From Mesorhizobium sp. M2A.F.Ca.ET.046.03.2.1 (lineage in GTDB: Bacteria; Pseudomonadota; Alphaproteobacteria; Rhizobiales; Rhizobiaceae): a DNA stretch of 64,000 bases. The stretch covers positions 2,418,001 through 2,482,000 of the forward strand of contig NZ_CP034449.1 in the NCBI RefSeq assembly GCF_003952425.1, given 5' to 3'. The notes under the pieces were generated by a model. It was given only the letters and a program-made list of their open reading frames with translations. It made no database searches and was not told where the DNA came from. Of this stretch, positions 1 to 64,000 are shown piece after piece. The stretch's first letter is position 1. Each line of letters begins with the position of its first letter. The translations under genes were made by a program, and so were the position numbers.

Positions 1-45
1 CCTGGCCAAGGTCCATGGCGCGGCGGGCCAGCAACGAGGTTTTAG
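1..45 (+). CDS. 3' end of an unidentified upstream ORF, possibly the lasso precursor
   Basis: Reading from base 1, one frame stays open and ends at TAG 43-45, just before the B1 start at 47. It would give a C-terminal tail PGQGPWRGGPATRF. In lasso operons the small precursor gene usually sits directly upstream of the processing genes, so this tail could be the end of a core peptide. The tail contains no Asp or Glu, so the ring-closing acid would have to lie further upstream, outside the window. It could equally be the end of an unrelated gene, or non-coding. Confidence 0.3.
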   Translation, partial: PGQGPWRGGPATRF

Positions 46-46
46 C

Positions 47-346
47 ATGCACTGGAACCCTTCGGACCATGACCGCGTGGTCGCGACCGGCGAGGCGGTG
101 GCTTGTGAATTCGGTGCCGGATTGGCGCTGCTCCACCTCAAATCCAATGTCTATTACAGCCTGAACAGCGTCGGCGCCTTCATCTGGGAGCAGATCCAGG
201 AGCCGCGATCGGTCCTCGATGTCCGCAACGCCGTGCTTGCGCGCTACAATGTCGATGCCGAGCGCTGCAAGGCGGATGTCGAGGGCTTGCTGAAGGGGCT
301 GACCGAAGCAGGGCTTGCGAGGCTCCACAGTGAGGAACTGGTCTAA
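47..346 (+). CDS. Lasso peptide biosynthesis B1 protein (PqqD-like RiPP recognition element)
   Basis: The 99-residue product has the size and pattern of the PqqD fold: an N-terminal beta segment with the LLHLKSNVYYSLN stretch (about residues 27-39), then helices around GAFIWEQI and a C-terminal helix ending EAGLARL. In lasso pathways B1 binds the leader of the precursor and delivers it to the B2 protease. A GAGG at 36-39 lies seven bases before the ATG. The next gene starts after three bases, so B1 and B2 are probably co-translated. The assignment rests on fold pattern plus the neighbouring B2, C, kinase and D genes. Confidence 0.85.
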   Translation: MHWNPSDHDRVVATGEAVACEFGAGLALLHLKSNVYYSLNSVGAFIWEQIQEPRSVLDVRNAVLARYNVDAERCKADVEGLLKGLTEAGLARLHSEELV

Positions 347-451
347 AGCATGTCTCCCGAAAGTGGGGACCGGTTTCGGGATAAAGACATGCGTCAAATC
401 AAAGACCTAAAGCGCATGGAGCGAATCCGAAGGATCGCGACGCGCTTTAGG
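347..451 (+). repeat. Two-hairpin intergenic repeat (inverted copy) overlapping the start of B2
   Basis: On the minus strand this reads as an AAAGCGCGTCGCG...GCGCTTTA palindrome, the linker GGTCTTTGATTTGACGC, then a GCATGTC...GACATGC palindrome. It clearly aligns with the element at 41704-41806 (shared linker, shared AACCG...CACTT centre and matching arms). The B2 reading frame runs through it without a stop, so the repeat supplies the only ATG codons near the 5' end of B2 (350, 389 and 416). Confidence 0.8.
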
Positions 452-850
452 ATCCGCTCGCTGAGCGGCCGGGAGATGCTTTTTCTCGCGCACTGCCTGG
501 CGGTGGTGAGCGTGGTGCGGCTCGCGCTGACGCTTTCCTCCTACAACCGCGTCCGTGGCCTGATCACGCGGCTTGATGCGAGGCGCGATGCCGGCATCGC
601 CGACCTGCGGCGCGTCGCCTGGGGCGTTGCCGCCGCCGCGCGGCTGGTGCCGGGCGCCAGTTGCCTCACCCAGGCGCTGGCCGGGCAATATCTGCTCGCA
701 CGCCAGGGCAACGCCTCGAAGATCAGCATCGGCATCGAAAGGGGGACAGGCAGCGAACTCAGGGCGCATGCCTGGTTGATGAGCGGCAACCACATCGTGC
801 TTGGCGGCTCGATCAACGGATTTACCCACCTTGTCGACCATGGGTGTTGA
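350..850 (+). CDS. Lasso peptide biosynthesis B2 protein (transglutaminase-like leader protease)
   Basis: Residues from about 38 onward match the lasso B2 cysteine protease family: a hydrophobic helix (MLFLAHCLAVVSVVRLAL), the catalytic Cys in PGASCLTQAL (about residue 105), a KISIGIERG strand and the catalytic His in LRAHAWL. It should cut the leader from the precursor. The first ~34 residues are Arg/Lys-rich and are encoded by an intergenic repeat, so they are not ancestral B2 sequence. The start is uncertain: ATG at 350, 389 and 416 are all in frame and none has a good ribosome-binding site (the nearest GAGG is 332-335). The gene ends three bases before C. Confidence 0.85.
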   Translation: MSPESGDRFRDKDMRQIKDLKRMERIRRIATRFRIRSLSGREMLFLAHCLAVVSVVRLALTLSSYNRVRGLITRLDARRDAGIADLRRVAWGVAAAARLVPGASCLTQALAGQYLLARQGNASKISIGIERGTGSELRAHAWLMSGNHIVLGGSINGFTHLVDHGC

Positions 851-853
851 CCG

Positions 854-2767
854 ATGAGCGGCGTGGCCGGCATCATGCATATCGACAACGGCAGGCCCGC
901 CGCGGCCAGCGACATCCAGCAGATGCTTTCGCGCATGCGCCATCGTGCCCGCGACGGCAGCTCATGGCGGACGGAGGGCAGCGTGGCGCTCGGCCACGCC
1001 TGGCTCGACACGACCGGCGAGGACGGGCCCGGTCCGCTGGCGATGGCCGGCGGCAAGCTCGCCATCACCGCCGATTGCCGGCTGGACAATCGCGACGAGC
1101 TGCTGGCGCGGCTAGGCCTAAGCGACCGGTCGATTGCCGACGCGATGCTCATCATGCACGCCTACCTGAAATGGGGCGAGGCCTGTCCGACCTACCTGCT
1201 AGGCGACTTCGCCTTCGCGATATGGGACCGCGAGCGCCAGGCCCTGTTTTGCGCGCGCGACCATTTCGGCGTCAAACCCTTCTACTATCATTCGACCGCA
1301 AGGCGCTTTGCTTTCGCCTCCGAGATCGGGCCCATCCTGGCGCTGGACGGCGTCGGCAGGCGCCTCAGCGAGCACCAGATTTCCGGCTTTCTCGCCGGCC
1401 TGCCGGACGATTCCCAGGCCACGCCCTACGCCGAAATCTTCCGCTTGCCGGAGCGACACAGCATGATGGTGGCGGGCCACGGGATTGCGCTGCGGCGCTA
1501 CTGGCAGATCGAGCCGTCACAGCGGCCGCCGCGCGCTCACGCGGCCGAAGAATTCAGGCATCTCTTCGCGCAGTCGGTGGAGAACCGGATGCGTGGCACG
1601 TCGGCTGTCGGCGCCATGCTGAGCGGCGGCCTCGATTCATCCTCGATCACATGCCTTGCAAGCCTCAGGGCAGCGGCGACAGGCAACCCGAAGCTCAAGA
1701 CCTTCTCGCTGGTGTTCGACAAGGGCTCCTCCATGGACGAGAAGCCGTTCATCGATGCGGTGCTCGACGGCAATCCGCTCGACGCCGCGCTGATTGCCGT
1801 CGGCCATTACGCACCCTTCGCCGAGTTCGAGCGCATCCTGGAGGAGCAGGAAGGCACGTTCCTGGCGCCCGGCCTGTCCTTGACGCGCGACCTTTACCGG
1901 ACGGCGGGCGCAAAGGGCGTCAAGGTGCTGCTCGACGGACACGGCGGCGACGAGGTCGTCTCGCAGGGCCACGGACACCTTCACGAGCTCGCCAATGCCG
2001 GCAGATGGCTGAAGCTTTGGCGCGAGTTGCGCAGCGCGGCCAACACCTATGGCGACGGCATGCTTCCCCTCTATTTCAAGTTCCTGACCATCTATGGGCC
2101 GGCCTGGCGAATCGCCAGGATGAGGGCGGCGGCCAAACGCCTTGTCCGCAAAGTGCGGCGCGGGCCGGCGCAGGCGCCACGCGCCGCCTGGGCGGGTCTG
2201 GTCAATCCGGATCTTGCCGGGCGCACCGATCTTACCGAGCGCTTTCATCGCAGCGGCTACATGCCCGCCGCCGTCAGCGCCAGCGAAGCGCTGACGCATC
2301 GCTGGCTTCTGTCGACCGGGCTGGTGCCGCACGCTTTCGAAGTGCTCGACAAGGCCGCCGCCAATTTCGGCGTCGAGCCGCGCTATCCGTTCTGGGACAA
2401 GCCGCTCGTCGAATTCTGCCTGGCGCTGCCCGGCGAGGAAAAGCTCAAGGACGGTTTTGGCCGCCATGTGCTGCGCCGGGCCATGCAAGGCGTTCTGCCG
2501 CCGGCCGTGCAATGGCGGCGCGACAAGATCGATTTCACCGCCAACCTGGTCAATGGCATGCTCGGCAATCACCGCGAGCTTCTGGACAGGCTGCTTATAT
2601 CGGACAGCGAGCGGATCGCGCCCTATGTGAACCTGCCTGCAGTGGCCGCGGTCTATGACCGGATGCTGCGCCAGCCCGAGCAGGCGACCCTGCCGGACGT
2701 GCAGCATGTCTGGCGCGCGGTTTCGCTGTCGCTGTGGCTGCGGCAAGTTGAGGGAAACCCCGCATGA
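854..2767 (+). CDS. Lasso peptide cyclase C (asparagine synthetase-like macrolactam synthetase)
   Basis: The 637-residue protein has an N-terminal class II glutamine amidotransferase-like domain (residues 1 to about 200, starting MSGVAGIMHI) and a C-terminal ATP-pyrophosphatase domain with the PP-loop MLSGGLDSSS at about residue 255. In lasso pathways this enzyme adenylates the Asp/Glu side chain and joins it to the new N-terminus. The catalytic Cys2 of true glutamine-hydrolysing enzymes is Ser here, which fits a cyclase that needs no ammonia. The TGA overlaps the kinase start by four bases, indicating translational coupling. Confidence 0.9.
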   Translation: MSGVAGIMHIDNGRPAAASDIQQMLSRMRHRARDGSSWRTEGSVALGHAWLDTTGEDGPGPLAMAGGKLAITADCRLDNRDELLARLGLSDRSIADAMLIMHAYLKWGEACPTYLLGDFAFAIWDRERQALFCARDHFGVKPFYYHSTARRFAFASEIGPILALDGVGRRLSEHQISGFLAGLPDDSQATPYAEIFRLPERHSMMVAGHGIALRRYWQIEPSQRPPRAHAAEEFRHLFAQSVENRMRGTSAVGAMLSGGLDSSSITCLASLRAAATGNPKLKTFSLVFDKGSSMDEKPFIDAVLDGNPLDAALIAVGHYAPFAEFERILEEQEGTFLAPGLSLTRDLYRTAGAKGVKVLLDGHGGDEVVSQGHGHLHELANAGRWLKLWRELRSAANTYGDGMLPLYFKFLTIYGPAWRIARMRAAAKRLVRKVRRGPAQAPRAAWAGLVNPDLAGRTDLTERFHRSGYMPAAVSASEALTHRWLLSTGLVPHAFEVLDKAAANFGVEPRYPFWDKPLVEFCLALPGEEKLKDGFGRHVLRRAMQGVLPPAVQWRRDKIDFTANLVNGMLGNHRELLDRLLISDSERIAPYVNLPAVAAVYDRMLRQPEQATLPDVQHVWRAVSLSLWLRQVEGNPA

Positions 2768-3735
2768 ACCTTCCGATCGCTTCCCTTGCGCGATCCGAGC
2801 CGCAAACGGCGGCGGCGAGCGGACGTGTCCGCCGTTTCTACAAGGCCTACGGGCTGGTGATCGGCTCCGAAGTGACCTTGCCGGAGCTGGAGCCGACGCG
2901 CCCGGCGACACCGGATCTGGAGATCGCGGTGGGGCGGGTCGATTTTCCCGGCCAGGCATCCCGGGACGCCACCGCCTTCCGGTTCGAGCCGACGCGCCAG
3001 TATCTTTCCTGGCAGGCGGTCGGCACGTTCTTGATCAGCGGCAACCGCATCGATGTCGATCCCGCGCCAGGGGTCGACGATCCGCTGCTCGCCTTTCCGC
3101 TGCTCGGGCCGGTGATGGCGCTCGCCCTGCATCAGCGCGGGCTGCTCGTCCTGCATGCCAGCGCCATTGAAGTCGACGGCAAGAGCGTGATCTTCATGGG
3201 CGACAAGGGCGCCGGCAAATCGACCACGGCAGGCGCGATGATCCGCGCCGGCCATCGACTGCTCACCGACGATGTCGTGGCGCTGGATTTGTCCGACCCG
3301 GACCGGCCGATGATCCTGCCCGGATTCCCGCAGCTCAAGCTTGCGGCGGACGCGGCCGGCGCCATTCGCCTCGAGCAGGCGGAGGTGCGCCCGCAGGTGC
3401 ATCCGCAGATCGACAAGGCGCAGCATCGGCTGCGTGACGGATTTGCGGTCGAAGCGGTGCCGGTGTCGCGCATCTATGTGCTCGAGCGGGGCGTGCGGGC
3501 GGCTATCTCCCCGCTGTCCGGCGCAGCCGCGCTGCCGGCGATCATCAAATTCTCGTATATCACGCGGTTCGGCCGGCAGGCGCTGCCGGGCGATTTCGCC
3601 TCGATGCATCTCAGCCAATGCGCACAGATCGCCGGACGGGTCGGCGTCAGCCGACTGGAAGTGCCGGCCGGACTCGACCGGATCGACGAAGCGGTCGCCG
3701 CGATCGATACCGACTTGGCGTCCGGGACAAGGTGA
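2764..3735 (+). CDS. HPr kinase-like protein of the lasso cluster (putative peptide-tailoring kinase)
   Basis: The 323-residue product contains a P-loop GDKGAGKST (about residues 146-154) after LVLHASAIEVDGKSVIFMG and a following LLTDDVVALD segment, as in HprK-related kinases. In some lasso clusters (for example the paeninodin type) such kinases phosphorylate the C-terminal residue of the precursor; that role here is inferred from context. It lacks the N-terminal domain of genuine HprK and no PTS gene is nearby. The ATG overlaps the stop of C (ATGA), and the exporter gene follows after eight bases. Confidence 0.8.
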   Translation: MNLPIASLARSEPQTAAASGRVRRFYKAYGLVIGSEVTLPELEPTRPATPDLEIAVGRVDFPGQASRDATAFRFEPTRQYLSWQAVGTFLISGNRIDVDPAPGVDDPLLAFPLLGPVMALALHQRGLLVLHASAIEVDGKSVIFMGDKGAGKSTTAGAMIRAGHRLLTDDVVALDLSDPDRPMILPGFPQLKLAADAAGAIRLEQAEVRPQVHPQIDKAQHRLRDGFAVEAVPVSRIYVLERGVRAAISPLSGAAALPAIIKFSYITRFGRQALPGDFASMHLSQCAQIAGRVGVSRLEVPAGLDRIDEAVAAIDTDLASGTR

Positions 3736-3743
3736 GCCGGGAC

Positions 3744-5639
3744 ATGAGCTGGTCCTCGAAGCTTCGCCTGTCGCTGTTGCGGGACATCACCGGCTTCGGC
3801 GCCATGATGGCGCATGTCGGCGGGCGACGCACCGCGACGGCGCTGACCTTCCTGATCCTGGGCAGCCTCACCGAAGGCATCTCGATCCTGCTGCTCGTCC
3901 CGCTGCTGCGCCTGATCGGCAGGGCCGAACAGGATTACGCAGTTCGACTGCCGGAAGCCTTGCATTGGCTGGTGCCCGGCGGAACGCTGTCGCTGGCCAC
4001 CGTGCTCTGCCTGCTTGTCGCGCTGGTGGCGCTGCAGGCGATTTTCAACCGCTTCAAGTCGGTCTACATGGCGCGGCTGCTCTACGATTTCGTCAACCGC
4101 GTGCGCATGAACCTGTTCGAAAGCATCGGCCGGGCGCGCTGGGGTGTTTTCACCCGCATCCGCAGCTCCGATCTCGACCACGCACTGAACGGCGACGTCG
4201 ACCGCGTGCAGGTAGCCGCCTTCTCGCTGCTGATGCTCACGCAGGCGACATTGCTCCTGACCGGCTATCTCGTGGTCTCGCTGTTCATCTCGCCGGTGAT
4301 GACGTCCTTCGCCATCCTCATCGGCCTGGTGCTGCTGGTTGCGCTGCAGCCGTTCCGGGCACGCGCCAGCGCCTATGGCCGCACGCTGACCGGCAACCGC
4401 CAGGACCAGTATCGCACGGTCTCCGAGTTTCTCGGCGGCATCAAGGTCGCCAAGAGCCTCAATGTCGAGGCGAGCTATTTCGCCGAGCTCGGCGCGACGC
4501 TGGACAGGATGAAGGCCGACAACATCACCTTTGTCCGCAACTCTTCACTCGGCACCGCCCTGTTCCAGATGGCGAGCGTGATCGGGCTCAGCCTCTTCAT
4601 CTACATCGCGCTGGTCCGCTTCCACCTTTCGCTTGCCGAGATCGTCGTGCTGCTCCTGGTCTTCATGCGGGTCGCGCCGCGCTTCATGGACATGCAGCTT
4701 CAAACCCAGCAGGTGCTGATCAACCTGCCGGCCTACGCTTCGATGCAAGCCCTTCAGGCCCGCTTCGACGCCGAGCGCGAGCCGACCCAAGGCGTGGCCG
4801 AACGAGGCGCGAGACTGTCGCTCGAGACCGGCCTCAACATCCGCGAGGTATCGTTCGCCTATGGCGAGGGTGACGCAAGACCGGTGGTCAGCGATATCAC
4901 CTTCGATCTGCCTGCCGGCAAGGTGACGGCGCTGATCGGCCCTTCCGGTTCCGGCAAGAGCACGATCGCCGACATGCTGCTCGGCCTGCTCGAACCCACC
5001 AGCGGCCGGATCCTGGCCGACGGCGTGGAAATCACCGCGCAGAATCGCAGGGCGTGGCGCGATCAGGTTGCCTATGTACCGCAGGATGTGTTCCTGCTGC
5101 ATGACACGATCGCCGCCAATCTTCGTCTTGCCGCGCCTGGGGTCAGCGACGAGGAGCTATGGGCGGCCCTGCGCAACGCCCATGCGGCCGATTTCGTGGA
5201 ACGGCTGGCATCGCGGCTCGATACGGTGGTGGGCGACCGCGGTGTCCGGCTCTCCGGCGGCGAGCGGCAGCGCATCGCCTTGGCGCGGGCGCTGCTGCGC
5301 AAGCCGTCGCTGCTCATCCTCGACGAGGCGACGAGCGCGCTCGACTGGCAGAACCAGTCGCTGATCGCGCAATCGATCGAGGCTTTGCGCGGCCGGATGA
5401 CGATTTTGACCATCGCGCATCGGCCGTCGATGATCGCCTTCGCCGACTGGGTCGTGGCCATCGAGAACGGGCGCATCGTCGAGGTCGGACAATACCGGCG
5501 GCTGAAGGCAAAAGCCGGCAGCCGGCTGGCCAGGATGCTGTCGGGCGAGCAGGCCGAGCGCGACAGCGCGCCCCCGGCCGAGGCCGGATTGGTCCCGGCG
5601 CCGTTCGAACGGTCAGTGGAGGCTGCGTCTGGCGCTTAG
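3744..5639 (+). CDS. ABC exporter of the lasso cluster (D protein, fused TMD-NBD)
   Basis: The 631-residue protein has about six membrane segments in the first 300 residues and an ATPase domain with Walker A GPSGSGKST (about residue 398), signature LSGGERQRIALARAL, Walker B LLILDEATSALD and an H-loop in TIAHRPS. This is the layout of lasso D exporters, which secrete the peptide and give self-immunity. No peptidase C39 domain is present. ATG 3744 is preceded by AAGGTGA at 3728-3734; a GTG at 3732, overlapping the kinase stop, is an alternative. The 3' end overlaps the convergent exoX-like gene by 27 bases. Confidence 0.88.
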   Translation: MSWSSKLRLSLLRDITGFGAMMAHVGGRRTATALTFLILGSLTEGISILLLVPLLRLIGRAEQDYAVRLPEALHWLVPGGTLSLATVLCLLVALVALQAIFNRFKSVYMARLLYDFVNRVRMNLFESIGRARWGVFTRIRSSDLDHALNGDVDRVQVAAFSLLMLTQATLLLTGYLVVSLFISPVMTSFAILIGLVLLVALQPFRARASAYGRTLTGNRQDQYRTVSEFLGGIKVAKSLNVEASYFAELGATLDRMKADNITFVRNSSLGTALFQMASVIGLSLFIYIALVRFHLSLAEIVVLLLVFMRVAPRFMDMQLQTQQVLINLPAYASMQALQARFDAEREPTQGVAERGARLSLETGLNIREVSFAYGEGDARPVVSDITFDLPAGKVTALIGPSGSGKSTIADMLLGLLEPTSGRILADGVEITAQNRRAWRDQVAYVPQDVFLLHDTIAANLRLAAPGVSDEELWAALRNAHAADFVERLASRLDTVVGDRGVRLSGGERQRIALARALLRKPSLLILDEATSALDWQNQSLIAQSIEALRGRMTILTIAHRPSMIAFADWVVAIENGRIVEVGQYRRLKAKAGSRLARMLSGEQAERDSAPPAEAGLVPAPFERSVEAASGA

Positions 5640-5885
5640 CTTTTCGCCGTCGGCGACCTTGTTCAGGATTGCCCCGCGGTCGGCTTCGCGGATCTTGTCG
5701 GCCGAAGTCGGCGTTGCCCTGCCGATCATGGCAAAGACCAGAAGGAAATAGCCTGCCTGAATGATCACGGCGCAAACGATGGCACGCAAGAGGATGGTGC
5801 CCGCCGACGCGCCGTCGAAATAAGACCAGCCGATGACGATCGCCAGCGCGAACATCATGCCTATGATGAATTTTGGCAGAGACAT
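5613..5885 (-). CDS. exoX: ExoX/SyrA-family exopolysaccharide regulator (small membrane protein)
   Basis: The product starts MSLPKFIIGMMFALAIVIGW, has two hydrophobic segments, and continues VICAVIIQAGYFLLV, the pattern of rhizobial ExoX/PsiA/SyrA proteins. In Sinorhizobium, ExoX restrains succinoglycan synthesis at the level of ExoY. Here too it sits divergently next to exoY. The second Met (5885) is preferred because it matches the family N-terminus; the ORF itself opens ten codons earlier, at 5915. About 90 residues is normal for the family. Confidence 0.82.
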   Translation of the reverse strand: MSLPKFIIGMMFALAIVIGWSYFDGASAGTILLRAIVCAVIIQAGYFLLVFAMIGRATPTSADKIREADRGAILNKVADGEKLSARRSLH

Positions 5886-6491
5886 GTTCGCCGGCCTCTC
5901 AACCGAGACGAGCATGCAGAAGCTGCGACTTACCCACCCGCGTAACTCCCCGTTGCGCCAAAGAGCTCTTTCTGGCTGCCCAATCCGGCCGGTTGCTTCC
6001 GGCCTTCCTTACCCATGCAGACTATGACAGGAACAATTTGCGACTCTATTAAGGCGGGCTGATCGGAGCAAGGCCCGGCAGGTATGGTTTCCAATGATTT
6101 TACGAGATCGACTCTGCCATGCTGCGTCGCACACTGCGGCTTGAGCGGCTATTCAATGCCGCTCTTCTCGGCTCAGTAAAATCCGCGACTTTGAATAGTA
6201 TTTTACCTGAATAACTTACCGTTGCGAGTGCTTCCGGCGCCATGCAACCGCGTTTCGTCTGCAGCAAAGAACGAACTGTCCAAAAAGGCCTGAAAGGCGG
6301 ACTACATTTTCCTGGTTTTCTGTCACCTTGTCATAAACGCGCCACAAAGGTGAAAATTTGGGCAGGGAAGGTTTATTATTTAGTCAATTCATGACGTGAA
6401 CATTTCGGCGCGATGGGAAATTGTGTGTTGCGCTGCAGCATTTTTTTGATATCTTGCCGTAAACCATCCGTTCAACGTATGGAGCTTCTGC
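5886..6491. promoter_or_regulatory. Long divergent intergenic region between exoX and exoY
   Basis: About 600 bases without a convincing coding region. The part next to exoY (about 6330-6460) is clearly AT-richer than its surroundings, with runs such as GTTTATTATTTAG and CATTTTTTTGATAT, which would suit regulators that bind AT-rich DNA (MucR or ChvI types are known on rhizobial exo genes). I see no unambiguous promoter hexamers or long inverted repeat. Confidence 0.5.
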
Positions 6492-7169
6492 ATGAGGGAT
6501 GTCGCCAAGTCGGCTAATGCGGGTTTTGCGCAGGTCGGCGTTGATTTTCCACCCCCCATCGGCGGTCTGCTCAAACGCAGCTTCGATATCGTCGGTTCCC
6601 TGTCAGGGCTGGTTCTGCTCAGCCCGCTTTTCCTGCTGGTCGCCTTGCTGGTCAAGCTTTCGGACAACGGTCCGATCTTCTACGGCCACAAGCGAATCGG
6701 CCGTGGCGGCAGGATTTTCTCCTGCCTCAAATTCCGCACCATGGTGCCGGACGGCGAGCGCGTGCTTGCCGCCTATCTGGCGGCCAATCCGGAGGCCAAC
6801 GCCGAATGGATCGCGACGCGCAAGCTGAAGAACGATCCGCGCGTCACCCGCGTCGGCGCGGTGCTTCGCAAGCTCAGCCTCGACGAGCTGCCGCAGATCC
6901 TCAACATCCTGCAGGGTGACATGAGCCTTGTCGGCCCGCGCCCGGTCGTGCGCGACGAGCTGGAAATCTATGGCAGCGCCGCCGTCTATTACCTGAAGTC
7001 ACGTCCGGGTCTCACCGGGCTGTGGCAGGTGAGCGGCCGCAACGACGTATCCTATGACACGCGGGTCGCCTTCGATCGCCATTATGTCGAGAACTGGTCA
7101 TTGTTCGAGGACATTCGCATCATCTTCAAGACAGTTCCTGCCGTGTGGATGTCGCGCGGCAGCTATTGA
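6492..7169 (+). CDS. exoY: ExoY-type undecaprenyl-phosphate sugar-1-phosphate transferase
   Basis: The 225-residue protein has the bacterial sugar transferase layout: a membrane segment (about residues 33-55, [20 protein letters not shown]), [18 protein letters not shown], then [27 protein letters not shown] and [12 protein letters not shown]. ExoY starts succinoglycan synthesis by moving galactose-1-phosphate onto undecaprenyl phosphate at the inner membrane. GGAG at 6481-6484 precedes the ATG by seven bases. It heads a plus-strand run exoY-exoF-exoZ-exoQ and is divergent from its presumed regulator exoX. Confidence 0.9.
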
Positions 7170-7242
7170 CCGGCACTATCGACCAACAGGCCTGCCCCGC
7201 GGCAACCGGGGTAGGCATCCGGCAGTGATCTCATTCGGGCGG

Positions 7243-8547
7243 ATGGGGCCAAAGCGGATCGGAAACGTTCATTTGACAAAAGACCTCTTCGGACTGTCTT
7301 TCGCCTGCAGTCTCATATCTCGGACACCAGCCCGCGTCGCGGGCTTCTTGCTTGCGGCGTCACTGGCCATGCCGCAATTCGCCGCCGCCGGCGACTATCA
7401 GCTCGGCCCGCAGGACAAGCTCAACATCCGCGTCGCCGAATGGCAGACGGTCGACGGCACGTTCCGCGACTGGTCGGCCGTCAATGGCGAATATTCGGTC
7501 GGTCCGGGCGGGACGCTCTCGGTGCCGTTCGTCGGCGACATGCAGGCCGCCGGCAAGACGACGGCCGAGATCGCCTCGGCGATCGGGCTCGCGCTGCAGC
7601 GTAAGCTAGCGCTGCCCGACAAGCCGGAAGCCTCGGTCGAGATGGCGCAGTTCCGGCCGTTCTACATTTCGGGTGAAGTCCAGAATCCCGGCCAGTTTCC
7701 CTTCGTGCCCGATCTGACGGTGCTCAAGGCAATCAGCATCGCCGGCGGCATTCGGCGCAATGCCGACAACGGCCCGCAGATCGAAAAGGATCTGATCACC
7801 GCCAAGGGCAGCTATGACATCTATGACGACCAGCGCTTACGGCTGATGGTCAGGCGAGCCCGCATCGACGCCGACCTGGCGGGGAAAACGACTTTCGAGG
7901 TGCCTCAGGAAATCCAGGGCGATTCGAGATTGCCGACCATCGTCGCCGACGAAACGGCGATCCTGGTTTCCGACCAGAAGTCGCTGAAGCTGAAGCTCGA
8001 TGCGCTCGACCAGTTGAAGGGTGTTCTGCAGTCGGAAATCGAATCGCTGCAAAAGAAGATCGCCAACCAGCAGAAGCAGGTCGATCTGGCGGAGCAGCAG
8101 GCAAACAGCATCGGTCCGCTGGCGCAGAAAGGCCTGATTGCCAATGCGAGATTGCTTTCCTCGCAGCAGACGGTCGCCGACCTGCAAGGCAAGATCCTGG
8201 ACTACGAGACGGCTATCCTCACCGCCAAGCAGTCGATCAGCAAGGCAGAGCAGGACGCCATCGATGCCCGTAACACGCTGGGTTCGAGCCTCACCGCCGA
8301 TCGGCAGCAAACGGAGACGAACCTCAACGAGGCGGCCTTGAGGGTCGGCATGCAGAAGGGCCTGATCGCTCAGGCGTCGGATCCAGCAACGACTGCCGCT
8401 CTCACCGGCAGTCAAGAACCGCCCCTGCTCTATTCGCTGGTGCGGGTCGCCGACGGCAAGACGAGCGAGATCGAGGCCAAGGAAGACACGCCTGTGCTGC
8501 CGGGCGACGTGATCAAGGTGAAGCTGGCGCCGACGACCAGCCAATAG
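7243..8547 (+). CDS. exoF: ExoF-type outer-membrane polysaccharide export protein
   Basis: From ATG 7243 the product is 434 residues: a cationic N-terminus, a signal-like hydrophobic stretch (VAGFLLAASLAMPQFAAAG), a polysaccharide export domain beginning DYQLGPQDKLNIRVAEW, an SLBB-like segment (FYISGEVQNPGQFPFVPDLTVLKAI), a long alpha-helical coiled-coil region (about residues 240-370) and a C-terminal beta part. Sinorhizobium ExoF has the same architecture and similar length. It acts in the periplasm and outer membrane during export of the polymer. The open frame runs upstream into exoY, but there it is out of phase with real coding; TTG 7273 is another possible start. Confidence 0.87.
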   Translation: MGPKRIGNVHLTKDLFGLSFACSLISRTPARVAGFLLAASLAMPQFAAAGDYQLGPQDKLNIRVAEWQTVDGTFRDWSAVNGEYSVGPGGTLSVPFVGDMQAAGKTTAEIASAIGLALQRKLALPDKPEASVEMAQFRPFYISGEVQNPGQFPFVPDLTVLKAISIAGGIRRNADNGPQIEKDLITAKGSYDIYDDQRLRLMVRRARIDADLAGKTTFEVPQEIQGDSRLPTIVADETAILVSDQKSLKLKLDALDQLKGVLQSEIESLQKKIANQQKQVDLAEQQANSIGPLAQKGLIANARLLSSQQTVADLQGKILDYETAILTAKQSISKAEQDAIDARNTLGSSLTADRQQTETNLNEAALRVGMQKGLIAQASDPATTAALTGSQEPPLLYSLVRVADGKTSEIEAKEDTPVLPGDVIKVKLAPTTSQ

Positions 8548-8666
8548 CGTCGCCGGCCACGGCTTGCACGCAGCGAACCGAGGAACGGAGGCGGGAGGGA
8601 CACGTCAGGCTCGTCCGCGTCACGGCGGGGGCGGGCGATCTGTTTTGGACCGCTTGAAGGCATAAC

Positions 8667-9758
8667 ATGCAGCCCGCAGCCCCGCGTCACGTGTATCTGA
8701 ACCTCGACGCCATCCGCGGCGTGGCGGCGATCAGCGTCATGCTCTATCACTTCTCGCCGTTCCTGGCCGACGGCAAGGTGCTGCCGTCGAGCTATCTCGC
8801 GGTCGACCTTTTCTTCCTGCTGAGCGGCTTCGTCATAGCGCATGCCTATGACCGCAAGATCGAGAACGGCATGGGCTTCGGCTCGTTCGTGGCGATCCGC
8901 CTGATCCGGCTTTATCCGCTTTATCTCGCCGGCACGCTGCTCGGCTTCTTCTATCTGCTGGTCAAGAACAGGCTGATGCCGGCCGAGTACATGCCGCTGT
9001 CCGAGATCGGCCTGCAGCTGACGACAGGCATGTTCTTCATCCCGCTGGTCAGCGACGCCTATCACACGATCTTCCCGCTCAACCCCGCTTCGTGGTCGCT
9101 GTTCTTCGAGCTGATCGTCAACATCGCCTATGTCGCGGTGTTCGTCCTTTTGTCGCGGCGCGTGCTGACGGGGATCGTCGTCGTCAGCCTCGTCCTGCTC
9201 GTCGCTGCCTCTGTTTTAGCCGGCACGCTGGATTTCGGCATGACTGGCAAGACCATCGTCAGCGGGCTGCCGCGCGTCACCTTCTCGTTCTTCCTCGGGG
9301 TGCTGCTTTGCCGCTCCATGGCGCGCTGGCAGGGCAGCGTCGGCTTCCTGCGGCGCGGCTTGTGGGTCGAAGGCGCGATCCTGCTCACCCTTGCCGTCTT
9401 CGCCTTCGCACCGGCCGGCGGCGCGCGCGTTGTCTACGATCTTGCGGCAATCGTCATCGTCTTCCCAATCATGGTGGCGACCGGCGCGGTGGCGCCGACC
9501 GCACCGCTTCTGTCAGGCTTCTATGGCTGGCTCGGGCGAATTTCCTACCCGATCTACATCATCCACACGCCGATGCTGATGATCATCGCCGGAGTCGGAA
9601 AGGCTTTCTCAATCGATCCTTTCGCGCACCATCCCTGGTTCGGTATAGTCATGGCGGCCTCGGTCGTCGCGATCGCGGACATCGCCACCCGCGTTTACGA
9701 CGAGCCGGTGCGGCGCTTCCTGCAGCGGCAGATGCAGCGCGCGCGAGCCGTGGCTTAG
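8667..9758 (+). CDS. exoZ: ExoZ-like membrane O-acyltransferase (acyltransferase 3 family)
   Basis: The 363-residue protein has about ten membrane segments and the acyltransferase-3 start LNLDAIRGVAAISVMLYHFSPF, with the conserved basic residue and His of the family, then AVDLFFLLSGFVIAHAYDRK. Such proteins transfer acetyl groups to polysaccharide from the cytoplasmic side; Sinorhizobium ExoZ acetylates succinoglycan. The position between exoF and exoQ supports this, although in Sinorhizobium exoQ comes before exoZ. A GAAGG lies just before the ATG. Confidence 0.8.
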   Translation: MQPAAPRHVYLNLDAIRGVAAISVMLYHFSPFLADGKVLPSSYLAVDLFFLLSGFVIAHAYDRKIENGMGFGSFVAIRLIRLYPLYLAGTLLGFFYLLVKNRLMPAEYMPLSEIGLQLTTGMFFIPLVSDAYHTIFPLNPASWSLFFELIVNIAYVAVFVLLSRRVLTGIVVVSLVLLVAASVLAGTLDFGMTGKTIVSGLPRVTFSFFLGVLLCRSMARWQGSVGFLRRGLWVEGAILLTLAVFAFAPAGGARVVYDLAAIVIVFPIMVATGAVAPTAPLLSGFYGWLGRISYPIYIIHTPMLMIIAGVGKAFSIDPFAHHPWFGIVMAASVVAIADIATRVYDEPVRRFLQRQMQRARAVA

Positions 9759-9798
9759 CGCGGCTCACTCAAGAAGGGCTCAACGGACAAAATCCGGC

Positions 9799-11082
9799 AT
9801 GAAGATTCCGAAATCCATTCTGATGGATCCCGATCGCAACGAGACCTACGGCGCCTTCGCGGTCGCGGTTTCCGTGATCGCCTTCGCCTATTCGCCCAAT
9901 TTCGGCCAGATCCTGATCCTCGCCTACTATGCCGTCTGGCTGCCGCTGCTGTTCGTCGACTACCGGCGCTTCACCTGGAGGCTTTCCACGGCGTGGCTGC
10001 CGATCACGCTTGCGCTCTATGTCTGCCTGTCGGTGTTCTGGTCCCAGGCGGCGGGCATCAGCGCGCGCGCGGCGGTGCAATATAGCTCGCACATCGTCTG
10101 CGCCTATGTCGCGGCGCGCACCATCAGCGTGCGCACGCTGGTGGTGGGCTCGCTGATCGGTATCTTCGTCGTTCTGCTCTATTCAATGAAAGTCGGCGCT
10201 TATGCGCTCGACATCATGGACGGCACTGTCAATTTCGTCGGCGCCTTCGGTTCCAAGAACCAGGTCGGCTTCTTCGCCTCGCTCGGCATCTTCTTTTGCC
10301 TTGCGTTCCTGGTCTTCTATCGGCGCAATTGGCTGGGCTTCGCCTGGACCGCGCCAATCATGCTTTTGTCGGTCTACATGCTGGCAATCGCCCATTCGGC
10401 GACGTCCGTGGCTTCGCTGCCGGCCGTGATCGGCGTCGTGTCGCTGCTCACCATGAGCAAGGTGCTGTCGCTGCGCTATCGCCGCGTGCTGTTCGTTGTC
10501 GGCGCCGGCGCGCTGGTGACGGCTGTCGTGGCAGCGCTGAACCTGGGCCTGCTGGATGTCGTGCTCGGCATCTTCGGCAAGGATTCGACGCTCACCGGCC
10601 GCACCTATCTGTGGGAGCAGGGCTGGGAGGCGGCGCAGCAGCATCTGCTGCTCGGCTATGGCTACGCCGCCTACTGGGTGCAGGGTTTTGCCGATCCGGA
10701 GCGGCTGTGGGCGGAATTCTATATCTCGACCCGCTCGGGCTTCCACTTCCACAACACCTATGTCGAGACGCTGGTGGAAATCGGCTTCATCGGCGTCACC
10801 CTGCTGGCGCTGGTCATCCTGCGCGCTTTCTATGGCCATGTGTCGAAAGTGGTGTTCGGCGACTGGAGCGCCGATTCGGTGGTGCTTGCCGGCGCGATCG
10901 GACTGATGCTGATCCGCTCCTTCTTCGAGGTCGAGATGCTCGGCCCCTACTTCACGGCGTCCTTCATCGTTTATTACGGCCTGTTCAGGCTGACCCCGTT
11001 GCCGGCTTTCCGGCGCCGCAGGGTGGCCGTTCCGGCCGAGGACGAAAGGCCTGCCAATGGCCGCGTCCCGGCGCCGGTCTGA
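9799..11082 (+). CDS. exoQ: ExoQ-like polysaccharide polymerase (O-antigen ligase/polymerase family)
   Basis: A 427-residue polytopic membrane protein with about eleven hydrophobic segments and a large loop containing GRTYLWEQGWEAAQQHLLLGYGYAAYW followed by FHFHNTYVETLVEIGF, the pattern of Wzy/WaaL-type enzymes. ExoQ polymerises succinoglycan repeat units into high-molecular-weight polymer in the periplasm. It is the last gene of the run; about 120 bases separate it from a convergent gene. The ribosome-binding site is weak (AAGAAGG lies well upstream). Confidence 0.82.
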   Translation: MKIPKSILMDPDRNETYGAFAVAVSVIAFAYSPNFGQILILAYYAVWLPLLFVDYRRFTWRLSTAWLPITLALYVCLSVFWSQAAGISARAAVQYSSHIVCAYVAARTISVRTLVVGSLIGIFVVLLYSMKVGAYALDIMDGTVNFVGAFGSKNQVGFFASLGIFFCLAFLVFYRRNWLGFAWTAPIMLLSVYMLAIAHSATSVASLPAVIGVVSLLTMSKVLSLRYRRVLFVVGAGALVTAVVAALNLGLLDVVLGIFGKDSTLTGRTYLWEQGWEAAQQHLLLGYGYAAYWVQGFADPERLWAEFYISTRSGFHFHNTYVETLVEIGFIGVTLLALVILRAFYGHVSKVVFGDWSADSVVLAGAIGLMLIRSFFEVEMLGPYFTASFIVYYGLFRLTPLPAFRRRRVAVPAEDERPANGRVPAPV

Positions 11083-11202
11083 TCAGAATAGCCAAGCGCA
11101 AATCCGGGCGGAAACCTGCGCCGGCGGCGACAGTTTTCGACCTCAACAGCTTCGTCAGCGTGCGCAAGAGAAGGGTGGGTTTGTCCACAACCGCTCCCGA
11201 TG

Positions 11203-11778
11203 TCAGTCGTGCAAATCCTTGGAAATCGCCGGCCCGATGGCGAAATCGGAAAACGTCACCTCGAATCCTTCGCGCTGCGGCGAGCAGCACATCATGCCGA
11301 CATCGACCGATTTCGAGACCGGGAAATAGGCCAGCCGCACCGGCTTCCAATGGCCGTCGGCGGCATCCAGATATTGGATGCGGATCGCCTCGGCGTGACG
11401 GGTCAGGCGGATCCTGACGCCGTCCTTGCTGGCGGCGATGGCGACCAGCGACCAGTCGGAGGTGTCGTTGGTGACGACGACCGAAAAATAGGCCAGGCCG
11501 TCGGTGTATTCGATGCCGGCCTTGATCCAGTGCGTTTCGCTCAGGCGCAGCATCAGCCCCGCCTGATCGTAGAGCACCTTGTAGTCGCCCTTGACGGTGA
11601 CCTCGGCGGTGAAGTCACCCTCGACGGGACGGTAGAGGAAATGACCGTTGTCGCGCCAGAAGCCGTAAAAAGTCTCGCGCCAGAAATCCGTGTCCTTGCC
11701 GGTGCGGACGGTGAGCGTGCCGTCGCCGACCACGTGGTGCGGCGGCGGGTTCAGCCATGTCATGTCGGCCACGCTCAT
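11203..11778 (-). CDS. DUF1349-family protein
   Basis: The 191-residue product has no signal peptide and matches the DUF1349 beta-sandwich pattern: FYGFWRDNGHFLYRPVEGDFTAEVTVKGDY, AGLMLRLSETHWIKAGIEYTDG and the C-terminal FPVSKSVDVGMMCCSP...FEVTFSDF. These concanavalin-like proteins often accompany sugar-degradation genes, but their function is not defined. It starts 20 bases after the stop of the aldehyde dehydrogenase on the same strand, so the two are probably one transcript. Confidence 0.8.
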   Translation of the reverse strand: MSVADMTWLNPPPHHVVGDGTLTVRTGKDTDFWRETFYGFWRDNGHFLYRPVEGDFTAEVTVKGDYKVLYDQAGLMLRLSETHWIKAGIEYTDGLAYFSVVVTNDTSDWSLVAIAASKDGVRIRLTRHAEAIRIQYLDAADGHWKPVRLAYFPVSKSVDVGMMCCSPQREGFEVTFSDFAIGPAISKDLHD

Positions 11779-11798
11779 CGATCTCCTCCCGGTTTGGA

Positions 11799-13238
11799 TC
11801 AGCCGGCGAACGTATAGGCTGTCTTCACCGTGGTGTAGAACTCCATGGCGTAGCGGCCCTGCTCGCGCGGACCGTAGCTCGAGCCCTTGCGGCCGCCGAA
11901 CGGCACGTGGAAGTCGACGCCCGCCGTCGGCAGGTTGACCATGACCATGCCGGCTTCGGAATTGCGCTTGAAATGCGTCGCATGTTTCAGGCTGGTCGTG
12001 CAGATGCCCGAGGTGAGACCGAACGGCGTGTCGTTGGCGACCGCCAGCGCCTCGTCATAATCCTTGACGCGGATGACATTGGCGACCGGGCCGAAAATCT
12101 CCTCGCGCGAGATGCGCATGGCATTGGTGGAGCCGACGAACAGCGCCGGCTTCAGATAGAAACCCGGCGTGCCGCGCTCCAGCCGCTCGCCACCGAATGC
12201 GAGCGTTGCGCCTTCCCTGACACCGATGGCGATATAGTCTTCGTCCTGCTTGAGCTGCGTCTGGTCGACGACCGGACCGATCTGGGTCTTGGCGTCCAGC
12301 GCATCGCCGATGACGAGCTTGTCCAGGCGTTCCTTCACCGCGTCGACGAAACGGTCGTGGATACCGTCGGTGACGATCAGGCGCGAGGATGCGGTGCAGC
12401 GTTGCCCGGTCGAGAAATAGGCGCCGTTGACGGCGCAGTCGACGGCGACGGCAAGGTCGGCGTCATCGAGCACGACGAGCGGGTTCTTGCCGCCCATCTC
12501 GAGCTGGAACTTGCGCATGTGCTCGACGCTTGCCGCGGCGACACGCTTGCCGGTGCCGACCGAGCCGGTGAAGGAGATGGCGTTGACGTCGGGGCTGTCG
12601 AGCATCGCCTGGCCGACCACCGAGCCCTTGCCCATGACGAGGTTGAGCACGCCCTTGGGCAGGCCGGCGCGGTGCAGGATGTCGACGATGGTCCAGGCGC
12701 TTTCGGGAACCAGCTCAGCCGGCTTGAAGACGATGGTGTTGCCGTAGGCCAACGCCGGCGCGATCTTCCAGGCGGGAATTGCGATGGGGAAATTCCATGG
12801 CGTGATGATGCCGACGACGCCGACACCCTCGCGAGTCATCTCGACGCCGACGCCGGGCCGCACGCTCGGCACCATCTCGCCCGACAGGCGCAGCGTCTCG
12901 CCGGCGAAGAAGTCGAAGATCTGCGCGGCGCGGATCGTCTCGCCAACACCCTCGGCCAATGTCTTGCCTTCTTCACGCGCGAGCGAGCGGCCGATCTCGT
13001 CCTTGCGCGCCATGATCTCGTCGGAGGTCTTCTTCAGCACGGCGTGGCGGGCCAGCGGACCCGAGCGCGACCAGGCCGGGAAGGCCGCCTTGGCGGCGGC
13101 GATGGCCTGCTTTGCCTCCTCCGGGCCGGCAGAAGCGTATTCGCCGACAACATCGTTGGTGTTCGAGGGATTGATGTTGCGCGAGCCGGCCTCGCCAAGC
13201 CACTCGCCGTCGATCAGGTTCTTGCGGTGCAGGGTCAT
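11799..13238 (-). CDS. NAD(P)-dependent aldehyde dehydrogenase, alpha-ketoglutaric-semialdehyde dehydrogenase type
   Basis: The 479-residue protein is a full-length aldehyde dehydrogenase. It has GIITPWNFPIAIPAWKIAPAL, the nucleotide-binding SFTGSVGTGK, the catalytic Glu in LEMGGKNPLVV and the catalytic Cys in FSTGQRCTASSR. The sequence style resembles 2,5-dioxovalerate (alpha-ketoglutaric semialdehyde) dehydrogenases of sugar-acid oxidation, but substrate cannot be fixed by reading. AAGGAA precedes the ATG. A GntR-type palindrome lies 48 bases upstream. Confidence 0.82.
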   Translation of the reverse strand: MTLHRKNLIDGEWLGEAGSRNINPSNTNDVVGEYASAGPEEAKQAIAAAKAAFPAWSRSGPLARHAVLKKTSDEIMARKDEIGRSLAREEGKTLAEGVGETIRAAQIFDFFAGETLRLSGEMVPSVRPGVGVEMTREGVGVVGIITPWNFPIAIPAWKIAPALAYGNTIVFKPAELVPESAWTIVDILHRAGLPKGVLNLVMGKGSVVGQAMLDSPDVNAISFTGSVGTGKRVAAASVEHMRKFQLEMGGKNPLVVLDDADLAVAVDCAVNGAYFSTGQRCTASSRLIVTDGIHDRFVDAVKERLDKLVIGDALDAKTQIGPVVDQTQLKQDEDYIAIGVREGATLAFGGERLERGTPGFYLKPALFVGSTNAMRISREEIFGPVANVIRVKDYDEALAVANDTPFGLTSGICTTSLKHATHFKRNSEAGMVMVNLPTAGVDFHVPFGGRKGSSYGPREQGRYAMEFYTTVKTAYTFAG

Positions 13239-13285
13239 CTTGTTTTTCCTTGGGTTTTGGTCGCGGCAGCCTTTGGCCGGGTCAA

Positions 13286-13296
13286 TTGTCAGACAA
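13286..13296. promoter_or_regulatory. Candidate FadR/GntR-type operator TTGTCAGACAA
   Basis: A perfect 5-1-5 palindrome that fits the T-N-G-T-N3-A-C-N-A consensus of FadR-subfamily GntR regulators, placed about 50 bases upstream of the aldehyde dehydrogenase start and next to an AT-rich stretch (GATATAGTGATT). No GntR gene is adjacent, so the cognate regulator would be encoded elsewhere. Confidence 0.45.
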
Positions 13297-13358
13297 ATGA
13301 TATAGTGATTGTCCGGGAGGAGGTCTACCCGCGATCTTAAACCTAGAGCTGGTTCGCG

Positions 13359-13844
13359 TCAGGTCGAGAACGACCAGAACAGGCAGGCGAGCGTGACCGC
13401 GCCGAAGATGACGAAGAACAGGCTTCTGAGCAGGACGTTGCGCCGAAGCTCGTTCATGGTGAGGTGTGCCGCCACGATAGCCGCGACGAACAGGAAGCGC
13501 CAGTTGAAGAGCGCCCAAAGCACCTCGTGCTGGCCGAAGGCCCATCTGGCGATCAGCGCGCCGACGATGGTCGCGAACAGCATGATCGTCGCCCAGAAGA
13601 TCGCGTCGGCGGCGTGGGTCAGCACGATGCCGGCGGCCCGGATCGGCAGGACCATCATCAGCATGGCGCCGAAGAAATAGACGGCGGCGATGGCCAGGAA
13701 GGAGCCGGCGTCGGCAATGCCGTCGAGACGCTTCACGCCAAACGCGCCGTAGGGATAGCCGTGCCTGGCAACCGCCAAAGAGAGCGCCATCAGCAAGGCG
13801 CTCAGAACCGTTATCAGTGCGAATGTGCCGAGGGCCTTGCTCAT
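13359..13844 (-). CDS. Unknown integral membrane protein
   Basis: A 161-residue protein with an N-terminal segment (ALITVLSALLMALSLAVA), a short soluble stretch (YGAFGVKRLDGIADAG) and about four further hydrophobic segments. I do not recognise a family. The strong membrane character and GC-rich third positions support real coding. It lies between the aldehyde dehydrogenase promoter and the permease genes, on the minus strand, with about 60 bases to the next gene, and does not obviously belong to either cluster. Confidence 0.6.
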   Translation of the reverse strand: MSKALGTFALITVLSALLMALSLAVARHGYPYGAFGVKRLDGIADAGSFLAIAAVYFFGAMLMMVLPIRAAGIVLTHAADAIFWATIMLFATIVGALIARWAFGQHEVLWALFNWRFLFVAAIVAAHLTMNELRRNVLLRSLFFVIFGAVTLACLFWSFST

Positions 13845-13906
13845 GCCGTTCCCTGTCGAGACGAATCAACGGGAGTCTAGCAGAGCGCGAGCCTCAGAAG
13901 GTCAAA

Positions 13907-14794
13907 TCACCGTTCGCTATTCTCGAAGGCGCCGATGCCTTGAGCGATGAGGTTGGTCGCCATGACCAGCGAGACGATCGCGCCCGAGTTGAAGACGACG
14001 ACCCACCATTTGCCGCCGGTGAGGAAGCCGTAACCTTCGGCGACCGCCAGGCCCCAGTCGGCCGAGGGCGGCTGGATGCCGAGGCCGAGAAAGCTCAGCG
14101 TGGCGATCGAGAAGAAAGCGTAGCCGAGCCTCGTGACGAGCTCGATCAGGATCGTCTCCCTGATGTTGGGCAGGATCTCCAGCACCATGATGGCGAAGGC
14201 ATTCTCGCCGCCGAGGCGGGCGGCGCTGACATATTCGCGTTCTTTCTGCTCGCGCACCGCGGCGCGGACGGTCCTGGCCACCAGCGGCGCATAGGCGATG
14301 GCGATCACCAGGATGACGGTCAGGTTCGAGGGCCCGAGCGCCACCAGCGTCATGGTCACCAACACGATGAAGGGGAAGGCCATAAGCGTATCCAGCAGCC
14401 GCGCGCCGATAGCGTCGACCAGGCCATCGAAATAGCCGAGCACCAGGCCGATGATCGTGCCGGCGGTAACGCCGCCAAGCGTGGCCAGCGGCGCGACCAG
14501 CAGGATATCGCGCGAGCCGACGATGATGCGGGACAGCACGTCACGGCCGAGGTGATCGGTGCCGAACCAGTGCGTGGCATCCGGCGGTGTCAGCGTTGCG
14601 AGGAAATCCTCGGCATAGGGATCGAAGGGCACCAGCCGGTCGCCGAACAGGGCGCAGGCGATCCAGAAGGCGAGGATGAGCGATCCGATGATGACGGAGA
14701 CAGGAAGGCCGCGAACGGCGCGGCCCAGCCTGCCGGCGACCCCCAGGACAGCGGGCGCGTGCGATGGCGCCGGGAACTCCAAAAGATCCATCAT
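13907..14794 (-). CDS. Dipeptide/nickel-type ABC permease (DppC-like)
   Basis: The 295-residue protein has the DppC/OppC layout: one N-terminal membrane segment, then TPPDATHWFGTDHLGRDVLSRII, and the EAA-type loop EYVSAARLGGENAFAIMVLEILPN before the last segments. It pairs with the DppB-like gene, whose TGA overlaps its ATG by four bases. Together they would form the inner-membrane channel for the substrate bound by the 15782-17425 protein. It is the last gene of the cluster. Confidence 0.88.
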   Translation of the reverse strand: MMDLLEFPAPSHAPAVLGVAGRLGRAVRGLPVSVIIGSLILAFWIACALFGDRLVPFDPYAEDFLATLTPPDATHWFGTDHLGRDVLSRIIVGSRDILLVAPLATLGGVTAGTIIGLVLGYFDGLVDAIGARLLDTLMAFPFIVLVTMTLVALGPSNLTVILVIAIAYAPLVARTVRAAVREQKEREYVSAARLGGENAFAIMVLEILPNIRETILIELVTRLGYAFFSIATLSFLGLGIQPPSADWGLAVAEGYGFLTGGKWWVVVFNSGAIVSLVMATNLIAQGIGAFENSER

Positions 14795-15750
14795 AACGAC
14801 GCCCGCCGCCGTTGCCGTGGGTCGAGCAGCGCCTGGACGAGATCGCCGATCGCGGCGGACAGGACGAAGATCGTCGCCAAGACCAGCACGCCTGCTTCCA
14901 GCATGGGGAAATCGCGCGACTTGGCGGCATTCAGAACCAGATTGCCAAGGCCCTGGATGCCGAACAGCGCCTCGATCACCACCAGCCCACCGAGCATGTA
15001 GCCGCTCTGCGTCGCCAGCACCGCGATCGTCGGCGTCAGCGCGTTGGGCAGCACGTGGCGGATAATGACCTGCCGGCGATCGAGCCCTTTCAGGATGGCG
15101 GTGCGCGTATAGTCGGCGGCCAGGGCCTCGATGACGCCGGCCCGCGTCATGCGTGCCAGATAGCCGGCGAGGTTGAGCACCAGCGGCAGCGCCGGCAGGA
15201 TCAGATAGTAACCGCTCGTCCAGAAACCCGCGCCATCGGGCGCGGCACCCGTGATCGGCAGCCAGTTCAGCCACAGGCCGAAGACGAGGAGCAGGAGCAG
15301 GCCGGAGACAAAATCCGGGACGATGCCGAAGGAGACGCCGCCGAGCACGATCAGCCGATCGGTGAGCCGACCCTGGTTCAAGCCGGCGACGATGCCCGCG
15401 CCGACACCCAGCGGCACAAGAAACAAGAGGATGATGCCGGCAAGGGCCGCCGAGCGGCCGAGGCTTGCCAGCACGAAGGGCGCGACCGGCGCACGCATCG
15501 ACAGCGACGTGCCGAAATCGCCGCCAAGCGCCGCGCTGAACCAGCGCCAGTACTGGACGAGCACGGGCTGGTCGGCGCCGAGCTGTCTGTTCAGCGCCGC
15601 GACGGCCTGCGCATCGGCGAAGGGACCCAGCATGACGCGCGCGACATCGCCGGGCAGGACCTGCCCGGCGAGGAAGACCAGCGCGCTGACCAGCCATAGC
15701 GTGAGGAGCAGCGAAGCCGCGCGCGCCGACAAGGTGCGGCCGGTCAGCAT
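14791..15750 (-). CDS. Dipeptide/nickel-type ABC permease (DppB-like)
   Basis: The 319-residue product starts MLTGRTLSARAASLLLTLWL and shows the DppB pattern: an N-terminal membrane anchor, LPGDVARVMLGP, QLGADQPVLVQYWRWFSAALGGDFGTS, and the loop EALAADYTRTAILKGLDRRQVIIRHVLPNAL. An upstream in-frame extension exists but is Arg/Ser-rich shadow sequence of the binding-protein gene, so ATG 15750 is chosen. It follows the binding-protein stop by about 30 bases. Confidence 0.88.
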   Translation of the reverse strand: MLTGRTLSARAASLLLTLWLVSALVFLAGQVLPGDVARVMLGPFADAQAVAALNRQLGADQPVLVQYWRWFSAALGGDFGTSLSMRAPVAPFVLASLGRSAALAGIILLFLVPLGVGAGIVAGLNQGRLTDRLIVLGGVSFGIVPDFVSGLLLLLVFGLWLNWLPITGAAPDGAGFWTSGYYLILPALPLVLNLAGYLARMTRAGVIEALAADYTRTAILKGLDRRQVIIRHVLPNALTPTIAVLATQSGYMLGGLVVIEALFGIQGLGNLVLNAAKSRDFPMLEAGVLVLATIFVLSAAIGDLVQALLDPRQRRRASL

Positions 15751-15781
15751 CCGGTGCCCCGGCTGGCTTGACGTTTGCGCA

Positions 15782-17425
15782 TCATGCCTGGACGAAGGAA
15801 ACGCGGTCGAGCAGGAGATGCGAGATGGCCGTGAAGCGCACGCCCTCGACCTTCGCACTGGCGATCCGGCTGTACTGCGAGAAGTAGGAGATGATCTCCG
15901 GCGTCTCGTCGAGCAGCAGGGTCTGGATCTTGCCGGCCGCGATGCGCTGCGCCTGCAGGTCGCGGGCCTTGCCGTATTCGACCAGCAATGCGTCATAATC
16001 CGCATTCTTGAAATGCGCGGAGTTCCACGCGCCATCGCTCTTCAGCGTCGCGTTGAGGAAGATGTCGGGCGTGCCGCGATGGCCGAAATCGGTGATGCCG
16101 AGATTGGAATCGAGCCAGGGCGAGCTGCCGAAGGTCGCGGAACCGTAATAGGCATCCTGCGGCAGGACATTGAGCTTGATGTCGATGCCAGCCTTCTTGG
16201 CGAAGTTCTGGATGATCACGGCGTAGTCGGGAATGTCGTAGGCGCGTTCGGTGGTGAGCGTCACCTCGAAGCCGTTCGGCACGCCCGCTTCGGCCAGCAG
16301 ACGCTTGGCCTCGGCGATGTCCTGCTTGCGCTGCGGCACCGACGAATCGGCCGAGGGGAAGATGGGCGCGAAGGGCGTGTCGTTGCCGACGATGGCGCGA
16401 CCCTTGAGCAGGCCCTTGACGATGGCCTCGCGGTCGAGGGTGAGCGCCAGGGCGCGGCGGATGCGCTTGTCGGTGAACGGCGCCTGGTCGGTCCTGAGAT
16501 GCACGGCGTCGTGCGAGCTCGCCTGGACGCTGAGCAGCTTGAAGTTGGCATTGCCCTCGATCGCCAGCTCGAGGCGCGTGGTGCTCGGGATGACGTCGAG
16601 CTGGCCGGCCTGCAGCGCCACGACCTGCGCCTGCTCGTCATCGAAGAATTTGATCTCGACCCGGTCGGGCAGCGCCTTGTCGCCCCAGTAATCGGGATTG
16701 CGCACGAAGCTGGCGCCCTGCTTGGGACGGAAGGATTCGAGCTTGAACGGACCGGTGCCGTTGAAATTCTTCTCGAAGTCGCCGGCATAGTCGGCCGGCA
16801 GGATCACGGCGTTGTAGACGTCGGAGGAGACATAGAAGGGGAAATTGGAGTTCGACTGGTCGAGATCGAAGGCGACCGTCTCGTCGTCGACGATCTTGGC
16901 GCCGCCCTTGGACAGGATGCCCTTGTAGGCTGAGAGCGCCGAGGAGCCGCTGTTCGGATCGACCAGACGCTCGAAGCTCGCCACCACGTCCTTGGCGGTG
17001 ACGGTGCGGCCGTCATGGAATTTCACGCCGGGCCGCAGCTTGAAGGTCCAGCGTTTGGCCGTCTCGTCGGCTTCCCAGGACAGAGCGAGCTTCGGCTGCA
17101 GCCCGTCCTTGGGATCGTCGAGGATGAGATATTCGCCGACCTGGCTGAGAACGCCGATGCTGGCCGGATCGGTGACGGTGACCGGATCGATCGCCTTGGT
17201 CGGCTGGCCAAGCCCGACGCGGACGGTGCCGCCGGCAGTGGCCGCACGGGCCTGACCGGAGAAGCCCAGCCCTTGCGAAGCGGCAAAGCCGGTCAGGCCG
17301 ATCAGCGCGGCGTATTTAAACAGGTCGCGGCGCTTGAGATAGCCCTTGGCGTATTCGTCGACGGCGACGTTCCAGATGTCGCCGGAGAGATTGCGAAGGG
17401 CGTCGATTTCGTTGCGCTTGGTCAT
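15782..17425 (-). CDS. Family 5 solute-binding protein of the dipeptide-type importer
   Basis: The 547-residue protein belongs to the SBP_bac_5 group: VGEYLILDD...LQPKLALSWEADETAKRWTFKLRPGVKFHDGRTVTAKDVV, and later HLRTDQAPFTDKRIRRALALTLDR. Its long N-terminus contains RRDLFKYAALIGLTGF, a twin-arginine (Tat) type export signal, which is less usual than a Sec signal for this family. It should bind the substrate in the periplasm. The neighbouring FMN monooxygenase hints at an organosulfur, amine or similar substrate rather than a peptide; this is inference. Confidence 0.87.
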   Translation of the reverse strand: MTKRNEIDALRNLSGDIWNVAVDEYAKGYLKRRDLFKYAALIGLTGFAASQGLGFSGQARAATAGGTVRVGLGQPTKAIDPVTVTDPASIGVLSQVGEYLILDDPKDGLQPKLALSWEADETAKRWTFKLRPGVKFHDGRTVTAKDVVASFERLVDPNSGSSALSAYKGILSKGGAKIVDDETVAFDLDQSNSNFPFYVSSDVYNAVILPADYAGDFEKNFNGTGPFKLESFRPKQGASFVRNPDYWGDKALPDRVEIKFFDDEQAQVVALQAGQLDVIPSTTRLELAIEGNANFKLLSVQASSHDAVHLRTDQAPFTDKRIRRALALTLDREAIVKGLLKGRAIVGNDTPFAPIFPSADSSVPQRKQDIAEAKRLLAEAGVPNGFEVTLTTERAYDIPDYAVIIQNFAKKAGIDIKLNVLPQDAYYGSATFGSSPWLDSNLGITDFGHRGTPDIFLNATLKSDGAWNSAHFKNADYDALLVEYGKARDLQAQRIAAGKIQTLLLDETPEIISYFSQYSRIASAKVEGVRFTAISHLLLDRVSFVQA

Positions 17426-17482
17426 TTTTTGCCTCTGTGAAAATCGTGGTTTTTGAAATGAAGTGGAGACGACGGGGCCGGA

Positions 17483-18256
17483 TCAGACCGGCTGGCCGTC
17501 GAGATGGATGCGGTCGACTGCTTGCGGATAGAAGGCGATCAGCCCCTTGATCCTCGGCATCTCGGCGATCGGATCGCGGTAGCTCCAGGCGATGTCCTCG
17601 CTGAGCGAACCGTCCTTGCGCACGCCGGACCAGTAGGAGGCGATGTCCTTGTAGGGACATCGGGTCCTCGTCAGCGAGGCCCTCAGCCGGTCGAGCCGGA
17701 CATCCTCGGGCGGCAGATAGAAACGTGTCGGCAGATGCGTTTCGAACAGCAGCACCGGACGGCGGCTGTCGGCAATCGGCTCACCGTCGAACCAGATCTC
17801 GACATGGCTGGAGCTCTGCAGCACGTCGATGCGCGCATAGGGATCGCGGGCATGGACGAAGACTTCTTCGTCTTCCTCGAACCATTGGTCTACGAGGTTC
17901 CAGGTGAAGGCGACGCGGCCGGCGAGCGGCGCGAGGTTCTCATCTGGGGGCGCCGTGAACGACCAGGCGGCATCCGCGGCGCGCCGGTCACCGGCTTCGA
18001 TATCCCAGTATTTGGTCTCGCCACCGACGGGATGCTGCTGGCCTTGTTTCGAGGGCTTCAGCACCGACTGGTCGACTGCGGCCAGCGGGAAGAAATAGAT
18101 CGGCAGGAAATGGTTGGAGCGCAGCACCAGCACGTTGCGGCTGTCGGCGATGACGCGGCCGCCGAATTTGACGCGGATGCGCTTGGCGCTGTGCAGGACG
18201 TTGATCAGCTGCGGCGCGGTCGCCTCGCGCGGCTGCAATCTCGGTGCGGCGGTCAT
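17483..18256 (-). CDS. Tandem DUF427 domain protein
   Basis: The 257-residue product holds two copies of a DUF427-like unit: RVKFGGRVIADSRNVLVLRS...LPIYFFP near residues 28-55 and IWFDGEPIADSRRPVLLFETHLPTRFYLPP near residues 155-185. Each is followed by an Arg/Lys-rich and Trp-containing segment (KYWDIEAGD, SYWSGVRKDG). The function of DUF427 is not established. The gene begins 11 bases after the monooxygenase stop and is followed by the importer, so it is probably part of the same pathway. ATG 18256 begins MTAAPRLQPREATAP; longer reading is shadow sequence. Confidence 0.8.
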   Translation of the reverse strand: MTAAPRLQPREATAPQLINVLHSAKRIRVKFGGRVIADSRNVLVLRSNHFLPIYFFPLAAVDQSVLKPSKQGQQHPVGGETKYWDIEAGDRRAADAAWSFTAPPDENLAPLAGRVAFTWNLVDQWFEEDEEVFVHARDPYARIDVLQSSSHVEIWFDGEPIADSRRPVLLFETHLPTRFYLPPEDVRLDRLRASLTRTRCPYKDIASYWSGVRKDGSLSEDIAWSYRDPIAEMPRIKGLIAFYPQAVDRIHLDGQPV

Positions 18257-18267
18257 GGCGGCTCTCC

Positions 18268-19626
18268 TCAGGACACGGCGCGCTGATTGGCGCGCTGCTC
18301 GGCGAAGCGGTTGGCGGGACGGGCGAGGCCGAAGCGGTCGCGCAGCGTTCCGGGGGCGTATTCGGTCGGGAAGACGCCGCGGCGTTGCAGCTCCGGCACG
18401 ACCTGCTCGGCGAAGTTGATCCAGTCTTCCGGCAACAGCGGGAACATCAGGTTGAAGCCATCGGCGGCGCCCGCCTCGAACCAGTCCTGCAGCTGGTCGG
18501 CGATCTGCTTCGGCGTGCCGGCGACGGTCGGCACCGAGCCGCTGTTGGCGAGTTTTCGCGCGATCTCGCGCAGCGTCAGGTTCTGCGTCGCCCACTGCTT
18601 GACGCGGTTGAGCGAGGTGCGGCCGCCATTGAAGGTGCTTTCGTCAGGAAGCTGCGGCAACGGGCCGTCCGGCGGATAGGCCGAAAGATCGATGCCGCTC
18701 CAGCTCGACAGGAGATCGATGCCGACGCGATCCGGCAGCAGCGTCTGCAGATAATCCTGCCTGTCGCGCGCCTCGGCCTCGGAAGCGGCGACGATCGGCA
18801 ATATGCCGGGCAGGATCTTGAAGCTCTCGGGACGTCGGCCGTAGCGGGCGAGCCGCTCGTTGATGTCCTCGCGATACCGGATGCCGTCTTCCCTGGTGCT
18901 GTAGATGGCGAAATGCGCATCGGCATGGGCGGTGGCGAAATTCTTGCCGTCCTCCGAGGAACCGGCCTGGACGATCAGCGGGTGGCCCTGCGGCGGCCGC
19001 GAGACGTTGAGCGGCCCGCGCACCTTGAAATGCGCGCCGCGATGGTCGAGCACATGGACCTTGTCCGGATCGGCGAAGTAGCCGGTTTCCTTGTCGAACA
19101 GCAGGGCTTCGTCCTCCCAGCTGTCCCACAGCCCCTTGACGATATCGAGGAATTCAGCGGCGCGCTGGTAGCGGAAGGCATGCTCGATGTTGCCGTCGCC
19201 GCCGAAATTGCGCGCCTCCTCGTCCATGGCCGAGGTGACGACGTTCCACGACGCCCTGCCGCCGCTGATATGGTCGAGCGAGGCGAACAGGCGCGCGACA
19301 TTATAGGGCTCGCTGTAGGAGCTCGAAGCGGTGGTGATGAGGCCGATATGCTTCGTCACGCCGGCCAGTGCCGAAAGCAGCGTCAGCGGCTCGAGGCGGG
19401 CGTTTGCGTAGTGCGCGACGCCGCTCTTCACCGAATCCCAGATGGACACATGGTCGGCGACGAAGATGGTGTCGATCCTGGCGCGCTCGGCCGCCTGGAC
19501 CAGCTCGCGATAGTAGTCGAAGCCAAGCACTTCCCGGCCTGGCGCGCGCGGATGGCGCCACGACATGCGATGGTCGCCTTGCGGGTTGAAGAAGAATGCG
19601 CTCAGGATCAACTGATTTCGCGCCAT
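18268..19626 (-). CDS. FMN-dependent monooxygenase, NtaA/SnaA/DszA family
   Basis: The 452-residue protein is a luciferase-like flavin monooxygenase: an N-terminal MARNQLILSAFFFNPQGDHRMSWRHP, then ASLDHISGGRASWNVVTSAMDEEARNFG, the hallmark of the nitrilotriacetate/dibenzothiophene-sulfone type subgroup, and GSSEDGKNFATAHADAHF. Such enzymes use FMNH2 from a separate reductase, none of which is encoded here. AAGGAGG lies just upstream of ATG 19626. It heads the leftward operon of DUF427 protein, binding protein and two permeases. The substrate is unknown. Confidence 0.87.
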   Translation of the reverse strand: MARNQLILSAFFFNPQGDHRMSWRHPRAPGREVLGFDYYRELVQAAERARIDTIFVADHVSIWDSVKSGVAHYANARLEPLTLLSALAGVTKHIGLITTASSSYSEPYNVARLFASLDHISGGRASWNVVTSAMDEEARNFGGDGNIEHAFRYQRAAEFLDIVKGLWDSWEDEALLFDKETGYFADPDKVHVLDHRGAHFKVRGPLNVSRPPQGHPLIVQAGSSEDGKNFATAHADAHFAIYSTREDGIRYREDINERLARYGRRPESFKILPGILPIVAASEAEARDRQDYLQTLLPDRVGIDLLSSWSGIDLSAYPPDGPLPQLPDESTFNGGRTSLNRVKQWATQNLTLREIARKLANSGSVPTVAGTPKQIADQLQDWFEAGAADGFNLMFPLLPEDWINFAEQVVPELQRRGVFPTEYAPGTLRDRFGLARPANRFAEQRANQRAVS

Positions 19627-19816
19627 GCCGGCCTCCTTGCAAATCGCTGGGAGACGCGGGCGCCGCGTTGGTCGGCGCGACCCGCGATCTCCAATTTGCA
19701 AAAGGCTAGATTGCGCTCGGCCTTTATTCGAGTAATTTTATAGAGATAATATACTATGCAAGCGGAAGCGATTGCCCTCGATTAGGGCGCCGACAGAAAG
19801 CGATTTCGAGGTCTTG
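19627..19816. promoter_or_regulatory. Divergent promoter region between monooxygenase and ABC ATPase genes
   Basis: The 190 bases are markedly AT-rich near 19725-19758 (TTCGAGTAATTTTATAGAGATAATATAC). A TTGCGC at 19711-19716 with TAATTT 16 bases later is a weak promoter candidate for the plus strand. No regulator gene is adjacent and I see no clear operator. Confidence 0.35.
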
Positions 19817-21198
19817 ATGTCCCCTTCGGTGCTGAATGTGGAAAAACTTTCCATCGCCTATGGCGGGAAAAGAGGATGGCAATCCGCCGTCGACGGCGTG
19901 TCGCTCTCGATAGGCCAAGGCGAAGCGTTGGGACTGGTCGGAGAATCCGGCTCGGGCAAGAGTTCGGTGGCCATGGCGATCCTGCGCTACCTGCCGGGCA
20001 ATGCGCGAGTGGCGGCCTCGGCGATCGAGTTCCAAGGCCGGGAAATCCGCGGCCTCTCCGGCGAGGAGCTGCGCGGCCTGCGCGGCGATCGCATCGCGGC
20101 CGTCTACCAACATCCGGGCGCCGCGCTCAGTCCGGCCATGACAATCGGCCGGCAGATCGGCGAGACGATCATGCGCCATCGCCCGGTGCGCCACGAGGAA
20201 GCGCGCTGGCGCTCCGCTGAGTTGCTCCGGCGTGTGCGGGTCGCCAATCCCGAGCGAGTGCTCGATCTTTATCCGCATGAGCTCTCCGGCGGCATGCAGC
20301 AGCGCGCCAACATCGCGATCGCCCGGTGCTGCACAAGGTCGAGCTCCGCATCGAGCAAGGCGAAACCTTCGGCCTGATCGGTGAATCCGGCTCCGGCAAA
20401 TCGACGCTGGCGCGGATCGTCACCGGGCTGCAGACGCCTAGCCAAGGATCGGTCGAGCTGTTCGGCAGGACGGTGGCGCCACGCGCCGAGAAGCGGGCGC
20501 CAGGCGAACGGCGCGACGTGCAGATGGTCTTCCAGTCGCCCGACCGCACGCTCAATCCGCGCCACCGGATCGGGCGGATCATCAGCCGACCGCTGCGGCG
20601 GCTTGCCGGGCTTGGCCGGAGCGATGCGAAGAACCGCGTTGCCGAGCTTCTCTGCTCCGTCAGGCTGGCCGACACGACCGCCGAGCAGAAGCCACGCTCG
20701 CTTTCCGGCGGCCAGCGGCAAAGGGCGGCGATCGCTCGGGCCTTCGCCGGCGCGCCGAAAGTGGTGGTGCTGGACGAGCCGACCTCGGCGCTCGACGTCT
20801 CGGTTCAGGCCACGGTGCTCAACCTGCTCAACGATCTGCAGCGCGACAGGAACACGACCTATCTGTTCATCAGCCATGATCTCAGGGTGGTGCGCTACAT
20901 GGCCGACAGGATCGGCGTGCTCTATCGCGGCCGGCTGGTGGAGACCGGCACGTCCGAACAGGTCTTTCGCGGGCCCAACCACCCCTACACGAAGCTGCTC
21001 TTGGCAGAGTCGTCAGATGATTCGCCTGCGGTCTCCGTCCAGGCGGAGATTGCGGCCGAAATCAATTCGAACAGCGGGTGCGCATTCGCCGGCCGCTGTC
21101 CGTTGGCGCAGCCCGGTTGCCTGAAAGCGGAACCGCCCGCCACCGATGCGGGCGACGGCCATCTGATCGCCTGCTGGCGGCGCGGCGAATTGTCCTGA
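19817..21198 (+). pseudogene. Dipeptide-type ABC ATPase fusion (DppD-DppF) with internal deletion
   Basis: The first ATPase domain starts at ATG 19817 (GAGG at 19808) and is normal through Walker A VGESGSGKSS and signature LSGGMQQRANIAIA, then breaks at about 20325. From there a different frame continues directly with VLHKVELRIEQGETFGLIGESGSGKSTL, the beginning of a second complete ATPase domain (signature LSGGQRQRAAIARAF, Walker B VVVLDEPTSALD, C-terminal CAFAGRCPLAQPGC). Domain 1 lacks its Walker B and H-loop, the linker is gone, and domain 2 lacks its first ~20 residues. The simplest reading is a deletion of roughly 400-500 bases in a fused ATPase gene, with a frame change. GTG 20326 could start a separate half-protein, but that would still lack the domain 2 N-terminus. 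Confidence 0.8.
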
Positions 21199-21202
21199 AG
21201 CT

Positions 21203-22096
21203 TCAGGGCCGCTGCGAAGCCGAGACGAGATCGGCCTTGCGCCGCGCCGTCTCCAGGCCGACCGCGATGAAGCGGCGCGCATGGCGGGCGAGCTCCATAT
21301 TGTCGGTCCACAGATTGCGCCAGATCGCCGTCTTCCGCGACAGGTTCTCGTCGACGATCTCCGAGGAGAAGGACTCGAAGCTGAGGTCGTCGCTGTAGCC
21401 GATCGCCGTCAGCGCATCGAAGATCGCGGCGAAGTCGATGCTGCCGGTGCCGAGGAAGCCGCGATGGCTCTCGCCGATATGGACATAGCCGATCTTCTTC
21501 GCGGCGTGGCGGATGGCCAGCCCGACATCGGCCTCCTCGATGTTCATATGGAAAGTGTCGAGATGCAGGAAGATGTTGTCGGAGCCGGTGTCCTCGATGA
21601 AGGCCAGCCCTTGCGCGGCGGTGTTGAGCAGGTTGCTCTCGAAGCGGTTGACGATTTCGAGATTGAGCGTGACCCCGGCGGCTTTGGCGGTCTCGGCAAC
21701 CTTGGCAAGTGTTCCCGCGCTGCGGTTCCACTGGTCTCGCGTCGGTGCTTCGGTCTGCAGTCCATGACTGGTCGAGAGGATGCCGCCGACCTTTTGACCG
21801 CCGAGATCGCGGGTGAGGGCGACGGTGCGGTTCAAGATCTCGACGCCGCGCGCGGCGACCGCCTTGTCGGGGCTGGAGATGTCGCCGTCGGCCGGCAGGC
21901 CGATGCTGATCGCAACGCCCAGGCCGAGATCGGCGATGCTTTTGGCCAGCCTGCCGATATCGACATCGGCCGGATCGAGATAGGAGAACTCGATCAGGTC
22001 GAAGCCGGCTTCCTTGGTGTTGGCGAGCGTGCGTTCGAGATCCGCCTGCGCCGAGCTCGCAGACCAGACGAAAGAATGGATTCCAATGCGCGACAT
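21203..22096 (-). CDS. Sugar 3-epimerase, D-tagatose/D-psicose 3-epimerase-like TIM barrel
   Basis: The product is a xylose-isomerase-like TIM barrel of about 297 residues. The stretches LNLEIVNRFESNLLNTAAQG, HLDTFHMNIEEADVG, YVHIGESHRG and LSFESFSSEI place the metal-binding Glu, Asp, His and Glu as in ketose 3-epimerases. It would interconvert C3 epimers of a free ketose. ATG 22096 has GGAG six bases upstream; an ATG two codons earlier is possible. It is the last gene of the DeoR-kinase-importer operon and ends close to the convergent ATPase pseudogene. Confidence 0.82.
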   Translation of the reverse strand: MSRIGIHSFVWSASSAQADLERTLANTKEAGFDLIEFSYLDPADVDIGRLAKSIADLGLGVAISIGLPADGDISSPDKAVAARGVEILNRTVALTRDLGGQKVGGILSTSHGLQTEAPTRDQWNRSAGTLAKVAETAKAAGVTLNLEIVNRFESNLLNTAAQGLAFIEDTGSDNIFLHLDTFHMNIEEADVGLAIRHAAKKIGYVHIGESHRGFLGTGSIDFAAIFDALTAIGYSDDLSFESFSSEIVDENLSRKTAIWRNLWTDNMELARHARRFIAVGLETARRKADLVSASQRP

Positions 22097-22166
22097 GATC
22101 ATCTCCGTCCGATGAATGAGGCGCGGCCGGACCGATCCGGCCGCGCCAGCCTTGGGAGCAGGCTTT

Positions 22167-23105
22167 TTAGCGGGCCGCCGTCCAGCCCTTGTAGTCCTTC
22201 AGGTTCTCGGCGGTGATCAGCTTCGGATCGAGCAGCACGGTCGGCTCGGCCGGCTTCTTGCCGGCAAGCACATCCGCCGCCATCGTCAGCGACTGGCCGG
22301 CCATGACATAGGGATCCTGCGAGGCTGAAGCCTTGATCATCGAGGTGCCGGAGGCGAACTCCTTCTCGATGTCGGGGGCGCCGTCGACCGCGGTGATGAT
22401 GAATTCCGAGCGATTGAGCTGCTTGGCGGCGAGCTGCGCGCCGATCGCCGTCGGATCGTTGATGGCGAACACCGCGTCGATCTTGTCGAAGCGGGTGAGC
22501 AGCGACTGGAACACTTTCAGGCCGCCGTCGCGCGAGCCTTCGGCGTTCTGGTCGTCGGACAGGACCTTGATGTCGGCATGCTGCGCAAGCACGTTCTTGC
22601 AGCCCTTGACGCGCTCCAGGATCGAGGACGAGGCCGGACCGTTGAGGATGACGTAGTTGCCTTTGCCGCCGGTGTGGTCGACCAGATACTGGCAGGCCTC
22701 CTCGCCAGCCTTGACGTTGTTGGTCATCACGGTGACGTCGGCGCCCGGCGCCGAGACGTCGAAGGCGGCGACGACGATGCCGGCGGCCTGCGCCTTCTTG
22801 ACCGCGGGCGCGATCGCCTTGGCGTCGACGGCGTTGAGCATGATGACGTCGACGCCGGCGGCGATGAAGGAATCGATCTGCGAGACCTGCTTGTTGAGGT
22901 CGTAGTCTGCCGAGACGGACGTCACCTCGACCTTCGGATTGATCTTTTTGGCCGCGTCCTCGATGCCCTTGATGGTGGCGACGAAGAAGGGGTTGCCGAG
23001 CAGGCCGACCGAGATGCCGACCTTGTTGAGGTCCTTGGCCGATGCCGGCGCGATGGCGAGGGCCGCGAGGGCCGCGCCGCAGAGAAGTTTGGCGATGGTC
23101 TTCAT
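22167..23105 (-). CDS. Periplasmic sugar-binding protein (CUT2, RbsB-like)
   Basis: The 312-residue protein has a Sec signal (MKTIAKLLCGAALAALAIAPASA) followed by the periplasmic binding protein fold: VGISVGLLGNPFF, IDSFIAAGVDVIMLNAVDAKAI, AAFDVSAPGADVTVMTNN and AVFAINDPTAIGAQLA. This is the ribose-binding type that feeds CUT2 importers. It lies 83 bases after the permease, last but one in the operon, which is unusual because binding proteins are often encoded first. The sugar is probably a ketose or pentose, judged from the kinase, aldolase and epimerase nearby. Confidence 0.88.
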   Translation of the reverse strand: MKTIAKLLCGAALAALAIAPASAKDLNKVGISVGLLGNPFFVATIKGIEDAAKKINPKVEVTSVSADYDLNKQVSQIDSFIAAGVDVIMLNAVDAKAIAPAVKKAQAAGIVVAAFDVSAPGADVTVMTNNVKAGEEACQYLVDHTGGKGNYVILNGPASSSILERVKGCKNVLAQHADIKVLSDDQNAEGSRDGGLKVFQSLLTRFDKIDAVFAINDPTAIGAQLAAKQLNRSEFIITAVDGAPDIEKEFASGTSMIKASASQDPYVMAGQSLTMAADVLAGKKPAEPTVLLDPKLITAENLKDYKGWTAAR

Positions 23106-23188
23106 TTACTTGCTTCCTCCGATTGCCCCGCGCCTCTCACGGTGCGTTACACACAATCCGGCTCATCTTGGCCGGCGACCAAGGTCAT

Positions 23189-24183
23189 TCACGTTCTTGC
23201 TCCGGCCTGCAGCCGGTAACGGTCGAGGGCGACCGCCACGATGATGACCAAACCCTTGATGATGTACTGCCAGATGTCCGAGACACCGGCCAAAATAAGC
23301 CCATTGGAGAGCACGGCGATGATGAGGCCGCCGATCAGCGTGCCCCAGATCGAGCCGACGCCGCCGACGAAGCTGGTGCCGCCGAGAATGACGGCGGCGA
23401 TGGCGTCGAGCTCGTAGGACTGGCCGAGTTGCAGGCCGTTGGCGGCGTAGAGCCTGGCCGCCGACATGACGCCGCCCAGACCCGCGAGCAGGCCCGACAC
23501 GCCATAGACGAAGAGCAGCACCAGCGGCACCTTGATGCCGGTGAGGCGCGCCGCCTCGGCATTGCCGCCCACGGCATAGATCCAGGTGCCGAGCACGGTG
23601 CGCTTGAGCACCAGCCAGGACAGCACCACCACCGTCAGCGCGATGATGACGAGCCACGGAATGCCAAACAGCGAGCCGTTGCCGATGAAATCGAAAGGCA
23701 GGTCGGAATTGAACACCGTCGTGTCCTCGCCGAGCAGGCGGGCGACGCCGCGCACGGCGGTGAGCGAGCCCAGCGTGACGATGAAGGGCGGCAGCTTGAT
23801 ATAGGCGACAAGCAGCCCGTTGATGACGCCGAAGCCGAGGCCGAGCAGAATGGCGGCCGGAATGCCGAGCATGCCCCAGTCCGGCACCAGCGACACCAGC
23901 ACCGCGACCATCGCCGAGGCGGCGAGGATCGAGCCGACGGAGAGGTCGATGCCGCCGGTGAGGATGACGAAGGTCATGCCGGCGGCGAGCACGATATTGA
24001 TCGACGACTGCTGGCTGACGATGAGCAGGTTGGTGCCGGTAAGGAAGCGCGGGTTGATGAACTGGAAGCCGACGGCAAGCAGCACCAGAACCGGCAGCAT
24101 GCCGAGCGCGGCGAAGGCCGTGCGCAGCCGCCGGCTCCTGACCACTGCCTGATCCGCCGATTTCGCCACTGTTGAGCTGTCGG

Positions 24184-24187
<4 letters not shown>
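23189..24187 (-). CDS. CUT2 sugar ABC permease (RbsC-like)
   Basis: The 332-residue protein has about nine to ten membrane segments and the family motif [22 protein letters not shown], later [15 protein letters not shown] and [21 protein letters not shown]. It forms the channel of the importer with the preceding ATPase. ATG 24187 overlaps the ATPase stop (24184) by four bases. A much longer open frame continues upstream but is shadow sequence of the ATPase gene. Confidence 0.9.
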
Positions 24188-25736
<1,549 letters not shown>

Positions 25737-25740
<4 letters not shown>

Positions 25741-27116
25741 TGGGCAGCTCCTTCCGCCGCGCCGGCTATGTGGCGTCCGGCAATGAGGCCGCGCCAGTCG
25801 TCGCGGTAGCGGTCCAGACCCTTGAAGTCCGCGGCGCGTACCGGCTCCGGAGTCTCGGCGGCGAACTCGCGGCCAACGCTCTCGAAGGCAAGCGCGGCCG
25901 CGCCCGTGGCGCTGCCTTCCAACGTGGCGCCCTGCATGAAGGGCTGGCCCGGCCGCAGCGCGGCCAGGAGGGCGACAAGCAGACCGCCGGCGTTCAGCCC
26001 GCCATCGACGATGACGGTGTTGCTTGAACGGATCAGATCGAGCGACAGATCGATCATCAATGCCACGTAGAGCAGTGCCACGGCCGCGCGCTCCTCGGCA
26101 TCGGAAACCGGTCCGACGATTTCGCCCGTCCGGCCCGGCAGCGGCCCGCCCGGGGCAAAGCTCGGCAGGGCCATGGTGCCGGCGTCGATCGCGCGCTGTA
26201 TCGAGGCCGGCGTGATCGCGCCCTGCCAGTTGCCGCTGATCGCTGCGAATTCGCGCCCGCCCATGAAGCGGATCGTGGGCACCGGGCCGCCGTCGACATC
26301 GACATTGACCAGCATGTCGCGTTCGCGGTCGAGCGCCTCGAGCGGGCAGTCCGGGTTGAGCACGATCACCCAGGTGCCCGTCGACACCACGGTGAGCGGT
26401 CCGAGATCCTGCCGCCGATAGGCGTGAAGCGCGGCGTTGCTGTCATGGACGCCGTTGTGAATAGCGACCGGCTTGCCGGCCCGGCCAAAGCGCCGCTTGC
26501 CGGTCACGGCGCCGGCGCGCGCGAAGGCGGGCATTTGACCACGCCAGCCTTCGGCATCGACCAGCGAGGAGAAGTCACGCTTGCGGGGCGCCCACAGATG
26601 CGAGTGGCAGCCGAGATAGGAGACCTCCGAAACGGCGCGGCCCCCGAAGCGCCAGCTCCAATATTGCGGATAGCCGAGGATCGCCTTCGCCGCCGAGAAG
26701 GCGCCGGGCTCCACTTCCTTCAGCCACAACATGTGGCGGCCATAGTTGAAGCCGAGCGGCAGGCGCGGCGAGAAGGTCTCGGCGAAATCGGGAATGCGGC
26801 GATCGATCCGCGCGGCGATATCGGCCGGCGGCTCCTGCTCATAGTCGAGGATAGGATGCGTCAGAGCCGTATCGTCGACCAGCGCGAAGGTGCAGCCATG
26901 GCCCGACACCATCAGACCTTCGATGCCGTGGGCATCGGCGGCTTCGTCGACGGCGTCCAGCGCCCAGTCATGCAGGGCCGCTTCGTCAAGCACACTGAGG
27001 CCGCCCTTACGTATCCAGTCAGGTTTCGTGCGCCGTTCGTCGACGATGCGCCCGTCCTGGCCGAAGACGAACAGCTTCGAGTTGGTCTTGCCGAAATCGA
27101 GCACCGCCATCTTCAC
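25737..27116 (-). CDS. FGGY-family carbohydrate kinase
   Basis: The 459-residue protein opens with the phosphate-binding motif [16 protein letters not shown] and later has [11 protein letters not shown] and [11 protein letters not shown], as in FGGY sugar kinases. The sequence style is nearest to rhamnulokinase/fuculokinase-like members, but substrate is not readable. It should phosphorylate the imported ketose. It is translationally coupled on both sides by four-base overlaps (DeoR upstream, ATPase downstream). Confidence 0.85.
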
Positions 27117-27895
27117 TGGACGGCTCCCGAAGGCGAGGCGATACGCACGGTGACGCCGGCATCTTCCAGCATGCGCGCATCGGCGTCGGAGAGGCCGTCA
27201 TCGGTCACCAACGTGCCGATGCGCGACAGCGGCAGCGCGACGTTGCGGGCATGGATCGACAGCTTGCGGCTGTCGGCCAGCACCACGATCTGGTCGGCGC
27301 AGAGACTGAGATCGACGATCGAGCGCACCAGCAGCGGATGCGATTCCAGCACGCCCTCATGGCCCAGCCCCTGCGCGCCGAGAAAGAATTTCGAGGCATA
27401 GAAGGGCGTGGCCTGAGTGAGCGAATGGATGATGCCGGGTTCGCGGTGCAGATCGCCGCCGGCGATGGTCAGGCTGCAATGGCCATGGTCGCTGAGATAG
27501 GCAGCGAGCGGCATGGAATTGGTGAAGAGCCGGATGTTGCGGTCGGCGAGCTTGACCCCGAGATGGAAGCAGGTCGAGCCGCCATGGACGATGACCGCAT
27601 CACCGTCGCGCACCATGGTGGCGGCGACAGCGGCGATCTGCCGTTTGGCATCGACCGCCAGATCTCGGTTCTCGTCATAGGGCCTGGCATAGGCGATGCC
27701 GGCTTGCGAGGCGCCGTCGAGCGCCGAGATGCCGCCATAGACCTTCCTGGCCTCGCCAGCCTCGTCGATCTTGTCGATGTCGCGCCGGACCGTCGCCGCC
27801 GAGACGCCAAGCCGCTCCTGCAACTCGCGCACCGAGGCGAACGGCCGGTCCCGCAATAGCTCGACGATCTGACGCTGGCGGCCGGAGTCGCTCAA
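27113..27895 (-). CDS. DeoR-family transcriptional regulator
   Basis: The 260-residue product has an N-terminal winged helix (RQIVELLRDRPFASVRELQERLGVSAATVRRDIDKIDEAG) and a C-terminal sugar-phosphate sensor domain with VIVHGGSTCFHLG, NSMPLAAYL and FLGAQGLGHEGVLESHPLLV. DeoR regulators of this type respond to phosphorylated sugars. It is the first gene of the leftward operon and is divergent from the aldolase operon, so it probably controls both. Confidence 0.88.
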   Translation of the reverse strand: MSDSGRQRQIVELLRDRPFASVRELQERLGVSAATVRRDIDKIDEAGEARKVYGGISALDGASQAGIAYARPYDENRDLAVDAKRQIAAVAATMVRDGDAVIVHGGSTCFHLGVKLADRNIRLFTNSMPLAAYLSDHGHCSLTIAGGDLHREPGIIHSLTQATPFYASKFFLGAQGLGHEGVLESHPLLVRSIVDLSLCADQIVVLADSRKLSIHARNVALPLSRIGTLVTDDGLSDADARMLEDAGVTVRIASPSGAVQ

Positions 27896-28088
27896 CTTTT
27901 TCCTCCCGACAATGCCATTTGCACGGCAATTGGTGCAACTTACTCAACCTCGGGCGGATTGCAAGCCAGTTTTGATGATAGTAGATCACAGTTGACGTAG
28001 ATCGCTCGCATCTGCGATATCATCACCAATCATTCTCCCGTGACGGGAGATCGTGCGAGACCGACCGAGCCGTTGGAGGAAGATCGCC
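27896..28088. promoter_or_regulatory. Divergent control region of the ketose locus
   Basis: 193 bases between the deoR-type gene and the aldolase gene. It contains a direct repeat GTAGATC at 27981 and 27997 within GTAGATCACAGTTGACGTAGATCGC, which could be a DeoR-type binding site. TTGACG lies inside this repeat. I see no hairpin. Confidence 0.35.
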
Positions 28089-29129
28089 ATGGCGACCACA
28101 GTTGATGCGCAGGAGCTGGCTGCCTTGCGGGCGCTTTCGGCCGCCATCGGCGCCGATCCGCACCTGACCCAGGCAGCCGGCGGCAACACATCGCTGAAGG
28201 CAGGCGACACACTGTGGATCAAGGCCTCCGGCACATGGCTGAAGGACGCGCTGACCGACGACATCATGGTGCCGGTGGCGATGGGTCCGCTCGTCGAGGC
28301 GGTGGAACGACGCGATCCGAGCGCCGACAAGCCGCAGGCCTTCGCCATCGATGCCCTCAATCCGCGCGGCCTGCGGCCATCGATCGAGACCACCGTGCAT
28401 GCGCTGATGCCGCAACGGGTCGTGTTGCATGTCCACTGCGTCGAGACGATCTCACTTGCCGTCCAGGCCGATTGCGAGGCCGAGGCCGGGCGGCGTCTTC
28501 AGGGGATCGCGTGGGCGTATGTCCCCTATCGCCGGCCGGGCCTACCGCTTGCCCAGGGCATTGCCGAACGCCTCCGGCCGGAGGTCGACGTGCTGATCCT
28601 CGGCAATCACGGCCTGGTCGTCGCGGCGGAGACCGTGGCCGAGGCGGAGCGTCTGCTGCATCGGGTGAGATCGTTCCTGGCCCGCCCGGCGCGACAGACG
28701 GCGGCCCCGGATATGGCGGCGCTGACGGTGCTTGCCGGCGGCAGCGGCTACCGATTGCCGGCGGATGTCGAGGCGCATGCGGTGGCGCTCGACCCGGACA
28801 GCTGCCGCACCGCAGAAGCCGGCAGCCTCTATCCGGATCATGTCATCTTCCTTGGCCGGGGCTCCGTGGTGGCAAGGCCCGGCGAACAGGTTGCCGACGT
28901 CGTCGCGCGGCTGGGCGCAAATCCCGTCGCGGTGCTCTTTCCGGGCGCCGGCGTGCTGATGCGCGGTGACGCCAGCTCCGGCGCTGACGCCATGCAGCGC
29001 TGCCTCGCCGACGTGACCGCGCGTATCGACATCACGGCGCGATTGAACTATCTCACCGCCGCCGAGAATGACGAGCTGGTCAACTGGGATGCCGAGCAGT
29101 ATCGCCAGAAACTCAACGCCGCGGGTTAG
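28089..29129 (+). CDS. Class II aldolase/adducin family protein (sugar-phosphate aldolase)
   Basis: The 346-residue protein begins with an aldolase class II domain: TQAAGGNTSLKAGDTLWIKASGTWL, VHALMPQRVVLHVHCVETI (metal-binding HVH) and ILGNHGLVVAAETVAEAE. The C-terminal third resembles the extra region of RhaD-type bifunctional proteins but lacks the dehydrogenase domain. It would cleave the kinase product into dihydroxyacetone phosphate and an aldehyde. ATG 28089 follows GGAGGAAG by seven to eight bases. The kinase gene starts four bases after the stop. Confidence 0.82.
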   Translation: MATTVDAQELAALRALSAAIGADPHLTQAAGGNTSLKAGDTLWIKASGTWLKDALTDDIMVPVAMGPLVEAVERRDPSADKPQAFAIDALNPRGLRPSIETTVHALMPQRVVLHVHCVETISLAVQADCEAEAGRRLQGIAWAYVPYRRPGLPLAQGIAERLRPEVDVLILGNHGLVVAAETVAEAERLLHRVRSFLARPARQTAAPDMAALTVLAGGSGYRLPADVEAHAVALDPDSCRTAEAGSLYPDHVIFLGRGSVVARPGEQVADVVARLGANPVAVLFPGAGVLMRGDASSGADAMQRCLADVTARIDITARLNYLTAAENDELVNWDAEQYRQKLNAAG

Positions 29130-29133
29130 GTGA

Positions 29134-30408
29134 ATGGTGCCGCTCGCAGTAGGCATCGACATCGGCACGTCCGGGTCGCGCGCCGTCGCGATGCGTCCGG
29201 ACTTCTCCATCGCCGCGAGCACCGCCGCGCCGCTCGATCGCTTCGGCGCGAACGGCCGCGATCCCGCTGTCTGGTGGGCCGCGGTCGAAGCGACACTACG
29301 GGAACTCTTCTCACAAATCGACCGCGGAGCGGTGCGGACAATCGCGGTGGACGGCACGTCCGGCACCTTGCTGCCGATCGACGGCGCCGGACGGCCGCTG
29401 GCCGAGCCGCTGATGTACAACGACAAGGTTCCGGATGCGGCCATCCTCGCCGCGATCGACGGCGCGGCGCCGGAAGCAAGCGCCGCGCATGGGGCGACAT
29501 CCGGACTCGCCAAGGCGCTGTGGTTCCAGCGCCTGCCTGACATCCATGCCGTGCTGCACCAGGCCGACTGGATCGCTGGACAACTCTCCGGCCGCTTCGA
29601 CGTCAGCGACGAGAACAACAGTCTGAAGACCGGCTACGACGCCGAGGCATGCCGCTGGCCGGAGTGGATCGCGGCGACCGGCATGCGCATGGAGCTTCTG
29701 CCTGCCGTCGTCAGGCCAGGCAGCGTGACCGCCAGGCTCACAGCAGCGGCCGCCGGCCTGTTCGGCCTGCCGCGCGACGTCGCGGTGGTTGCCGGCACAA
29801 CGGATGGCTGTGCCTCGTTCCTGGCGACGGGCGCTGTGGCCGCCGGCGACGGCGTGACCGCGCTCGGATCGTCGCTGACCATCAAGATCCTGTCCGACCG
29901 GCCGATCTTTGCACCGCGCTATGGCATCTACAGCCACCGGCTCGGCGACGCCTGGCTGGCGGGCGGCGCATCGAACACCGGTGGCAAGGTGCTCGCGCAG
30001 CATTTTTCGCTTGCCCGCATCATCGAGCTCAGCGCGGCGATCGATCCCGCGACGGAGACCGGCCTCGACTATTATCCGCTCGGCTCGCCTGGCGAGCGCT
30101 TTCCCATTGCCGATCCGGCGCTGCAGCCGCGCCTGTTGCCCCAACCACAATCCGACGCCGACCATCTGAAGGCGATGCTGGAAGGGATCGCCGCCATCGA
30201 GGCGCTGGGCTACCGGAGGCTTGCCGAACTCGGCGCGCCACCGCTGACATCGGTGCGCAGCGTCGGCGGCGGCGCCGCCAATGCCGCCTGGACCGCGATC
30301 CGGCAACGAAAGCTCGGCGTCGAATTTCGGCCTGCGCTGTCAGACGAGGCAGCGGCGGGCACGGCACGGCTGGCCCTCAAGGGTGCAAGCGAAGCGGGGC
30401 TGCTGTGA
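29134..30408 (+). CDS. Second FGGY-family carbohydrate kinase
   Basis: The 424-residue protein has the FGGY start LAVGIDIGTSGSRAVAM, AVDGTSGTLLPIDGAG, VAGTTDGCASFLATGA and a C-terminal RSVGGGAANAAW glycine motif for ATP binding. It is clearly different in sequence from the kinase at 25737-27116. Two kinases in one divergent locus suggest two related substrates, for example both epimers handled by the 3-epimerase; this is inference. AGGTGA directly precedes the ATG. Confidence 0.83.
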   Translation: MVPLAVGIDIGTSGSRAVAMRPDFSIAASTAAPLDRFGANGRDPAVWWAAVEATLRELFSQIDRGAVRTIAVDGTSGTLLPIDGAGRPLAEPLMYNDKVPDAAILAAIDGAAPEASAAHGATSGLAKALWFQRLPDIHAVLHQADWIAGQLSGRFDVSDENNSLKTGYDAEACRWPEWIAATGMRMELLPAVVRPGSVTARLTAAAAGLFGLPRDVAVVAGTTDGCASFLATGAVAAGDGVTALGSSLTIKILSDRPIFAPRYGIYSHRLGDAWLAGGASNTGGKVLAQHFSLARIIELSAAIDPATETGLDYYPLGSPGERFPIADPALQPRLLPQPQSDADHLKAMLEGIAAIEALGYRRLAELGAPPLTSVRSVGGGAANAAWTAIRQRKLGVEFRPALSDEAAAGTARLALKGASEAGLL

Positions 30409-31256
30409 GCGCGAAGCACGCCATGCATCTCGACGGGGTCGCAGCGCTCGCCGAACGCTACGACGTGTTCCTGCTCGACCAGTTCGGCGTGCTGCATGAC
30501 GGGCAGCAGCCTTACCCTGGCGCGGTCGAAGCCCTGTCGGCGCTGAATCGGGCCGGCAAAACGGTGGCGCTGATCTCGAACTCCGGCAAGCGGGCGGAGC
30601 CCAATGAGAGGCGGCTGCTTAAGCTTGGTTTCGAGGCGGGAAGCTGGGACCATTTCGTCTCATCCGGCGAAGTGGCCTGGCGCATTTTCACGGACATGGC
30701 GCGCGAAGGCACGCTGCGGGCCGGCACAAGATGCCTGCTGATCAGCCGCGACGGCGACCGCTCGGCGATCGAGGGCCTGCCGCTTGTTTTGACCGAGCGC
30801 GGCGACGACGCCGAACTGGTGCTGATCGCGGCCAGCGAAGGCGACCGCTACGACCTCGATCACTACCGAAGACTTCTCGGCCCGGCGGCGGCGCGGCAGG
30901 TGCCGTGCTTCTGCACCAATCCGGATCGGATCATGCTGACCGCGGTCGGACAGCGCTTCGGCTCCGGCGAGATCGCCGACCTTTACGAACGGCTCGGCGG
31001 CAGCGTCACCCGTATCGGAAAACCCTATCCGGCGATCTACGAAGCGGCGCTCGCGCTTGCGGGAAATCCGGATCGTCACGACGTGGTCTGTGTCGGCGAC
31101 AGCGTCGAGCACGACATCGCCGGCGGCCAGGCCGCTGGCGTGGCGACCGCGCTGGTTGTGTCCGGGATATTGGCCGACAGCGGCGACCCTGCCGGGCTTT
31201 TCGACGAATTCAACGCGCATGCGGATTACATGCTGGACGCGTTTCGGTGGCGTTGA
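30405..31256 (+). CDS. HAD-superfamily class IIA phosphatase-like protein
   Basis: From GTG 30405, which overlaps the kinase TGA by four bases, the product is 283 residues. It shows HAD motif I in VFLLDQFGVLHDGQQPYPGA, motif II ALISNSGKRAEPN and motif IV VCVGDSVEHDIAGGQAAG, matching the class IIA (NagD-like, TIGR01459-like) group. It may dephosphorylate a dead-end sugar phosphate or aldehyde product. An in-frame ATG at 30423 is an alternative start. It ends one base before the convergent importer ATPase. Confidence 0.8.
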   Translation: MSAKHAMHLDGVAALAERYDVFLLDQFGVLHDGQQPYPGAVEALSALNRAGKTVALISNSGKRAEPNERRLLKLGFEAGSWDHFVSSGEVAWRIFTDMAREGTLRAGTRCLLISRDGDRSAIEGLPLVLTERGDDAELVLIAASEGDRYDLDHYRRLLGPAAARQVPCFCTNPDRIMLTAVGQRFGSGEIADLYERLGGSVTRIGKPYPAIYEAALALAGNPDRHDVVCVGDSVEHDIAGGQAAGVATALVVSGILADSGDPAGLFDEFNAHADYMLDAFRWR

Positions 31257-32324
31257 CTATTCGATCCTGCTGCCGCTCTTTGGATCGAACAGATGCAGCG
31301 CCGCAGGGTCGGCGGCCAGCCGAATGATGTCGCCCGGCTTCACATCGCTGCGGCCCATGACGAAGACGCATATCTGCTGGTTGGCCAGCCTGACATAGAA
31401 TTGCGTCGACAGGCCGAGCGGCTCGACCACCTCGACCTCGGCCGTGAGCGCGCCGTCGTCGACCAGCTTGATGTGCTCCGGCCGCAGACCGATGGTGAGC
31501 GCATCGCCGTCCTTGAGCGGCAGGCCATCCGGCAGCCGAAGCTTCTGGTCGTCGGCGAGCACGGCATCGACCTTGCCGCCCTTGGAGACCTTGGCCGGGA
31601 AGAAATTCATGCCGGGCGAGCCGATGAAGCCGGCGACGAAGGTGTTGGCCGGCCGGTCGTAAAGCTCGAGCGGGCGGCCAACCTGCTGCACATAGCCGTC
31701 ATGCATGACGACGATGCGGTCGGCCATGGTCATGGCCTCGATCTGGTCGTGCGTGACATAGACGGACGTGGTCTTGAGCTGCTGATGCAGCGCCTTGATC
31801 TCGGCGCGCATATGGACGCGCAGCTTGGCGTCGAGGTTGGAAAGCGGCTCGTCGAACAGGAACACCTTCGGGTCGCGCACGATGGCGCGGCCCATGGCGA
31901 CGCGCTGGCGCTGGCCGCCGGAGAGCTGGCGCGGCAGGCGGCCGAGATAAGAGTCGAGGCCGAGCCGCTTGGCGGCGGCGCCGACGCGGCTGTCGATCGT
32001 CGTCTTCTCGGCCTTCTTCAGCATCAGGCTGAAGCCCATGTTCGAGGACACGTCCATATGCGGATAGAGCGCGTAGGACTGGAACACCATGGCAATGTCG
32101 CGGTCCTTGGGCGCGACATCGTTGACCAGCCGCTCGCCGATATGGATCTCGCCGCCGGTGACCTCTTCGAGGCCGGCGATCATGCGCAGCAGCGTGGACT
32201 TGCCGCAGCCGGACGGGCCGACCAGCACGACGAACTCGCCGTCGGCGATCTCCAGATCGACGCCATGCAGGATGCGCAGCGAGCCGTAATCCTTCTCGAC
32301 GTTTTGCAGGGTGACGGAAGCCAT
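31257..32324 (-). CDS. CUT1 sugar ABC ATPase (UgpC/MalK-like)
   Basis: The 355-residue protein has Walker A GPSGCGKSTLLRMIAGLE, signature LSGGQRQRVAMGRAI, Walker B VFLFDEPLSNLDAKLR and a C-terminal OB-type regulatory domain (GLRPEHIKLVDDG). It energises the two permeases encoded just upstream in the transcript, from which it is separated by three bases. It is the last gene of the GntR-PLP-enzyme-importer operon. Confidence 0.92.
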   Translation of the reverse strand: MASVTLQNVEKDYGSLRILHGVDLEIADGEFVVLVGPSGCGKSTLLRMIAGLEEVTGGEIHIGERLVNDVAPKDRDIAMVFQSYALYPHMDVSSNMGFSLMLKKAEKTTIDSRVGAAAKRLGLDSYLGRLPRQLSGGQRQRVAMGRAIVRDPKVFLFDEPLSNLDAKLRVHMRAEIKALHQQLKTTSVYVTHDQIEAMTMADRIVVMHDGYVQQVGRPLELYDRPANTFVAGFIGSPGMNFFPAKVSKGGKVDAVLADDQKLRLPDGLPLKDGDALTIGLRPEHIKLVDDGALTAEVEVVEPLGLSTQFYVRLANQQICVFVMGRSDVKPGDIIRLAADPAALHLFDPKSGSRIE

Positions 32325-32327
32325 CTT

Positions 32328-33176
32328 TTATCCTTTGACCGCGCCAGCGGTGAGGCCGGTGACGAGATAGCGTTGCAGGAAGGCGAAGAAGACGCAGACC
32401 GGGATCAGCGCCAGGATGGAGGCCGCCATCATCTGCCCCCAGTCGACGGCGAACTTGCCGATGAAGGTGAGCAGGCCGACGGCAAAGGTCTTCTGCTCGT
32501 CGCTGGAGATCAGCATCAGCGCGAACAGCAATTCGCTCCAGGCGGCGGTGAAGACGAAGCCGAGCGTGGCGCCCATGCCGGGCAAGGTCAGCGGCACGAT
32601 CACCCGGCGCATCGCCTGGGCGCGGGTGCAGCCGTCGATCATCGCCGCTTCCTCGAGGTCCTTCGGAATGCCGTCGAAGAAAGACTGCATCAGGAAGGTG
32701 GCGAAGGCCGTGTTGAAGGCGGTGTAGATGATGATCAGCCCGATCAGGCTGTTTGTGAGGCCGAGATCGCCCATGATGCGGTAGATCGGCGGGATGACCA
32801 TGACCAGCGGGAAGGTCTGGGTGAGCAGCAACAGGATCGCCAAAGTCGCCTTGCCGCGGAAGGTGAAGCGCGACATGGCGTAGCCGGCAAGCGTGGCGAT
32901 GACCGTAACAAGCGCGGCCGTCGACACCGAGACGATGACGCTGTTGAGGAAATAGCGCGGGAAGTCGGAGGCCTCGAGCACGGTGGCGAAATTCTTCAGC
33001 GTCGTCTCCGACGGCCAGAAGGTGATGCCTTCGGAATAGAGCAGGCGCTCGGGCGTCACCGAGATCTTCAGCGTCCAGAAGATCGGGAACAGCGCGAAGA
33101 TCACGTAAGCGGCTATCGCCGCGTAGAGGCCGATGCCGCCGAGAAGCCGTGAGGAGGTGGAACGACCGGCGATCAT
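32328..33176 (-). CDS. CUT1 sugar ABC permease (MalG/UgpE-like)
   Basis: The 282-residue protein has six membrane segments and the cytoplasmic EAA loop PKDLEEAAMIDGCTRAQAMRRVIVPLTLPG. The N-terminus includes FALFPIFWTLKISVTPERLLYSEG, typical of MalG-type permeases. Its ATG overlaps the stop of the partner permease by one base. Confidence 0.9.
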   Translation of the reverse strand: MIAGRSTSSRLLGGIGLYAAIAAYVIFALFPIFWTLKISVTPERLLYSEGITFWPSETTLKNFATVLEASDFPRYFLNSVIVSVSTAALVTVIATLAGYAMSRFTFRGKATLAILLLLTQTFPLVMVIPPIYRIMGDLGLTNSLIGLIIIYTAFNTAFATFLMQSFFDGIPKDLEEAAMIDGCTRAQAMRRVIVPLTLPGMGATLGFVFTAAWSELLFALMLISSDEQKTFAVGLLTFIGKFAVDWGQMMAASILALIPVCVFFAFLQRYLVTGLTAGAVKG

Positions 33177-34099
33177 CAGACGTGCCTCACCAGCGTGCGG
33201 CGGATGGCGATCAGCCCGATGGCGTAGGCGATGAGCAGCACCAGCAGCAGCACCGCGACCGCCGAGGCGTATCCTTTGTCGAGCGACTTGAAGGCGCTGA
33301 CATAGATGTAGACCGGCACCGTGCTGGTCGAGCCCGCCGGACCGCCCTCGGTCATGACGAAGATCAAGTCGGCGAAGGTGGCGATCCAGATGGTGCGCAG
33401 CATGACCGTGATGACGATGGTGGGCGCAAGGAAGGGCAGCGTCACCTTGGTGAAGCGCTGCCAGGGCGAGGCGCCGTCGATGGCCGCGGCCTCATGCAGT
33501 TCGGACGGGATCGACTTCAGCGCGGCGAGCAGCGTGATGGCAAAGAAGGGGATGCCGAACCAGATGTTGGCGACGATCGGCCCCCACATGGCGGTGGCGG
33601 GGTCGGAGAGCACGTTGGTCGGTTCGGCCTTGAGGCCGAGCGCGAAGAGCCAATGCGGCAGCGGCCCGATGATCGGGTTGAACAGCCACGCCCAGGTGAG
33701 GCCCGAGAGAAAGGACGGCACCGCCCAGGGCAGGAAGACGACAGCCTGCACGACCTTGCGGCCGTAGAAGGGCTTGTCGAGCAGCAGCGCCAGGCCCAGG
33801 CCAAGGAAGAATTGGAAGAACACGCTGGCGACGGTCCACCAAAGCGTGTTGATCAGCGCCTGGCCGAGCACCTGGTCGGAGAACATAGCCTGGTACTGGG
33901 CAAGGCCGACATATTGCGACTTGAAGGCCGAGAATTTGCGGAAGGAATAGCTGATGCCGATGATCAATGGCACCAACAGCACCAGAACCAGCAGGACGAT
34001 GGCCGGCGAAAGATAGAGCCATGGCTCGATCGCGGCCTTGCTCAGCCGCTTCTTGCGCGGCCGGGCGGCGGATCGGATTTCGGACACTGCGTAGGTCAT
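33176..34099 (-). CDS. CUT1 sugar ABC permease (MalF/UgpA-like)
   Basis: The 307-residue product has a basic N-terminus (RPRKKRLSKAAIEPWLYLSPAIVLL), six membrane segments and the EAA loop PSELHEAAAIDGASPWQRFTKVTLPFLAP. ATG 34099 (MTYAVSEIRSAA) is chosen; the upstream open frame reads through an intergenic repeat. A 241-base gap with palindromes separates it from the binding-protein gene. Confidence 0.9.
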   Translation of the reverse strand: MTYAVSEIRSAARPRKKRLSKAAIEPWLYLSPAIVLLVLVLLVPLIIGISYSFRKFSAFKSQYVGLAQYQAMFSDQVLGQALINTLWWTVASVFFQFFLGLGLALLLDKPFYGRKVVQAVVFLPWAVPSFLSGLTWAWLFNPIIGPLPHWLFALGLKAEPTNVLSDPATAMWGPIVANIWFGIPFFAITLLAALKSIPSELHEAAAIDGASPWQRFTKVTLPFLAPTIVITVMLRTIWIATFADLIFVMTEGGPAGSTSTVPVYIYVSAFKSLDKGYASAVAVLLLVLLIAYAIGLIAIRRTLVRHV

Positions 34100-34147
34100 G
34101 ATTTTGGCTCTACGGTGAGGTGTGAGTGCCGGCGCAGGCGGCAGCGT

Positions 34148-34330
34148 CCTTCTCCCTGTTGACGGGGAGTTGAGGAGCGGTCCGCGCGGCGGCCGAAAAG
34201 CCAAGTACTTGGCTTTTCGAGCGACGAAAGCCGGCAGGCAGATGAGGGGCGGCGCTAGCTTCTCAGAACTCGGCGCTGCCCCTCATCCGGCCCTATCGGG
34301 CCACCTTCTCCCCGTGAAACGGGGAGAAGG
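34148..34330. repeat. Palindromic intergenic repeat between binding protein and permease genes
   Basis: Three nested palindromes are visible. 34194-34219 is a perfect 26-base palindrome centred on AAGTACTT. 34241-34255 (GATGAGGGGCGGCGC) pairs with 34273-34287 with one mismatch. 34304-34314 (CCTTCTCCCCG) pairs perfectly with 34320-34330 around a TGAAA loop. A partial copy of the last hairpin lies at 34148-34171. In the transcript this block sits between the binding-protein and permease genes, where such hairpins often lower expression of the distal genes. Confidence 0.75.
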
Positions 34331-34340
34331 AAGATGGGTG

Positions 34341-35618
34341 CTACTTCTTGTTCTTCGCCAGCCAGTCCTGTTGCTCCTTGGTCAGGAACTTGGCCCATTC
34401 GTCGGCCACCTGCTTGGCCGGCTTCTGGCCGAGCAGCACTTCCTGGAAATTCTTGATCGCCACCTGGTCGACGAAGTTGCCGAGGTTTTCCAGATGGGTG
34501 GGCGGCGTCACCATTTCATATTTGGAGCTGTCGCTGAGTTCGGTGAACCAGCCCTTGAACTGCTCGGTCTTGAAGTGGGCGTCCTGGTCGGCGCCATTGT
34601 GGATCGGCACAACGCCGACTTCCTTGGCCCATTCCAGATTATCCTTGGGCGACAGAAGCGTCGCCATCAGCTTCCAGGCCTCGTCCTTGTGCTGCGAATT
34701 GGCGAACATCGCCCAGCCGGCATAGCCAAGCGTCGGATAGGATTTGCCGCTCGGGCCTACGGGAAGCGGCGCCACCGCGAAGTCGTCGGCGCTCATCTTG
34801 TCGGCGATGCCGAGCAGCGCGTCCGGATCCTGGTTGAGCATGGCGCAGGTGCCGGAATAGAAGCCGGTGACCGTCTCGTTGAAGCCCCAGCTCACGGCGT
34901 CCTTCGGCGCCAGGCCGTTCTTGTACATGTCGGCCAGCATCTGCAGGCCCTTGACCGAGCCTTCATCGTTGATGGTCGAGACGCCGTCGTCGGTGAAGTA
35001 GCCGCCCTTGCCGTCGGCGATGTTCATGAACATGTGCATGCCGTTGAAGGCGCCAGGACCGCCGCGCAGGCAGTAGCCATATTTGCCGGGGATGGCGGAG
35101 ATCTTCTTGGAGAAGTCGACGAACTCATCCAGCGTTGCCGGCGGCCGGTCGAGGCCGGCTTCCTTGAACAGCTTCTTGTTCCAGAACAGCGCGTTCACAT
35201 AATAGCCGTAGGGGATCATGAACTGGGTGTTGTTGACGGTCGAGCCGAACTGCTTGGCGCGGTCACCCAGCGTCTTGGCGTCGTCCCACTTGGCCATATA
35301 GGGGCCGAGATCCTCGAGCTGGCCGTTGTTGGCGTAGAGGCCCATCCAGCGTTCCGGCATCTCGACGACGTCGGGCGTGTCGCCGGCCTGCACCATGGTG
35401 AGGAATTTTTCGAAGGCCTGGCCCCAGGGCAGCGAGACCACCTCCACCTTGATCCCCGGATTGGCGCTCTCGAATTCGGCGATCTGCTTCTTCAGGAATT
35501 CGGTGCGCGGCGGGCTGGTGATGACCTCGACCAGCTTGATGGTGGTGTCGGCCAGCGCGCCGCTGGCGGAGATCGCCAGGCCGGCGACGGCGGCAAGCAT
35601 GAAGGTCAGTCTTTTCAT
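34341..35618 (-). CDS. CUT1 extracellular solute-binding protein (family 1)
   Basis: The 425-residue protein has a Sec signal (MKRLTFMLAAVAGLAISASGALA) and the family-1 pattern: IAEFESANPGIKVEVVSLPWGQAFEKFLTMVQAGDTPDVVEM, YYVNALFWNKKLFKEAGLDRPPATLDEFV and GFNETVTGFYSGTCAMLNQDPD. It captures the substrate in the periplasm. ATG 35618 begins right at the signal; the open frame upstream is shadow. It follows the PLP enzyme by 28 bases. Confidence 0.9.
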   Translation of the reverse strand: MKRLTFMLAAVAGLAISASGALADTTIKLVEVITSPPRTEFLKKQIAEFESANPGIKVEVVSLPWGQAFEKFLTMVQAGDTPDVVEMPERWMGLYANNGQLEDLGPYMAKWDDAKTLGDRAKQFGSTVNNTQFMIPYGYYVNALFWNKKLFKEAGLDRPPATLDEFVDFSKKISAIPGKYGYCLRGGPGAFNGMHMFMNIADGKGGYFTDDGVSTINDEGSVKGLQMLADMYKNGLAPKDAVSWGFNETVTGFYSGTCAMLNQDPDALLGIADKMSADDFAVAPLPVGPSGKSYPTLGYAGWAMFANSQHKDEAWKLMATLLSPKDNLEWAKEVGVVPIHNGADQDAHFKTEQFKGWFTELSDSSKYEMVTPPTHLENLGNFVDQVAIKNFQEVLLGQKPAKQVADEWAKFLTKEQQDWLAKNKK

Positions 35619-35646
35619 GTTCAGGACTCCCATTTTGGAACACTCA

Positions 35647-36849
35647 TTATTTTTTTGACTTGTCGAAGGCCTGGGTGATGTCAGCCCAGAGATCCTCGAC
35701 ATTTTCCAATCCGACATTAAAGCGGATGGTTCGGGGGCTGACGCCGAAGCGCGCCATCGAATTGATGCCCGGCGTCTGCTCGAGCGAGGCCTTTGCCGGC
35801 ACGACCAGGCTTTCATGGCCGCCCCAGCTGACGCCGATGCGAAAATATTTCAGCGCATCGACGAAGGCCGGGATGTCGACATCCTCGGTGACCTCGAAGG
35901 AGAACAGGCCGGCATAGCCGGCTAAGGTCTTCTTGCCGGGATGGTTGGAATGGGCGGGGTGGTTGACGCGCTCGACCTTGCCATGCGCCTTCAGCCGCTC
36001 GGCGAGGATGAGCCCACTCTTCATGTGATGCGGAAGGCGAAGCGGCAGCGTGCGCAGGCCGCGCAGCAAGAGCCAGCCTTCGAAGGGCGACAGCTTGCCG
36101 CCAAGCTGCGAATAGGTCTGCTCGTTGATGTGCTTGATGTGGGCGGCCGAGCCCGCCACCACGCCGGCGACGGTGTCGCTGTGGCCGCTCAGATATTTCG
36201 AGGCCGAATGCAGTACCAGGTCGACGCCATGAGAGATCGGCTTCTGGAAGACGGGCGTCGCCCAGGAATTGTCTATCGTAGTGACAATGCCCTGCTCCTT
36301 CGCCAGCCGCGTCAGATGCTCGAGATCCTGCAGCTCGAACATCATCGACGTCGGGCTTTCGAGATAGAGCAGCTTGGCGCCGGGAAGCGCGGCCGCAACC
36401 GCGTCGGGATCCGAGCCGTCGACATAGTCGACCTTGATGTTCAAACGCGGAAACAGGCGTTCGAACAGCCGGTAGGCATCGCCATAGCAGTTGCGCACGG
36501 CGACTATGCGCTCTCCGGCGCCGACGAAGGCGAGCACCGTGGCGCTGATGGCCGCCATGCCGCTGGAGAAACCGCGCGCGGCTTCGGCGCCTTCGAGCGC
36601 CGCGACACGCGCCTCGAACTCCATCACCGTCGGATTGTCGCCGCGCGAATAGATCGGCTGCGTTCTTCTGCCAGCAAAAGTGTCGGCCATGTCTGCGTAG
36701 CTGGCGAAGGTGAAGAGCGAGGTCTGGTAGATCGGCGGCACCACCGCGCCGCCGGGGAACGGATCATCATGCGCAAGCAGCGTCGCCGCCTCGCCGAGAT
36801 AGTCGCTGGCCAGGGAGGCCGGGTCGAAAGTGTTGGGCTGCTCGTTCAT
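35647..36849 (-). CDS. PLP-dependent Cys/Met metabolism enzyme (cystathionine gamma-synthase/lyase family)
   Basis: The 400-residue protein belongs to the trans-sulfuration fold-type I family: TQPIYSRGDNPTVMEFEARVAALEGAEAARGFSSGMAAI, IDNSWATPVFQKP and the PLP-binding Lys in LVLHSASKYLSGHSD. Family members act by gamma- or beta-replacement/elimination on sulfur amino acids; the exact reaction cannot be read. It overlaps the GntR regulator by four bases and precedes a complete CUT1 importer in the same transcript, an unusual pairing. Confidence 0.87.
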   Translation of the reverse strand: MNEQPNTFDPASLASDYLGEAATLLAHDDPFPGGAVVPPIYQTSLFTFASYADMADTFAGRRTQPIYSRGDNPTVMEFEARVAALEGAEAARGFSSGMAAISATVLAFVGAGERIVAVRNCYGDAYRLFERLFPRLNIKVDYVDGSDPDAVAAALPGAKLLYLESPTSMMFELQDLEHLTRLAKEQGIVTTIDNSWATPVFQKPISHGVDLVLHSASKYLSGHSDTVAGVVAGSAAHIKHINEQTYSQLGGKLSPFEGWLLLRGLRTLPLRLPHHMKSGLILAERLKAHGKVERVNHPAHSNHPGKKTLAGYAGLFSFEVTEDVDIPAFVDALKYFRIGVSWGGHESLVVPAKASLEQTPGINSMARFGVSPRTIRFNVGLENVEDLWADITQAFDKSKK

Positions 36850-37577
36850 CTGCGGTCCGAAAGTTTGAGGTTGGCGGCGCCGCGCTTCAGATCGTCCTCG
36901 ACGGTGGCGATGAGCTTCAGCGCCTCGGCGCGGGCGCCCTCAGGGTCATGCGCGGCGATGCGCTCGAAAATGGTGCGGTGATAGGGAAAGCTGGCATGGC
37001 CGAAATCGCGCACCCCGAGCGGATGTTCCCAGAAGCGGTGGAACATCTCGTACATGGCGGCGATGATCTGCTCGAACAGCGGATTGCCGGAGGCACGGAA
37101 GACCGCCTGGTGGAACTCCCAATCCTCGTCCGAGGACATGCCGGCGCGAGTCTGGAACGCTTCCTCCATGAGGTCGAGCTTGCGCTCGATCTCGGCGAGC
37201 TCGGCCTTGCCGGCACGAATGGCGCAAAGGGCGGCCGCCTCCGCCTCCAGTGCGCGGCGAATCTCCAGCGTCGCCATCAGGCCGGCGAAATCATTGCCGC
37301 CGGCGAGCGTCAGCGGCATGTGCAGCATGTCGGGCGAGACGGCGGCCTTGAGATAGGTGCCCGAGCCCTGCCGCCGTTCGACAAGGCCCAGCCCTTCCCA
37401 GCGCGTCAGCGCCTCGCGCACCGTGTTGCGGCTCACCTTGAGGCGTTCGGCGAGGATGCGCTCGGTCGGCAGTTTTTCGCCCGGGCCCAGAGCCTCCTGC
37501 CGCACGAACCCCGCCAACGCCTTCAGCACCGCGTCATCGCGGGCCGTCGTCTGGATCGGGGGCAAAAGATCGGTCAA
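36846..37577 (-). CDS. GntR-family regulator, FadR/FCD subfamily
   Basis: The 243-residue product has an N-terminal winged helix (LGPGEKLPTERILAERLKVSRNTVREALTRWEGLGLVERRQGSGTYL, split as expected) and an all-helical FCD effector domain with DEDWEFHQAVFRASGN and YHRTIFERIAAHDPEGARAEA. It heads the operon with the PLP enzyme and importer. A TGGTCCAACCA site lies 26 bases upstream of its ATG, so autoregulation is likely. Confidence 0.88.
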   Translation of the reverse strand: MTDLLPPIQTTARDDAVLKALAGFVRQEALGPGEKLPTERILAERLKVSRNTVREALTRWEGLGLVERRQGSGTYLKAAVSPDMLHMPLTLAGGNDFAGLMATLEIRRALEAEAAALCAIRAGKAELAEIERKLDLMEEAFQTRAGMSSDEDWEFHQAVFRASGNPLFEQIIAAMYEMFHRFWEHPLGVRDFGHASFPYHRTIFERIAAHDPEGARAEALKLIATVEDDLKRGAANLKLSDRR

Positions 37578-37602
37578 GCCGGCTGCGCCTAAAGTGGTTC
37601 AA

Positions 37603-37613
37603 TGGTCCAACCA
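37603..37613. promoter_or_regulatory. Candidate GntR operator TGGTCCAACCA
   Basis: An inverted repeat (TGGT-3-ACCA) that matches the T-N-G-T-N3-A-C-N-A consensus of FadR-type regulators, 26 bases upstream of the gntR-type gene it probably controls. It lies within AGTGGTTCAATGGTCCAACC, so a second half-site (GTGGTT) is close by. Confidence 0.55.
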
Positions 37614-37694
37614 ATTTCTGCACATACCGAAGGATGAGTCAACGGTCGATTCGCCGGGCCGACGACGCGGATTTCGCCATTCGGCCCTGAGGTA

Positions 37695-38402
37695 TTAGGC
37701 GCGGATCCGCGCAGACGCGGCAGCCGCGCGCTCCCGGCGCCAACGAGCGAACATCTCCTCGCGGACCAGCCTCGAACCCGAAAGCCGCGCTTTCGCCTCC
37801 GCCAGGACAGAAGGCGACGCCTCGGCCGGCGTGCCGGAGCGGAAGGGTGGTACCGGCGCGTATTCGAGCGAGAGCTGCACGATCTCGGCTTCGGCTTGGC
37901 CAAGCAACCTTGCGACCAGTGCCAGGCCGAAATCGATGCCTGAGGTGACGCCGCCGGCGGTGATCAGCTTGCCGTCCTCGACGATCCGCGCATCGACTGG
38001 GATCGCGCCGAATTCTTCCAGGAAATCATGTGCATACCAGTGCGTGGTGGCGCGTTTGCCCCTGAGCAGCCCGGCTGCGCCAAGCACCAGGGCGCCGCTG
38101 CATACCGAGGTGATGTAGCGCGCCTCAGCCGCGCGCTCCCAGACGAAATCCAGAACCGCCTTGTCCTCGAGCAGCGCGTTGACGCCGCCGCCACCTGGAA
38201 TGCACAGCACGTCGAGCGGCGGACAATCGTCGAAGGTAGCAGTCGGCGTAAGCGAAAGACGCGTCGAGGACGTCACCGGATTGCGATCCTTCCAGATCAG
38301 TTCCACCTCGGCGCCCTTGACGGTCGCCATGACCTCATAAGGCCCGGTGAGGTCGAGTTGCTGGACGTTGGGGAATACGATAATGCCGAAACGAAGGCTC
38401 AT
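37695..38402 (-). CDS. DJ-1/PfpI-family protein (isonitrile hydratase-like)
   Basis: The product is about 235 residues with the DJ-1/PfpI fold: FGIIVFPNVQQLDLTGPYEVMA, VLCIPGGGGVNALL, the nucleophile-elbow Cys in ITSVCSGALVLGAAGLL and THWYAHDFLEEFGA. This arrangement matches InhA-like isonitrile hydratases and AraC-lacking GlxA relatives. ATG 38402 has GGAG seven bases upstream. It is divergent from the GlxA-like regulator, which shares the same fold, and about 100 bases separate them. Confidence 0.83.
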   Translation of the reverse strand: MSLRFGIIVFPNVQQLDLTGPYEVMATVKGAEVELIWKDRNPVTSSTRLSLTPTATFDDCPPLDVLCIPGGGGVNALLEDKAVLDFVWERAAEARYITSVCSGALVLGAAGLLRGKRATTHWYAHDFLEEFGAIPVDARIVEDGKLITAGGVTSGIDFGLALVARLLGQAEAEIVQLSLEYAPVPPFRSGTPAEASPSVLAEAKARLSGSRLVREEMFARWRRERAAAASARIRA

Positions 38403-38504
38403 GGAAATCTCCACAGTTTGACTTGGGGCAGGTTGACTTCGGGCAATCTACGGCATCATGCTTTGGCCCGGTCGCCAATCATCCCTCGTTTCAGGCCAAA
38501 GGCC

Positions 38505-39452
38505 ATGCGCCGCATCGAAATCCTCGCCTATCCCGACATCCAGCTCCTCGATGTCAGCGGACCGCTTCAGGTTTTCGCCAGCGCCAACGACTTCAGGACG
38601 CAGGCCGGCGAAGCGCCGGCCTATGATGTCGTCGTCGTCGCCGCTTCGCCACGGATCAGGACATCGTCCGGTCTGGTGGTTGAGGCAGCGGCGTTGCCGG
38701 CGCACGGAACCACGATCGACACGGTGATCGTGCCCGGCGGCTGGGGCGTCAACGCGGCCTGCGAGGATGCCGAGCTGGTGCAGTGGATCATCGGCCGCTC
38801 GCGCGATGCGACGCGAACCGCCTCAGTTTGCAGCGGCGCCATGCTGCTGGCCGAGGCCGGCCTGCTCGACGGCCGGCGTGCGGTGACCCATTGGGGCCGC
38901 TGCGCGGAGTTCGCACGACGCTTTCCGGCGGTTCGGCTCGATCCCGACCCGATCTTCATTCGCGACGGCAATGTCTGGACCTCGGCCGGAGTAACGGCTG
39001 GCATCGACCTCGCACTGTCCTTCGTCGAGGCCGACCTTGGCCGGCGCATGGCGCTGGCGGTGGCGCGCGAGCTGGTCGTCTTCCTCAAACGTCCTGGCGG
39101 CCAGGCGCAGTTCAGCCAGACCTTAAAGCTGCAGCAAGGCGACGGGCGCTTCGACCGGCTGCATGGCTGGATCCTCGACAATCTCAGCGCCGATCTCTCG
39201 CTGGAGCAATTGGCCGACCGCGCCAATATGAGCCGGCGCAGTTTCTCGCGGCGCTATCAGGAGGCGACCGGCCGCACACCCGCCCGCGCCGTCGAGGAGA
39301 TCCGGATCGAAGCGGCGCGGCGGATGCTGGAGCGGGGACAAACGGTCGGCCAGACGGCGCGGCGTTGCGGCTTCGGCTCGGAAGAAACGATGCGGCGCCG
39401 CTTCCTACGTGTCCTTGGCACCAACCCGCGCGACTACCGCGAGCGCTTCTGA
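38505..39452 (+). CDS. GlxA-like transcriptional regulator (DJ-1 domain + AraC HTH)
   Basis: The 315-residue protein has an N-terminal DJ-1/PfpI domain (RRIEILAYPDIQLLDVSGPLQVFA, VIVPGGWGVNA, TASVCSGAMLLAEAGLL) and a C-terminal AraC DNA-binding domain (DNLSADLSLEQLADRANMSRRSFSRRYQE, then GQTVGQTARRCGFGSEETMRRRFLRVLGTNPRDYRERF). It probably controls the divergent DJ-1 gene. Its last 48 bases overlap the 3' end of the convergent broken AraC gene. Confidence 0.86.
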   Translation: MRRIEILAYPDIQLLDVSGPLQVFASANDFRTQAGEAPAYDVVVVAASPRIRTSSGLVVEAAALPAHGTTIDTVIVPGGWGVNAACEDAELVQWIIGRSRDATRTASVCSGAMLLAEAGLLDGRRAVTHWGRCAEFARRFPAVRLDPDPIFIRDGNVWTSAGVTAGIDLALSFVEADLGRRMALAVARELVVFLKRPGGQAQFSQTLKLQQGDGRFDRLHGWILDNLSADLSLEQLADRANMSRRSFSRRYQEATGRTPARAVEEIRIEAARRMLERGQTVGQTARRCGFGSEETMRRRFLRVLGTNPRDYRERF

Positions 39453-40461
39453 TCGCGACCGCTCGCGCCATGAAGCCGGGCTGAGCGACGTGACGCGCCG
39501 GAACTCGCGATTGAAGTTCGATTTGGTCTGGAAGCCGGATTCGAGCATCGCCGCGGTCACCGACATCTCGGTTTCGCTGAGCAGCCTGCAGCCTTCAGCA
39601 ATGCGGAAATCATTGATGAACTGCGAGACGTTCTTGCCGGCCAGCCGATTGACCGCGCCGGATATCTGGCGGGCGGGAACGCCGGCGCGGCGAGCCAGCC
39701 GCGACAAGGTGAGATTTTCGTCGCGCGCCAGTTTCTGCTCGGCCAGGAGGGTGCGTACCCTGTCGAGAACCTCACGATCCTGCGCCGCCGTGGATGGTGC
39801 TTCGAGCTCCTCGGCGGCTTGGGATTGAGGCTGCGCGCGCGCAGCGGCGATGGCTGTCAGCCCGATGAGAAACAGGCCAAGAAAGTTCGCATTGCTGACG
39901 ATGAAGGCCGCGTTCTCGCCTCTGCTCCATTCGAAATCCATCAGTATGGCGAGATCGAAGAAGGCAGAGACACAAAGCGCCAGGGCGGCGATGACGAGCG
40001 CGCGGTGCGCGGCGACCGCGCCGTCGAGCCGCGCCTCGTCCAGCGCATCGGGACCGGCGCGGCCAAGATCGAGCACTGCCAAGGCATAGCCCACAAAGAT
40101 CACGATCATGGCGGCGTCGATCAGCGCCGGCGCGAACAGCACCAGGGCAAGCATCAGGACAGCGGGGCGGCATGAAGCCAGCGGACGCTGCCAGCGTCGG
40201 CGGCGCTGCGGTGGATCAGACTGCGGAACCCGGCAAAGACGATGGGTGGCAGGCCGCTCGCAACCACCGGCAGCACGTAGCGCAGCGCTGTCATGCCATA
40301 GCCCCAGCGCAGACCGAGAAGCACCGACTGCAGGATGCAAAGGCCGTCAGGGCGACGAACGGCCGGCTCGGCTGCTCGGCATGCAGCATCCGGACAAGCA
40401 GGACGAGCAAAAGCAGGGCGACGACGAAGGGAAGCGGGACGAAAATCACGGGCAGTCTCAA
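39405..40461 (-). pseudogene. AraC-family membrane regulator broken by two frameshifts
   Basis: Three reading frames join into one protein. The first (from TTG 40461 or GTG 40449) gives VIFVPLPFVVALLLLVLLVRML and RPFVALTAF. The second continues LCILQSVLLGLRWGYGMTALRYVLPVV to WLHAAPLS. The third continues VLMLALVLFAPALIDAAMIVIF and ends with an intact AraC domain (ENLTLSRLARRAGVPARQISGAVNRLAG...MSVTAAMLESGFQTKSNFNREFRRV). Each switch, near 40345 and 40155, is repaired by adding one base. The ancestral protein would have about seven membrane helices plus the AraC domain. It is divergent from the hydrolase gene. Confidence 0.75.
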
Positions 40462-40587
40462 AAGCAGTCGGGTACATTGATAATGGCCCGGATCACGATT
40501 GAGAACGACCTCGATCGCGATCGAGGTCGCAACTTCGGGATGTCATCAGCAGATCATCGCCGGTCTCTCCAACCGAGCGAGGTCCTC

Positions 40588-41655
40588 ATGACATTCTCCC
40601 GCATCCTGTCCGCAGCAATACTCACAGTCGCTTTCACCGCTACAAGCCACGCCGCCGAGGTCGGCATGCGCGAAATCTCCGTCGCGGCACCGCAACGCGG
40701 CCACGATCTCCAGGTCTTTGTCTGGTATCCGGCCGAGGCCGGCGGCGAAGCCATCGTGCTTGGCGACAACAGGGCCTTCAAGGGCGTGCCGGCCTTCAAG
40801 AATGCGCCACCGCTCAAGGGGCGGTTTCCCCTGGTCGTGCTGTCGCATGGGTCGGGCGGGCGCGTGCAAGGCATGGCCTGGCTGGCGACGGAACTCACCA
40901 AAGCGGGCTTCATCGTGGCCGGGCCCAATCATCCCGGCACGACCAGCGGCGACTCAACCCCAGCCGACACGCCGAAATTTTGGGAGCGCACGCGGGACCT
41001 CTCGGCAGTGGTCGACGCGATGACGACCGACCCGACATGGGGCGGCGGCGTCGACGGCGACAGGATCGGCGTGCTCGGCTTCTCGCTCGGCGGCGCCGCG
41101 GCGATGGAGATTGCCGGCGCCCGCGCCAGCCTCGACGCTTATGCCCATTATTGCGACGAGTACAAGAAATGGGACTGCGCCTGGTATGCGGGCGGCATCG
41201 GCTACCGTGACGACGCGGTCGTGCATGTCCACAAGCTCGACCTCAGGACGATCGACAAGGCGCGTTTCGAGCAGTCAAACCTCGACCGCCGCGTCAAAGC
41301 GGCCGTGCTGGTCGATCCCGGCCTTGCGCCGGCCTATGACACCGCCAGCCTGAAGGCGATCGCGATCCCGATGGATTTCATCAATCTCGGCGGCACCGAC
41401 ACGATTCCGCTGGGCGTCGTTGCCGACAAACTGGCTGCGATCGCGCCGCGCGGCACATATGCCTCCGTCAAAGGCGCCATCCATTTCAGCTTCTTGCAGG
41501 AATGCAAGCCGGGCGGCGCCGAGCTGCTGAGGGAAACGGGCGAGCTCGATCCGATCTGCGCCGACGGCGGCAGCCGCTCGCGCGCCGACCTCCATGCCGA
41601 GCTGGTCGGTCTGATCCGGGGCGACCTGGAGCGGAGCTTGCAGGGTCCTATGTGA
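40588..41655 (+). CDS. Secreted alpha/beta hydrolase (dienelactone hydrolase/PAF-acetylhydrolase-like)
   Basis: The 355-residue protein has a Sec signal (MTFSRILSAAILTVAFTATSHA), an oxyanion segment FPLVVLSHGSGG and the nucleophile motif IGVLGFSLGGAAAM, with a candidate His in VKGAIHFSFL. The style matches predicted secreted dienelactone-hydrolase-like esterases; the substrate is unknown. GAGG at 40579-40582 supports ATG 40588. The divergent regulator gene is damaged, so its control may be altered. Confidence 0.82.
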   Translation: MTFSRILSAAILTVAFTATSHAAEVGMREISVAAPQRGHDLQVFVWYPAEAGGEAIVLGDNRAFKGVPAFKNAPPLKGRFPLVVLSHGSGGRVQGMAWLATELTKAGFIVAGPNHPGTTSGDSTPADTPKFWERTRDLSAVVDAMTTDPTWGGGVDGDRIGVLGFSLGGAAAMEIAGARASLDAYAHYCDEYKKWDCAWYAGGIGYRDDAVVHVHKLDLRTIDKARFEQSNLDRRVKAAVLVDPGLAPAYDTASLKAIAIPMDFINLGGTDTIPLGVVADKLAAIAPRGTYASVKGAIHFSFLQECKPGGAELLRETGELDPICADGGSRSRADLHAELVGLIRGDLERSLQGPM

Positions 41656-41703
41656 CCTCGGCCTGTCGCGTAAAAGACTTCCACGGCCATTCGGCGCGAT
41701 GGC

Positions 41704-41806
41704 CTAAAGCGCGTCGCGCTGAACCGGATTCAGGCGACGCGCTTTAAGTCTTTGTTTTGATGCATGTCGTTGTCCCAGAACCGCTCACACTTCTGGGCGA
41801 CATGCA
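41704..41806. repeat. Two-hairpin intergenic repeat
   Basis: The first hairpin is AAAGCGCGTCGCG...CGACGCGCTTT, the linker AAGTCTTTGTTTTGATGC, and the second hairpin GCATGTCGTTGTCCCAGAA...TTCTGGGCGACATGC. It lies between the convergent hydrolase and DUF2161 genes, where it may also end transcription in both directions. The copy at 347-451 is homologous but reversed, and the 62680-62777 element has the same plan with diverged arms. Confidence 0.8.
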
Positions 41807-42466
41807 TTATAGCGCCGCCGGCAGCGGCCCAATCGCTGCGAGGCCGGCTTCGGTCAGCGCGTAGATGCCGCGCTCGGCGCGGGCGAACCAGCCATAGTAA
41901 TTGTGCTGCAAGATGCTTGCGGCGCGTGGCGAAAGCGTCTTCAGGTCGCGCGGCCGTTTCGGGCCATTGGCCATGGCGGCGGCGCAGGCGAGCGCCTCCT
42001 GCCGATATGCGGTCATGATCGGCTTCTTGCGCGTGCTGCCGCCGATGGATGGGTCGCCCTTGCGGCGATGATGCTCCTCAACCAAGCGCGAGCGCCGCCG
42101 TGGATCGCGTCGCGGCGGCAGGGCGGCGGGACTGAGGATCAACTCCACCTCGCCCCTGGCGCTGACGCCAAGCAGGCCGAAGCCGAGGCGACGACAAAGC
42201 GCGCGGAAGCGCCGGTCGTGCTCCCGGCCCTTGCCGCGCGCCGACATCAAGGCGGCGAGCCACACCTCGTCACAGGCCGCCGCGCGGTCGACGGCTTGCA
42301 GGACGAGCTCGAGGTTGAATTGCAGCTTGAGCTCGCAGATGACGACGACCGGCGGCTCGCCGGCGCGCACGCCGACCACGTCGCAGCCGCCAACCTCGCC
42401 CTTGACGGCGAAATCCATGCTCTCGAGGAACCGCTTCACCGGCTCGTAGAGGGAGGTTTCCTGCAT
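41807..42466 (-). CDS. DUF2161 protein (predicted PD-(D/E)XK-type fold)
   Basis: The 219-residue product shows the DUF2161 pattern: an N-terminal SLYEPVKRFLESMDFAVKGEVGGCDVVGV, then PPVVVICELKLQFNLELVLQAVDRAAACDEVWLA, whose D...ELK arrangement resembles a PD-(D/E)XK nuclease core, and a C-terminal winged-helix-like region (SPRAASILQHNYYGWFARAERGIYALTEAGLAAI). The cellular role is not known. It stands alone between a repeat and the L-fuconate dehydratase gene. Confidence 0.82.
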   Translation of the reverse strand: MQETSLYEPVKRFLESMDFAVKGEVGGCDVVGVRAGEPPVVVICELKLQFNLELVLQAVDRAAACDEVWLAALMSARGKGREHDRRFRALCRRLGFGLLGVSARGEVELILSPAALPPRRDPRRRSRLVEEHHRRKGDPSIGGSTRKKPIMTAYRQEALACAAAMANGPKRPRDLKTLSPRAASILQHNYYGWFARAERGIYALTEAGLAAIGPLPAAL

Positions 42467-42532
42467 GAGAGAGGCATAACCGATTCGCGGCTGGTCGGCC
42501 CAGCGGCACCATTGCGGTCACGGCCACCGATG

Positions 42533-43810
42533 TCAGGCGCGGTGCAGGTAATCCTCGATCGACTGCGCCTTCATCTCGATCGAGAAACCGGGCGCCTGGG
42601 GCGGCATATAGGCGGCGTCGCGGATGACGCAGGGTTCGATGAAATGCTCGTGCAGGTGGTCGACATATTCGATCACCCGCCCATCCTTAGTACCTGACAC
42701 GGCGACGTAGTCGATCATCGACAGATGCTGGACATATTCGCACAAGCCGACGCCGCCGGCATGCGGCCAGACCGGCAGGCCGAACTTGGCGGCGATCAGC
42801 AGCACCGCCAGCACTTCGTTCAGCCCGCCCATGCGACAGGAATCGATCTGCACCACGTCGATTGCGCCGCCGGCGATGAACTGCTTGAACATGATGCGGT
42901 TCTGGCACATCTCGCCGGTCGCGACCTTGATCGGCGCCACGGCCTTGCGGATCTTGGCGTGGCCGCCGACGTCGTCGGGACTGGTCGGCTCCTCGATGAA
43001 GAAGGGCTTGGCGAACGCGAGGTCCTTGAGCCAATCAATCGCCTGGTCGACCTCCCAGACCTGGTTAGCGTCGATCATCAAATAACGGTCCGGACCGATG
43101 ACCTCGCGGGCGATCCTGAGACGGCGGATGTCGTCGGCGCGGTCACGGCCGACCTTCAGCTTGATGTGGTTGAACCCATCGTCGACCGCTTCCTGGCAGA
43201 GGCGCCTGAGCTTGTCGTCGGGATAGCCGAGCCAGCCGGCCGAGGTGGTGTAGCAGGCATAGCCCTCGCGCTCGAGCGCGGCGATGCGCTCGACCTTGCC
43301 GGCTTCGGCCTTCTTCAAAATCTCGAGCGCCTCGGCCGGCGTGATGGCGTCGGTGAGATAGCGGAAGTCGATGATCCTGACGATCTCTTCCGGGCTCATC
43401 TCGGCGACCAGGCGCCAGACCGGCTTGCCGGCTTCCTTGGCCCAGAGATCCCACACCGCGTTGACCACCGCGCCGACTGCGAGATGCATGGCGCCCTTGT
43501 CCGGCCCGATCCAGCGCAACTGGCTGTCGCCGGTCACGTGATGCCAGAAGCGGCCGGGGTCCTCTTTCACCCAGTCGAGATCGAGACCGACGACGAGATG
43601 GCGCAGCGCCTCGATCGCCGCGCAGCAGATCTCGTTGCCACGGCCGATGGTGAAGGTGAGGCCATGGCCCTTCAGCGACGGGACGTCGGTGTCGAGGATG
43701 ACATAGGCGGCCGAGTAGTCCGGATCCGGGTTCATCGCGTCGGAGCCGTCGAGGCTTTGCGATGTCGGGAAGCGGAGGTCGAAGGTTCTGAGGTCCGTGA
43801 TTTTCGTCAT
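42533..43810 (-). CDS. L-fuconate dehydratase (enolase superfamily)
   Basis: The 425-residue protein has the long FucD-type N-terminus (SLDGSDAMNPDPDYSAAYVILDTD) and enolase-superfamily catalytic features: Lys pair in HIKLKVG, metal ligands in YLMIDANQVW, FFIEEPTSPDD and ATGEMCQN, and the acid/base His in WPHAGGVGLCEYVQHL. It dehydrates L-fuconate to 2-keto-3-deoxy-L-fuconate. It is the last gene of the long leftward operon and follows the SDR gene by 47 bases. Confidence 0.9.
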   Translation of the reverse strand: MTKITDLRTFDLRFPTSQSLDGSDAMNPDPDYSAAYVILDTDVPSLKGHGLTFTIGRGNEICCAAIEALRHLVVGLDLDWVKEDPGRFWHHVTGDSQLRWIGPDKGAMHLAVGAVVNAVWDLWAKEAGKPVWRLVAEMSPEEIVRIIDFRYLTDAITPAEALEILKKAEAGKVERIAALEREGYACYTTSAGWLGYPDDKLRRLCQEAVDDGFNHIKLKVGRDRADDIRRLRIAREVIGPDRYLMIDANQVWEVDQAIDWLKDLAFAKPFFIEEPTSPDDVGGHAKIRKAVAPIKVATGEMCQNRIMFKQFIAGGAIDVVQIDSCRMGGLNEVLAVLLIAAKFGLPVWPHAGGVGLCEYVQHLSMIDYVAVSGTKDGRVIEYVDHLHEHFIEPCVIRDAAYMPPQAPGFSIEMKAQSIEDYLHRA

Positions 43811-43857
43811 TGCTGCCTCGTGCTGGCCCGCCTCGTCATTCGATCGCCGGAGCGGCC

Positions 43858-44589
43858 TCAGATCGACCAGCCGCCGTCGATGTTGTAGGCCTGCCCGGTC
43901 GTGTAGGTCGCGCCGGCCAGATAGACGGCGAGATCGGCGATCTCTTCCGGCGTGCCGATCCTGCCCATCGGCTGGCGGGCGATGAAGGCCGCGCGCGCCG
44001 CCTCATAGTCGCCTTGCGCCTGCATGCGGCCCTGAAGCGAAGGGCTCTCGACCGTGCCCGGACAAATGGCATTGCAGCGTATACCCTTAGCTACATAGTC
44101 GGCGGCAATTGATTTTGTCAGGCCGATGACGGCCGCCTTGGTCACGCCGTAAGCAAAACGGTTCGGCACCCCTTTCGGGGCGCCGGCGACGGACGCCATG
44201 TTGATGATCGCGCCGTCGCCGCGCTCCAGCATGCCGGGCAGCACGGCACGGATGGTGCGGATCATGGCGCGCACATTGAGGTTGAAGGCGAAATCGAGAT
44301 CCTCGTCCTTCATCTCCAGGATCGAGCCGGCATGGACGAAGCCGGCGCAGTTGAACAAGACGTCGACGCGGCCGATCTCGGCGAAAGCGGCCTTCACCGC
44401 CTCGTCGTTCAGCACATCGAGTTTTCGAGTCGTGATGCCGGGCGTCCTGGCGAGCTCGGCCAGGGCCGTCTCGTTGATGTCGGTGGCGTGGACGATGGCG
44501 CCCGCTTTGCCGAAGGCCAGCGCGCTTGCCCGCCCAATGCCCTGCGCGGCCGCCGTAACGACCACGACCTTGCCTGTGATGTCAGCCAT
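43858..44589 (-). CDS. SDR dehydrogenase, 2-keto-3-deoxy-L-fuconate dehydrogenase-like
   Basis: The 243-residue short-chain dehydrogenase has the NAD-binding TAAAQGIGRASALAFGKAGA, the NCAG-type motif LFNCAGFVHAG, catalytic Ser in INMASVAG and YxxxK in AYGVTKAAV, with CPGTVESPSL downstream. Placed beside fuconate dehydratase it probably oxidises 2-keto-3-deoxy-L-fuconate to the 2,4-diketo acid. No FAH-type hydrolase for the final cleavage is visible in this operon. Confidence 0.86.
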   Translation of the reverse strand: MADITGKVVVVTAAAQGIGRASALAFGKAGAIVHATDINETALAELARTPGITTRKLDVLNDEAVKAAFAEIGRVDVLFNCAGFVHAGSILEMKDEDLDFAFNLNVRAMIRTIRAVLPGMLERGDGAIINMASVAGAPKGVPNRFAYGVTKAAVIGLTKSIAADYVAKGIRCNAICPGTVESPSLQGRMQAQGDYEAARAAFIARQPMGRIGTPEEIADLAVYLAGATYTTGQAYNIDGGWSI

Positions 44590-44605
44590 TCTTTATCTCC
44601 GTCCT

Positions 44606-45052
44606 TCAGCCGGGCCGTCGCTCGACGATGTAGATGTGGTCCGCGGCCAGCACGACCTGGTCGCGCTGGTTCAAAACCTCGACGCGTTCGATGACGCGTC
44701 CGGCATTCGGCCGTTTCGGGTCATCTTCCTTGGCCGCGATGGTGGTGCGCGTGCGGATCGTGTCGCCGATGAAGACCGGCTTGATGAAACGCAGCCGGTC
44801 GTAACCATAGGAGAAGGCGACCGGATTGATGACGCTTGCCGTCAGGCCGACGCCGACCGAGAAGACCAGCGTGCCATGCGCGATGCGCTGGCCGAAGGGC
44901 GTCGTCTTCATGAACTCGGCATCCATGTGATGCGGGAAGAAATCGCCGGTGTGGCCGGCATGGACGATGAAATCGGTCTCGGTGATGGTGCGGCCGCTGG
45001 TGAGGCGCGACGCACCGATCTCGTAATCCTCGAAATAGGTGGTCTGTTCCAT
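44606..45052 (-). CDS. MaoC-family (R)-specific hydratase-like protein
   Basis: The 148-residue hot-dog protein has [39 protein letters not shown], with the Asp-His hydratase pair in the region [20 protein letters not shown], followed by [15 protein letters not shown]. MaoC proteins hydrate enoyl-CoA substrates, so a copy in a sugar-acid operon is unexpected. A longer relative is encoded at 60756-61307 beside a CoA-transferase. It starts eight bases after the oxidoreductase stop. Confidence 0.85.
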
Positions 45053-45060
45053 GTCCGGCC

Positions 45061-46134
45061 TTATGGCTTCGCGGCCAGCGGCGTCGCCGGCGCGGCGCTC
45101 GATTTATAGGCGGCCTCGACCAGCGCCATGGTGTGCCAGGCGTCCTCGACGGAACTCACCAGCTCAGCATCTTCGCCGGAGGCGAAGCGCTGGACATTGG
45201 CCATGCGGCCGACAAAGGCATCGGGAAACCATTCGCCGGCGAGCGGCACGGTGACCCACTCCGACCCGCCTTTCGGATGGATTTCCAGAATGTCCGGCTC
45301 GCCGCGCGGGTAATCGAGATTGAGGCCGAGCTTGACATAGGCCGCGCCCTCGGTGCCGCAGATGCGAAACTCGCAGGCCTGGTGGCGGCGGCCGAATTTG
45401 TGGTCGTGGTTGATCGAGAGCGCGCAGCGCACCGTGTCGCCGTAGTCGAGGATGGCGCTGGTGCGGGTCTGCGCGACCTTGTGGTTGGGATGGCCGAGCG
45501 TCTTGGCGTGCACGCCCAGCGGGTCGCCGAGAAGCTGGCGGATCAGGTCGAGATAATGGATCGAATGCATGGCGATCTCGACGCGTGGCGCCTTGAGCAG
45601 GAACTCCCAAAGCTGCCACGGCGTATCGAGCGCGAGCAGCGCATCGAAATCGACGACCTCGCCCAGCCAGCCCTTGGCGATGGCGTCCTTCAGCGCCAGC
45701 ATCATCGGCGCGAAGCGAAGCTGGAAGTTGACCGCGGCCTTCAGTCGCTTGGCGCGGCAGATTTCAAGGATTTCCGTCGCCTCGCCGAGATAATTGCCCA
45801 TCGGCTTCTGGATCAGCGCGACGGCGCCATCCGGCAGCGCTTTCAGCACATCGGCGTGGCGGCCGGGCGGGGTGGCGAGGTCGAAGATCGCGTCCTTCAC
45901 CGCCGCTGCTTCCTCGACCGAACGAAACGCCGTCACGCCCCATGTCTCGGCGAGCTTCTGCGCCTTCGCCTGGTCCGGATCGTAGAGGCCGGAAATCGGG
46001 AAGCCGCCCTTGCGATAGGCCGGAAAATGCGCGTCGCCGACGATCGAACCGGCGCCGAAGGTGACGATCTGGCGCGGCTTCGACGGCTTCGGCCAGGACT
46101 GGGCCAGCGATGCCGGAGCGAAGACCTCAGTCAT
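45061..46134 (-). CDS. Gfo/Idh/MocA-family oxidoreductase
   Basis: The 357-residue protein has an N-terminal Rossmann fold ([32 protein letters not shown]), the family motif as [15 protein letters not shown] (QKP instead of the usual EKP), and a C-terminal substrate domain with [16 protein letters not shown]. It probably oxidises a sugar or sugar lactone at the start of the pathway. It overlaps the mutarotase gene by eight bases. Confidence 0.84.
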
Positions 46135-46456
46135 GATGGAAGACCTCGTCCATCGACGCCCACCACTCGCCCTCCTTGCGGGTTTCCAGCGGCTCCTGGC
46201 AGGGCATGCAGACCGCCCACCATTCCTGCGTCTTCGGGTCGGCCGCCATCTTGGCCATATCGGCGGCGTAGTCGGTGCCGTGATATTCGAAATAGGAGAA
46301 AAGCAGGTTCTCCGGCCGCTTCAGGTGGATCGAATAGTTCTTGATGTTGCAGGCCGAGATCATGGTCAGCACGTCCGGCCAGACGGCGGCGTGAAGGCGG
46401 ACATATTCCTCGACCTTCTCGGATTTCAATCCAAGCACCATGCCCATGCGCTGCAT
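46127..46456 (-). CDS. L-rhamnose/L-fucose mutarotase family protein
   Basis: The 109-residue protein matches the RhaM/FucU-like dimeric alpha-beta barrel mutarotases: MQRMGMVLGLKSEKVEEYVRLHAAVWPDVLTMI, NIKNYSIHLKRPENLLFSYFEY and the C-terminal [33 protein letters not shown] (shown only as family landmarks). It converts the anomers of a 6-deoxy-sugar, which supports L-fucose or L-rhamnose as substrate. It is eight-base overlapped by the downstream oxidoreductase. Confidence 0.88.
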   Translation of the reverse strand: MQRMGMVLGLKSEKVEEYVRLHAAVWPDVLTMISACNIKNYSIHLKRPENLLFSYFEYHGTDYAADMAKMAADPKTQEWWAVCMPCQEPLETRKEGEWWASMDEVFHHD

Positions 46457-46466
46457 AACCGCCTCC

Positions 46467-47579
46467 CTATTTCACGATCGCCGTAGTGAATTCGGCGATG
46501 CTTCTTGCCTTGACCGCGTCCCAGTCCCAGTCGATGCCGATGCCGGGCTCGCTGGGCGCCAGAGCATGGCCATCCTCGATGCGCATCTTGGCGCCCGTCA
46601 ACTCATCGAGCTGCGGAATATACTCGACATATTTGCCGTTCTGGATGGCGCAGACCAGGCTGACATGCAATTCCATCAGGAAATGCGGGCAGACCGGCAT
46701 GTCGAAGGCCTCCGCGGCATGGGCGACTTTCAGCCAGGGCGTGATGCCGCCGATGCGGCCGACATCGACCTGGATGATGCTGGCGCCGCCTTTCTGCATG
46801 TACTCGCGGAAATGCCTGATCGAATAGAGCGACTCGCCGACGGCGATCGGCGTCGCCGTCGAATTCGACAGCCGCACATGGCCGTCTATGTCGTCGGCCG
46901 GCAGCGGCTCCTCGATCCAGGCGAGGTCGAGATCGCGCAGCCGCTCGGCGCGGCGGATCGCCTCGTCGACGGAAAAGCCCTGGTTGCAGTCGGTCATGAT
47001 CTCATAGCCGTCGGCGACGGCCTTGCGCACGGCCGACAGCCGCGAAAAATCCTCCGAGCCATGCGGCTTCCCGATCTTGACCTTCGAGCCGGTGAAGCCC
47101 TTGGCCTTCGCTTCCAGCGCATCGTCGACCAAAGCCTGCGTCTCGATATGCAGCCAGCCGCCTTCTGTCGTGTAGAGCGGACAGCGGTCCTTGGCGCCGC
47201 CGGCGAGCTTCCAGAGCGGCAGGTTCTGTTTTCTCGCCCGCAGATCCCACAGCGCCGTGTCGATCGCGGCGAGCGCGATCGCGGTGATGGCGCCGATGGT
47301 GGTGGCGTGGGTGGCGAATTCGAGATCGTGCCAGATCGCCTCGATCTGGTCGGCGTCGCGGCCGATCAGGCGCGGCGCGAGATGGTCGGCGAGAAGCCGC
47401 ATCACCGACGAGCCGCCGGTGCCGATCGTGTAGCTGTAGCCGGTGCCCGTCGCGCCGTCGGAATCGGTGATGGTTACGATCGGCGTTTCCTGGCTGACGA
47501 AACTCTGGATGGCGTCCGTGCGCTTGACCTTCGGCACGAGGTCGACCATGCGCAGTTCGATCTTCTCGATTTTCGCCAT
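46467..47579 (-). CDS. Mandelate racemase/muconate lactonizing-type enolase-superfamily enzyme
   Basis: The 370-residue protein carries the family features: Lys pair in GSKVKIGKP, metal ligands in IMTDCNQGF, AWIEEPLPADD and AVGESLYS, and a His in VCPHFLMELHVSL. It is distinct from the FucD-type enzyme in the same operon and is probably an acid-sugar dehydratase or lactone isomerase for a second sugar. It sits between the importer ATPase (one base gap) and the mutarotase. Confidence 0.85.
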   Translation of the reverse strand: MAKIEKIELRMVDLVPKVKRTDAIQSFVSQETPIVTITDSDGATGTGYSYTIGTGGSSVMRLLADHLAPRLIGRDADQIEAIWHDLEFATHATTIGAITAIALAAIDTALWDLRARKQNLPLWKLAGGAKDRCPLYTTEGGWLHIETQALVDDALEAKAKGFTGSKVKIGKPHGSEDFSRLSAVRKAVADGYEIMTDCNQGFSVDEAIRRAERLRDLDLAWIEEPLPADDIDGHVRLSNSTATPIAVGESLYSIRHFREYMQKGGASIIQVDVGRIGGITPWLKVAHAAEAFDMPVCPHFLMELHVSLVCAIQNGKYVEYIPQLDELTGAKMRIEDGHALAPSEPGIGIDWDWDAVKARSIAEFTTAIVK

Positions 47580-47580
47580 G

Positions 47581-48678
47581 TCAGTTCCTCAGCGACTTGC
47601 CGGTTTCGGCGGAGAACAGATGCGCGCGGCTCAGATCGAAGCTCATGCCGATCCTGTCGCCGGCTTTCAGCGGCCTGGGATTGAGCATGCGCGAGACCCA
47701 GTCGGCGCCGTTGAACTCGGCGAAGACCAAAGTTTCATTGCCGAGCGGCTCGGTGATGCTGACCGGCAGCTCGACGCGGTGGACTTCGGTTTCGCCGCCC
47801 GAGCTCAGGCCGTGGCCGGTCGGGTAGAAATCATCCGGGCGGATGCCGAACACGACCTTGTCGCCGGCCGCCGTCTTCGACTTGAACTGGCCAGGCAGCG
47901 GCAGGCTGTCGCCGCGGCTGAAAACCAATCTGCCGTCGCTGACGGTCGCCTCGTGCAAATTCATCGGCGGCGAGCCGATGAAACCGGCGACGAAACGGGT
48001 GGCAGGACGGCTGAACACCTCGTCCGGCGTGCCGACCTGCTCGATATGGCCGGAGCGCATGATGACGATGCGGTCGGCAAGCGTCATCGCCTCGACCTGG
48101 TCGTGGGTGACATAGATCACCGTCGACTTCACCTTGGCGTGCAGCTTCTTGATCTCGGTGCGCATCTGTGTGCGCAGCTTGGCGTCGAGGTTGGAGAGCG
48201 GCTCGTCGAACAGGAACACGTCGGGATCGCGCACGATGGCGCGGCCCATGGCGACGCGCTGGCGCTGACCGCCGGAGAGCTGCGAGGGCCTACGGTCAAG
48301 CAGTTCGTCCAGGCCGAGGATGGCGGAGGCTTCCGCCACACGGCGGTCCATGTCGTCCTTGGCGGCGCCCGCGATCTTCAGCGAGAAGCCGAGATTCTCG
48401 CGCACCGTCATATGCGGGTAGAGCGCGTAGGACTGGAACACCATCGAGATGTTGCGCGAGCGCGGCGGCAGGTCGTTGACCACGCGGCCGCCGATGTCGA
48501 TGTTGCCGCCGCTGATGTCCTCGAGGCCCGCGATCATGCGCAAGGTCGTCGACTTGCCGCAGCCCGACGGGCCGACCAGCGCGATGAACTCGCGGTCGGC
48601 GATGTCGAGATCGATGCCGTGCACGATCTCCATGTTGCCGTAACGTTTGGTGAGCTTTTTCAGCGAAACCGTTGCCAT
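47581..48678 (-). CDS. CUT1 sugar ABC ATPase (UgpC/MalK-like)
   Basis: The 365-residue protein begins MATVSLKKLTKRYGNMEIVHG and has GPSGCGKSTTLRMIAGLE, LSGGQRQRVAMGRAIVRDP and VFLFDEPLSNLDAKLR, then a C-terminal regulatory domain. It powers the adjacent permeases. A much longer open frame upstream is shadow sequence over the permease gene. The next gene, an enolase-superfamily enzyme, is part of the same run. Confidence 0.92.
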   Translation of the reverse strand: MATVSLKKLTKRYGNMEIVHGIDLDIADREFIALVGPSGCGKSTTLRMIAGLEDISGGNIDIGGRVVNDLPPRSRNISMVFQSYALYPHMTVRENLGFSLKIAGAAKDDMDRRVAEASAILGLDELLDRRPSQLSGGQRQRVAMGRAIVRDPDVFLFDEPLSNLDAKLRTQMRTEIKKLHAKVKSTVIYVTHDQVEAMTLADRIVIMRSGHIEQVGTPDEVFSRPATRFVAGFIGSPPMNLHEATVSDGRLVFSRGDSLPLPGQFKSKTAAGDKVVFGIRPDDFYPTGHGLSSGGETEVHRVELPVSITEPLGNETLVFAEFNGADWVSRMLNPRPLKAGDRIGMSFDLSRAHLFSAETGKSLRN

Positions 48679-48683
48679 GAAGT

Positions 48684-49553
48684 TCAACCTTTCACCGCGC
48701 CGGAGGTGAGGCCGCCGACGAGGTGTTTCTGGACGATGTAGGTGAGGGTCAGCGCCGGGATGATCATCACCACGGCCAGCGCGCACATGCCGCGCCAGTC
48801 GATGGTGAACTCGGCCGTGTAGTCGAGCAGCCCGACGGGCAGCGTCTTGGAGTTGACGGAACGGGTCAGCTGCGAGGCCAGCGCGAACTCGTTCCAGCAG
48901 GTGAGGAAGGCGAAGATGGCGGCCGAGGCGATGCCGGGACGCGCCAGCGGGAATTCGACCTGCCAGAAGGCCTGCCAGCGCGTGCAGCCGTCGATCTGCG
49001 CGGCCTCGGCCAAATCCTTCGGCACCTGGCGGAAAAAGCCGTCGATCAGCCAGATGGTGAAGGGGATGTTCAGCGCCACATAGGCGAGGATCATGCCGAA
49101 ATGCGTGTCGATGATGCCGAGCCGCGCATAGACGAAGAAGAGCGGCAGCGACATGGCGATGCCGGGCACGGTACGGGTCAGCATCAGGCCGAGGAACATG
49201 CCCGGCTTGCCACGGAAGCGATAGCGCGCGAAGGCGTAGCCGCCGGCCATGCCGATGGCGACCGCGATCACCGTCGAGGTGACCGAGATGATCAGCGAGT
49301 TGCGGAAATAGTCGAGCACCGGAATGCCGCCTTTGCCGATGCCGCTGAACATGGCGACATAGGCGTCGAAGGACAGCTCTTGCGGGATCCAGACCGGCGG
49401 CTTGGCCATGATCTCGACTGTGGGCCTGAGCGACGACAGCACGATCCAGATGCCCGGCAGGCAGATCAGCAGCATGGCCAGGAACAGGCCGACACGATGC
49501 GCCACGGTCAGCGTGCGGCGGATCAGCCGGGCGGAGGCGTTCTCGTCCATCAT
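48684..49553 (-). CDS. CUT1 sugar ABC permease (MalG-like)
   Basis: The 289-residue protein has six membrane segments and the EAA loop PKDLAEAAQIDGCTRWQAFWQVEFPLARPG. The start is one of two adjacent ATG codons (49553 or 49550); the first overlaps the stop of the partner permease by one base. It pairs with the 49553-50449 product. Confidence 0.9.
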   Translation of the reverse strand: MMDENASARLIRRTLTVAHRVGLFLAMLLICLPGIWIVLSSLRPTVEIMAKPPVWIPQELSFDAYVAMFSGIGKGGIPVLDYFRNSLIISVTSTVIAVAIGMAGGYAFARYRFRGKPGMFLGLMLTRTVPGIAMSLPLFFVYARLGIIDTHFGMILAYVALNIPFTIWLIDGFFRQVPKDLAEAAQIDGCTRWQAFWQVEFPLARPGIASAAIFAFLTCWNEFALASQLTRSVNSKTLPVGLLDYTAEFTIDWRGMCALAVVMIIPALTLTYIVQKHLVGGLTSGAVKG

Positions 49554-50449
49554 CACCACTCCGCGCCGATCTGCGCGCGCGCCGCGGCGAGCTTGTTGTA
49601 GAAATAGACCGTGAAGGCGATCGACAGCAGGATCGAGAAATAGGCCATGGCGTTGGCGAGGCCCATGCGGGCGTCGCTGTAGGCGGTGCGCCCGACCAGC
49701 GTCCACAACAGCTCGGTGCGGCCGGCCGGGCCGCCATCGGTCATGATCTTGACGATGTCATAGGCGCGCGCGACGTCGAGCGAACGGATCGTCATGGCGA
49801 TGTAGGCGAAGGGCATGACGAAAGGCCAGGTCACATAGCGGAAGGTCTGCCAGGGCGTGCAGCCGTCGACGCGGGCCGCCTCGATCGGCTCCTTGGGCAT
49901 GGCGAGCAGACCGGCCAGGATCAGGATGGCGAAGATCGAGGTCGACGACCAGACTTCCGCTATGGTGATGGCGGTGAAGGCGAGGTGGCTTTCGATCAGC
50001 CACGGGATGGCTTCCTCGGTGAGGCCGAGCGACTGCAGCGCGTTGTTCACCAGGCCGATATTGTCGTTGAACATGAACTTGAACTGGAAGCCGACCAGGA
50101 TCGGCGAGAACATCATCGGGAACATCATCAGCGTGCGCAGGATGCGCTGGCCGCGTTTTGCCTTCTCGACCAGCATGGCCAGGCCGAGGCCGAGCAGCAT
50201 TTCGAGATTGAGCGCGATGGTGAGCAGCAGAACGGTGCGACCGAAGGCCCACCAGAAGTCCGGATTGCTCAGGATCGAGACATAGTTCCTGAAGCCGATC
50301 AGCACGAAGAAGGTCTCGGGCCGGGTCAGGCGGAAGGGCGTGAAGCTGGAATAGAGCGACAAAAGCAGCGGCACGAGCACCACCGCCGCCAGCACGACAA
50401 AGGCCGGCAGCAGCAGGAGAATCGGCGCGGATGGCTTCAAGCCCTTCAT
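49553..50449 (-). CDS. CUT1 sugar ABC permease (MalF-like)
   Basis: The 298-residue product begins MKGLKPSAPILLLLPAFVVL and has six membrane segments with the EAA loop PKEPIEAARVDGCTPWQTFRYVTWPFVMP. ATG 50449 is chosen because AGGA lies just upstream and the hydrophobic first segment follows directly; an ATG at 50506 would add a non-conserved extension. About 120 bases separate it from the binding-protein gene. Confidence 0.88.
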   Translation of the reverse strand: MKGLKPSAPILLLLPAFVVLAAVVLVPLLLSLYSSFTPFRLTRPETFFVLIGFRNYVSILSNPDFWWAFGRTVLLLTIALNLEMLLGLGLAMLVEKAKRGQRILRTLMMFPMMFSPILVGFQFKFMFNDNIGLVNNALQSLGLTEEAIPWLIESHLAFTAITIAEVWSSTSIFAILILAGLLAMPKEPIEAARVDGCTPWQTFRYVTWPFVMPFAYIAMTIRSLDVARAYDIVKIMTDGGPAGRTELLWTLVGRTAYSDARMGLANAMAYFSILLSIAFTVYFYNKLAAARAQIGAEW

Positions 50450-50569
50450 CGGGATCCTGTCAGCGAGGTGATGTGATCCAGCCGCGGGCGGTACCGAGGA
50501 TGGCATATTTTGCGAGGCTACGCGGCCGCCTCCCCGGTTTGCGGGGAGGCGGTTGCGGGATGCGGTTGC

Positions 50570-51886
50570 CTAGAGCTTGCCCGCGTCCTGGAGGATTTGC
50601 GTTGCCTTGGCGGCAGCGTCGTCGAGCGCCTGCTTCGACGTCTTGTCGCCGAGGATGGCGGCCTGCAGCTCGGGATAGACGGCGTTGGAGATCTCGATCC
50701 ATTCCGGCGTCTGCGGCACCGGGAAGGCGTTCTTGGCGGCTTCCTGGAAGGCCTGCAGCACTTCGGTCTTGTAGGGATCGGACTTCGCCTGCTCGAGATC
50801 CCATTCCCAAACCTTGGTTCGGGTGGGCAGAGGGCCGGCCGCGGCTTCCAGCTTCTGGCTGTCCTCATTGGTCAGCCACCAGACCAGCGAGGCGGCGGCT
50901 TCCTTGTTGGCGCAGTTCTCGGTCACCGAGAAGCCATGCGCGCCGGACCAGCCGGAACGCTTGCCGGACGAGCCCTTGGGCTGGACCTTGACGCCGACAT
51001 TGCCGGCGACCTTGGACGATTTCGGATCATTGAAGAAGCCGGCCCAGCCAGGCCAGTCGAGGTTGATCGCCACGGTGCCGGAGGCGAAGCCCTGGCCGAG
51101 ATCGTCCCACAGATAATTGGTGGTGCCGGCCGGCACGGCCTTGGCCTTGTAGAGGTTGACGAACCAGTCGAGCGCCTTGACGCCGGCCTCGGAGTTGAAG
51201 GCGGGCTTGCCGTCCTTGTCGAGATATTCGCCGCCATCGGCGACCACCATCTCGTAGAAGCGGCCGTTGATCGCCTCTTCCTTGCCGGCATATTGCGTGC
51301 CGTAGAAATCAGGCGGGCTGGCGAAGAATTCGGCCTGCTGCGCCATCTCGTCGAACGTGTCCGGCGGAGCGAGCTCCTCGCCGTATTTGTCCTTGTAGGC
51401 CTTTTTCTTGGCTTCGTCCCGGTAGAGGCTCTTCTGGTAGTAGAGCGCCGAGACGTCGAACTGGGCGCGCGGCAGCATCACCAGCTTGCCGTCCAACGTG
51501 CCGGCGGCGATGTTGGCCGGCACGAAGGCGTCGATCTCTTCCTTCGGCAACAGCTTGGCGAGATCGGTGTAGATGCCGGGATATTGCGGCGCGAACGAGG
51601 TGTGGTTGGAGCCGACGCACCAGGTGATCGAGTTGGAGGCAATGTCCGACTTGATCTCCTTGTCGAGGTCGAAGTGGTTCTTCTTCGACAGGATGTTGAC
51701 CTTGGCGCCGGTCAGCTTCTCCCATTCGGGAATGCGCTCGTAGAGCTTCTCATATTGCTGGCCGCCGATCAGCTTCGCGTCGATCGTCACGCCCGGAAAT
51801 TTGCCGGGCAGATCGGCTGAAAACGCCGTGCCGGTCAGCAGCAAGCCGGCCAGGCCGGCGGAAACGCCCAGAAGCAGTCTCGTCAT
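50570..51886 (-). CDS. CUT1 extracellular solute-binding protein (family 1)
   Basis: The 438-residue protein has a Sec signal (MTRLLLGVSAGLAGLLLTGTAFSA) and the family-1 pattern: YERIPEWEKLTGAKVNILS, MLPRAQFDVSALYYQKSLY and GTVAINLDWPGWAGFFNDP. It is the first gene of the leftward 6-deoxysugar operon, with GGAGGAGAG before the ATG, and faces the divergent IclR gene. Confidence 0.9.
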   Translation of the reverse strand: MTRLLLGVSAGLAGLLLTGTAFSADLPGKFPGVTIDAKLIGGQQYEKLYERIPEWEKLTGAKVNILSKKNHFDLDKEIKSDIASNSITWCVGSNHTSFAPQYPGIYTDLAKLLPKEEIDAFVPANIAAGTLDGKLVMLPRAQFDVSALYYQKSLYRDEAKKKAYKDKYGEELAPPDTFDEMAQQAEFFASPPDFYGTQYAGKEEAINGRFYEMVVADGGEYLDKDGKPAFNSEAGVKALDWFVNLYKAKAVPAGTTNYLWDDLGQGFASGTVAINLDWPGWAGFFNDPKSSKVAGNVGVKVQPKGSSGKRSGWSGAHGFSVTENCANKEAAASLVWWLTNEDSQKLEAAAGPLPTRTKVWEWDLEQAKSDPYKTEVLQAFQEAAKNAFPVPQTPEWIEISNAVYPELQAAILGDKTSKQALDDAAAKATQILQDAGKL

Positions 51887-51956
51887 GTTCTCTCCTCCCA
51901 CGAGCTCGCGGCGACGGCCGGCCGGATGCGCAGCCGATCGCTTAAGCTTCATTCAT

Positions 51957-52029
51957 ATGCAAATAGCATTTTCATTCACGGGTCAAGCCGATTATGCTTC
52001 CAGCGACACGAACTTCATGCATATATGCA
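51957..52029. promoter_or_regulatory. Divergent control region with candidate IclR operators
   Basis: Between the binding-protein and iclR-type genes there is an inverted repeat ATGC-AAATA-GCAT (51957-51969) and a perfect 12-base palindrome TGCATATATGCA (52018-52029). Both share the ATGC/GCAT half-site, which suggests one regulator, most simply the adjacent IclR protein. The surroundings are AT-rich compared with the genes. Confidence 0.45.
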
Positions 52030-52053
52030 GAAGGAAATTCACTGGAGGGGCAG

Positions 52054-52842
52054 GTGGCCGAGGAAGAAGACGGGGACCGCTACCGCGCGCCGGCGCTGGA
52101 CAAGGGGCTGGACATACTCGAGCTGCTGTCAGGCGTCGACGGCGGCCTGACGCAAGCCGAAATTGCCAAGCGGCTCGACCGCAGCCCGAACGAGTTCTAC
52201 CGCATGCTCGACCGCCTGGTGCGGCGCGGCTATGTCACCAAGATCGACGGCGACCGCTATTCGCTGACGCTCAAGCTTTTCGGGCTGGCGCAATTGCACG
52301 CGCCGGTGCGGCGGCTGGTGTCCTACGCGACGCCGATCATGCGGGAACTCGCCGAAACCTCATGGCAGGCCAATCAATTGGTGGTGTTCGACCGCGGCGC
52401 CGCCGTTGTCATCGCCCAGCAGGAAGCGCCGCGCTACTGGGGCATCTCGATTCGCGTCGGGTCGCATATCAGCCTGTTCGACACCGGCTCCGGCCATGTG
52501 CTGCTTGCCTTCCGCTCGCCGGAGGAACGCAAGATGATGATCGCCGAGCATCTGCAGAGCACCGAACAGCTCAATCTGACGCCGGAGTTCTTCGCCCGCC
52601 TCGACCAGGTGCGCGACCGCGGCTACGAGATGATGGCCTCGCTGCAGACCGCCGGCGTCTACAACCTCTCGACGCCGGTGCTCGGACCCGACGGCAGAGC
52701 CATCGCGGCGCTGACCATCCCTTACATCACCCTCGTCAACGCTCCCACGGCGCCGGATATCACGCTGACGATTCGGCACCTGCAGGACGCCGCCGCGAGG
52801 TTGTCGCAGCTCGCGGGGTCGGATGTGCCGCAATCGTCGTAA
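52054..52842 (+). CDS. IclR-family transcriptional regulator
   Basis: From GTG 52054, preceded by GGAGGGG, the product is 262 residues: an N-terminal winged helix (ALDKGLDILELLSGVDGGLTQAEIAKRLDRSPNEFYRMLDRLVRRGYV) and an effector domain with SLFDTGSGHVLLAF and the allosteric-type LGPDGRAIAALTIP. It probably controls the divergent importer/dehydratase operon and its own downstream lactonase gene. An upstream ATG at 51994 lies in the operator region and is unlikely. Confidence 0.87.
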   Translation: MAEEEDGDRYRAPALDKGLDILELLSGVDGGLTQAEIAKRLDRSPNEFYRMLDRLVRRGYVTKIDGDRYSLTLKLFGLAQLHAPVRRLVSYATPIMRELAETSWQANQLVVFDRGAAVVIAQQEAPRYWGISIRVGSHISLFDTGSGHVLLAFRSPEERKMMIAEHLQSTEQLNLTPEFFARLDQVRDRGYEMMASLQTAGVYNLSTPVLGPDGRAIAALTIPYITLVNAPTAPDITLTIRHLQDAAARLSQLAGSDVPQSS

Positions 52843-52907
52843 TTTCTTATTTGAATAATGGATTTTTAGGCGGGATATTGTCTGGCACCAAGGGAGGAGA
52901 CGCCGCC

Positions 52908-53744
52908 ATGATCATCGACACGCATCTGCACCTCATTGACCAGGCCGCGCTGCGCTACCCGTGGCTGGCCGGCGTGCCGGCGCTGAACCGCGACTTTTCC
53001 TACCAGGAGTATGCCACCGATGCGTTGCGCTCCGGCATCGAGGGCGTGCTGCATATGGAGGTCGATGTCGACCCCGCCGACATCGCAGCTGAGACCGCTT
53101 ATGTGAAGTCGCTCGCCGGCCGGGCCGGGAGCCTGCTTCGCGGAGCGATCGCCGCCTGCAGGCCCGAGGAGGCCGGTTTCGAGGCCTATCTGGAGACGGT
53201 CAAGGCAGACCCGTTCATCAAGGGTTTCCGCCGCGTGCTGCATGTCGTGCCCGACGATGTCTCGGAAGGGGCGCTGTTTCGCCAGAACATCAAGCGGCTG
53301 GCCGGCACCGGCCTGACCTTCGACCTGGTGGTGCTGCCGCATCAGATCCCGAAGGCGATGGCGCTTGCCGATCTCGCGCCCGACGTCCAGTTCGTGCTCG
53401 ACCATTGCGGCGTGCCCGACATCAAGGGCAATGCCGAGCATCCGTGGCGCGGGCATATGGAAGCGATCGCCAAACGGCCCAACGTCACGGCCAAGATCTC
53501 CGGCGTGGTCGCCTATGCCGATCCGGCGAGCTGGACGGTCGATACGCTCAAACCCTACGTCGAACACACGATAGGCTGCTTCGGCTGGGACCGGGTGATC
53601 TGGGGCAGCGACTGGCCGGTCTGCACCTTGGGCGGTGGGCTGACCACCTGGATCGCCGCGACGCATGCGCTGCTGGCCGGCGCGAGCGAGTCGGAGCGGA
53701 CGCGCCTGCTTTCGGGCAATGCGCGCCGGCTGTGGCGGCTATAG
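52908..53744 (+). CDS. Amidohydrolase, L-fucono/L-rhamnono-lactonase-like
   Basis: The 278-residue TIM-barrel hydrolase starts IIDTHLHLIDQAALRYPWL, with the metal-binding HxH, then VLDHCGVPDIKGN and a C-terminal RVIWGSDWPVCTLGGG with the catalytic Asp. This is the amidohydrolase-2 pattern of sugar lactonases. It would open L-fuconolactone (or a related lactone) to the acid used by fuconate dehydratase. GGGAGGAG lies upstream of ATG 52908. Confidence 0.86.
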   Translation: MIIDTHLHLIDQAALRYPWLAGVPALNRDFSYQEYATDALRSGIEGVLHMEVDVDPADIAAETAYVKSLAGRAGSLLRGAIAACRPEEAGFEAYLETVKADPFIKGFRRVLHVVPDDVSEGALFRQNIKRLAGTGLTFDLVVLPHQIPKAMALADLAPDVQFVLDHCGVPDIKGNAEHPWRGHMEAIAKRPNVTAKISGVVAYADPASWTVDTLKPYVEHTIGCFGWDRVIWGSDWPVCTLGGGLTTWIAATHALLAGASESERTRLLSGNARRLWRL

Positions 53745-53756
53745 CTCTTTCTTAGC

Positions 53757-53799
53757 GCAATTCCCGACGGAACCCGCTTCACACTTTTCCTGGAATTGC
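53757..53799. repeat. Partial copy of the two-hairpin repeat (second hairpin only)
   Basis: GCAATTCC at 53757-53764 pairs with GGAATTGC at 53792-53799 around a centre containing CGCTTCACACTTTTCC, nearly identical to 62735-62777. It lies between the convergent lactonase and permease genes and may end transcription there. Confidence 0.7.
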
Positions 53800-53801
53800 A
53801 C

Positions 53802-54767
53802 CTAGATCGTCGTCCGCACGTGGCGCTCGCGGCCGTAGAGCGAGACCAGAAGCAGGATGACCAGGCCAAGGGCGGCCTGCACCGTCGATGGGCGGAAGCC
53901 GAGGCCGATCAGCAGCGTGTTGATTTCGGTGAGCACCAGCACACCGGCGATGGTGCCGAGATAGCTGCCGAGGCCGCCGACAAGTGCTGCGCCGCCGACC
54001 ACGACGGCGGCGATCGTCTGGAACAGATAGGGTTGGCCGACATCGCCATAGGCCGAGCCGGTGAAGCCGAGCAAAAGCACGCCGGCGACCGCCGCGAAGA
54101 AGGCGCTCGCGGCATAGGTGACGATCCACATGCGCAGCGGGTCGATCAGCGCCAGAGGTGCCGCCTCAGGGTTGCTGCCGACCGCGTAGAGGCGGCGCCC
54201 ATAGGGCGTGCGGGCGAGCACCAGCACGATCAGCGCCGTCAGCATGACGAGGCTGGGCACCAGCAAGGGCACAGGCAAGGGGCCGACCGAGCCGCCGATC
54301 GAGACGAAGCTGGACACGGCTTCAGGCGCCGAGCCGGAGGGGAAGCCGCCGGTCCATAACAGCACTGCGCCCTGGACGATCATGCCGATGCCGAGCGTGA
54401 CGATGAGCGGATGGATGCTCAGCCCGCGCGAGATCAGTCCATTGAGCGCGCCGATCGCGACGGCAAGGATGCCGACGAGACCGCAGACCAGGGCGAAGTT
54501 CCAGCCCTGGCCGTAAAGCTGCGCCGCGACGACATTGGCAAAGCCGATGACGAAGGGAATGGAAAGATCGATGCCGCCGAGGATGACGACCAGCGTCTGG
54601 CCGACGGAGGCGACCGCGAGCAGCGAGGCGATGACCAGCAGCGCGCGGATGGCGAAAGGCGCCGAATAGCCGGGGATGAGCAGCGTGCCGACGACCTGCA
54701 GCAGCAGCGCCATCGCGAAGGCGCCGGCGATGCGGGCGTTGGTGGACTGGAACCAGTTGCTTGTCAT
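53802..54767 (-). CDS. CUT2 sugar ABC permease
   Basis: The 321-residue protein has about nine membrane segments and the CUT2 motif TLVVILGGIDLSIPFVIGFANV, then LYAVGSNPEAAPLALIDP. ATG 54767 (MTSNWFQSTNARIAGAF) is chosen; the long upstream frame is shadow of the neighbouring permease gene. It is the last gene of the operon and partners the 54773-55714 permease, giving a heterodimeric channel. Confidence 0.88.
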   Translation of the reverse strand: MTSNWFQSTNARIAGAFAMALLLQVVGTLLIPGYSAPFAIRALLVIASLLAVASVGQTLVVILGGIDLSIPFVIGFANVVAAQLYGQGWNFALVCGLVGILAVAIGALNGLISRGLSIHPLIVTLGIGMIVQGAVLLWTGGFPSGSAPEAVSSFVSIGGSVGPLPVPLLVPSLVMLTALIVLVLARTPYGRRLYAVGSNPEAAPLALIDPLRMWIVTYAASAFFAAVAGVLLLGFTGSAYGDVGQPYLFQTIAAVVVGGAALVGGLGSYLGTIAGVLVLTEINTLLIGLGFRPSTVQAALGLVILLLVSLYGRERHVRTTI

Positions 54768-54772
54768 CCCGG

Positions 54773-55714
54773 TCAGCCTTTCCGCCTCGACAGCCGTTCC
54801 TGCACCGCTGTCAGCACCACGGCGACGACGAGGATCAGGCCATAGGCGATCTGCAGCACATAGGTCGAAACGTTGAAGGTGGTGAGCAGGCTCTGCAGCA
54901 GGAAAATGTCGATGGCGCCGATCGCGGCGCCGCCGAGACCGCCGCGCCCGCCGGCGAGGCTGACGCCGCCGAGCGCCACGGCGGCAATCGCGATCAGCGT
55001 GTAGGTCGGGCCGATATTGGGGTCGGCCGAGCCGATCAGCGAGGTGAGCATCAGTCCGGCGGCGGCGGCAAAGAGCCCGGTCAGGACATAGGCAACGAGC
55101 CGCACCTTCGTCACCGGCACGCCGGCCGTATAGGCGGCGCGGTCGTCGCTGCCAACGGCCATCAGCAGGTCGTAATAGGGCGTGCGGCGCACGAGCAGCC
55201 AGCACAGGCCGATCAGCGCCAGCGGCACGATCGAGAGCGGTCCCGCCATGGCCTTCAGCCAGTCCGGCGCCGGACCGATCGGCGCCGGCAGGATGGTGAG
55301 CGTGACGCCGGTGAGGATCAGATAGGTGCCGAGCGTCGCCACGATCGGCTGGATGCGCACGATGGTGGCAAGCGCGCCATTCGCGGCGCCAACAGTCGCC
55401 CCGACCAACAGCGCTGCCGGAACGACGATCCATGGCGACGAGATGCCGAGATTGAGGAACAGGACCTGGATGACCAGGGCGTTGACGAAGCCCATCAGCG
55501 GGCCGGCGGAGATGTCGATGCCGCCGCGTCCCGCCAGGATGACCGGCGCCGAGGCGACGGCCGCGCCGATCAGGGGAGCGGCCAGCCCGAGCAGCGTGCC
55601 CCAGGACGAAGGCTGAAAACGCGCCGGATTGAGCGCGACGTTGAGCACCAGCAGGACGACGAGCATCACGACAGCAAAGCCGACGCCGCGCAGCTTGCGA
55701 AGGGTCGGGCTCAT
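54773..55714 (-). CDS. CUT2 sugar ABC permease
   Basis: The 313-residue protein has about nine membrane segments and a diverged CUT2 motif VILAGRGGIDISAGPLMGFVNAL, with MAVGSDDRAAYTAGVPVTKV in the cytoplasmic loop. Its ATG overlaps the preceding ATPase stop by four bases. Having two different permeases matches the unusual split ATPase of this transporter. Confidence 0.87.
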   Translation of the reverse strand: MSPTLRKLRGVGFAVVMLVVLLVLNVALNPARFQPSSWGTLLGLAAPLIGAAVASAPVILAGRGGIDISAGPLMGFVNALVIQVLFLNLGISSPWIVVPAALLVGATVGAANGALATIVRIQPIVATLGTYLILTGVTLTILPAPIGPAPDWLKAMAGPLSIVPLALIGLCWLLVRRTPYYDLLMAVGSDDRAAYTAGVPVTKVRLVAYVLTGLFAAAAGLMLTSLIGSADPNIGPTYTLIAIAAVALGGVSLAGGRGGLGGAAIGAIDIFLLQSLLTTFNVSTYVLQIAYGLILVVAVVLTAVQERLSRRKG

Positions 55715-56448
55715 GCGGCGCGTCCGAACATGGCGGCGATCACCGTATCGGTGGTCATCTCGGCGCCGGAGAACTCGGCCGATACGCGCTGCTCGCGGAA
55801 CACCAGCACGCGGTGGCAGAGAAGCAGTATCTCCTCGATCTCGCTGGACAGGATCACCAAGGCCATGCCCTCGGCGGCAAGGCCGCGGAAGACGTCATAG
55901 AGCACGTGCCGGGTCGCCACGTCGACGCCGCGCGTCGGGTCGTTGAGCAGAAGGAAGTTTGGCTCCAGCGCAAGGGCGCGGGCGAGCAGCACCTTCTGCT
56001 GGTTGCCGCCGGACAGCGTGGTTATGGCCGCGTCGGGACGCGGCGCGACTATGCTGAGCCTTTGCCTATAGGTATCGTAGCGACGACGTCGGGCGGCGAA
56101 GCTCAAGAGGCCGAAGCGGCGGTCGTTCGACACGGTGGAAATGGCGAAATTGTCGAGCACCGATTGAGTCGGGAAAATGCCGGTCGAGCGGCGATCGCGC
56201 GGCAGATAGGCGATGCCGCCGGCGACGGCTTTGCGAAAGCTGGTGATCGATCCGGCCTTACCGTCGACAGCGATGTCGCCCGCGACCGGACGCTCGAGCC
56301 CGGCCAGCGCGCGCAGGAAGCGTTCCTGACCATGGCCGTCGAGCCCGGCAAGACCGACGATCTCGCCCGGCGCGATGGTCTGGCTGATCGGATCGACACC
56401 CGGCGCGATGACCAGCCCCCGCACATGAAGCGCCTTTGTCTCAGCCAT
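55711..56448 (-). CDS. CUT2 ATPase, C-terminal half as a separate protein
   Basis: The 245-residue protein corresponds to the second domain of RbsA-type ATPases: degenerate P-loop GLAGLDGHGQERFLRALAG, signature [18 protein letters not shown] and Walker B FLLLNDPTRGVDVA (Asn where Asp-Glu is usual). It starts eight bases inside the first-half gene, in a different frame, with its own ATG. Both halves are complete as domains, so this looks like a stable split, not a fresh frameshift. Confidence 0.85.
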   Translation of the reverse strand: MAETKALHVRGLVIAPGVDPISQTIAPGEIVGLAGLDGHGQERFLRALAGLERPVAGDIAVDGKAGSITSFRKAVAGGIAYLPRDRRSTGIFPTQSVLDNFAISTVSNDRRFGLLSFAARRRRYDTYRQRLSIVAPRPDAAITTLSGGNQQKVLLARALALEPNFLLLNDPTRGVDVATRHVLYDVFRGLAAEGMALVILSSEIEEILLLCHRVLVFREQRVSAEFSGAEMTTDTVIAAMFGRAA

Positions 56449-57178
56449 GCGCCAGCTCCGCTGCCGTTTGCGGCGCCATCGCCGCCAGGAGCTCGGCCGG
56501 GGTCGAGGTGCCGCGCTCCTCGGTCTTCACCACGCGGCCGGCGCGCAGGATGGATATGCGGTCGGACAAAGCCATCACTTCGTCCATGCGGTGCGTGATG
56601 AACAGGATCAGCGTGCCCGCCCCGGCCATGGCGCGCATCAGCGCGAAGACCGACTCGCGGTCGGCGAAGTCGAGCGCCGCCGTCACCTCATCGAGGATCA
56701 GGACACGCGGGTTGCGGATGACGGCGCGGGCGAGCACGACAAGCTGCCTTGCGGCAAGCGGCAGCTCGCCGCACGGCCGGTCGAGATCGATCGGCGTCAC
56801 CGCGAAGCGGCCGAGCGCGGCCTGCGCCCTGGCGCGCCGCTCGCCGCGCGGCACGCCTCGTCGCCACAGGCCGTCGAGGCCGAGAAGGATGTTGTCGGTC
56901 ACCGAACGTTCAGGCGCGACCAGCACCTCCTGGAACACGGTGGCAAAGCCCGCGGCCTGAAAGGCGGCGGGCTGCGCTCCGGAAAACGCTTTGCCATCGA
57001 GCAGGATCGCGCCGCCATCCGGCTGCACGATGCCGGACAACAGCTTCACCAGCGTGCTCTTGCCCGAGCCGTTCTCGCCCAGGATCGTATGGATCGTGCC
57101 GGGACGGAAGGCGATCGACGCCTCCGCCAGCGCGACGGTTTCGCCATAGCGCTTTGAAACGCCTTGGACCTCGAGCAT
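56441..57178 (-). CDS. CUT2 ATPase, N-terminal half as a separate protein
   Basis: The 245-residue protein is the first domain of an RbsA-type ATPase: Walker A GENGSGKSTLVKLLSG and Walker B VLILDEVTAALDFADRE followed by the His switch LFITHRMDEV. The signature region reads GELPLAARQLVVLARAV, not the usual LSxGxxQ, so it is degenerate. GGAAAG precedes ATG 57178. It is separated from the binding-protein gene by 55 bases. Confidence 0.86.
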   Translation of the reverse strand: MLEVQGVSKRYGETVALAEASIAFRPGTIHTILGENGSGKSTLVKLLSGIVQPDGGAILLDGKAFSGAQPAAFQAAGFATVFQEVLVAPERSVTDNILLGLDGLWRRGVPRGERRARAQAALGRFAVTPIDLDRPCGELPLAARQLVVLARAVIRNPRVLILDEVTAALDFADRESVFALMRAMAGAGTLILFITHRMDEVMALSDRISILRAGRVVKTEERGTSTPAELLAAMAPQTAAELAHG

Positions 57179-57233
57179 TTTTCTTTCCGAAATGGAGAAG
57201 CCGACCCTCAGTGGGTGTCGGCTTCGCGTGACA

Positions 57234-58418
57234 TCACTTGGCGCAGGCGTCCGGCACCTTGGAATAATCCCAGCCCTTGGTCGGCGCCGGATTGGCGAAG
57301 TAGGCGTCGAGCACATTTTCGGGCATCGGGTCGGTCGGCGGCACCGGGAAGACCGACACGGCATCCGGCGTCATGCAGTCCTTGTACCATTTGTCGAGCT
57401 CGGCGGCATGCACCGGCGGGATCGGGATCAGCAGCGTGTTGAGCTTGGGCTTCTGGCCGTCGAGCATGCGCTCGCCGACACGGAACAAAGTCTCCGCCGT
57501 CCAGCCCGGCAGCACCGCATGGCCCTCGAAGCGGTACTTGTCGGGATTGGCTTTCCAGTAGCCGAGCGCGTCGCCGGTAATCGAGCCGGTGATCAGCGGC
57601 GCCGGACGTCCGGCTTCGGTGAAGGCTTCGGCGACGACGCGGCTTTCGCTGCCGGTCGTCCACACCGCGTCGATCGGCGCCGGATTGGTGGCGATCGCCT
57701 GCAGCACCACTGTCTTGGTGACGTTGGCCGTCCAATTGCCGTTGACGGTGCGCGCGACCTTGAGCCCCTTGTTCTCGGACAGCGCCTTGTCGGCGCCCTG
57801 CTTCTCCTGGACCACGATCGGATGTCCGGCGATGCCTTCCACCACCAGCACGCTGGCGTCGGGCTTTGCCTTGCCGATCGCCGTCATCATGTCATAGCCC
57901 CAGCGGGCATAGTTGGAATCGACATTGATGGCGTTGGGGCTGGTGATGGAGCCCGCCGCTGTGATGAAGGGAATGCCCGCCTTGGCCGCCGCATCGACAG
58001 CGTCGTCGAGCGCCGTTGCCGAGCCCGGGATCGAGGTGATGATCGAGCATTTCTTGTCAATGAAGGCGCGGATCTGGTTGATCTGCTGGCTCGCGTCGTT
58101 GTTCGAATCCGACACTTCGAAGCTCGACACCGTGCCGTCGGCGATGAGGCCGTCGACCAGCCGCTTCAGCTCCTTGGTGACCGAGACGCGCCACGGATTG
58201 CCCTGGTAGCTCTCCGAATGGCACCACTTCCAGGGCTTCGCCGGCGGCGTGAAATTATCCCAGGCCGAGGGCAGCACTTTCTGCGGCGCGCCGTCATATT
58301 GCGCCTTGAGATCGGCGGGCAGGCCGTCGATCACCGACTTCACGTCGGCGGCATGGGCGGCGAACGGTATCGAGACTATGGCGGTTGCGGCGAGCAGGCC
58401 GCGTGTCAGGCTGGTCAT
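57234..58418 (-). CDS. Periplasmic sugar-type binding protein (CUT2-associated)
   Basis: The 394-residue protein has a Sec signal (MTSLTRGLLAATAIVSIPFAAHA) and a periplasmic-binding-protein domain: QQINQIRAFIDKKCSIITSIPGSATAL, GIPFITAAGSITSPNAINVDSNYARWGYDMM and IDAVWTTGSESRVVAEAF. It is longer than RbsB and has a distinctive N-terminal WKWCHSESYQGNPWRVSVTKEL. GGGAGGAAAA precedes ATG 58418. It supplies the split-ATPase importer downstream. Confidence 0.87.
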   Translation of the reverse strand: MTSLTRGLLAATAIVSIPFAAHAADVKSVIDGLPADLKAQYDGAPQKVLPSAWDNFTPPAKPWKWCHSESYQGNPWRVSVTKELKRLVDGLIADGTVSSFEVSDSNNDASQQINQIRAFIDKKCSIITSIPGSATALDDAVDAAAKAGIPFITAAGSITSPNAINVDSNYARWGYDMMTAIGKAKPDASVLVVEGIAGHPIVVQEKQGADKALSENKGLKVARTVNGNWTANVTKTVVLQAIATNPAPIDAVWTTGSESRVVAEAFTEAGRPAPLITGSITGDALGYWKANPDKYRFEGHAVLPGWTAETLFRVGERMLDGQKPKLNTLLIPIPPVHAAELDKWYKDCMTPDAVSVFPVPPTDPMPENVLDAYFANPAPTKGWDYSKVPDACAK

Positions 58419-58443
58419 TTTTTCCTCCCTTGGTGCAGTGAAA

Positions 58444-59595
58444 TTAGCCGGCGGCGGCCGGCGCGAAACTCTCCCGGAACAGGCGATTGATGTCGGCGAC
58501 GACGCGGCCCGCGTCCTGTCTGCCGGCAAGGCCTTCGTTGATGCGGTCGGAGGCCTGCTGCTGGAACGCCATGTAGCCGTCATGGCGGGGGCGGACCCAG
58601 GCGCCTTCGAGCGTCGCGCGCGTGGCGCGATAGAAGTTGCCGGTCGCGGCGTTGACGGCGTCATCCTCCCAGGCGGCGGCATGGCCGGGCTGGCCACCGG
58701 CGGCGGCGTAAGGGCCGCGCTGCACATCGCCGCTGGCGATCCAATAAGCGAAGTCGATCGACGCCTCGCGTTGGGCGGAAAAGGCTGAGACGGCAATGCC
58801 GGTGCCGCCGAGCGCCGAGCCGACCGGGCCGTTGCCGCCGACGACCGGCATGTCGGCAAAGGCGATGCGATGCGGCCGAAAACCCGCCGCCGCATAGGAA
58901 ACATAGCCATAGATCAGCGGCGCGCAGGCGATGCGCGAGCCGGGCTCGGCCATTTTCTCGAAAACCGCGATCGGGTCCATCGTCAGGCATGCGGGATCGA
59001 CAAGCGCCGCGATCTCGCTCAGCATCTCGAAGGCGGTTTCGCCGGTTTCGCCGTCGACGAGGTCAACCGAGCCGTCGACCGTGCAGGGCTGGCCGAGCTC
59101 GGCGGCCAAAGTGTAGAAGCACATCAGCGAATGCGGCGGCCGTAGCGGCAAGAGAACGCGCCCCTGCTCGGCAAGCGCCAGCACTTCCGTCCAGATTCTT
59201 GGCGCGGCCTGGATCAGATCCGGTCGCCAGGCCTGCACCTGCGTCGCCGCATCAATCGGGAAGGCCCATTGCCGGCCCTGCCAATTGTAGCTCGGGTAGG
59301 ATTTGCCGACACTGCCCCTGGCCAGCGCCTCGCGTTCCGCCTCGCGCCCGGGCACATCGAGCGGCGCCAGGCACTTTTCCGCGGTGATCTGGCCGACATG
59401 CGGATGGTCGATGACGATCAGATCATAGGCGCGGGCGAGTTCCTCTACCGGGAAAGACTCGAAATCCTGCAGCGAGCGCTTCTCCCATTCGACCGAAACG
59501 CCGGTTTTTTCCCGCCATAGCGCCGAGCAGGCCACCATCGGGTCGTAGCCGCGCGGATGGCTCCAGGTCATGCCTTTCAGAAAAACACCGCTCAC
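58444..59595 (-). CDS. Family-1 solute-binding-protein homologue without a signal peptide
   Basis: The product (383 residues from GTG 59595, or 375 from ATG 59571) starts directly with FLKGMTWSHPRGYDPMVACS and continues with the binding-protein pattern YDLIVIDHPHVGQI, NWQGRQWAFPIDAATQVQAWRPDLI and ALGGTGIAVSAFSAQREASIDFAYWIASGD. No Sec, Tat or lipoprotein signal is possible, because the upstream frame is the CoA-transferase gene. It is therefore predicted to be cytoplasmic. GTG 59595 overlaps the CoA-transferase stop by four bases. A ligand-sensing or carrier role is conceivable but unknown. Confidence 0.8.
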   Translation of the reverse strand: MSGVFLKGMTWSHPRGYDPMVACSALWREKTGVSVEWEKRSLQDFESFPVEELARAYDLIVIDHPHVGQITAEKCLAPLDVPGREAEREALARGSVGKSYPSYNWQGRQWAFPIDAATQVQAWRPDLIQAAPRIWTEVLALAEQGRVLLPLRPPHSLMCFYTLAAELGQPCTVDGSVDLVDGETGETAFEMLSEIAALVDPACLTMDPIAVFEKMAEPGSRIACAPLIYGYVSYAAAGFRPHRIAFADMPVVGGNGPVGSALGGTGIAVSAFSAQREASIDFAYWIASGDVQRGPYAAAGGQPGHAAAWEDDAVNAATGNFYRATRATLEGAWVRPRHDGYMAFQQQASDRINEGLAGRQDAGRVVADINRLFRESFAPAAAG

Positions 59596-60752
59596 AGGCC
59601 GAACTCCGCGCGGATCTTCTCGCTGTGCTCGCCGATGCGCGGCGCGGCCCGATCCACCCTGGCGCGGGCGCCATCGACGCGCAGCGGCGAACGCGTGGTG
59701 AGGATCGAGACATTGTCCTCGCGCGTCACGGTCTGCAGCATGTCGAGCGCCTTGAAGCCGTCGTTTTCCATCAGCTCCGGCCAGGTCAGCACCTTGGCGC
59801 ACCAGATGTCGGCGGGCTCGAGAATGGCCAGCCACTCGTCGGTGGTTTTTTCGGCGATGCGTCTGGCGATGATCGCCTTGATCTCGTCGCGGGCGGTGAA
59901 CCAGGTCGCGGGCTTGTCGCGGAACGGGTCGAGCTCGGGCAAGTCGAGCAGATCGGCAATCTTCGGGATCGGCGTCATGGCGATCGCCAAGTAACCGTCC
60001 TTGGCCGGATAGACGCCGTAAGGCGCCGAGAGGTAGGCATGGGCGCTGCGAAAGGACGAGCGCTTCGGCAGGCGGCGGCCGTCATTGAGATGCGTGGTCA
60101 GCACCTCGAACTGGAAATCGACCAGCGCCTCGAGGAGGCTGGTCTCGACATGGCCGCCCTCGCCCGTGATGCCGCGCCGCACCAGTTTGGCCAGGATGCC
60201 TTGCGCGCAGGCCGCGCCCGCCAGCATGTCGGCGATCGCCAGCCCGAACGGCACCGGCCCCTGCTCCTCGTCGCCGTTCAGCCACATCACGCCGGAGCGC
60301 GCTTGGGCGAGCAGATCCTGCCCCGGGCGCCTCACCCAGGGGCCGTCCTCGCCATAGCCGCTGATCGAGGCGTAGACGAGCCGCGGGTTGATGGTGCTGA
60401 CATGCTCGTAATCGAGGCCGAGCCGCTCGATCACGCCCGGCCGGAAGTTCTGGATCAGCACGTCGGCCTTGGCGATCAGGCCGCGCAGCGCGGCGAGATC
60501 GGCCTCGTTCTTGAGGTCGATGGCCAGGCTCTCCTTGCCACGGTTGATGGCGTGGAAGATGGTGGAATCGCCGCCGATCTCGGTGTCGCTGAGATAGAGC
60601 CTGCGCGAGAGATCCCCTCCATCCGGCCGCTCGATCTTGATGACGCGCGCGCCGAGGTCGAGCAGGCGCAGCGAACAGTAAGGCCCCGACAGGAACTGGC
60701 TCATGTCGACGACCACGAGGCCGGTCAGCGGAAGTTCAGCGTCAGCGGCCAC
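59592..60752 (-). CDS. CaiB/BaiF family CoA-transferase
   Basis: The 386-residue class III CoA-transferase has VVDMSQFLSGPYCSLRLLDLGARVIKIERPDGGD, the catalytic Asp region NRGKESLAIDLKNEADLAAL, VLIQNFRPGVIERLG and ISGYGEDGPW. It moves CoA between carboxylic acids. It starts at GTG 60752, three bases after the MaoC stop, and is followed by the signal-less binding-protein homologue. CoA substrate unknown; a sugar-acid or 2-oxo acid derivative is possible from context. Confidence 0.87.
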   Translation of the reverse strand: MAADAELPLTGLVVVDMSQFLSGPYCSLRLLDLGARVIKIERPDGGDLSRRLYLSDTEIGGDSTIFHAINRGKESLAIDLKNEADLAALRGLIAKADVLIQNFRPGVIERLGLDYEHVSTINPRLVYASISGYGEDGPWVRRPGQDLLAQARSGVMWLNGDEEQGPVPFGLAIADMLAGAACAQGILAKLVRRGITGEGGHVETSLLEALVDFQFEVLTTHLNDGRRLPKRSSFRSAHAYLSAPYGVYPAKDGYLAIAMTPIPKIADLLDLPELDPFRDKPATWFTARDEIKAIIARRIAEKTTDEWLAILEPADIWCAKVLTWPELMENDGFKALDMLQTVTREDNVSILTTRSPLRVDGARARVDRAAPRIGEHSEKIRAEFGL

Positions 60753-60755
60753 GGT

Positions 60756-61307
60756 TCACTTCTCGGTCTTGCCGACGAAATCGGCCGGGTTCTTGTATTT
60801 CACCGTCTGCAGATGCTCGCAGTAGAGCACGAGCTCTCCTTCACCCTTGAAGACTTCATAGCTGGCGCGGATCAGGCCCATGTCGTGATAGCGCGGCTTT
60901 TTGTCGAGGTTGGTGCGGATCGAATAAATGGTGTCGCCGATGAAGACCGGCTTGATGAAGCGGAGCTTGTCATAGCCATAGGAAAAGGCGTTGACGCAGT
61001 TGGTGGCGACGAGGCCGAGTCCGGCGGAAAAGACGAAGGCGCCGGCCACCAGGCGCTTGCCGAAAATGCCTTCCCTTTCGGCGAACATCTGGTCCTGGAC
61101 GTAAGGGTGGATATCCAGCACCAGCGCATTGAACATATGGCTTTCGCCCTCGGAGATGGTGCGGCGGAGCGAGCGGATTTTATGGCCGGGCTGCCAGTCC
61201 TCGTAGAACCAGTTTTCCGAATTCCAGACCGGGATGTCGGCATGCGCCTCAGGCATGTCGGCCGGATGCGTCGAGGCGACGCCGACGGTCGGCGAGAACG
61301 CGCTCAT
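60756..61307 (-). CDS. MaoC-family hydratase-like protein (longer type)
   Basis: The 183-residue hot-dog protein has [40 protein letters not shown], then [15 protein letters not shown] and [18 protein letters not shown]. The usual Asp-His hydratase pair is not obvious: around the expected site it reads [12 protein letters not shown]. It may hydrate or bind the product of the neighbouring CoA-transferase. It is the first gene of the leftward operon, with GGAGC-like sequence before the ATG. Confidence 0.83.
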
Positions 61308-61407
61308 GCCGCGCTCCGGGAGCTTTCGGCGCGGCCTGCAAGGCGGTTCCGGGCACGATGCCGGATGGCGAGACGCATGATCGCTTTCCTCCCGTCAATT
61401 TTCTTTT

Positions 61408-61426
61408 GTGAATAATATTTTCACAT
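61408..61426. promoter_or_regulatory. Inverted repeat TGTGAA-7-TTCACA in a divergent promoter
   Basis: Perfect 6-base arms around TAATATT, about 100 bases upstream of the MaoC gene and 140 bases upstream of the lactonase gene. Symmetry and AT-rich centre fit a repressor or CRP-like site. No regulator gene is adjacent. Confidence 0.45.
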
Positions 61427-61519
61427 ATGGGATTGCCTTGCAAGCGACGATCGGCGAAATTTTTGCAAAGCCGGCACAGGCGGAGGAGCCGCCGGCATTG
61501 TTGTTTCGCAGGTTCTCTT

Positions 61520-61544
61520 CGCAAAACCGTAAGACACTTTTGCG
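61520..61544. promoter_or_regulatory. Inverted repeat CGCAAAA-11-TTTTGCG upstream of the lactonase gene
   Basis: The arms at 61520-61526 and 61538-61544 are perfect; flanking AGGTTC and GAACCT add further symmetry with a small gap. It is 24 bases before the lactonase start, where a bound repressor would block transcription. Confidence 0.4.
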
Positions 61545-61568
61545 GAACCTGCTTAGGGAGGAAGATCG

Positions 61569-62681
61569 ATGCAAAGCGCCTGTCTTGTCTTTGTCGGCAG
61601 CCTCAACCGCGAGGCGCCCTATTTCCAGGGCGCGCGCGGCGTCGGCCTCGGCGTCTACGCCTTCGACGAGGCAACGCTTGCCGTTCAAAAACTTGCCGAG
61701 ACCAATGAGGTCGACAATCCGACCTTCCTGTCGGTGACGCCGGACGGGACGCTGATCTATGCCAATTCGGAAGTCTTCGCCTGGCGCGAGGGAACGGTCA
61801 CGGCCTATCGCTTCGACCGCGCCACCAACTCGCTCGCCTATATCAACAAGCAGCCATCGCTTGGCAGCATCACCGCCCACAACACGATCACCCGCGACGG
61901 CAGCAAGCTTCTGGTCGCGAATTACGGCATGGGCAGCGGCGGCCCCGACAAGGCGGTCGCCGTGTTCGGCTTTACGGCCGATGGCGGCCTGACGGCGCCG
62001 CTGGCGAGCGTCGCGCATTCCGGCACCGGCCCCAATGCAGAGCGGCAGGAGCGCTCGCATGCGCACAGCGTCACCGAGACCATCCAGGGCGGCGTCGCCA
62101 TCGTCGCCGATCTCGGCATCGACCAGCTGATCTCCTACCGGATCGAGCCGGACGGCGCGCTGGTGAAGCTCGCGTCGTCGGCGCTCGCGCTCGGCGCCGG
62201 GCCGCGCCATGTCGCGCTGCATCCGAACGGCCGCTTCGTCTTCGTCATGAACGAGCTCAACTCGACTGTAATGTCGCTGGCGCTCGAGCCGTCTTCCGGC
62301 AGGCTTGAACTCATCGACACCAAGCCGGCGGTTCCCGGAGAGGCTCGCGCGCACAACCACTGCGCCGACATCCAGATTTCGCCCGACGGCCGTTTCCTCT
62401 ACGGCTCCAACCGCGGCCATGACAGCGTCGCGATCTTCGCCGTCGATCAGCAGACGGGAAAACTCGAAACGGTGGACTTCACGCCATGCGGCGGCGCGAC
62501 GCCGCGCAACCTGGCGCTGACGCCATCCGGCAGGCATCTGTTCTCAGCCAACCAGAACGCCGACCGCATCTCGATCTTCGCCCGCGACGAGGCGAGCGGG
62601 CGGCTGACCGACACCGGGCAGGCCATCGAGATCGGAACGCCGATGTGCGTGCGGATCACGCGCGACCCGGTTCAATTCTAG
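61569..62681 (+). CDS. Lactonase family protein (7-bladed beta-propeller, PGL-like)
   Basis: The 370-residue protein has the beta-propeller lactonase pattern of repeated blades: NPTFLSVTPDGTLIYA, AHNTITRDGSKLLVANYG, GPRHVALHPNGRFVFVMNEL, ADIQISPDGRFLYGSNRGHDSVAIF and TPRNLALTPSGRHLFSANQNADRISIF. It is the cytoplasmic 6-phosphogluconolactonase-like (PF10282-type) group and probably opens a sugar lactone. GGAGGA at 61558-61563 precedes the ATG. It is divergent from the CoA-transferase/importer operon, with which it may share a substrate. Confidence 0.86.
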   Translation: MQSACLVFVGSLNREAPYFQGARGVGLGVYAFDEATLAVQKLAETNEVDNPTFLSVTPDGTLIYANSEVFAWREGTVTAYRFDRATNSLAYINKQPSLGSITAHNTITRDGSKLLVANYGMGSGGPDKAVAVFGFTADGGLTAPLASVAHSGTGPNAERQERSHAHSVTETIQGGVAIVADLGIDQLISYRIEPDGALVKLASSALALGAGPRHVALHPNGRFVFVMNELNSTVMSLALEPSSGRLELIDTKPAVPGEARAHNHCADIQISPDGRFLYGSNRGHDSVAIFAVDQQTGKLETVDFTPCGGATPRNLALTPSGRHLFSANQNADRISIFARDEASGRLTDTGQAIEIGTPMCVRITRDPVQF

Positions 62682-62777
62682 AGCGCTTCACCGTTTCACG
62701 GAAACGGCGAACCGCTCTATCTCCTTGTTTTTACGCAATTCCGGACGGAAAACCGCTCACACTTTTCCTGGAATTGC
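62680..62777. repeat. Two-hairpin intergenic repeat, probable bidirectional terminator
   Basis: First hairpin: AGAGCG...CGCTCT (62680-62718) with an inner CCGTTTC-ACG-GAAACGG (62691-62707). Linker CTCCTTGTTTTTACGC. Second hairpin: GCAATTCC (62735-62742) with GGAATTGC (62770-62777). The plan is the same as 41704-41806. It lies between the convergent lactonase and lipoprotein genes. Confidence 0.75.
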
Positions 62778-62795
62778 TCTAACGGCTGGCGTTGC

Positions 62796-63371
62796 CTACT
62801 GGCTGACCCGGGCGAACGTGCCGGCATAGGTCTGGCCGGCAAGCGCGTAGGTGACGTTGAGCGTTCCTGGCGACGGCATCGTGGCGGTGATGTCGGCGCC
62901 GTTCGGCAGGCGCCCGAGCTTCAACGTGTTGCCGGAAATCCTGCCGGATCCGTCGGCGACGCCCGGCTTGTTGTCGGCTAGGTCGCCCCATGCGTAGCTG
63001 ACCGTCACCTGCCCGCCCGAGGACACGGTCAGCACCGCCAGCTTGCCGTCATACATGCCGTTGAGCTGCCCTGTCCAGATGCCGGAGAAGGCGGCGTATC
63101 TCGCCGGAACGCCCTTTCCGGGCGGAACGACCGCGACCGTCTGATCGAGCACCGCCGAATTCGGCAAGGCCGGAGCGGGTGCAGCGGCTGGAGCGGGTTG
63201 CGGGTCAGCAACAGGATGGGAGCCAGCAACAGGCTGTGTGTCTGGAGTCGACTGGCAAGCGACAAGCGCGGCCACACCGCCCAGCATCGGCAAGAGACTG
63301 CTTGATCGCGCAAGCAGTCCGGATCGAACCCGTCCCTGTGCCAGTTTCACACCCAAAACCGGAATTCTCAT
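62796..63371 (-). CDS. Putative lipoprotein of unknown function
   Basis: The product is about 190 residues with an N-terminal hydrophobic segment and lipobox LVAC (SSLLPMLGGVAALVACQS), a Pro/Ala-rich linker, and a C-terminal beta-rich domain (SGIWTGQLNGMYDGKLAVLTVSSGGQVTVSYAWG...LNVTYALAGQTYAGTFARV). I do not recognise a named family. It is expected to be anchored in a membrane facing the periplasm. ATG 63377 is two codons earlier. Confidence 0.7.
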   Translation of the reverse strand: MRIPVLGVKLAQGRVRSGLLARSSSLLPMLGGVAALVACQSTPDTQPVAGSHPVADPQPAPAAAPAPALPNSAVLDQTVAVVPPGKGVPARYAAFSGIWTGQLNGMYDGKLAVLTVSSGGQVTVSYAWGDLADNKPGVADGSGRISGNTLKLGRLPNGADITATMPSPGTLNVTYALAGQTYAGTFARVSQ

Positions 63372-63555
63372 AAGCATCCCTCTGACAGGAAGCCACTTAG
63401 CCTAGTTGCCGTCGCCGGCATAGGGGTTTCCTCGGGCACTTTCCTTTGTACCCGGGCCAAACAATCGGGCGAGCAGGTCATCGCAGGGACGCCGTGGCCC
63501 AACGGGAATTCATCGCAGGAATGTCAAAGCCAGTTCAAATTTGAGGGCCATCCAT

Positions 63556-63681
63556 CTATTGAGACGGCGCGCCGCCGGGGAGCAGCAGAAAGCCCTGTTC
63601 GCCAGTCGAATACCACAATCCCAGATACAGCAACGCCAACAATATCGCGACGATCACCGCAATCCGGACCAGAACGCGCAT
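63556..63681 (-). CDS. Possible 41-residue membrane peptide
   Basis: A short minus-strand ORF encodes MRVLVRIAVIVAILLALLYL followed by GLWYSTGEQGFLLLPGGAPSQ: a basic N-terminus, one membrane helix and a short tail. An AGG lies about 12 bases before the ATG. Composition fits a real small membrane protein, but there is no homology evidence and the surrounding region has no other clear gene. Confidence 0.4.
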   Translation of the reverse strand: MRVLVRIAVIVAILLALLYLGLWYSTGEQGFLLLPGGAPSQ

Positions 63682-63768
63682 GACGTTGTTACCTGCTGCG
63701 CCGAAACCTTCCCGATTCAATATACCGAAAATGCGGCCGGCAAAATCGTCGAGACCTGCGGTTCCGCC

Positions 63769-64000
63769 TCAACGGCTCTTATGCCGACCTGCCAACTCTT
63801 TCGCCGGATACGGCCTGCGTCGCTTCCGTCCGGGCAGCTTTTCAAGGGGCGATAGCTCCACTTGCGAGCATTCATCGAGCGCCGTCGGGGGGGCGTGATG
63901 CTGGAACTCCCGCCGACGCCCCACGTTCCCAAGAAACCAGCCGCGATTGCGCTCCACCGATCCGAGCAAAGATCGTTTGTCGATTTTCTTCGAGAAGAAC
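63769..64000 (-). CDS. Uncertain partial ORF running off the right edge
   Basis: One minus-strand frame is open from the window edge to TGA at 63769. It ends in a basic tail with VERNRGWFLGNVGRRREFQ and PLEKLPGRKRRRPYPAKELA. No family is recognised, and an ATG-like start inside the window is not convincing. It may be the C-terminus of a gene that begins outside, or non-coding. The stretch 63682-63768 shows nothing I can name. Confidence 0.25.
   Translation of the reverse strand, partial: FFSKKIDKRSLLGSVERNRGWFLGNVGRRREFQHHAPPTALDECSQVELSPLEKLPGRKRRRPYPAKELAGRHKSR

Follow-up and report, generated by a model that had tools for sequence, protein, structure and literature searches.

How does a gene of a biosynthetic operon come to begin inside what looks like a mobile intergenic repeat? 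The question was raised by an earlier note on a 64,000-nucleotide stretch of DNA (hereafter the window; G000:C1:2418001-2482000, within a single-contig 7.37-Mb Mesorhizobium genome), in which a repeat was proposed to have taken the place of the original start of a lasso peptidase B2 gene. Our answer is that a palindromic repeat very probably inserted into the CTAG at the stop codon of the upstream gene, B1, and now supplies the start of B2, at a site that has been hit recurrently.

A lasso operon with a repeat between B1 and B2

The lasso-peptide operon occupies the very first bases of the window and comprises B1, B2, C, an HprK-like gene and an ABC transporter. The PqqD-like B1 gene, the upstream neighbour of B2 (47..346, forward strand, in a frame open from base 2), was recognised by Pfam PF05402 (67.4 bits); the NCBIfam lasso_PqqD models match it as well, but below their cut-offs. 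The B2 open frame (350..850, forward strand) encodes a transglutaminase-like peptidase (PF13471, 74.5 bits) and passes the curated lasso B2 protease model NF033537 with 63.4 bits against a cut-off of 33. It is followed by the asparagine synthase-like lasso cyclase gene C (854..2767, forward strand; NF033535, 773 bits), the HprK-like gene (2764-3735) and the ABC transporter (3735-5639). An open frame judged by eye to be precursor-like lies directly upstream of the window (L001:778-942). Residues C105 and H140 of B2, which we take to be the catalytic Cys and His, are invariant in 29 aligned sequences, and the conserved core common to relatives without the repeat covers 452..847 (forward strand). 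No relative of B2 was found in the PDB at E<=1. An AlphaFold2 model of the G000 protein draws the N-terminal tail as a helix (residues 4-36, block pLDDT 57-77), with the five models disagreeing (mean pLDDT 76.5 to 43.3), and was kept out of the evidence.

The repeat belongs to a dispersed family that we call A. Its exact limits at this junction, set by relatives that lack it together with the alignment of copies, run on the forward strand from the TA at 344-345 to a duplicate TA at 448-449 (344..449), a few bases outside those first proposed. The likeness, in reverse orientation, to a second element of the window proved real: positions 344-450 align with 41809-41704, reversed, over 107 bp at 77.6% identity (E 9e-19), with a local score of 94, where 300 mononucleotide shuffles reached at most 26. 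That second copy (41704..41809, minus strand) had been called plainly non-coding, a description that does not extend to its terminal TA, which is included in the TAA that ends the minus-strand open frame 41807-42466, as at the lasso locus. In G000, 40 of 95 candidate copies were scored, all of them at 85-100% identity and spanning at least positions 3-105 of the 107. Family A is present at full length in G000, G047, G058 and G085, with 40-42 matches in each of the three besides G000. Being short (107 bp), dispersed and devoid of a transposase gene, it fits the description of a MITE. The frame opened by the repeat's ATG runs to the end of the repeat in only 5 of the 40 copies, so membership of the family does not by itself explain the open frame seen at the lasso locus.

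The empty site and the rebuilt junction

Relatives close to G000 read GAACTGGTCTAGGCTCCGCTCGCTG at this site, where G000, G058 and G085 have 104 bp extra, a net insertion made up of a 102 bp repeat and a second TA. Comparison of the exact empty site, GTC-TA-G, in these relatives with the two TAs of G000, G058 and G085 establishes the duplication of a TA target. The three filled genomes form one clade (support 99/92). In the empty state, B1 ends in GTC-TAG and B2 starts at a GTG or ATG located 18 nt 5' of the core, overlapping the last 17 nt of B1. In G000, the B1 stop codon (344..346, forward strand) is a TAA combining the target TA with the initial A of the repeat, and the former B2 start, a GTG at 330..332 (forward strand) placed by alignment with the empty relatives, whose B2 reads VRNWSRLRSLSG, is out of frame, as it is in all three genomes carrying this insert in forward orientation. 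The frame of the old GTG is closed by a TAA at 408..410 (forward strand), 5 nt before the ATG at 416. B2 is now open from the ATG at 350, and B1 and B2 share one frame, parted by the TAA. All of this supports the proposal that a mobile-type repeat, judged by its sequence features, replaced the original B2 start.

Most of the details expected from the earlier note were borne out as well. The repeat is open in the B2 frame, encodes residues 1-34 of the longest product and offers three candidate starts, the in-frame ATGs at 350, 389 and 416; the statement that it holds all the in-frame ATGs is correct for these three and fails for a further one at 476, downstream of the repeat. The database models of B2 differ in length (166 and 153 aa). 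Alignment with homologues, the check that the note had suggested, places the beginning of conserved B2 sequence at about 452, in keeping with the claim that recognisable B2 follows base 451 only. Relatives with the same N-terminus and no repeat would have contradicted the proposal; the 48 insert-free junctions of the genus all have a short, different N-terminus. The predicted Arg/Lys-rich tail carries 12 K/R against 5-6 D/E in the three genomes, and the hairpin announced over the translation start folds as a strong double hairpin (-49.4 kcal/mol, z -7.5). According to the RNA fold, the first hairpin (348..392, forward strand) holds AUG350 and AUG389 in its stem and the second (407..450, forward strand) contains AUG416.

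We therefore propose the following scenario, which is conditional in its later steps. A TA-duplicating palindromic repeat inserted into the CTAG that contains the lasso B1 stop codon. Since insertion preserves the target TA and an A opens the repeat, the stop was remade from TAG to TAA; because B2 formerly began inside the end of B1, it was severed from its old start, leaving the repeat to give both the start codon or codons and the Arg/Lys-rich tail. Translation was probably kept by coupling, either by ribosomes that end on B1 and re-initiate in the repeat (TAA-AGC-ATG350, with the B1 stop 3 nt before the new ATG), or by ribosomes that end the GTG330 frame at TAA408-410 and re-initiate there, 5 nt further on, at ATG416; we infer re-initiation from the position of these stops.

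One stop codon and several repeat families

The site is not peculiar to family A. B2 was searched for in 146 genomes of the genus and found in 104, and 75 loci of named relatives were added from public genome contigs. One locus (L179, in G040) was dropped, having no usable B2 match; the remaining 178 loci gave 109 distinct junctions, from which the distant L100 and L102-L105 were set aside, also from the tree, leaving 104. Of these distinct genus junctions, 48 are empty and 56 filled; every insert begins at the B1 stop codon, and the B2 frame is open in 55 of the 56 filled rows. The inserts represent four repeat families (A-D), one of them, A, in both orientations. The forward A insert is found in the three rows of the G000 clade (99/92), and the reverse A insert in L112, which matches the window copy in reverse at 90.6% over 106 bp; here the new ATG lies 8 nt before the stop of the old frame. 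The B insert (L059, L064 and L065; 102 bp) keeps the old ATG and is read through from it, the C insert (L063; 79 bp) forms a TGATG stop/start, and D inserts, of 75-159 bp, fill 48 rows. Among inserts with clear ends, only those of family A have the TA plainly intact at both ends; at the 5' end of the C insert the sequence is TG, and the 3' TA is missing from the B inserts, so that the exact target of B and C is taken from their position. Dispersed relatives of B gave 30-48 matches in each of six genomes, those of C 39 matches in G136, mostly of about 50 bp or less, and those of D 3-7 matches, mostly partial, in each of ten genomes.

Mapped on a tree that leaves the inserts out, the insert types require at least eight changes (A forward 1, A reverse 1, B 3, C 1, D 2), the second D change arising because L160 is empty inside the D clade. 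The most economical history has six gains and two reversions, although additional gains, or alleles exchanged between lineages, could also account for the pattern. On this count the stop codon has been hit about six times by four families across the genus. The empty junctions within filled clades, L056 and L160, may represent precise loss or allele replacement, and they indicate that the tail can be lost. A further B-like tail occurs in the database protein P0095, which is off the tree. In the M. ciceri group (L067, L069, L070, L080 and L081), the D tail appears in the alignment to be lengthened by in-frame repeats (ALVSR...). In L178 (G017), a frameshifted D insert splits B2 into two frames, as in a decayed gene copy; this row was counted as filled and excluded from the codon tests on D.

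We then asked why this stop codon is hit. The B1 stop is part of a CTAG in 48 of the 48 empty rows, in sequence where YTAR occurs about 1.1 times per kb, and a YTAR near the B2 stop exists in only 2 of the 48. Inserts between B2 and C were not found, the gap there measuring -4 to 4 nt in 102 of the 104 rows (the two others could not be parsed). The preference is visible genome-wide for family A in G000, where 37 of 40 copies have Y..R flanks around the TA, against 159 of 1398 background TAs (p 8e-32). Furthermore, among 45 family A termini with an open frame of at least 100 codons upstream, the frame that ends on the repeat's TA is the longest in 31, against 6 and 8 (p 1.5e-6). The triplet is a stop codon in 30 of these 31 termini, L210 being the exception; at least one terminus of this kind, with the longest frame ending on the TA, is found in 23 of the 39 other family A copies, and 15 of 20 tested open frames ending on a family A TA (29 were listed) contain Pfam domains. 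Family B follows a like trend (11 of 20 informative termini and 10 of 20 copies, p 0.055), which is not significant alone; the 5' TA of the family B copy at 62678-62779 of the window (G000:2480678-2480779) ends a 374-codon open frame (L228). Insertion into the preferred CTAG would spare B1, and the present-day inserts have nearly all left B2 open. Nevertheless, a YTAR is also present just 5' of B1 in G000 (position 42), and none of the four families gave a match in the 700 nt before B1 in the 104 rows, so that the choice of target is only partly explained. As for family A copies lying within coding frames, a Pfam match was obtained in only 1 of 10 picked open frames, a DUF805 gene (L210:816-1250) in which, ahead of the domain, ATG and GTG are absent and TTG occurs twice, inside the repeat or immediately behind it. 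On this codon pattern, it may be another gene start changed by a repeat.

Which enzyme moves these repeats? G000 carries three elements of about 1.03-1.05 kb (L239, L240 and L241) with a Pfam DDE_3 transposase, presumably of the IS630/mariner type, and with C-TA-GAGC ends like those of families A and B. What the repeats and these elements have in common is the short C-TA-RAGC end, with no long match, and the comparison of G000 transposases revealed no autonomous partner with long shared or identical ends. ISY100, a bacterial member of the IS630/mariner group, is described as duplicating TA (PMC2170065), and a CTAG preference of IS630 is indicated by the title of a work cited there. Thus the repeats resemble IS630/Tc1-mariner elements and their MITEs in TA duplication, in the CTAG-type target and in the ends of the G000 DDE_3 elements, but no partner with identical ends was found here. 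From these motifs, family A is probably a non-autonomous, MITE-like, TA-duplicating repeat of the IS630/mariner type. It is also like the Brucella Bru-RS/Rfam BASRCI27 and rhizobial RIME repeats, Bru-RS and RIME by their descriptions, as a structured intergenic repeat of about 105 bp in Rhizobiales. Family A can be aligned to the BASRCI27 consensus, yet the scores (52.5 bits in the window, 50.5 in L180) stay below the gathering threshold of 59.8. RIMEs come in numbered classes, RIME1 and RIME2. The RIME, or rhizobial intergenic mosaic element, is presented as an element class in PMC2573895, and Brucella IS711 appears, in the account of PMC2266754, to duplicate the TA of a YTAR target.

Probable translation of the tail and its possible role

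Is the repeat really read as protein? The D inserts are the most informative in this respect. All 47 intact D rows are open from the original start, and the inserts have nine lengths, all multiples of 3, that need at least 11 length changes. Changes by codon position number 113/124/187, and pN/pS is 0.65 (0.51-0.84) in frame against 1.02 (0.76-1.42) and 0.85 (0.63-1.20) in the shifted frames, with overlapping intervals and a bootstrap that ignores relatedness. These figures point to modest in-frame purifying selection on the old D insert, a sign of coding constraint. In the three genomes with the young forward A insert, all three ATGs are kept and no stop has appeared; purifying selection was not seen there, the N:S counts of 4:3, 4:1 and 7:3 representing too few changes.

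Translation could instead begin at ATG476, 3' of the repeat, which would reduce the repeat to a mere 5' spacer. An in-frame ATG does exist at this position in G000, and some relatives have database entries of 124 aa, which, going by length, is what such a start would give. However, starting at 476 would drop a conserved L-S-G-x-E stretch, and the codon is GTG in G085. Moreover, the first 13 core codons contain no ATG or GTG in 28 of the 47 D rows, and no ATG, GTG or TTG in 16; in these 16, initiation must occur upstream or well inside the core, and the natural interpretation is a start within the insert or ahead of it. We consider a start at 476 very improbable.

A different alternative gives the repeat a regulatory role, in which the B2:B1 ratio depends, by way of coupling, on the double hairpin that covers the start, and the encoded amino acids are incidental. 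The strength of the fold, with AUG350 and AUG389 in the same stem, speaks for it, as does the proximity of stop and start in three of the inserts (TAA-AGC-ATG in A forward, TGATG in C, and the ATG 8 nt before the old stop in A reverse). On the other hand, the D and B inserts retain the old start and are read through in frame, so that a new start is unnecessary, and hairpins of that kind arrive with repeats anyway. Regulation as the main role of the repeat thus seems rather unlikely.

A translated tail need not be a useful one. The junction may simply be a harmless site and B2 indifferent to an N-terminal extension, the tail being translated without a role; this challenges a function of the tail and not the insertion itself. 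The two apparently clean reversions (L056 and L160), tails that are wholly different between families and forward A substitutions free of clear constraint fit such tolerance. The retention of the D tail in 47 rows, its in-frame lengths and the modest selection in frame argue for something more, as does the fact that every tail counted is net positive, although this charge may come from the base composition of the repeats themselves. A tail that is simply tolerated has, in our view, about even chances. A more specific model, built on the sequence comparisons, is tentative and less probable than not: repeats with a YTAR target would land on stop codons and become the translated 5' end of the overlapping next gene, and the B1/B2 overlap would act as a standing source of new N-termini. 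Basic tails would then have been recruited on several occasions, and one of them would have persisted while some 47 distinct lineages diverged, serving B2, for instance, in binding B1 or the leader complex.

Insertion at the B1 stop, with a tail probably read as the N-terminus of B2, can be compared with known coding palindromes. The Rickettsia palindromic elements (RPE; Ogata et al. 2000, 2002), as summarised in the review PMC10969869, are about 150 bp long, form several families, and many lie in frame in protein genes and are translated. The inserts described here are alike in being palindromes that add in-frame segments, which we read from open frames and codon constraint alone. RPEs strike many unrelated genes, whereas at the lasso locus several families have struck a single stop codon within one operon, and a repeat can even provide the start codon. 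The enterobacterial RU repeats (Delihas 2007, PMC2759123) are small mobile repeats of 103-168 bp with open frames fused to genes; they differ from the lasso-locus inserts, and their abstract contains no empty-site comparison, recurrence at one site or codon constraint. QMITEs of Coxiella are described as further coding palindromes. What sets the lasso locus apart from these systems is that several families arrived at the same stop codon, that the stop was rebuilt and that a start codon derives from a repeat. No title among the matches listed dealt with this locus, which is weak evidence of absence, as subscription papers lay mostly outside the scope of the search.

Coding palindromes have so far been scattered oddities, whereas one stop codon here amounts to a replicated natural experiment, with about six insertions, four families, many empty sisters, two apparent reversions, and cases both young and old. 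The steps by which mobile DNA turns into translated protein thereby become directly testable. A rule is also suggested, whereby such an insertion leaves the upstream gene unharmed by restoring its stop codon; since that stop is rebuilt, the downstream gene in tightly packed operons may inherit the repeat as its start.
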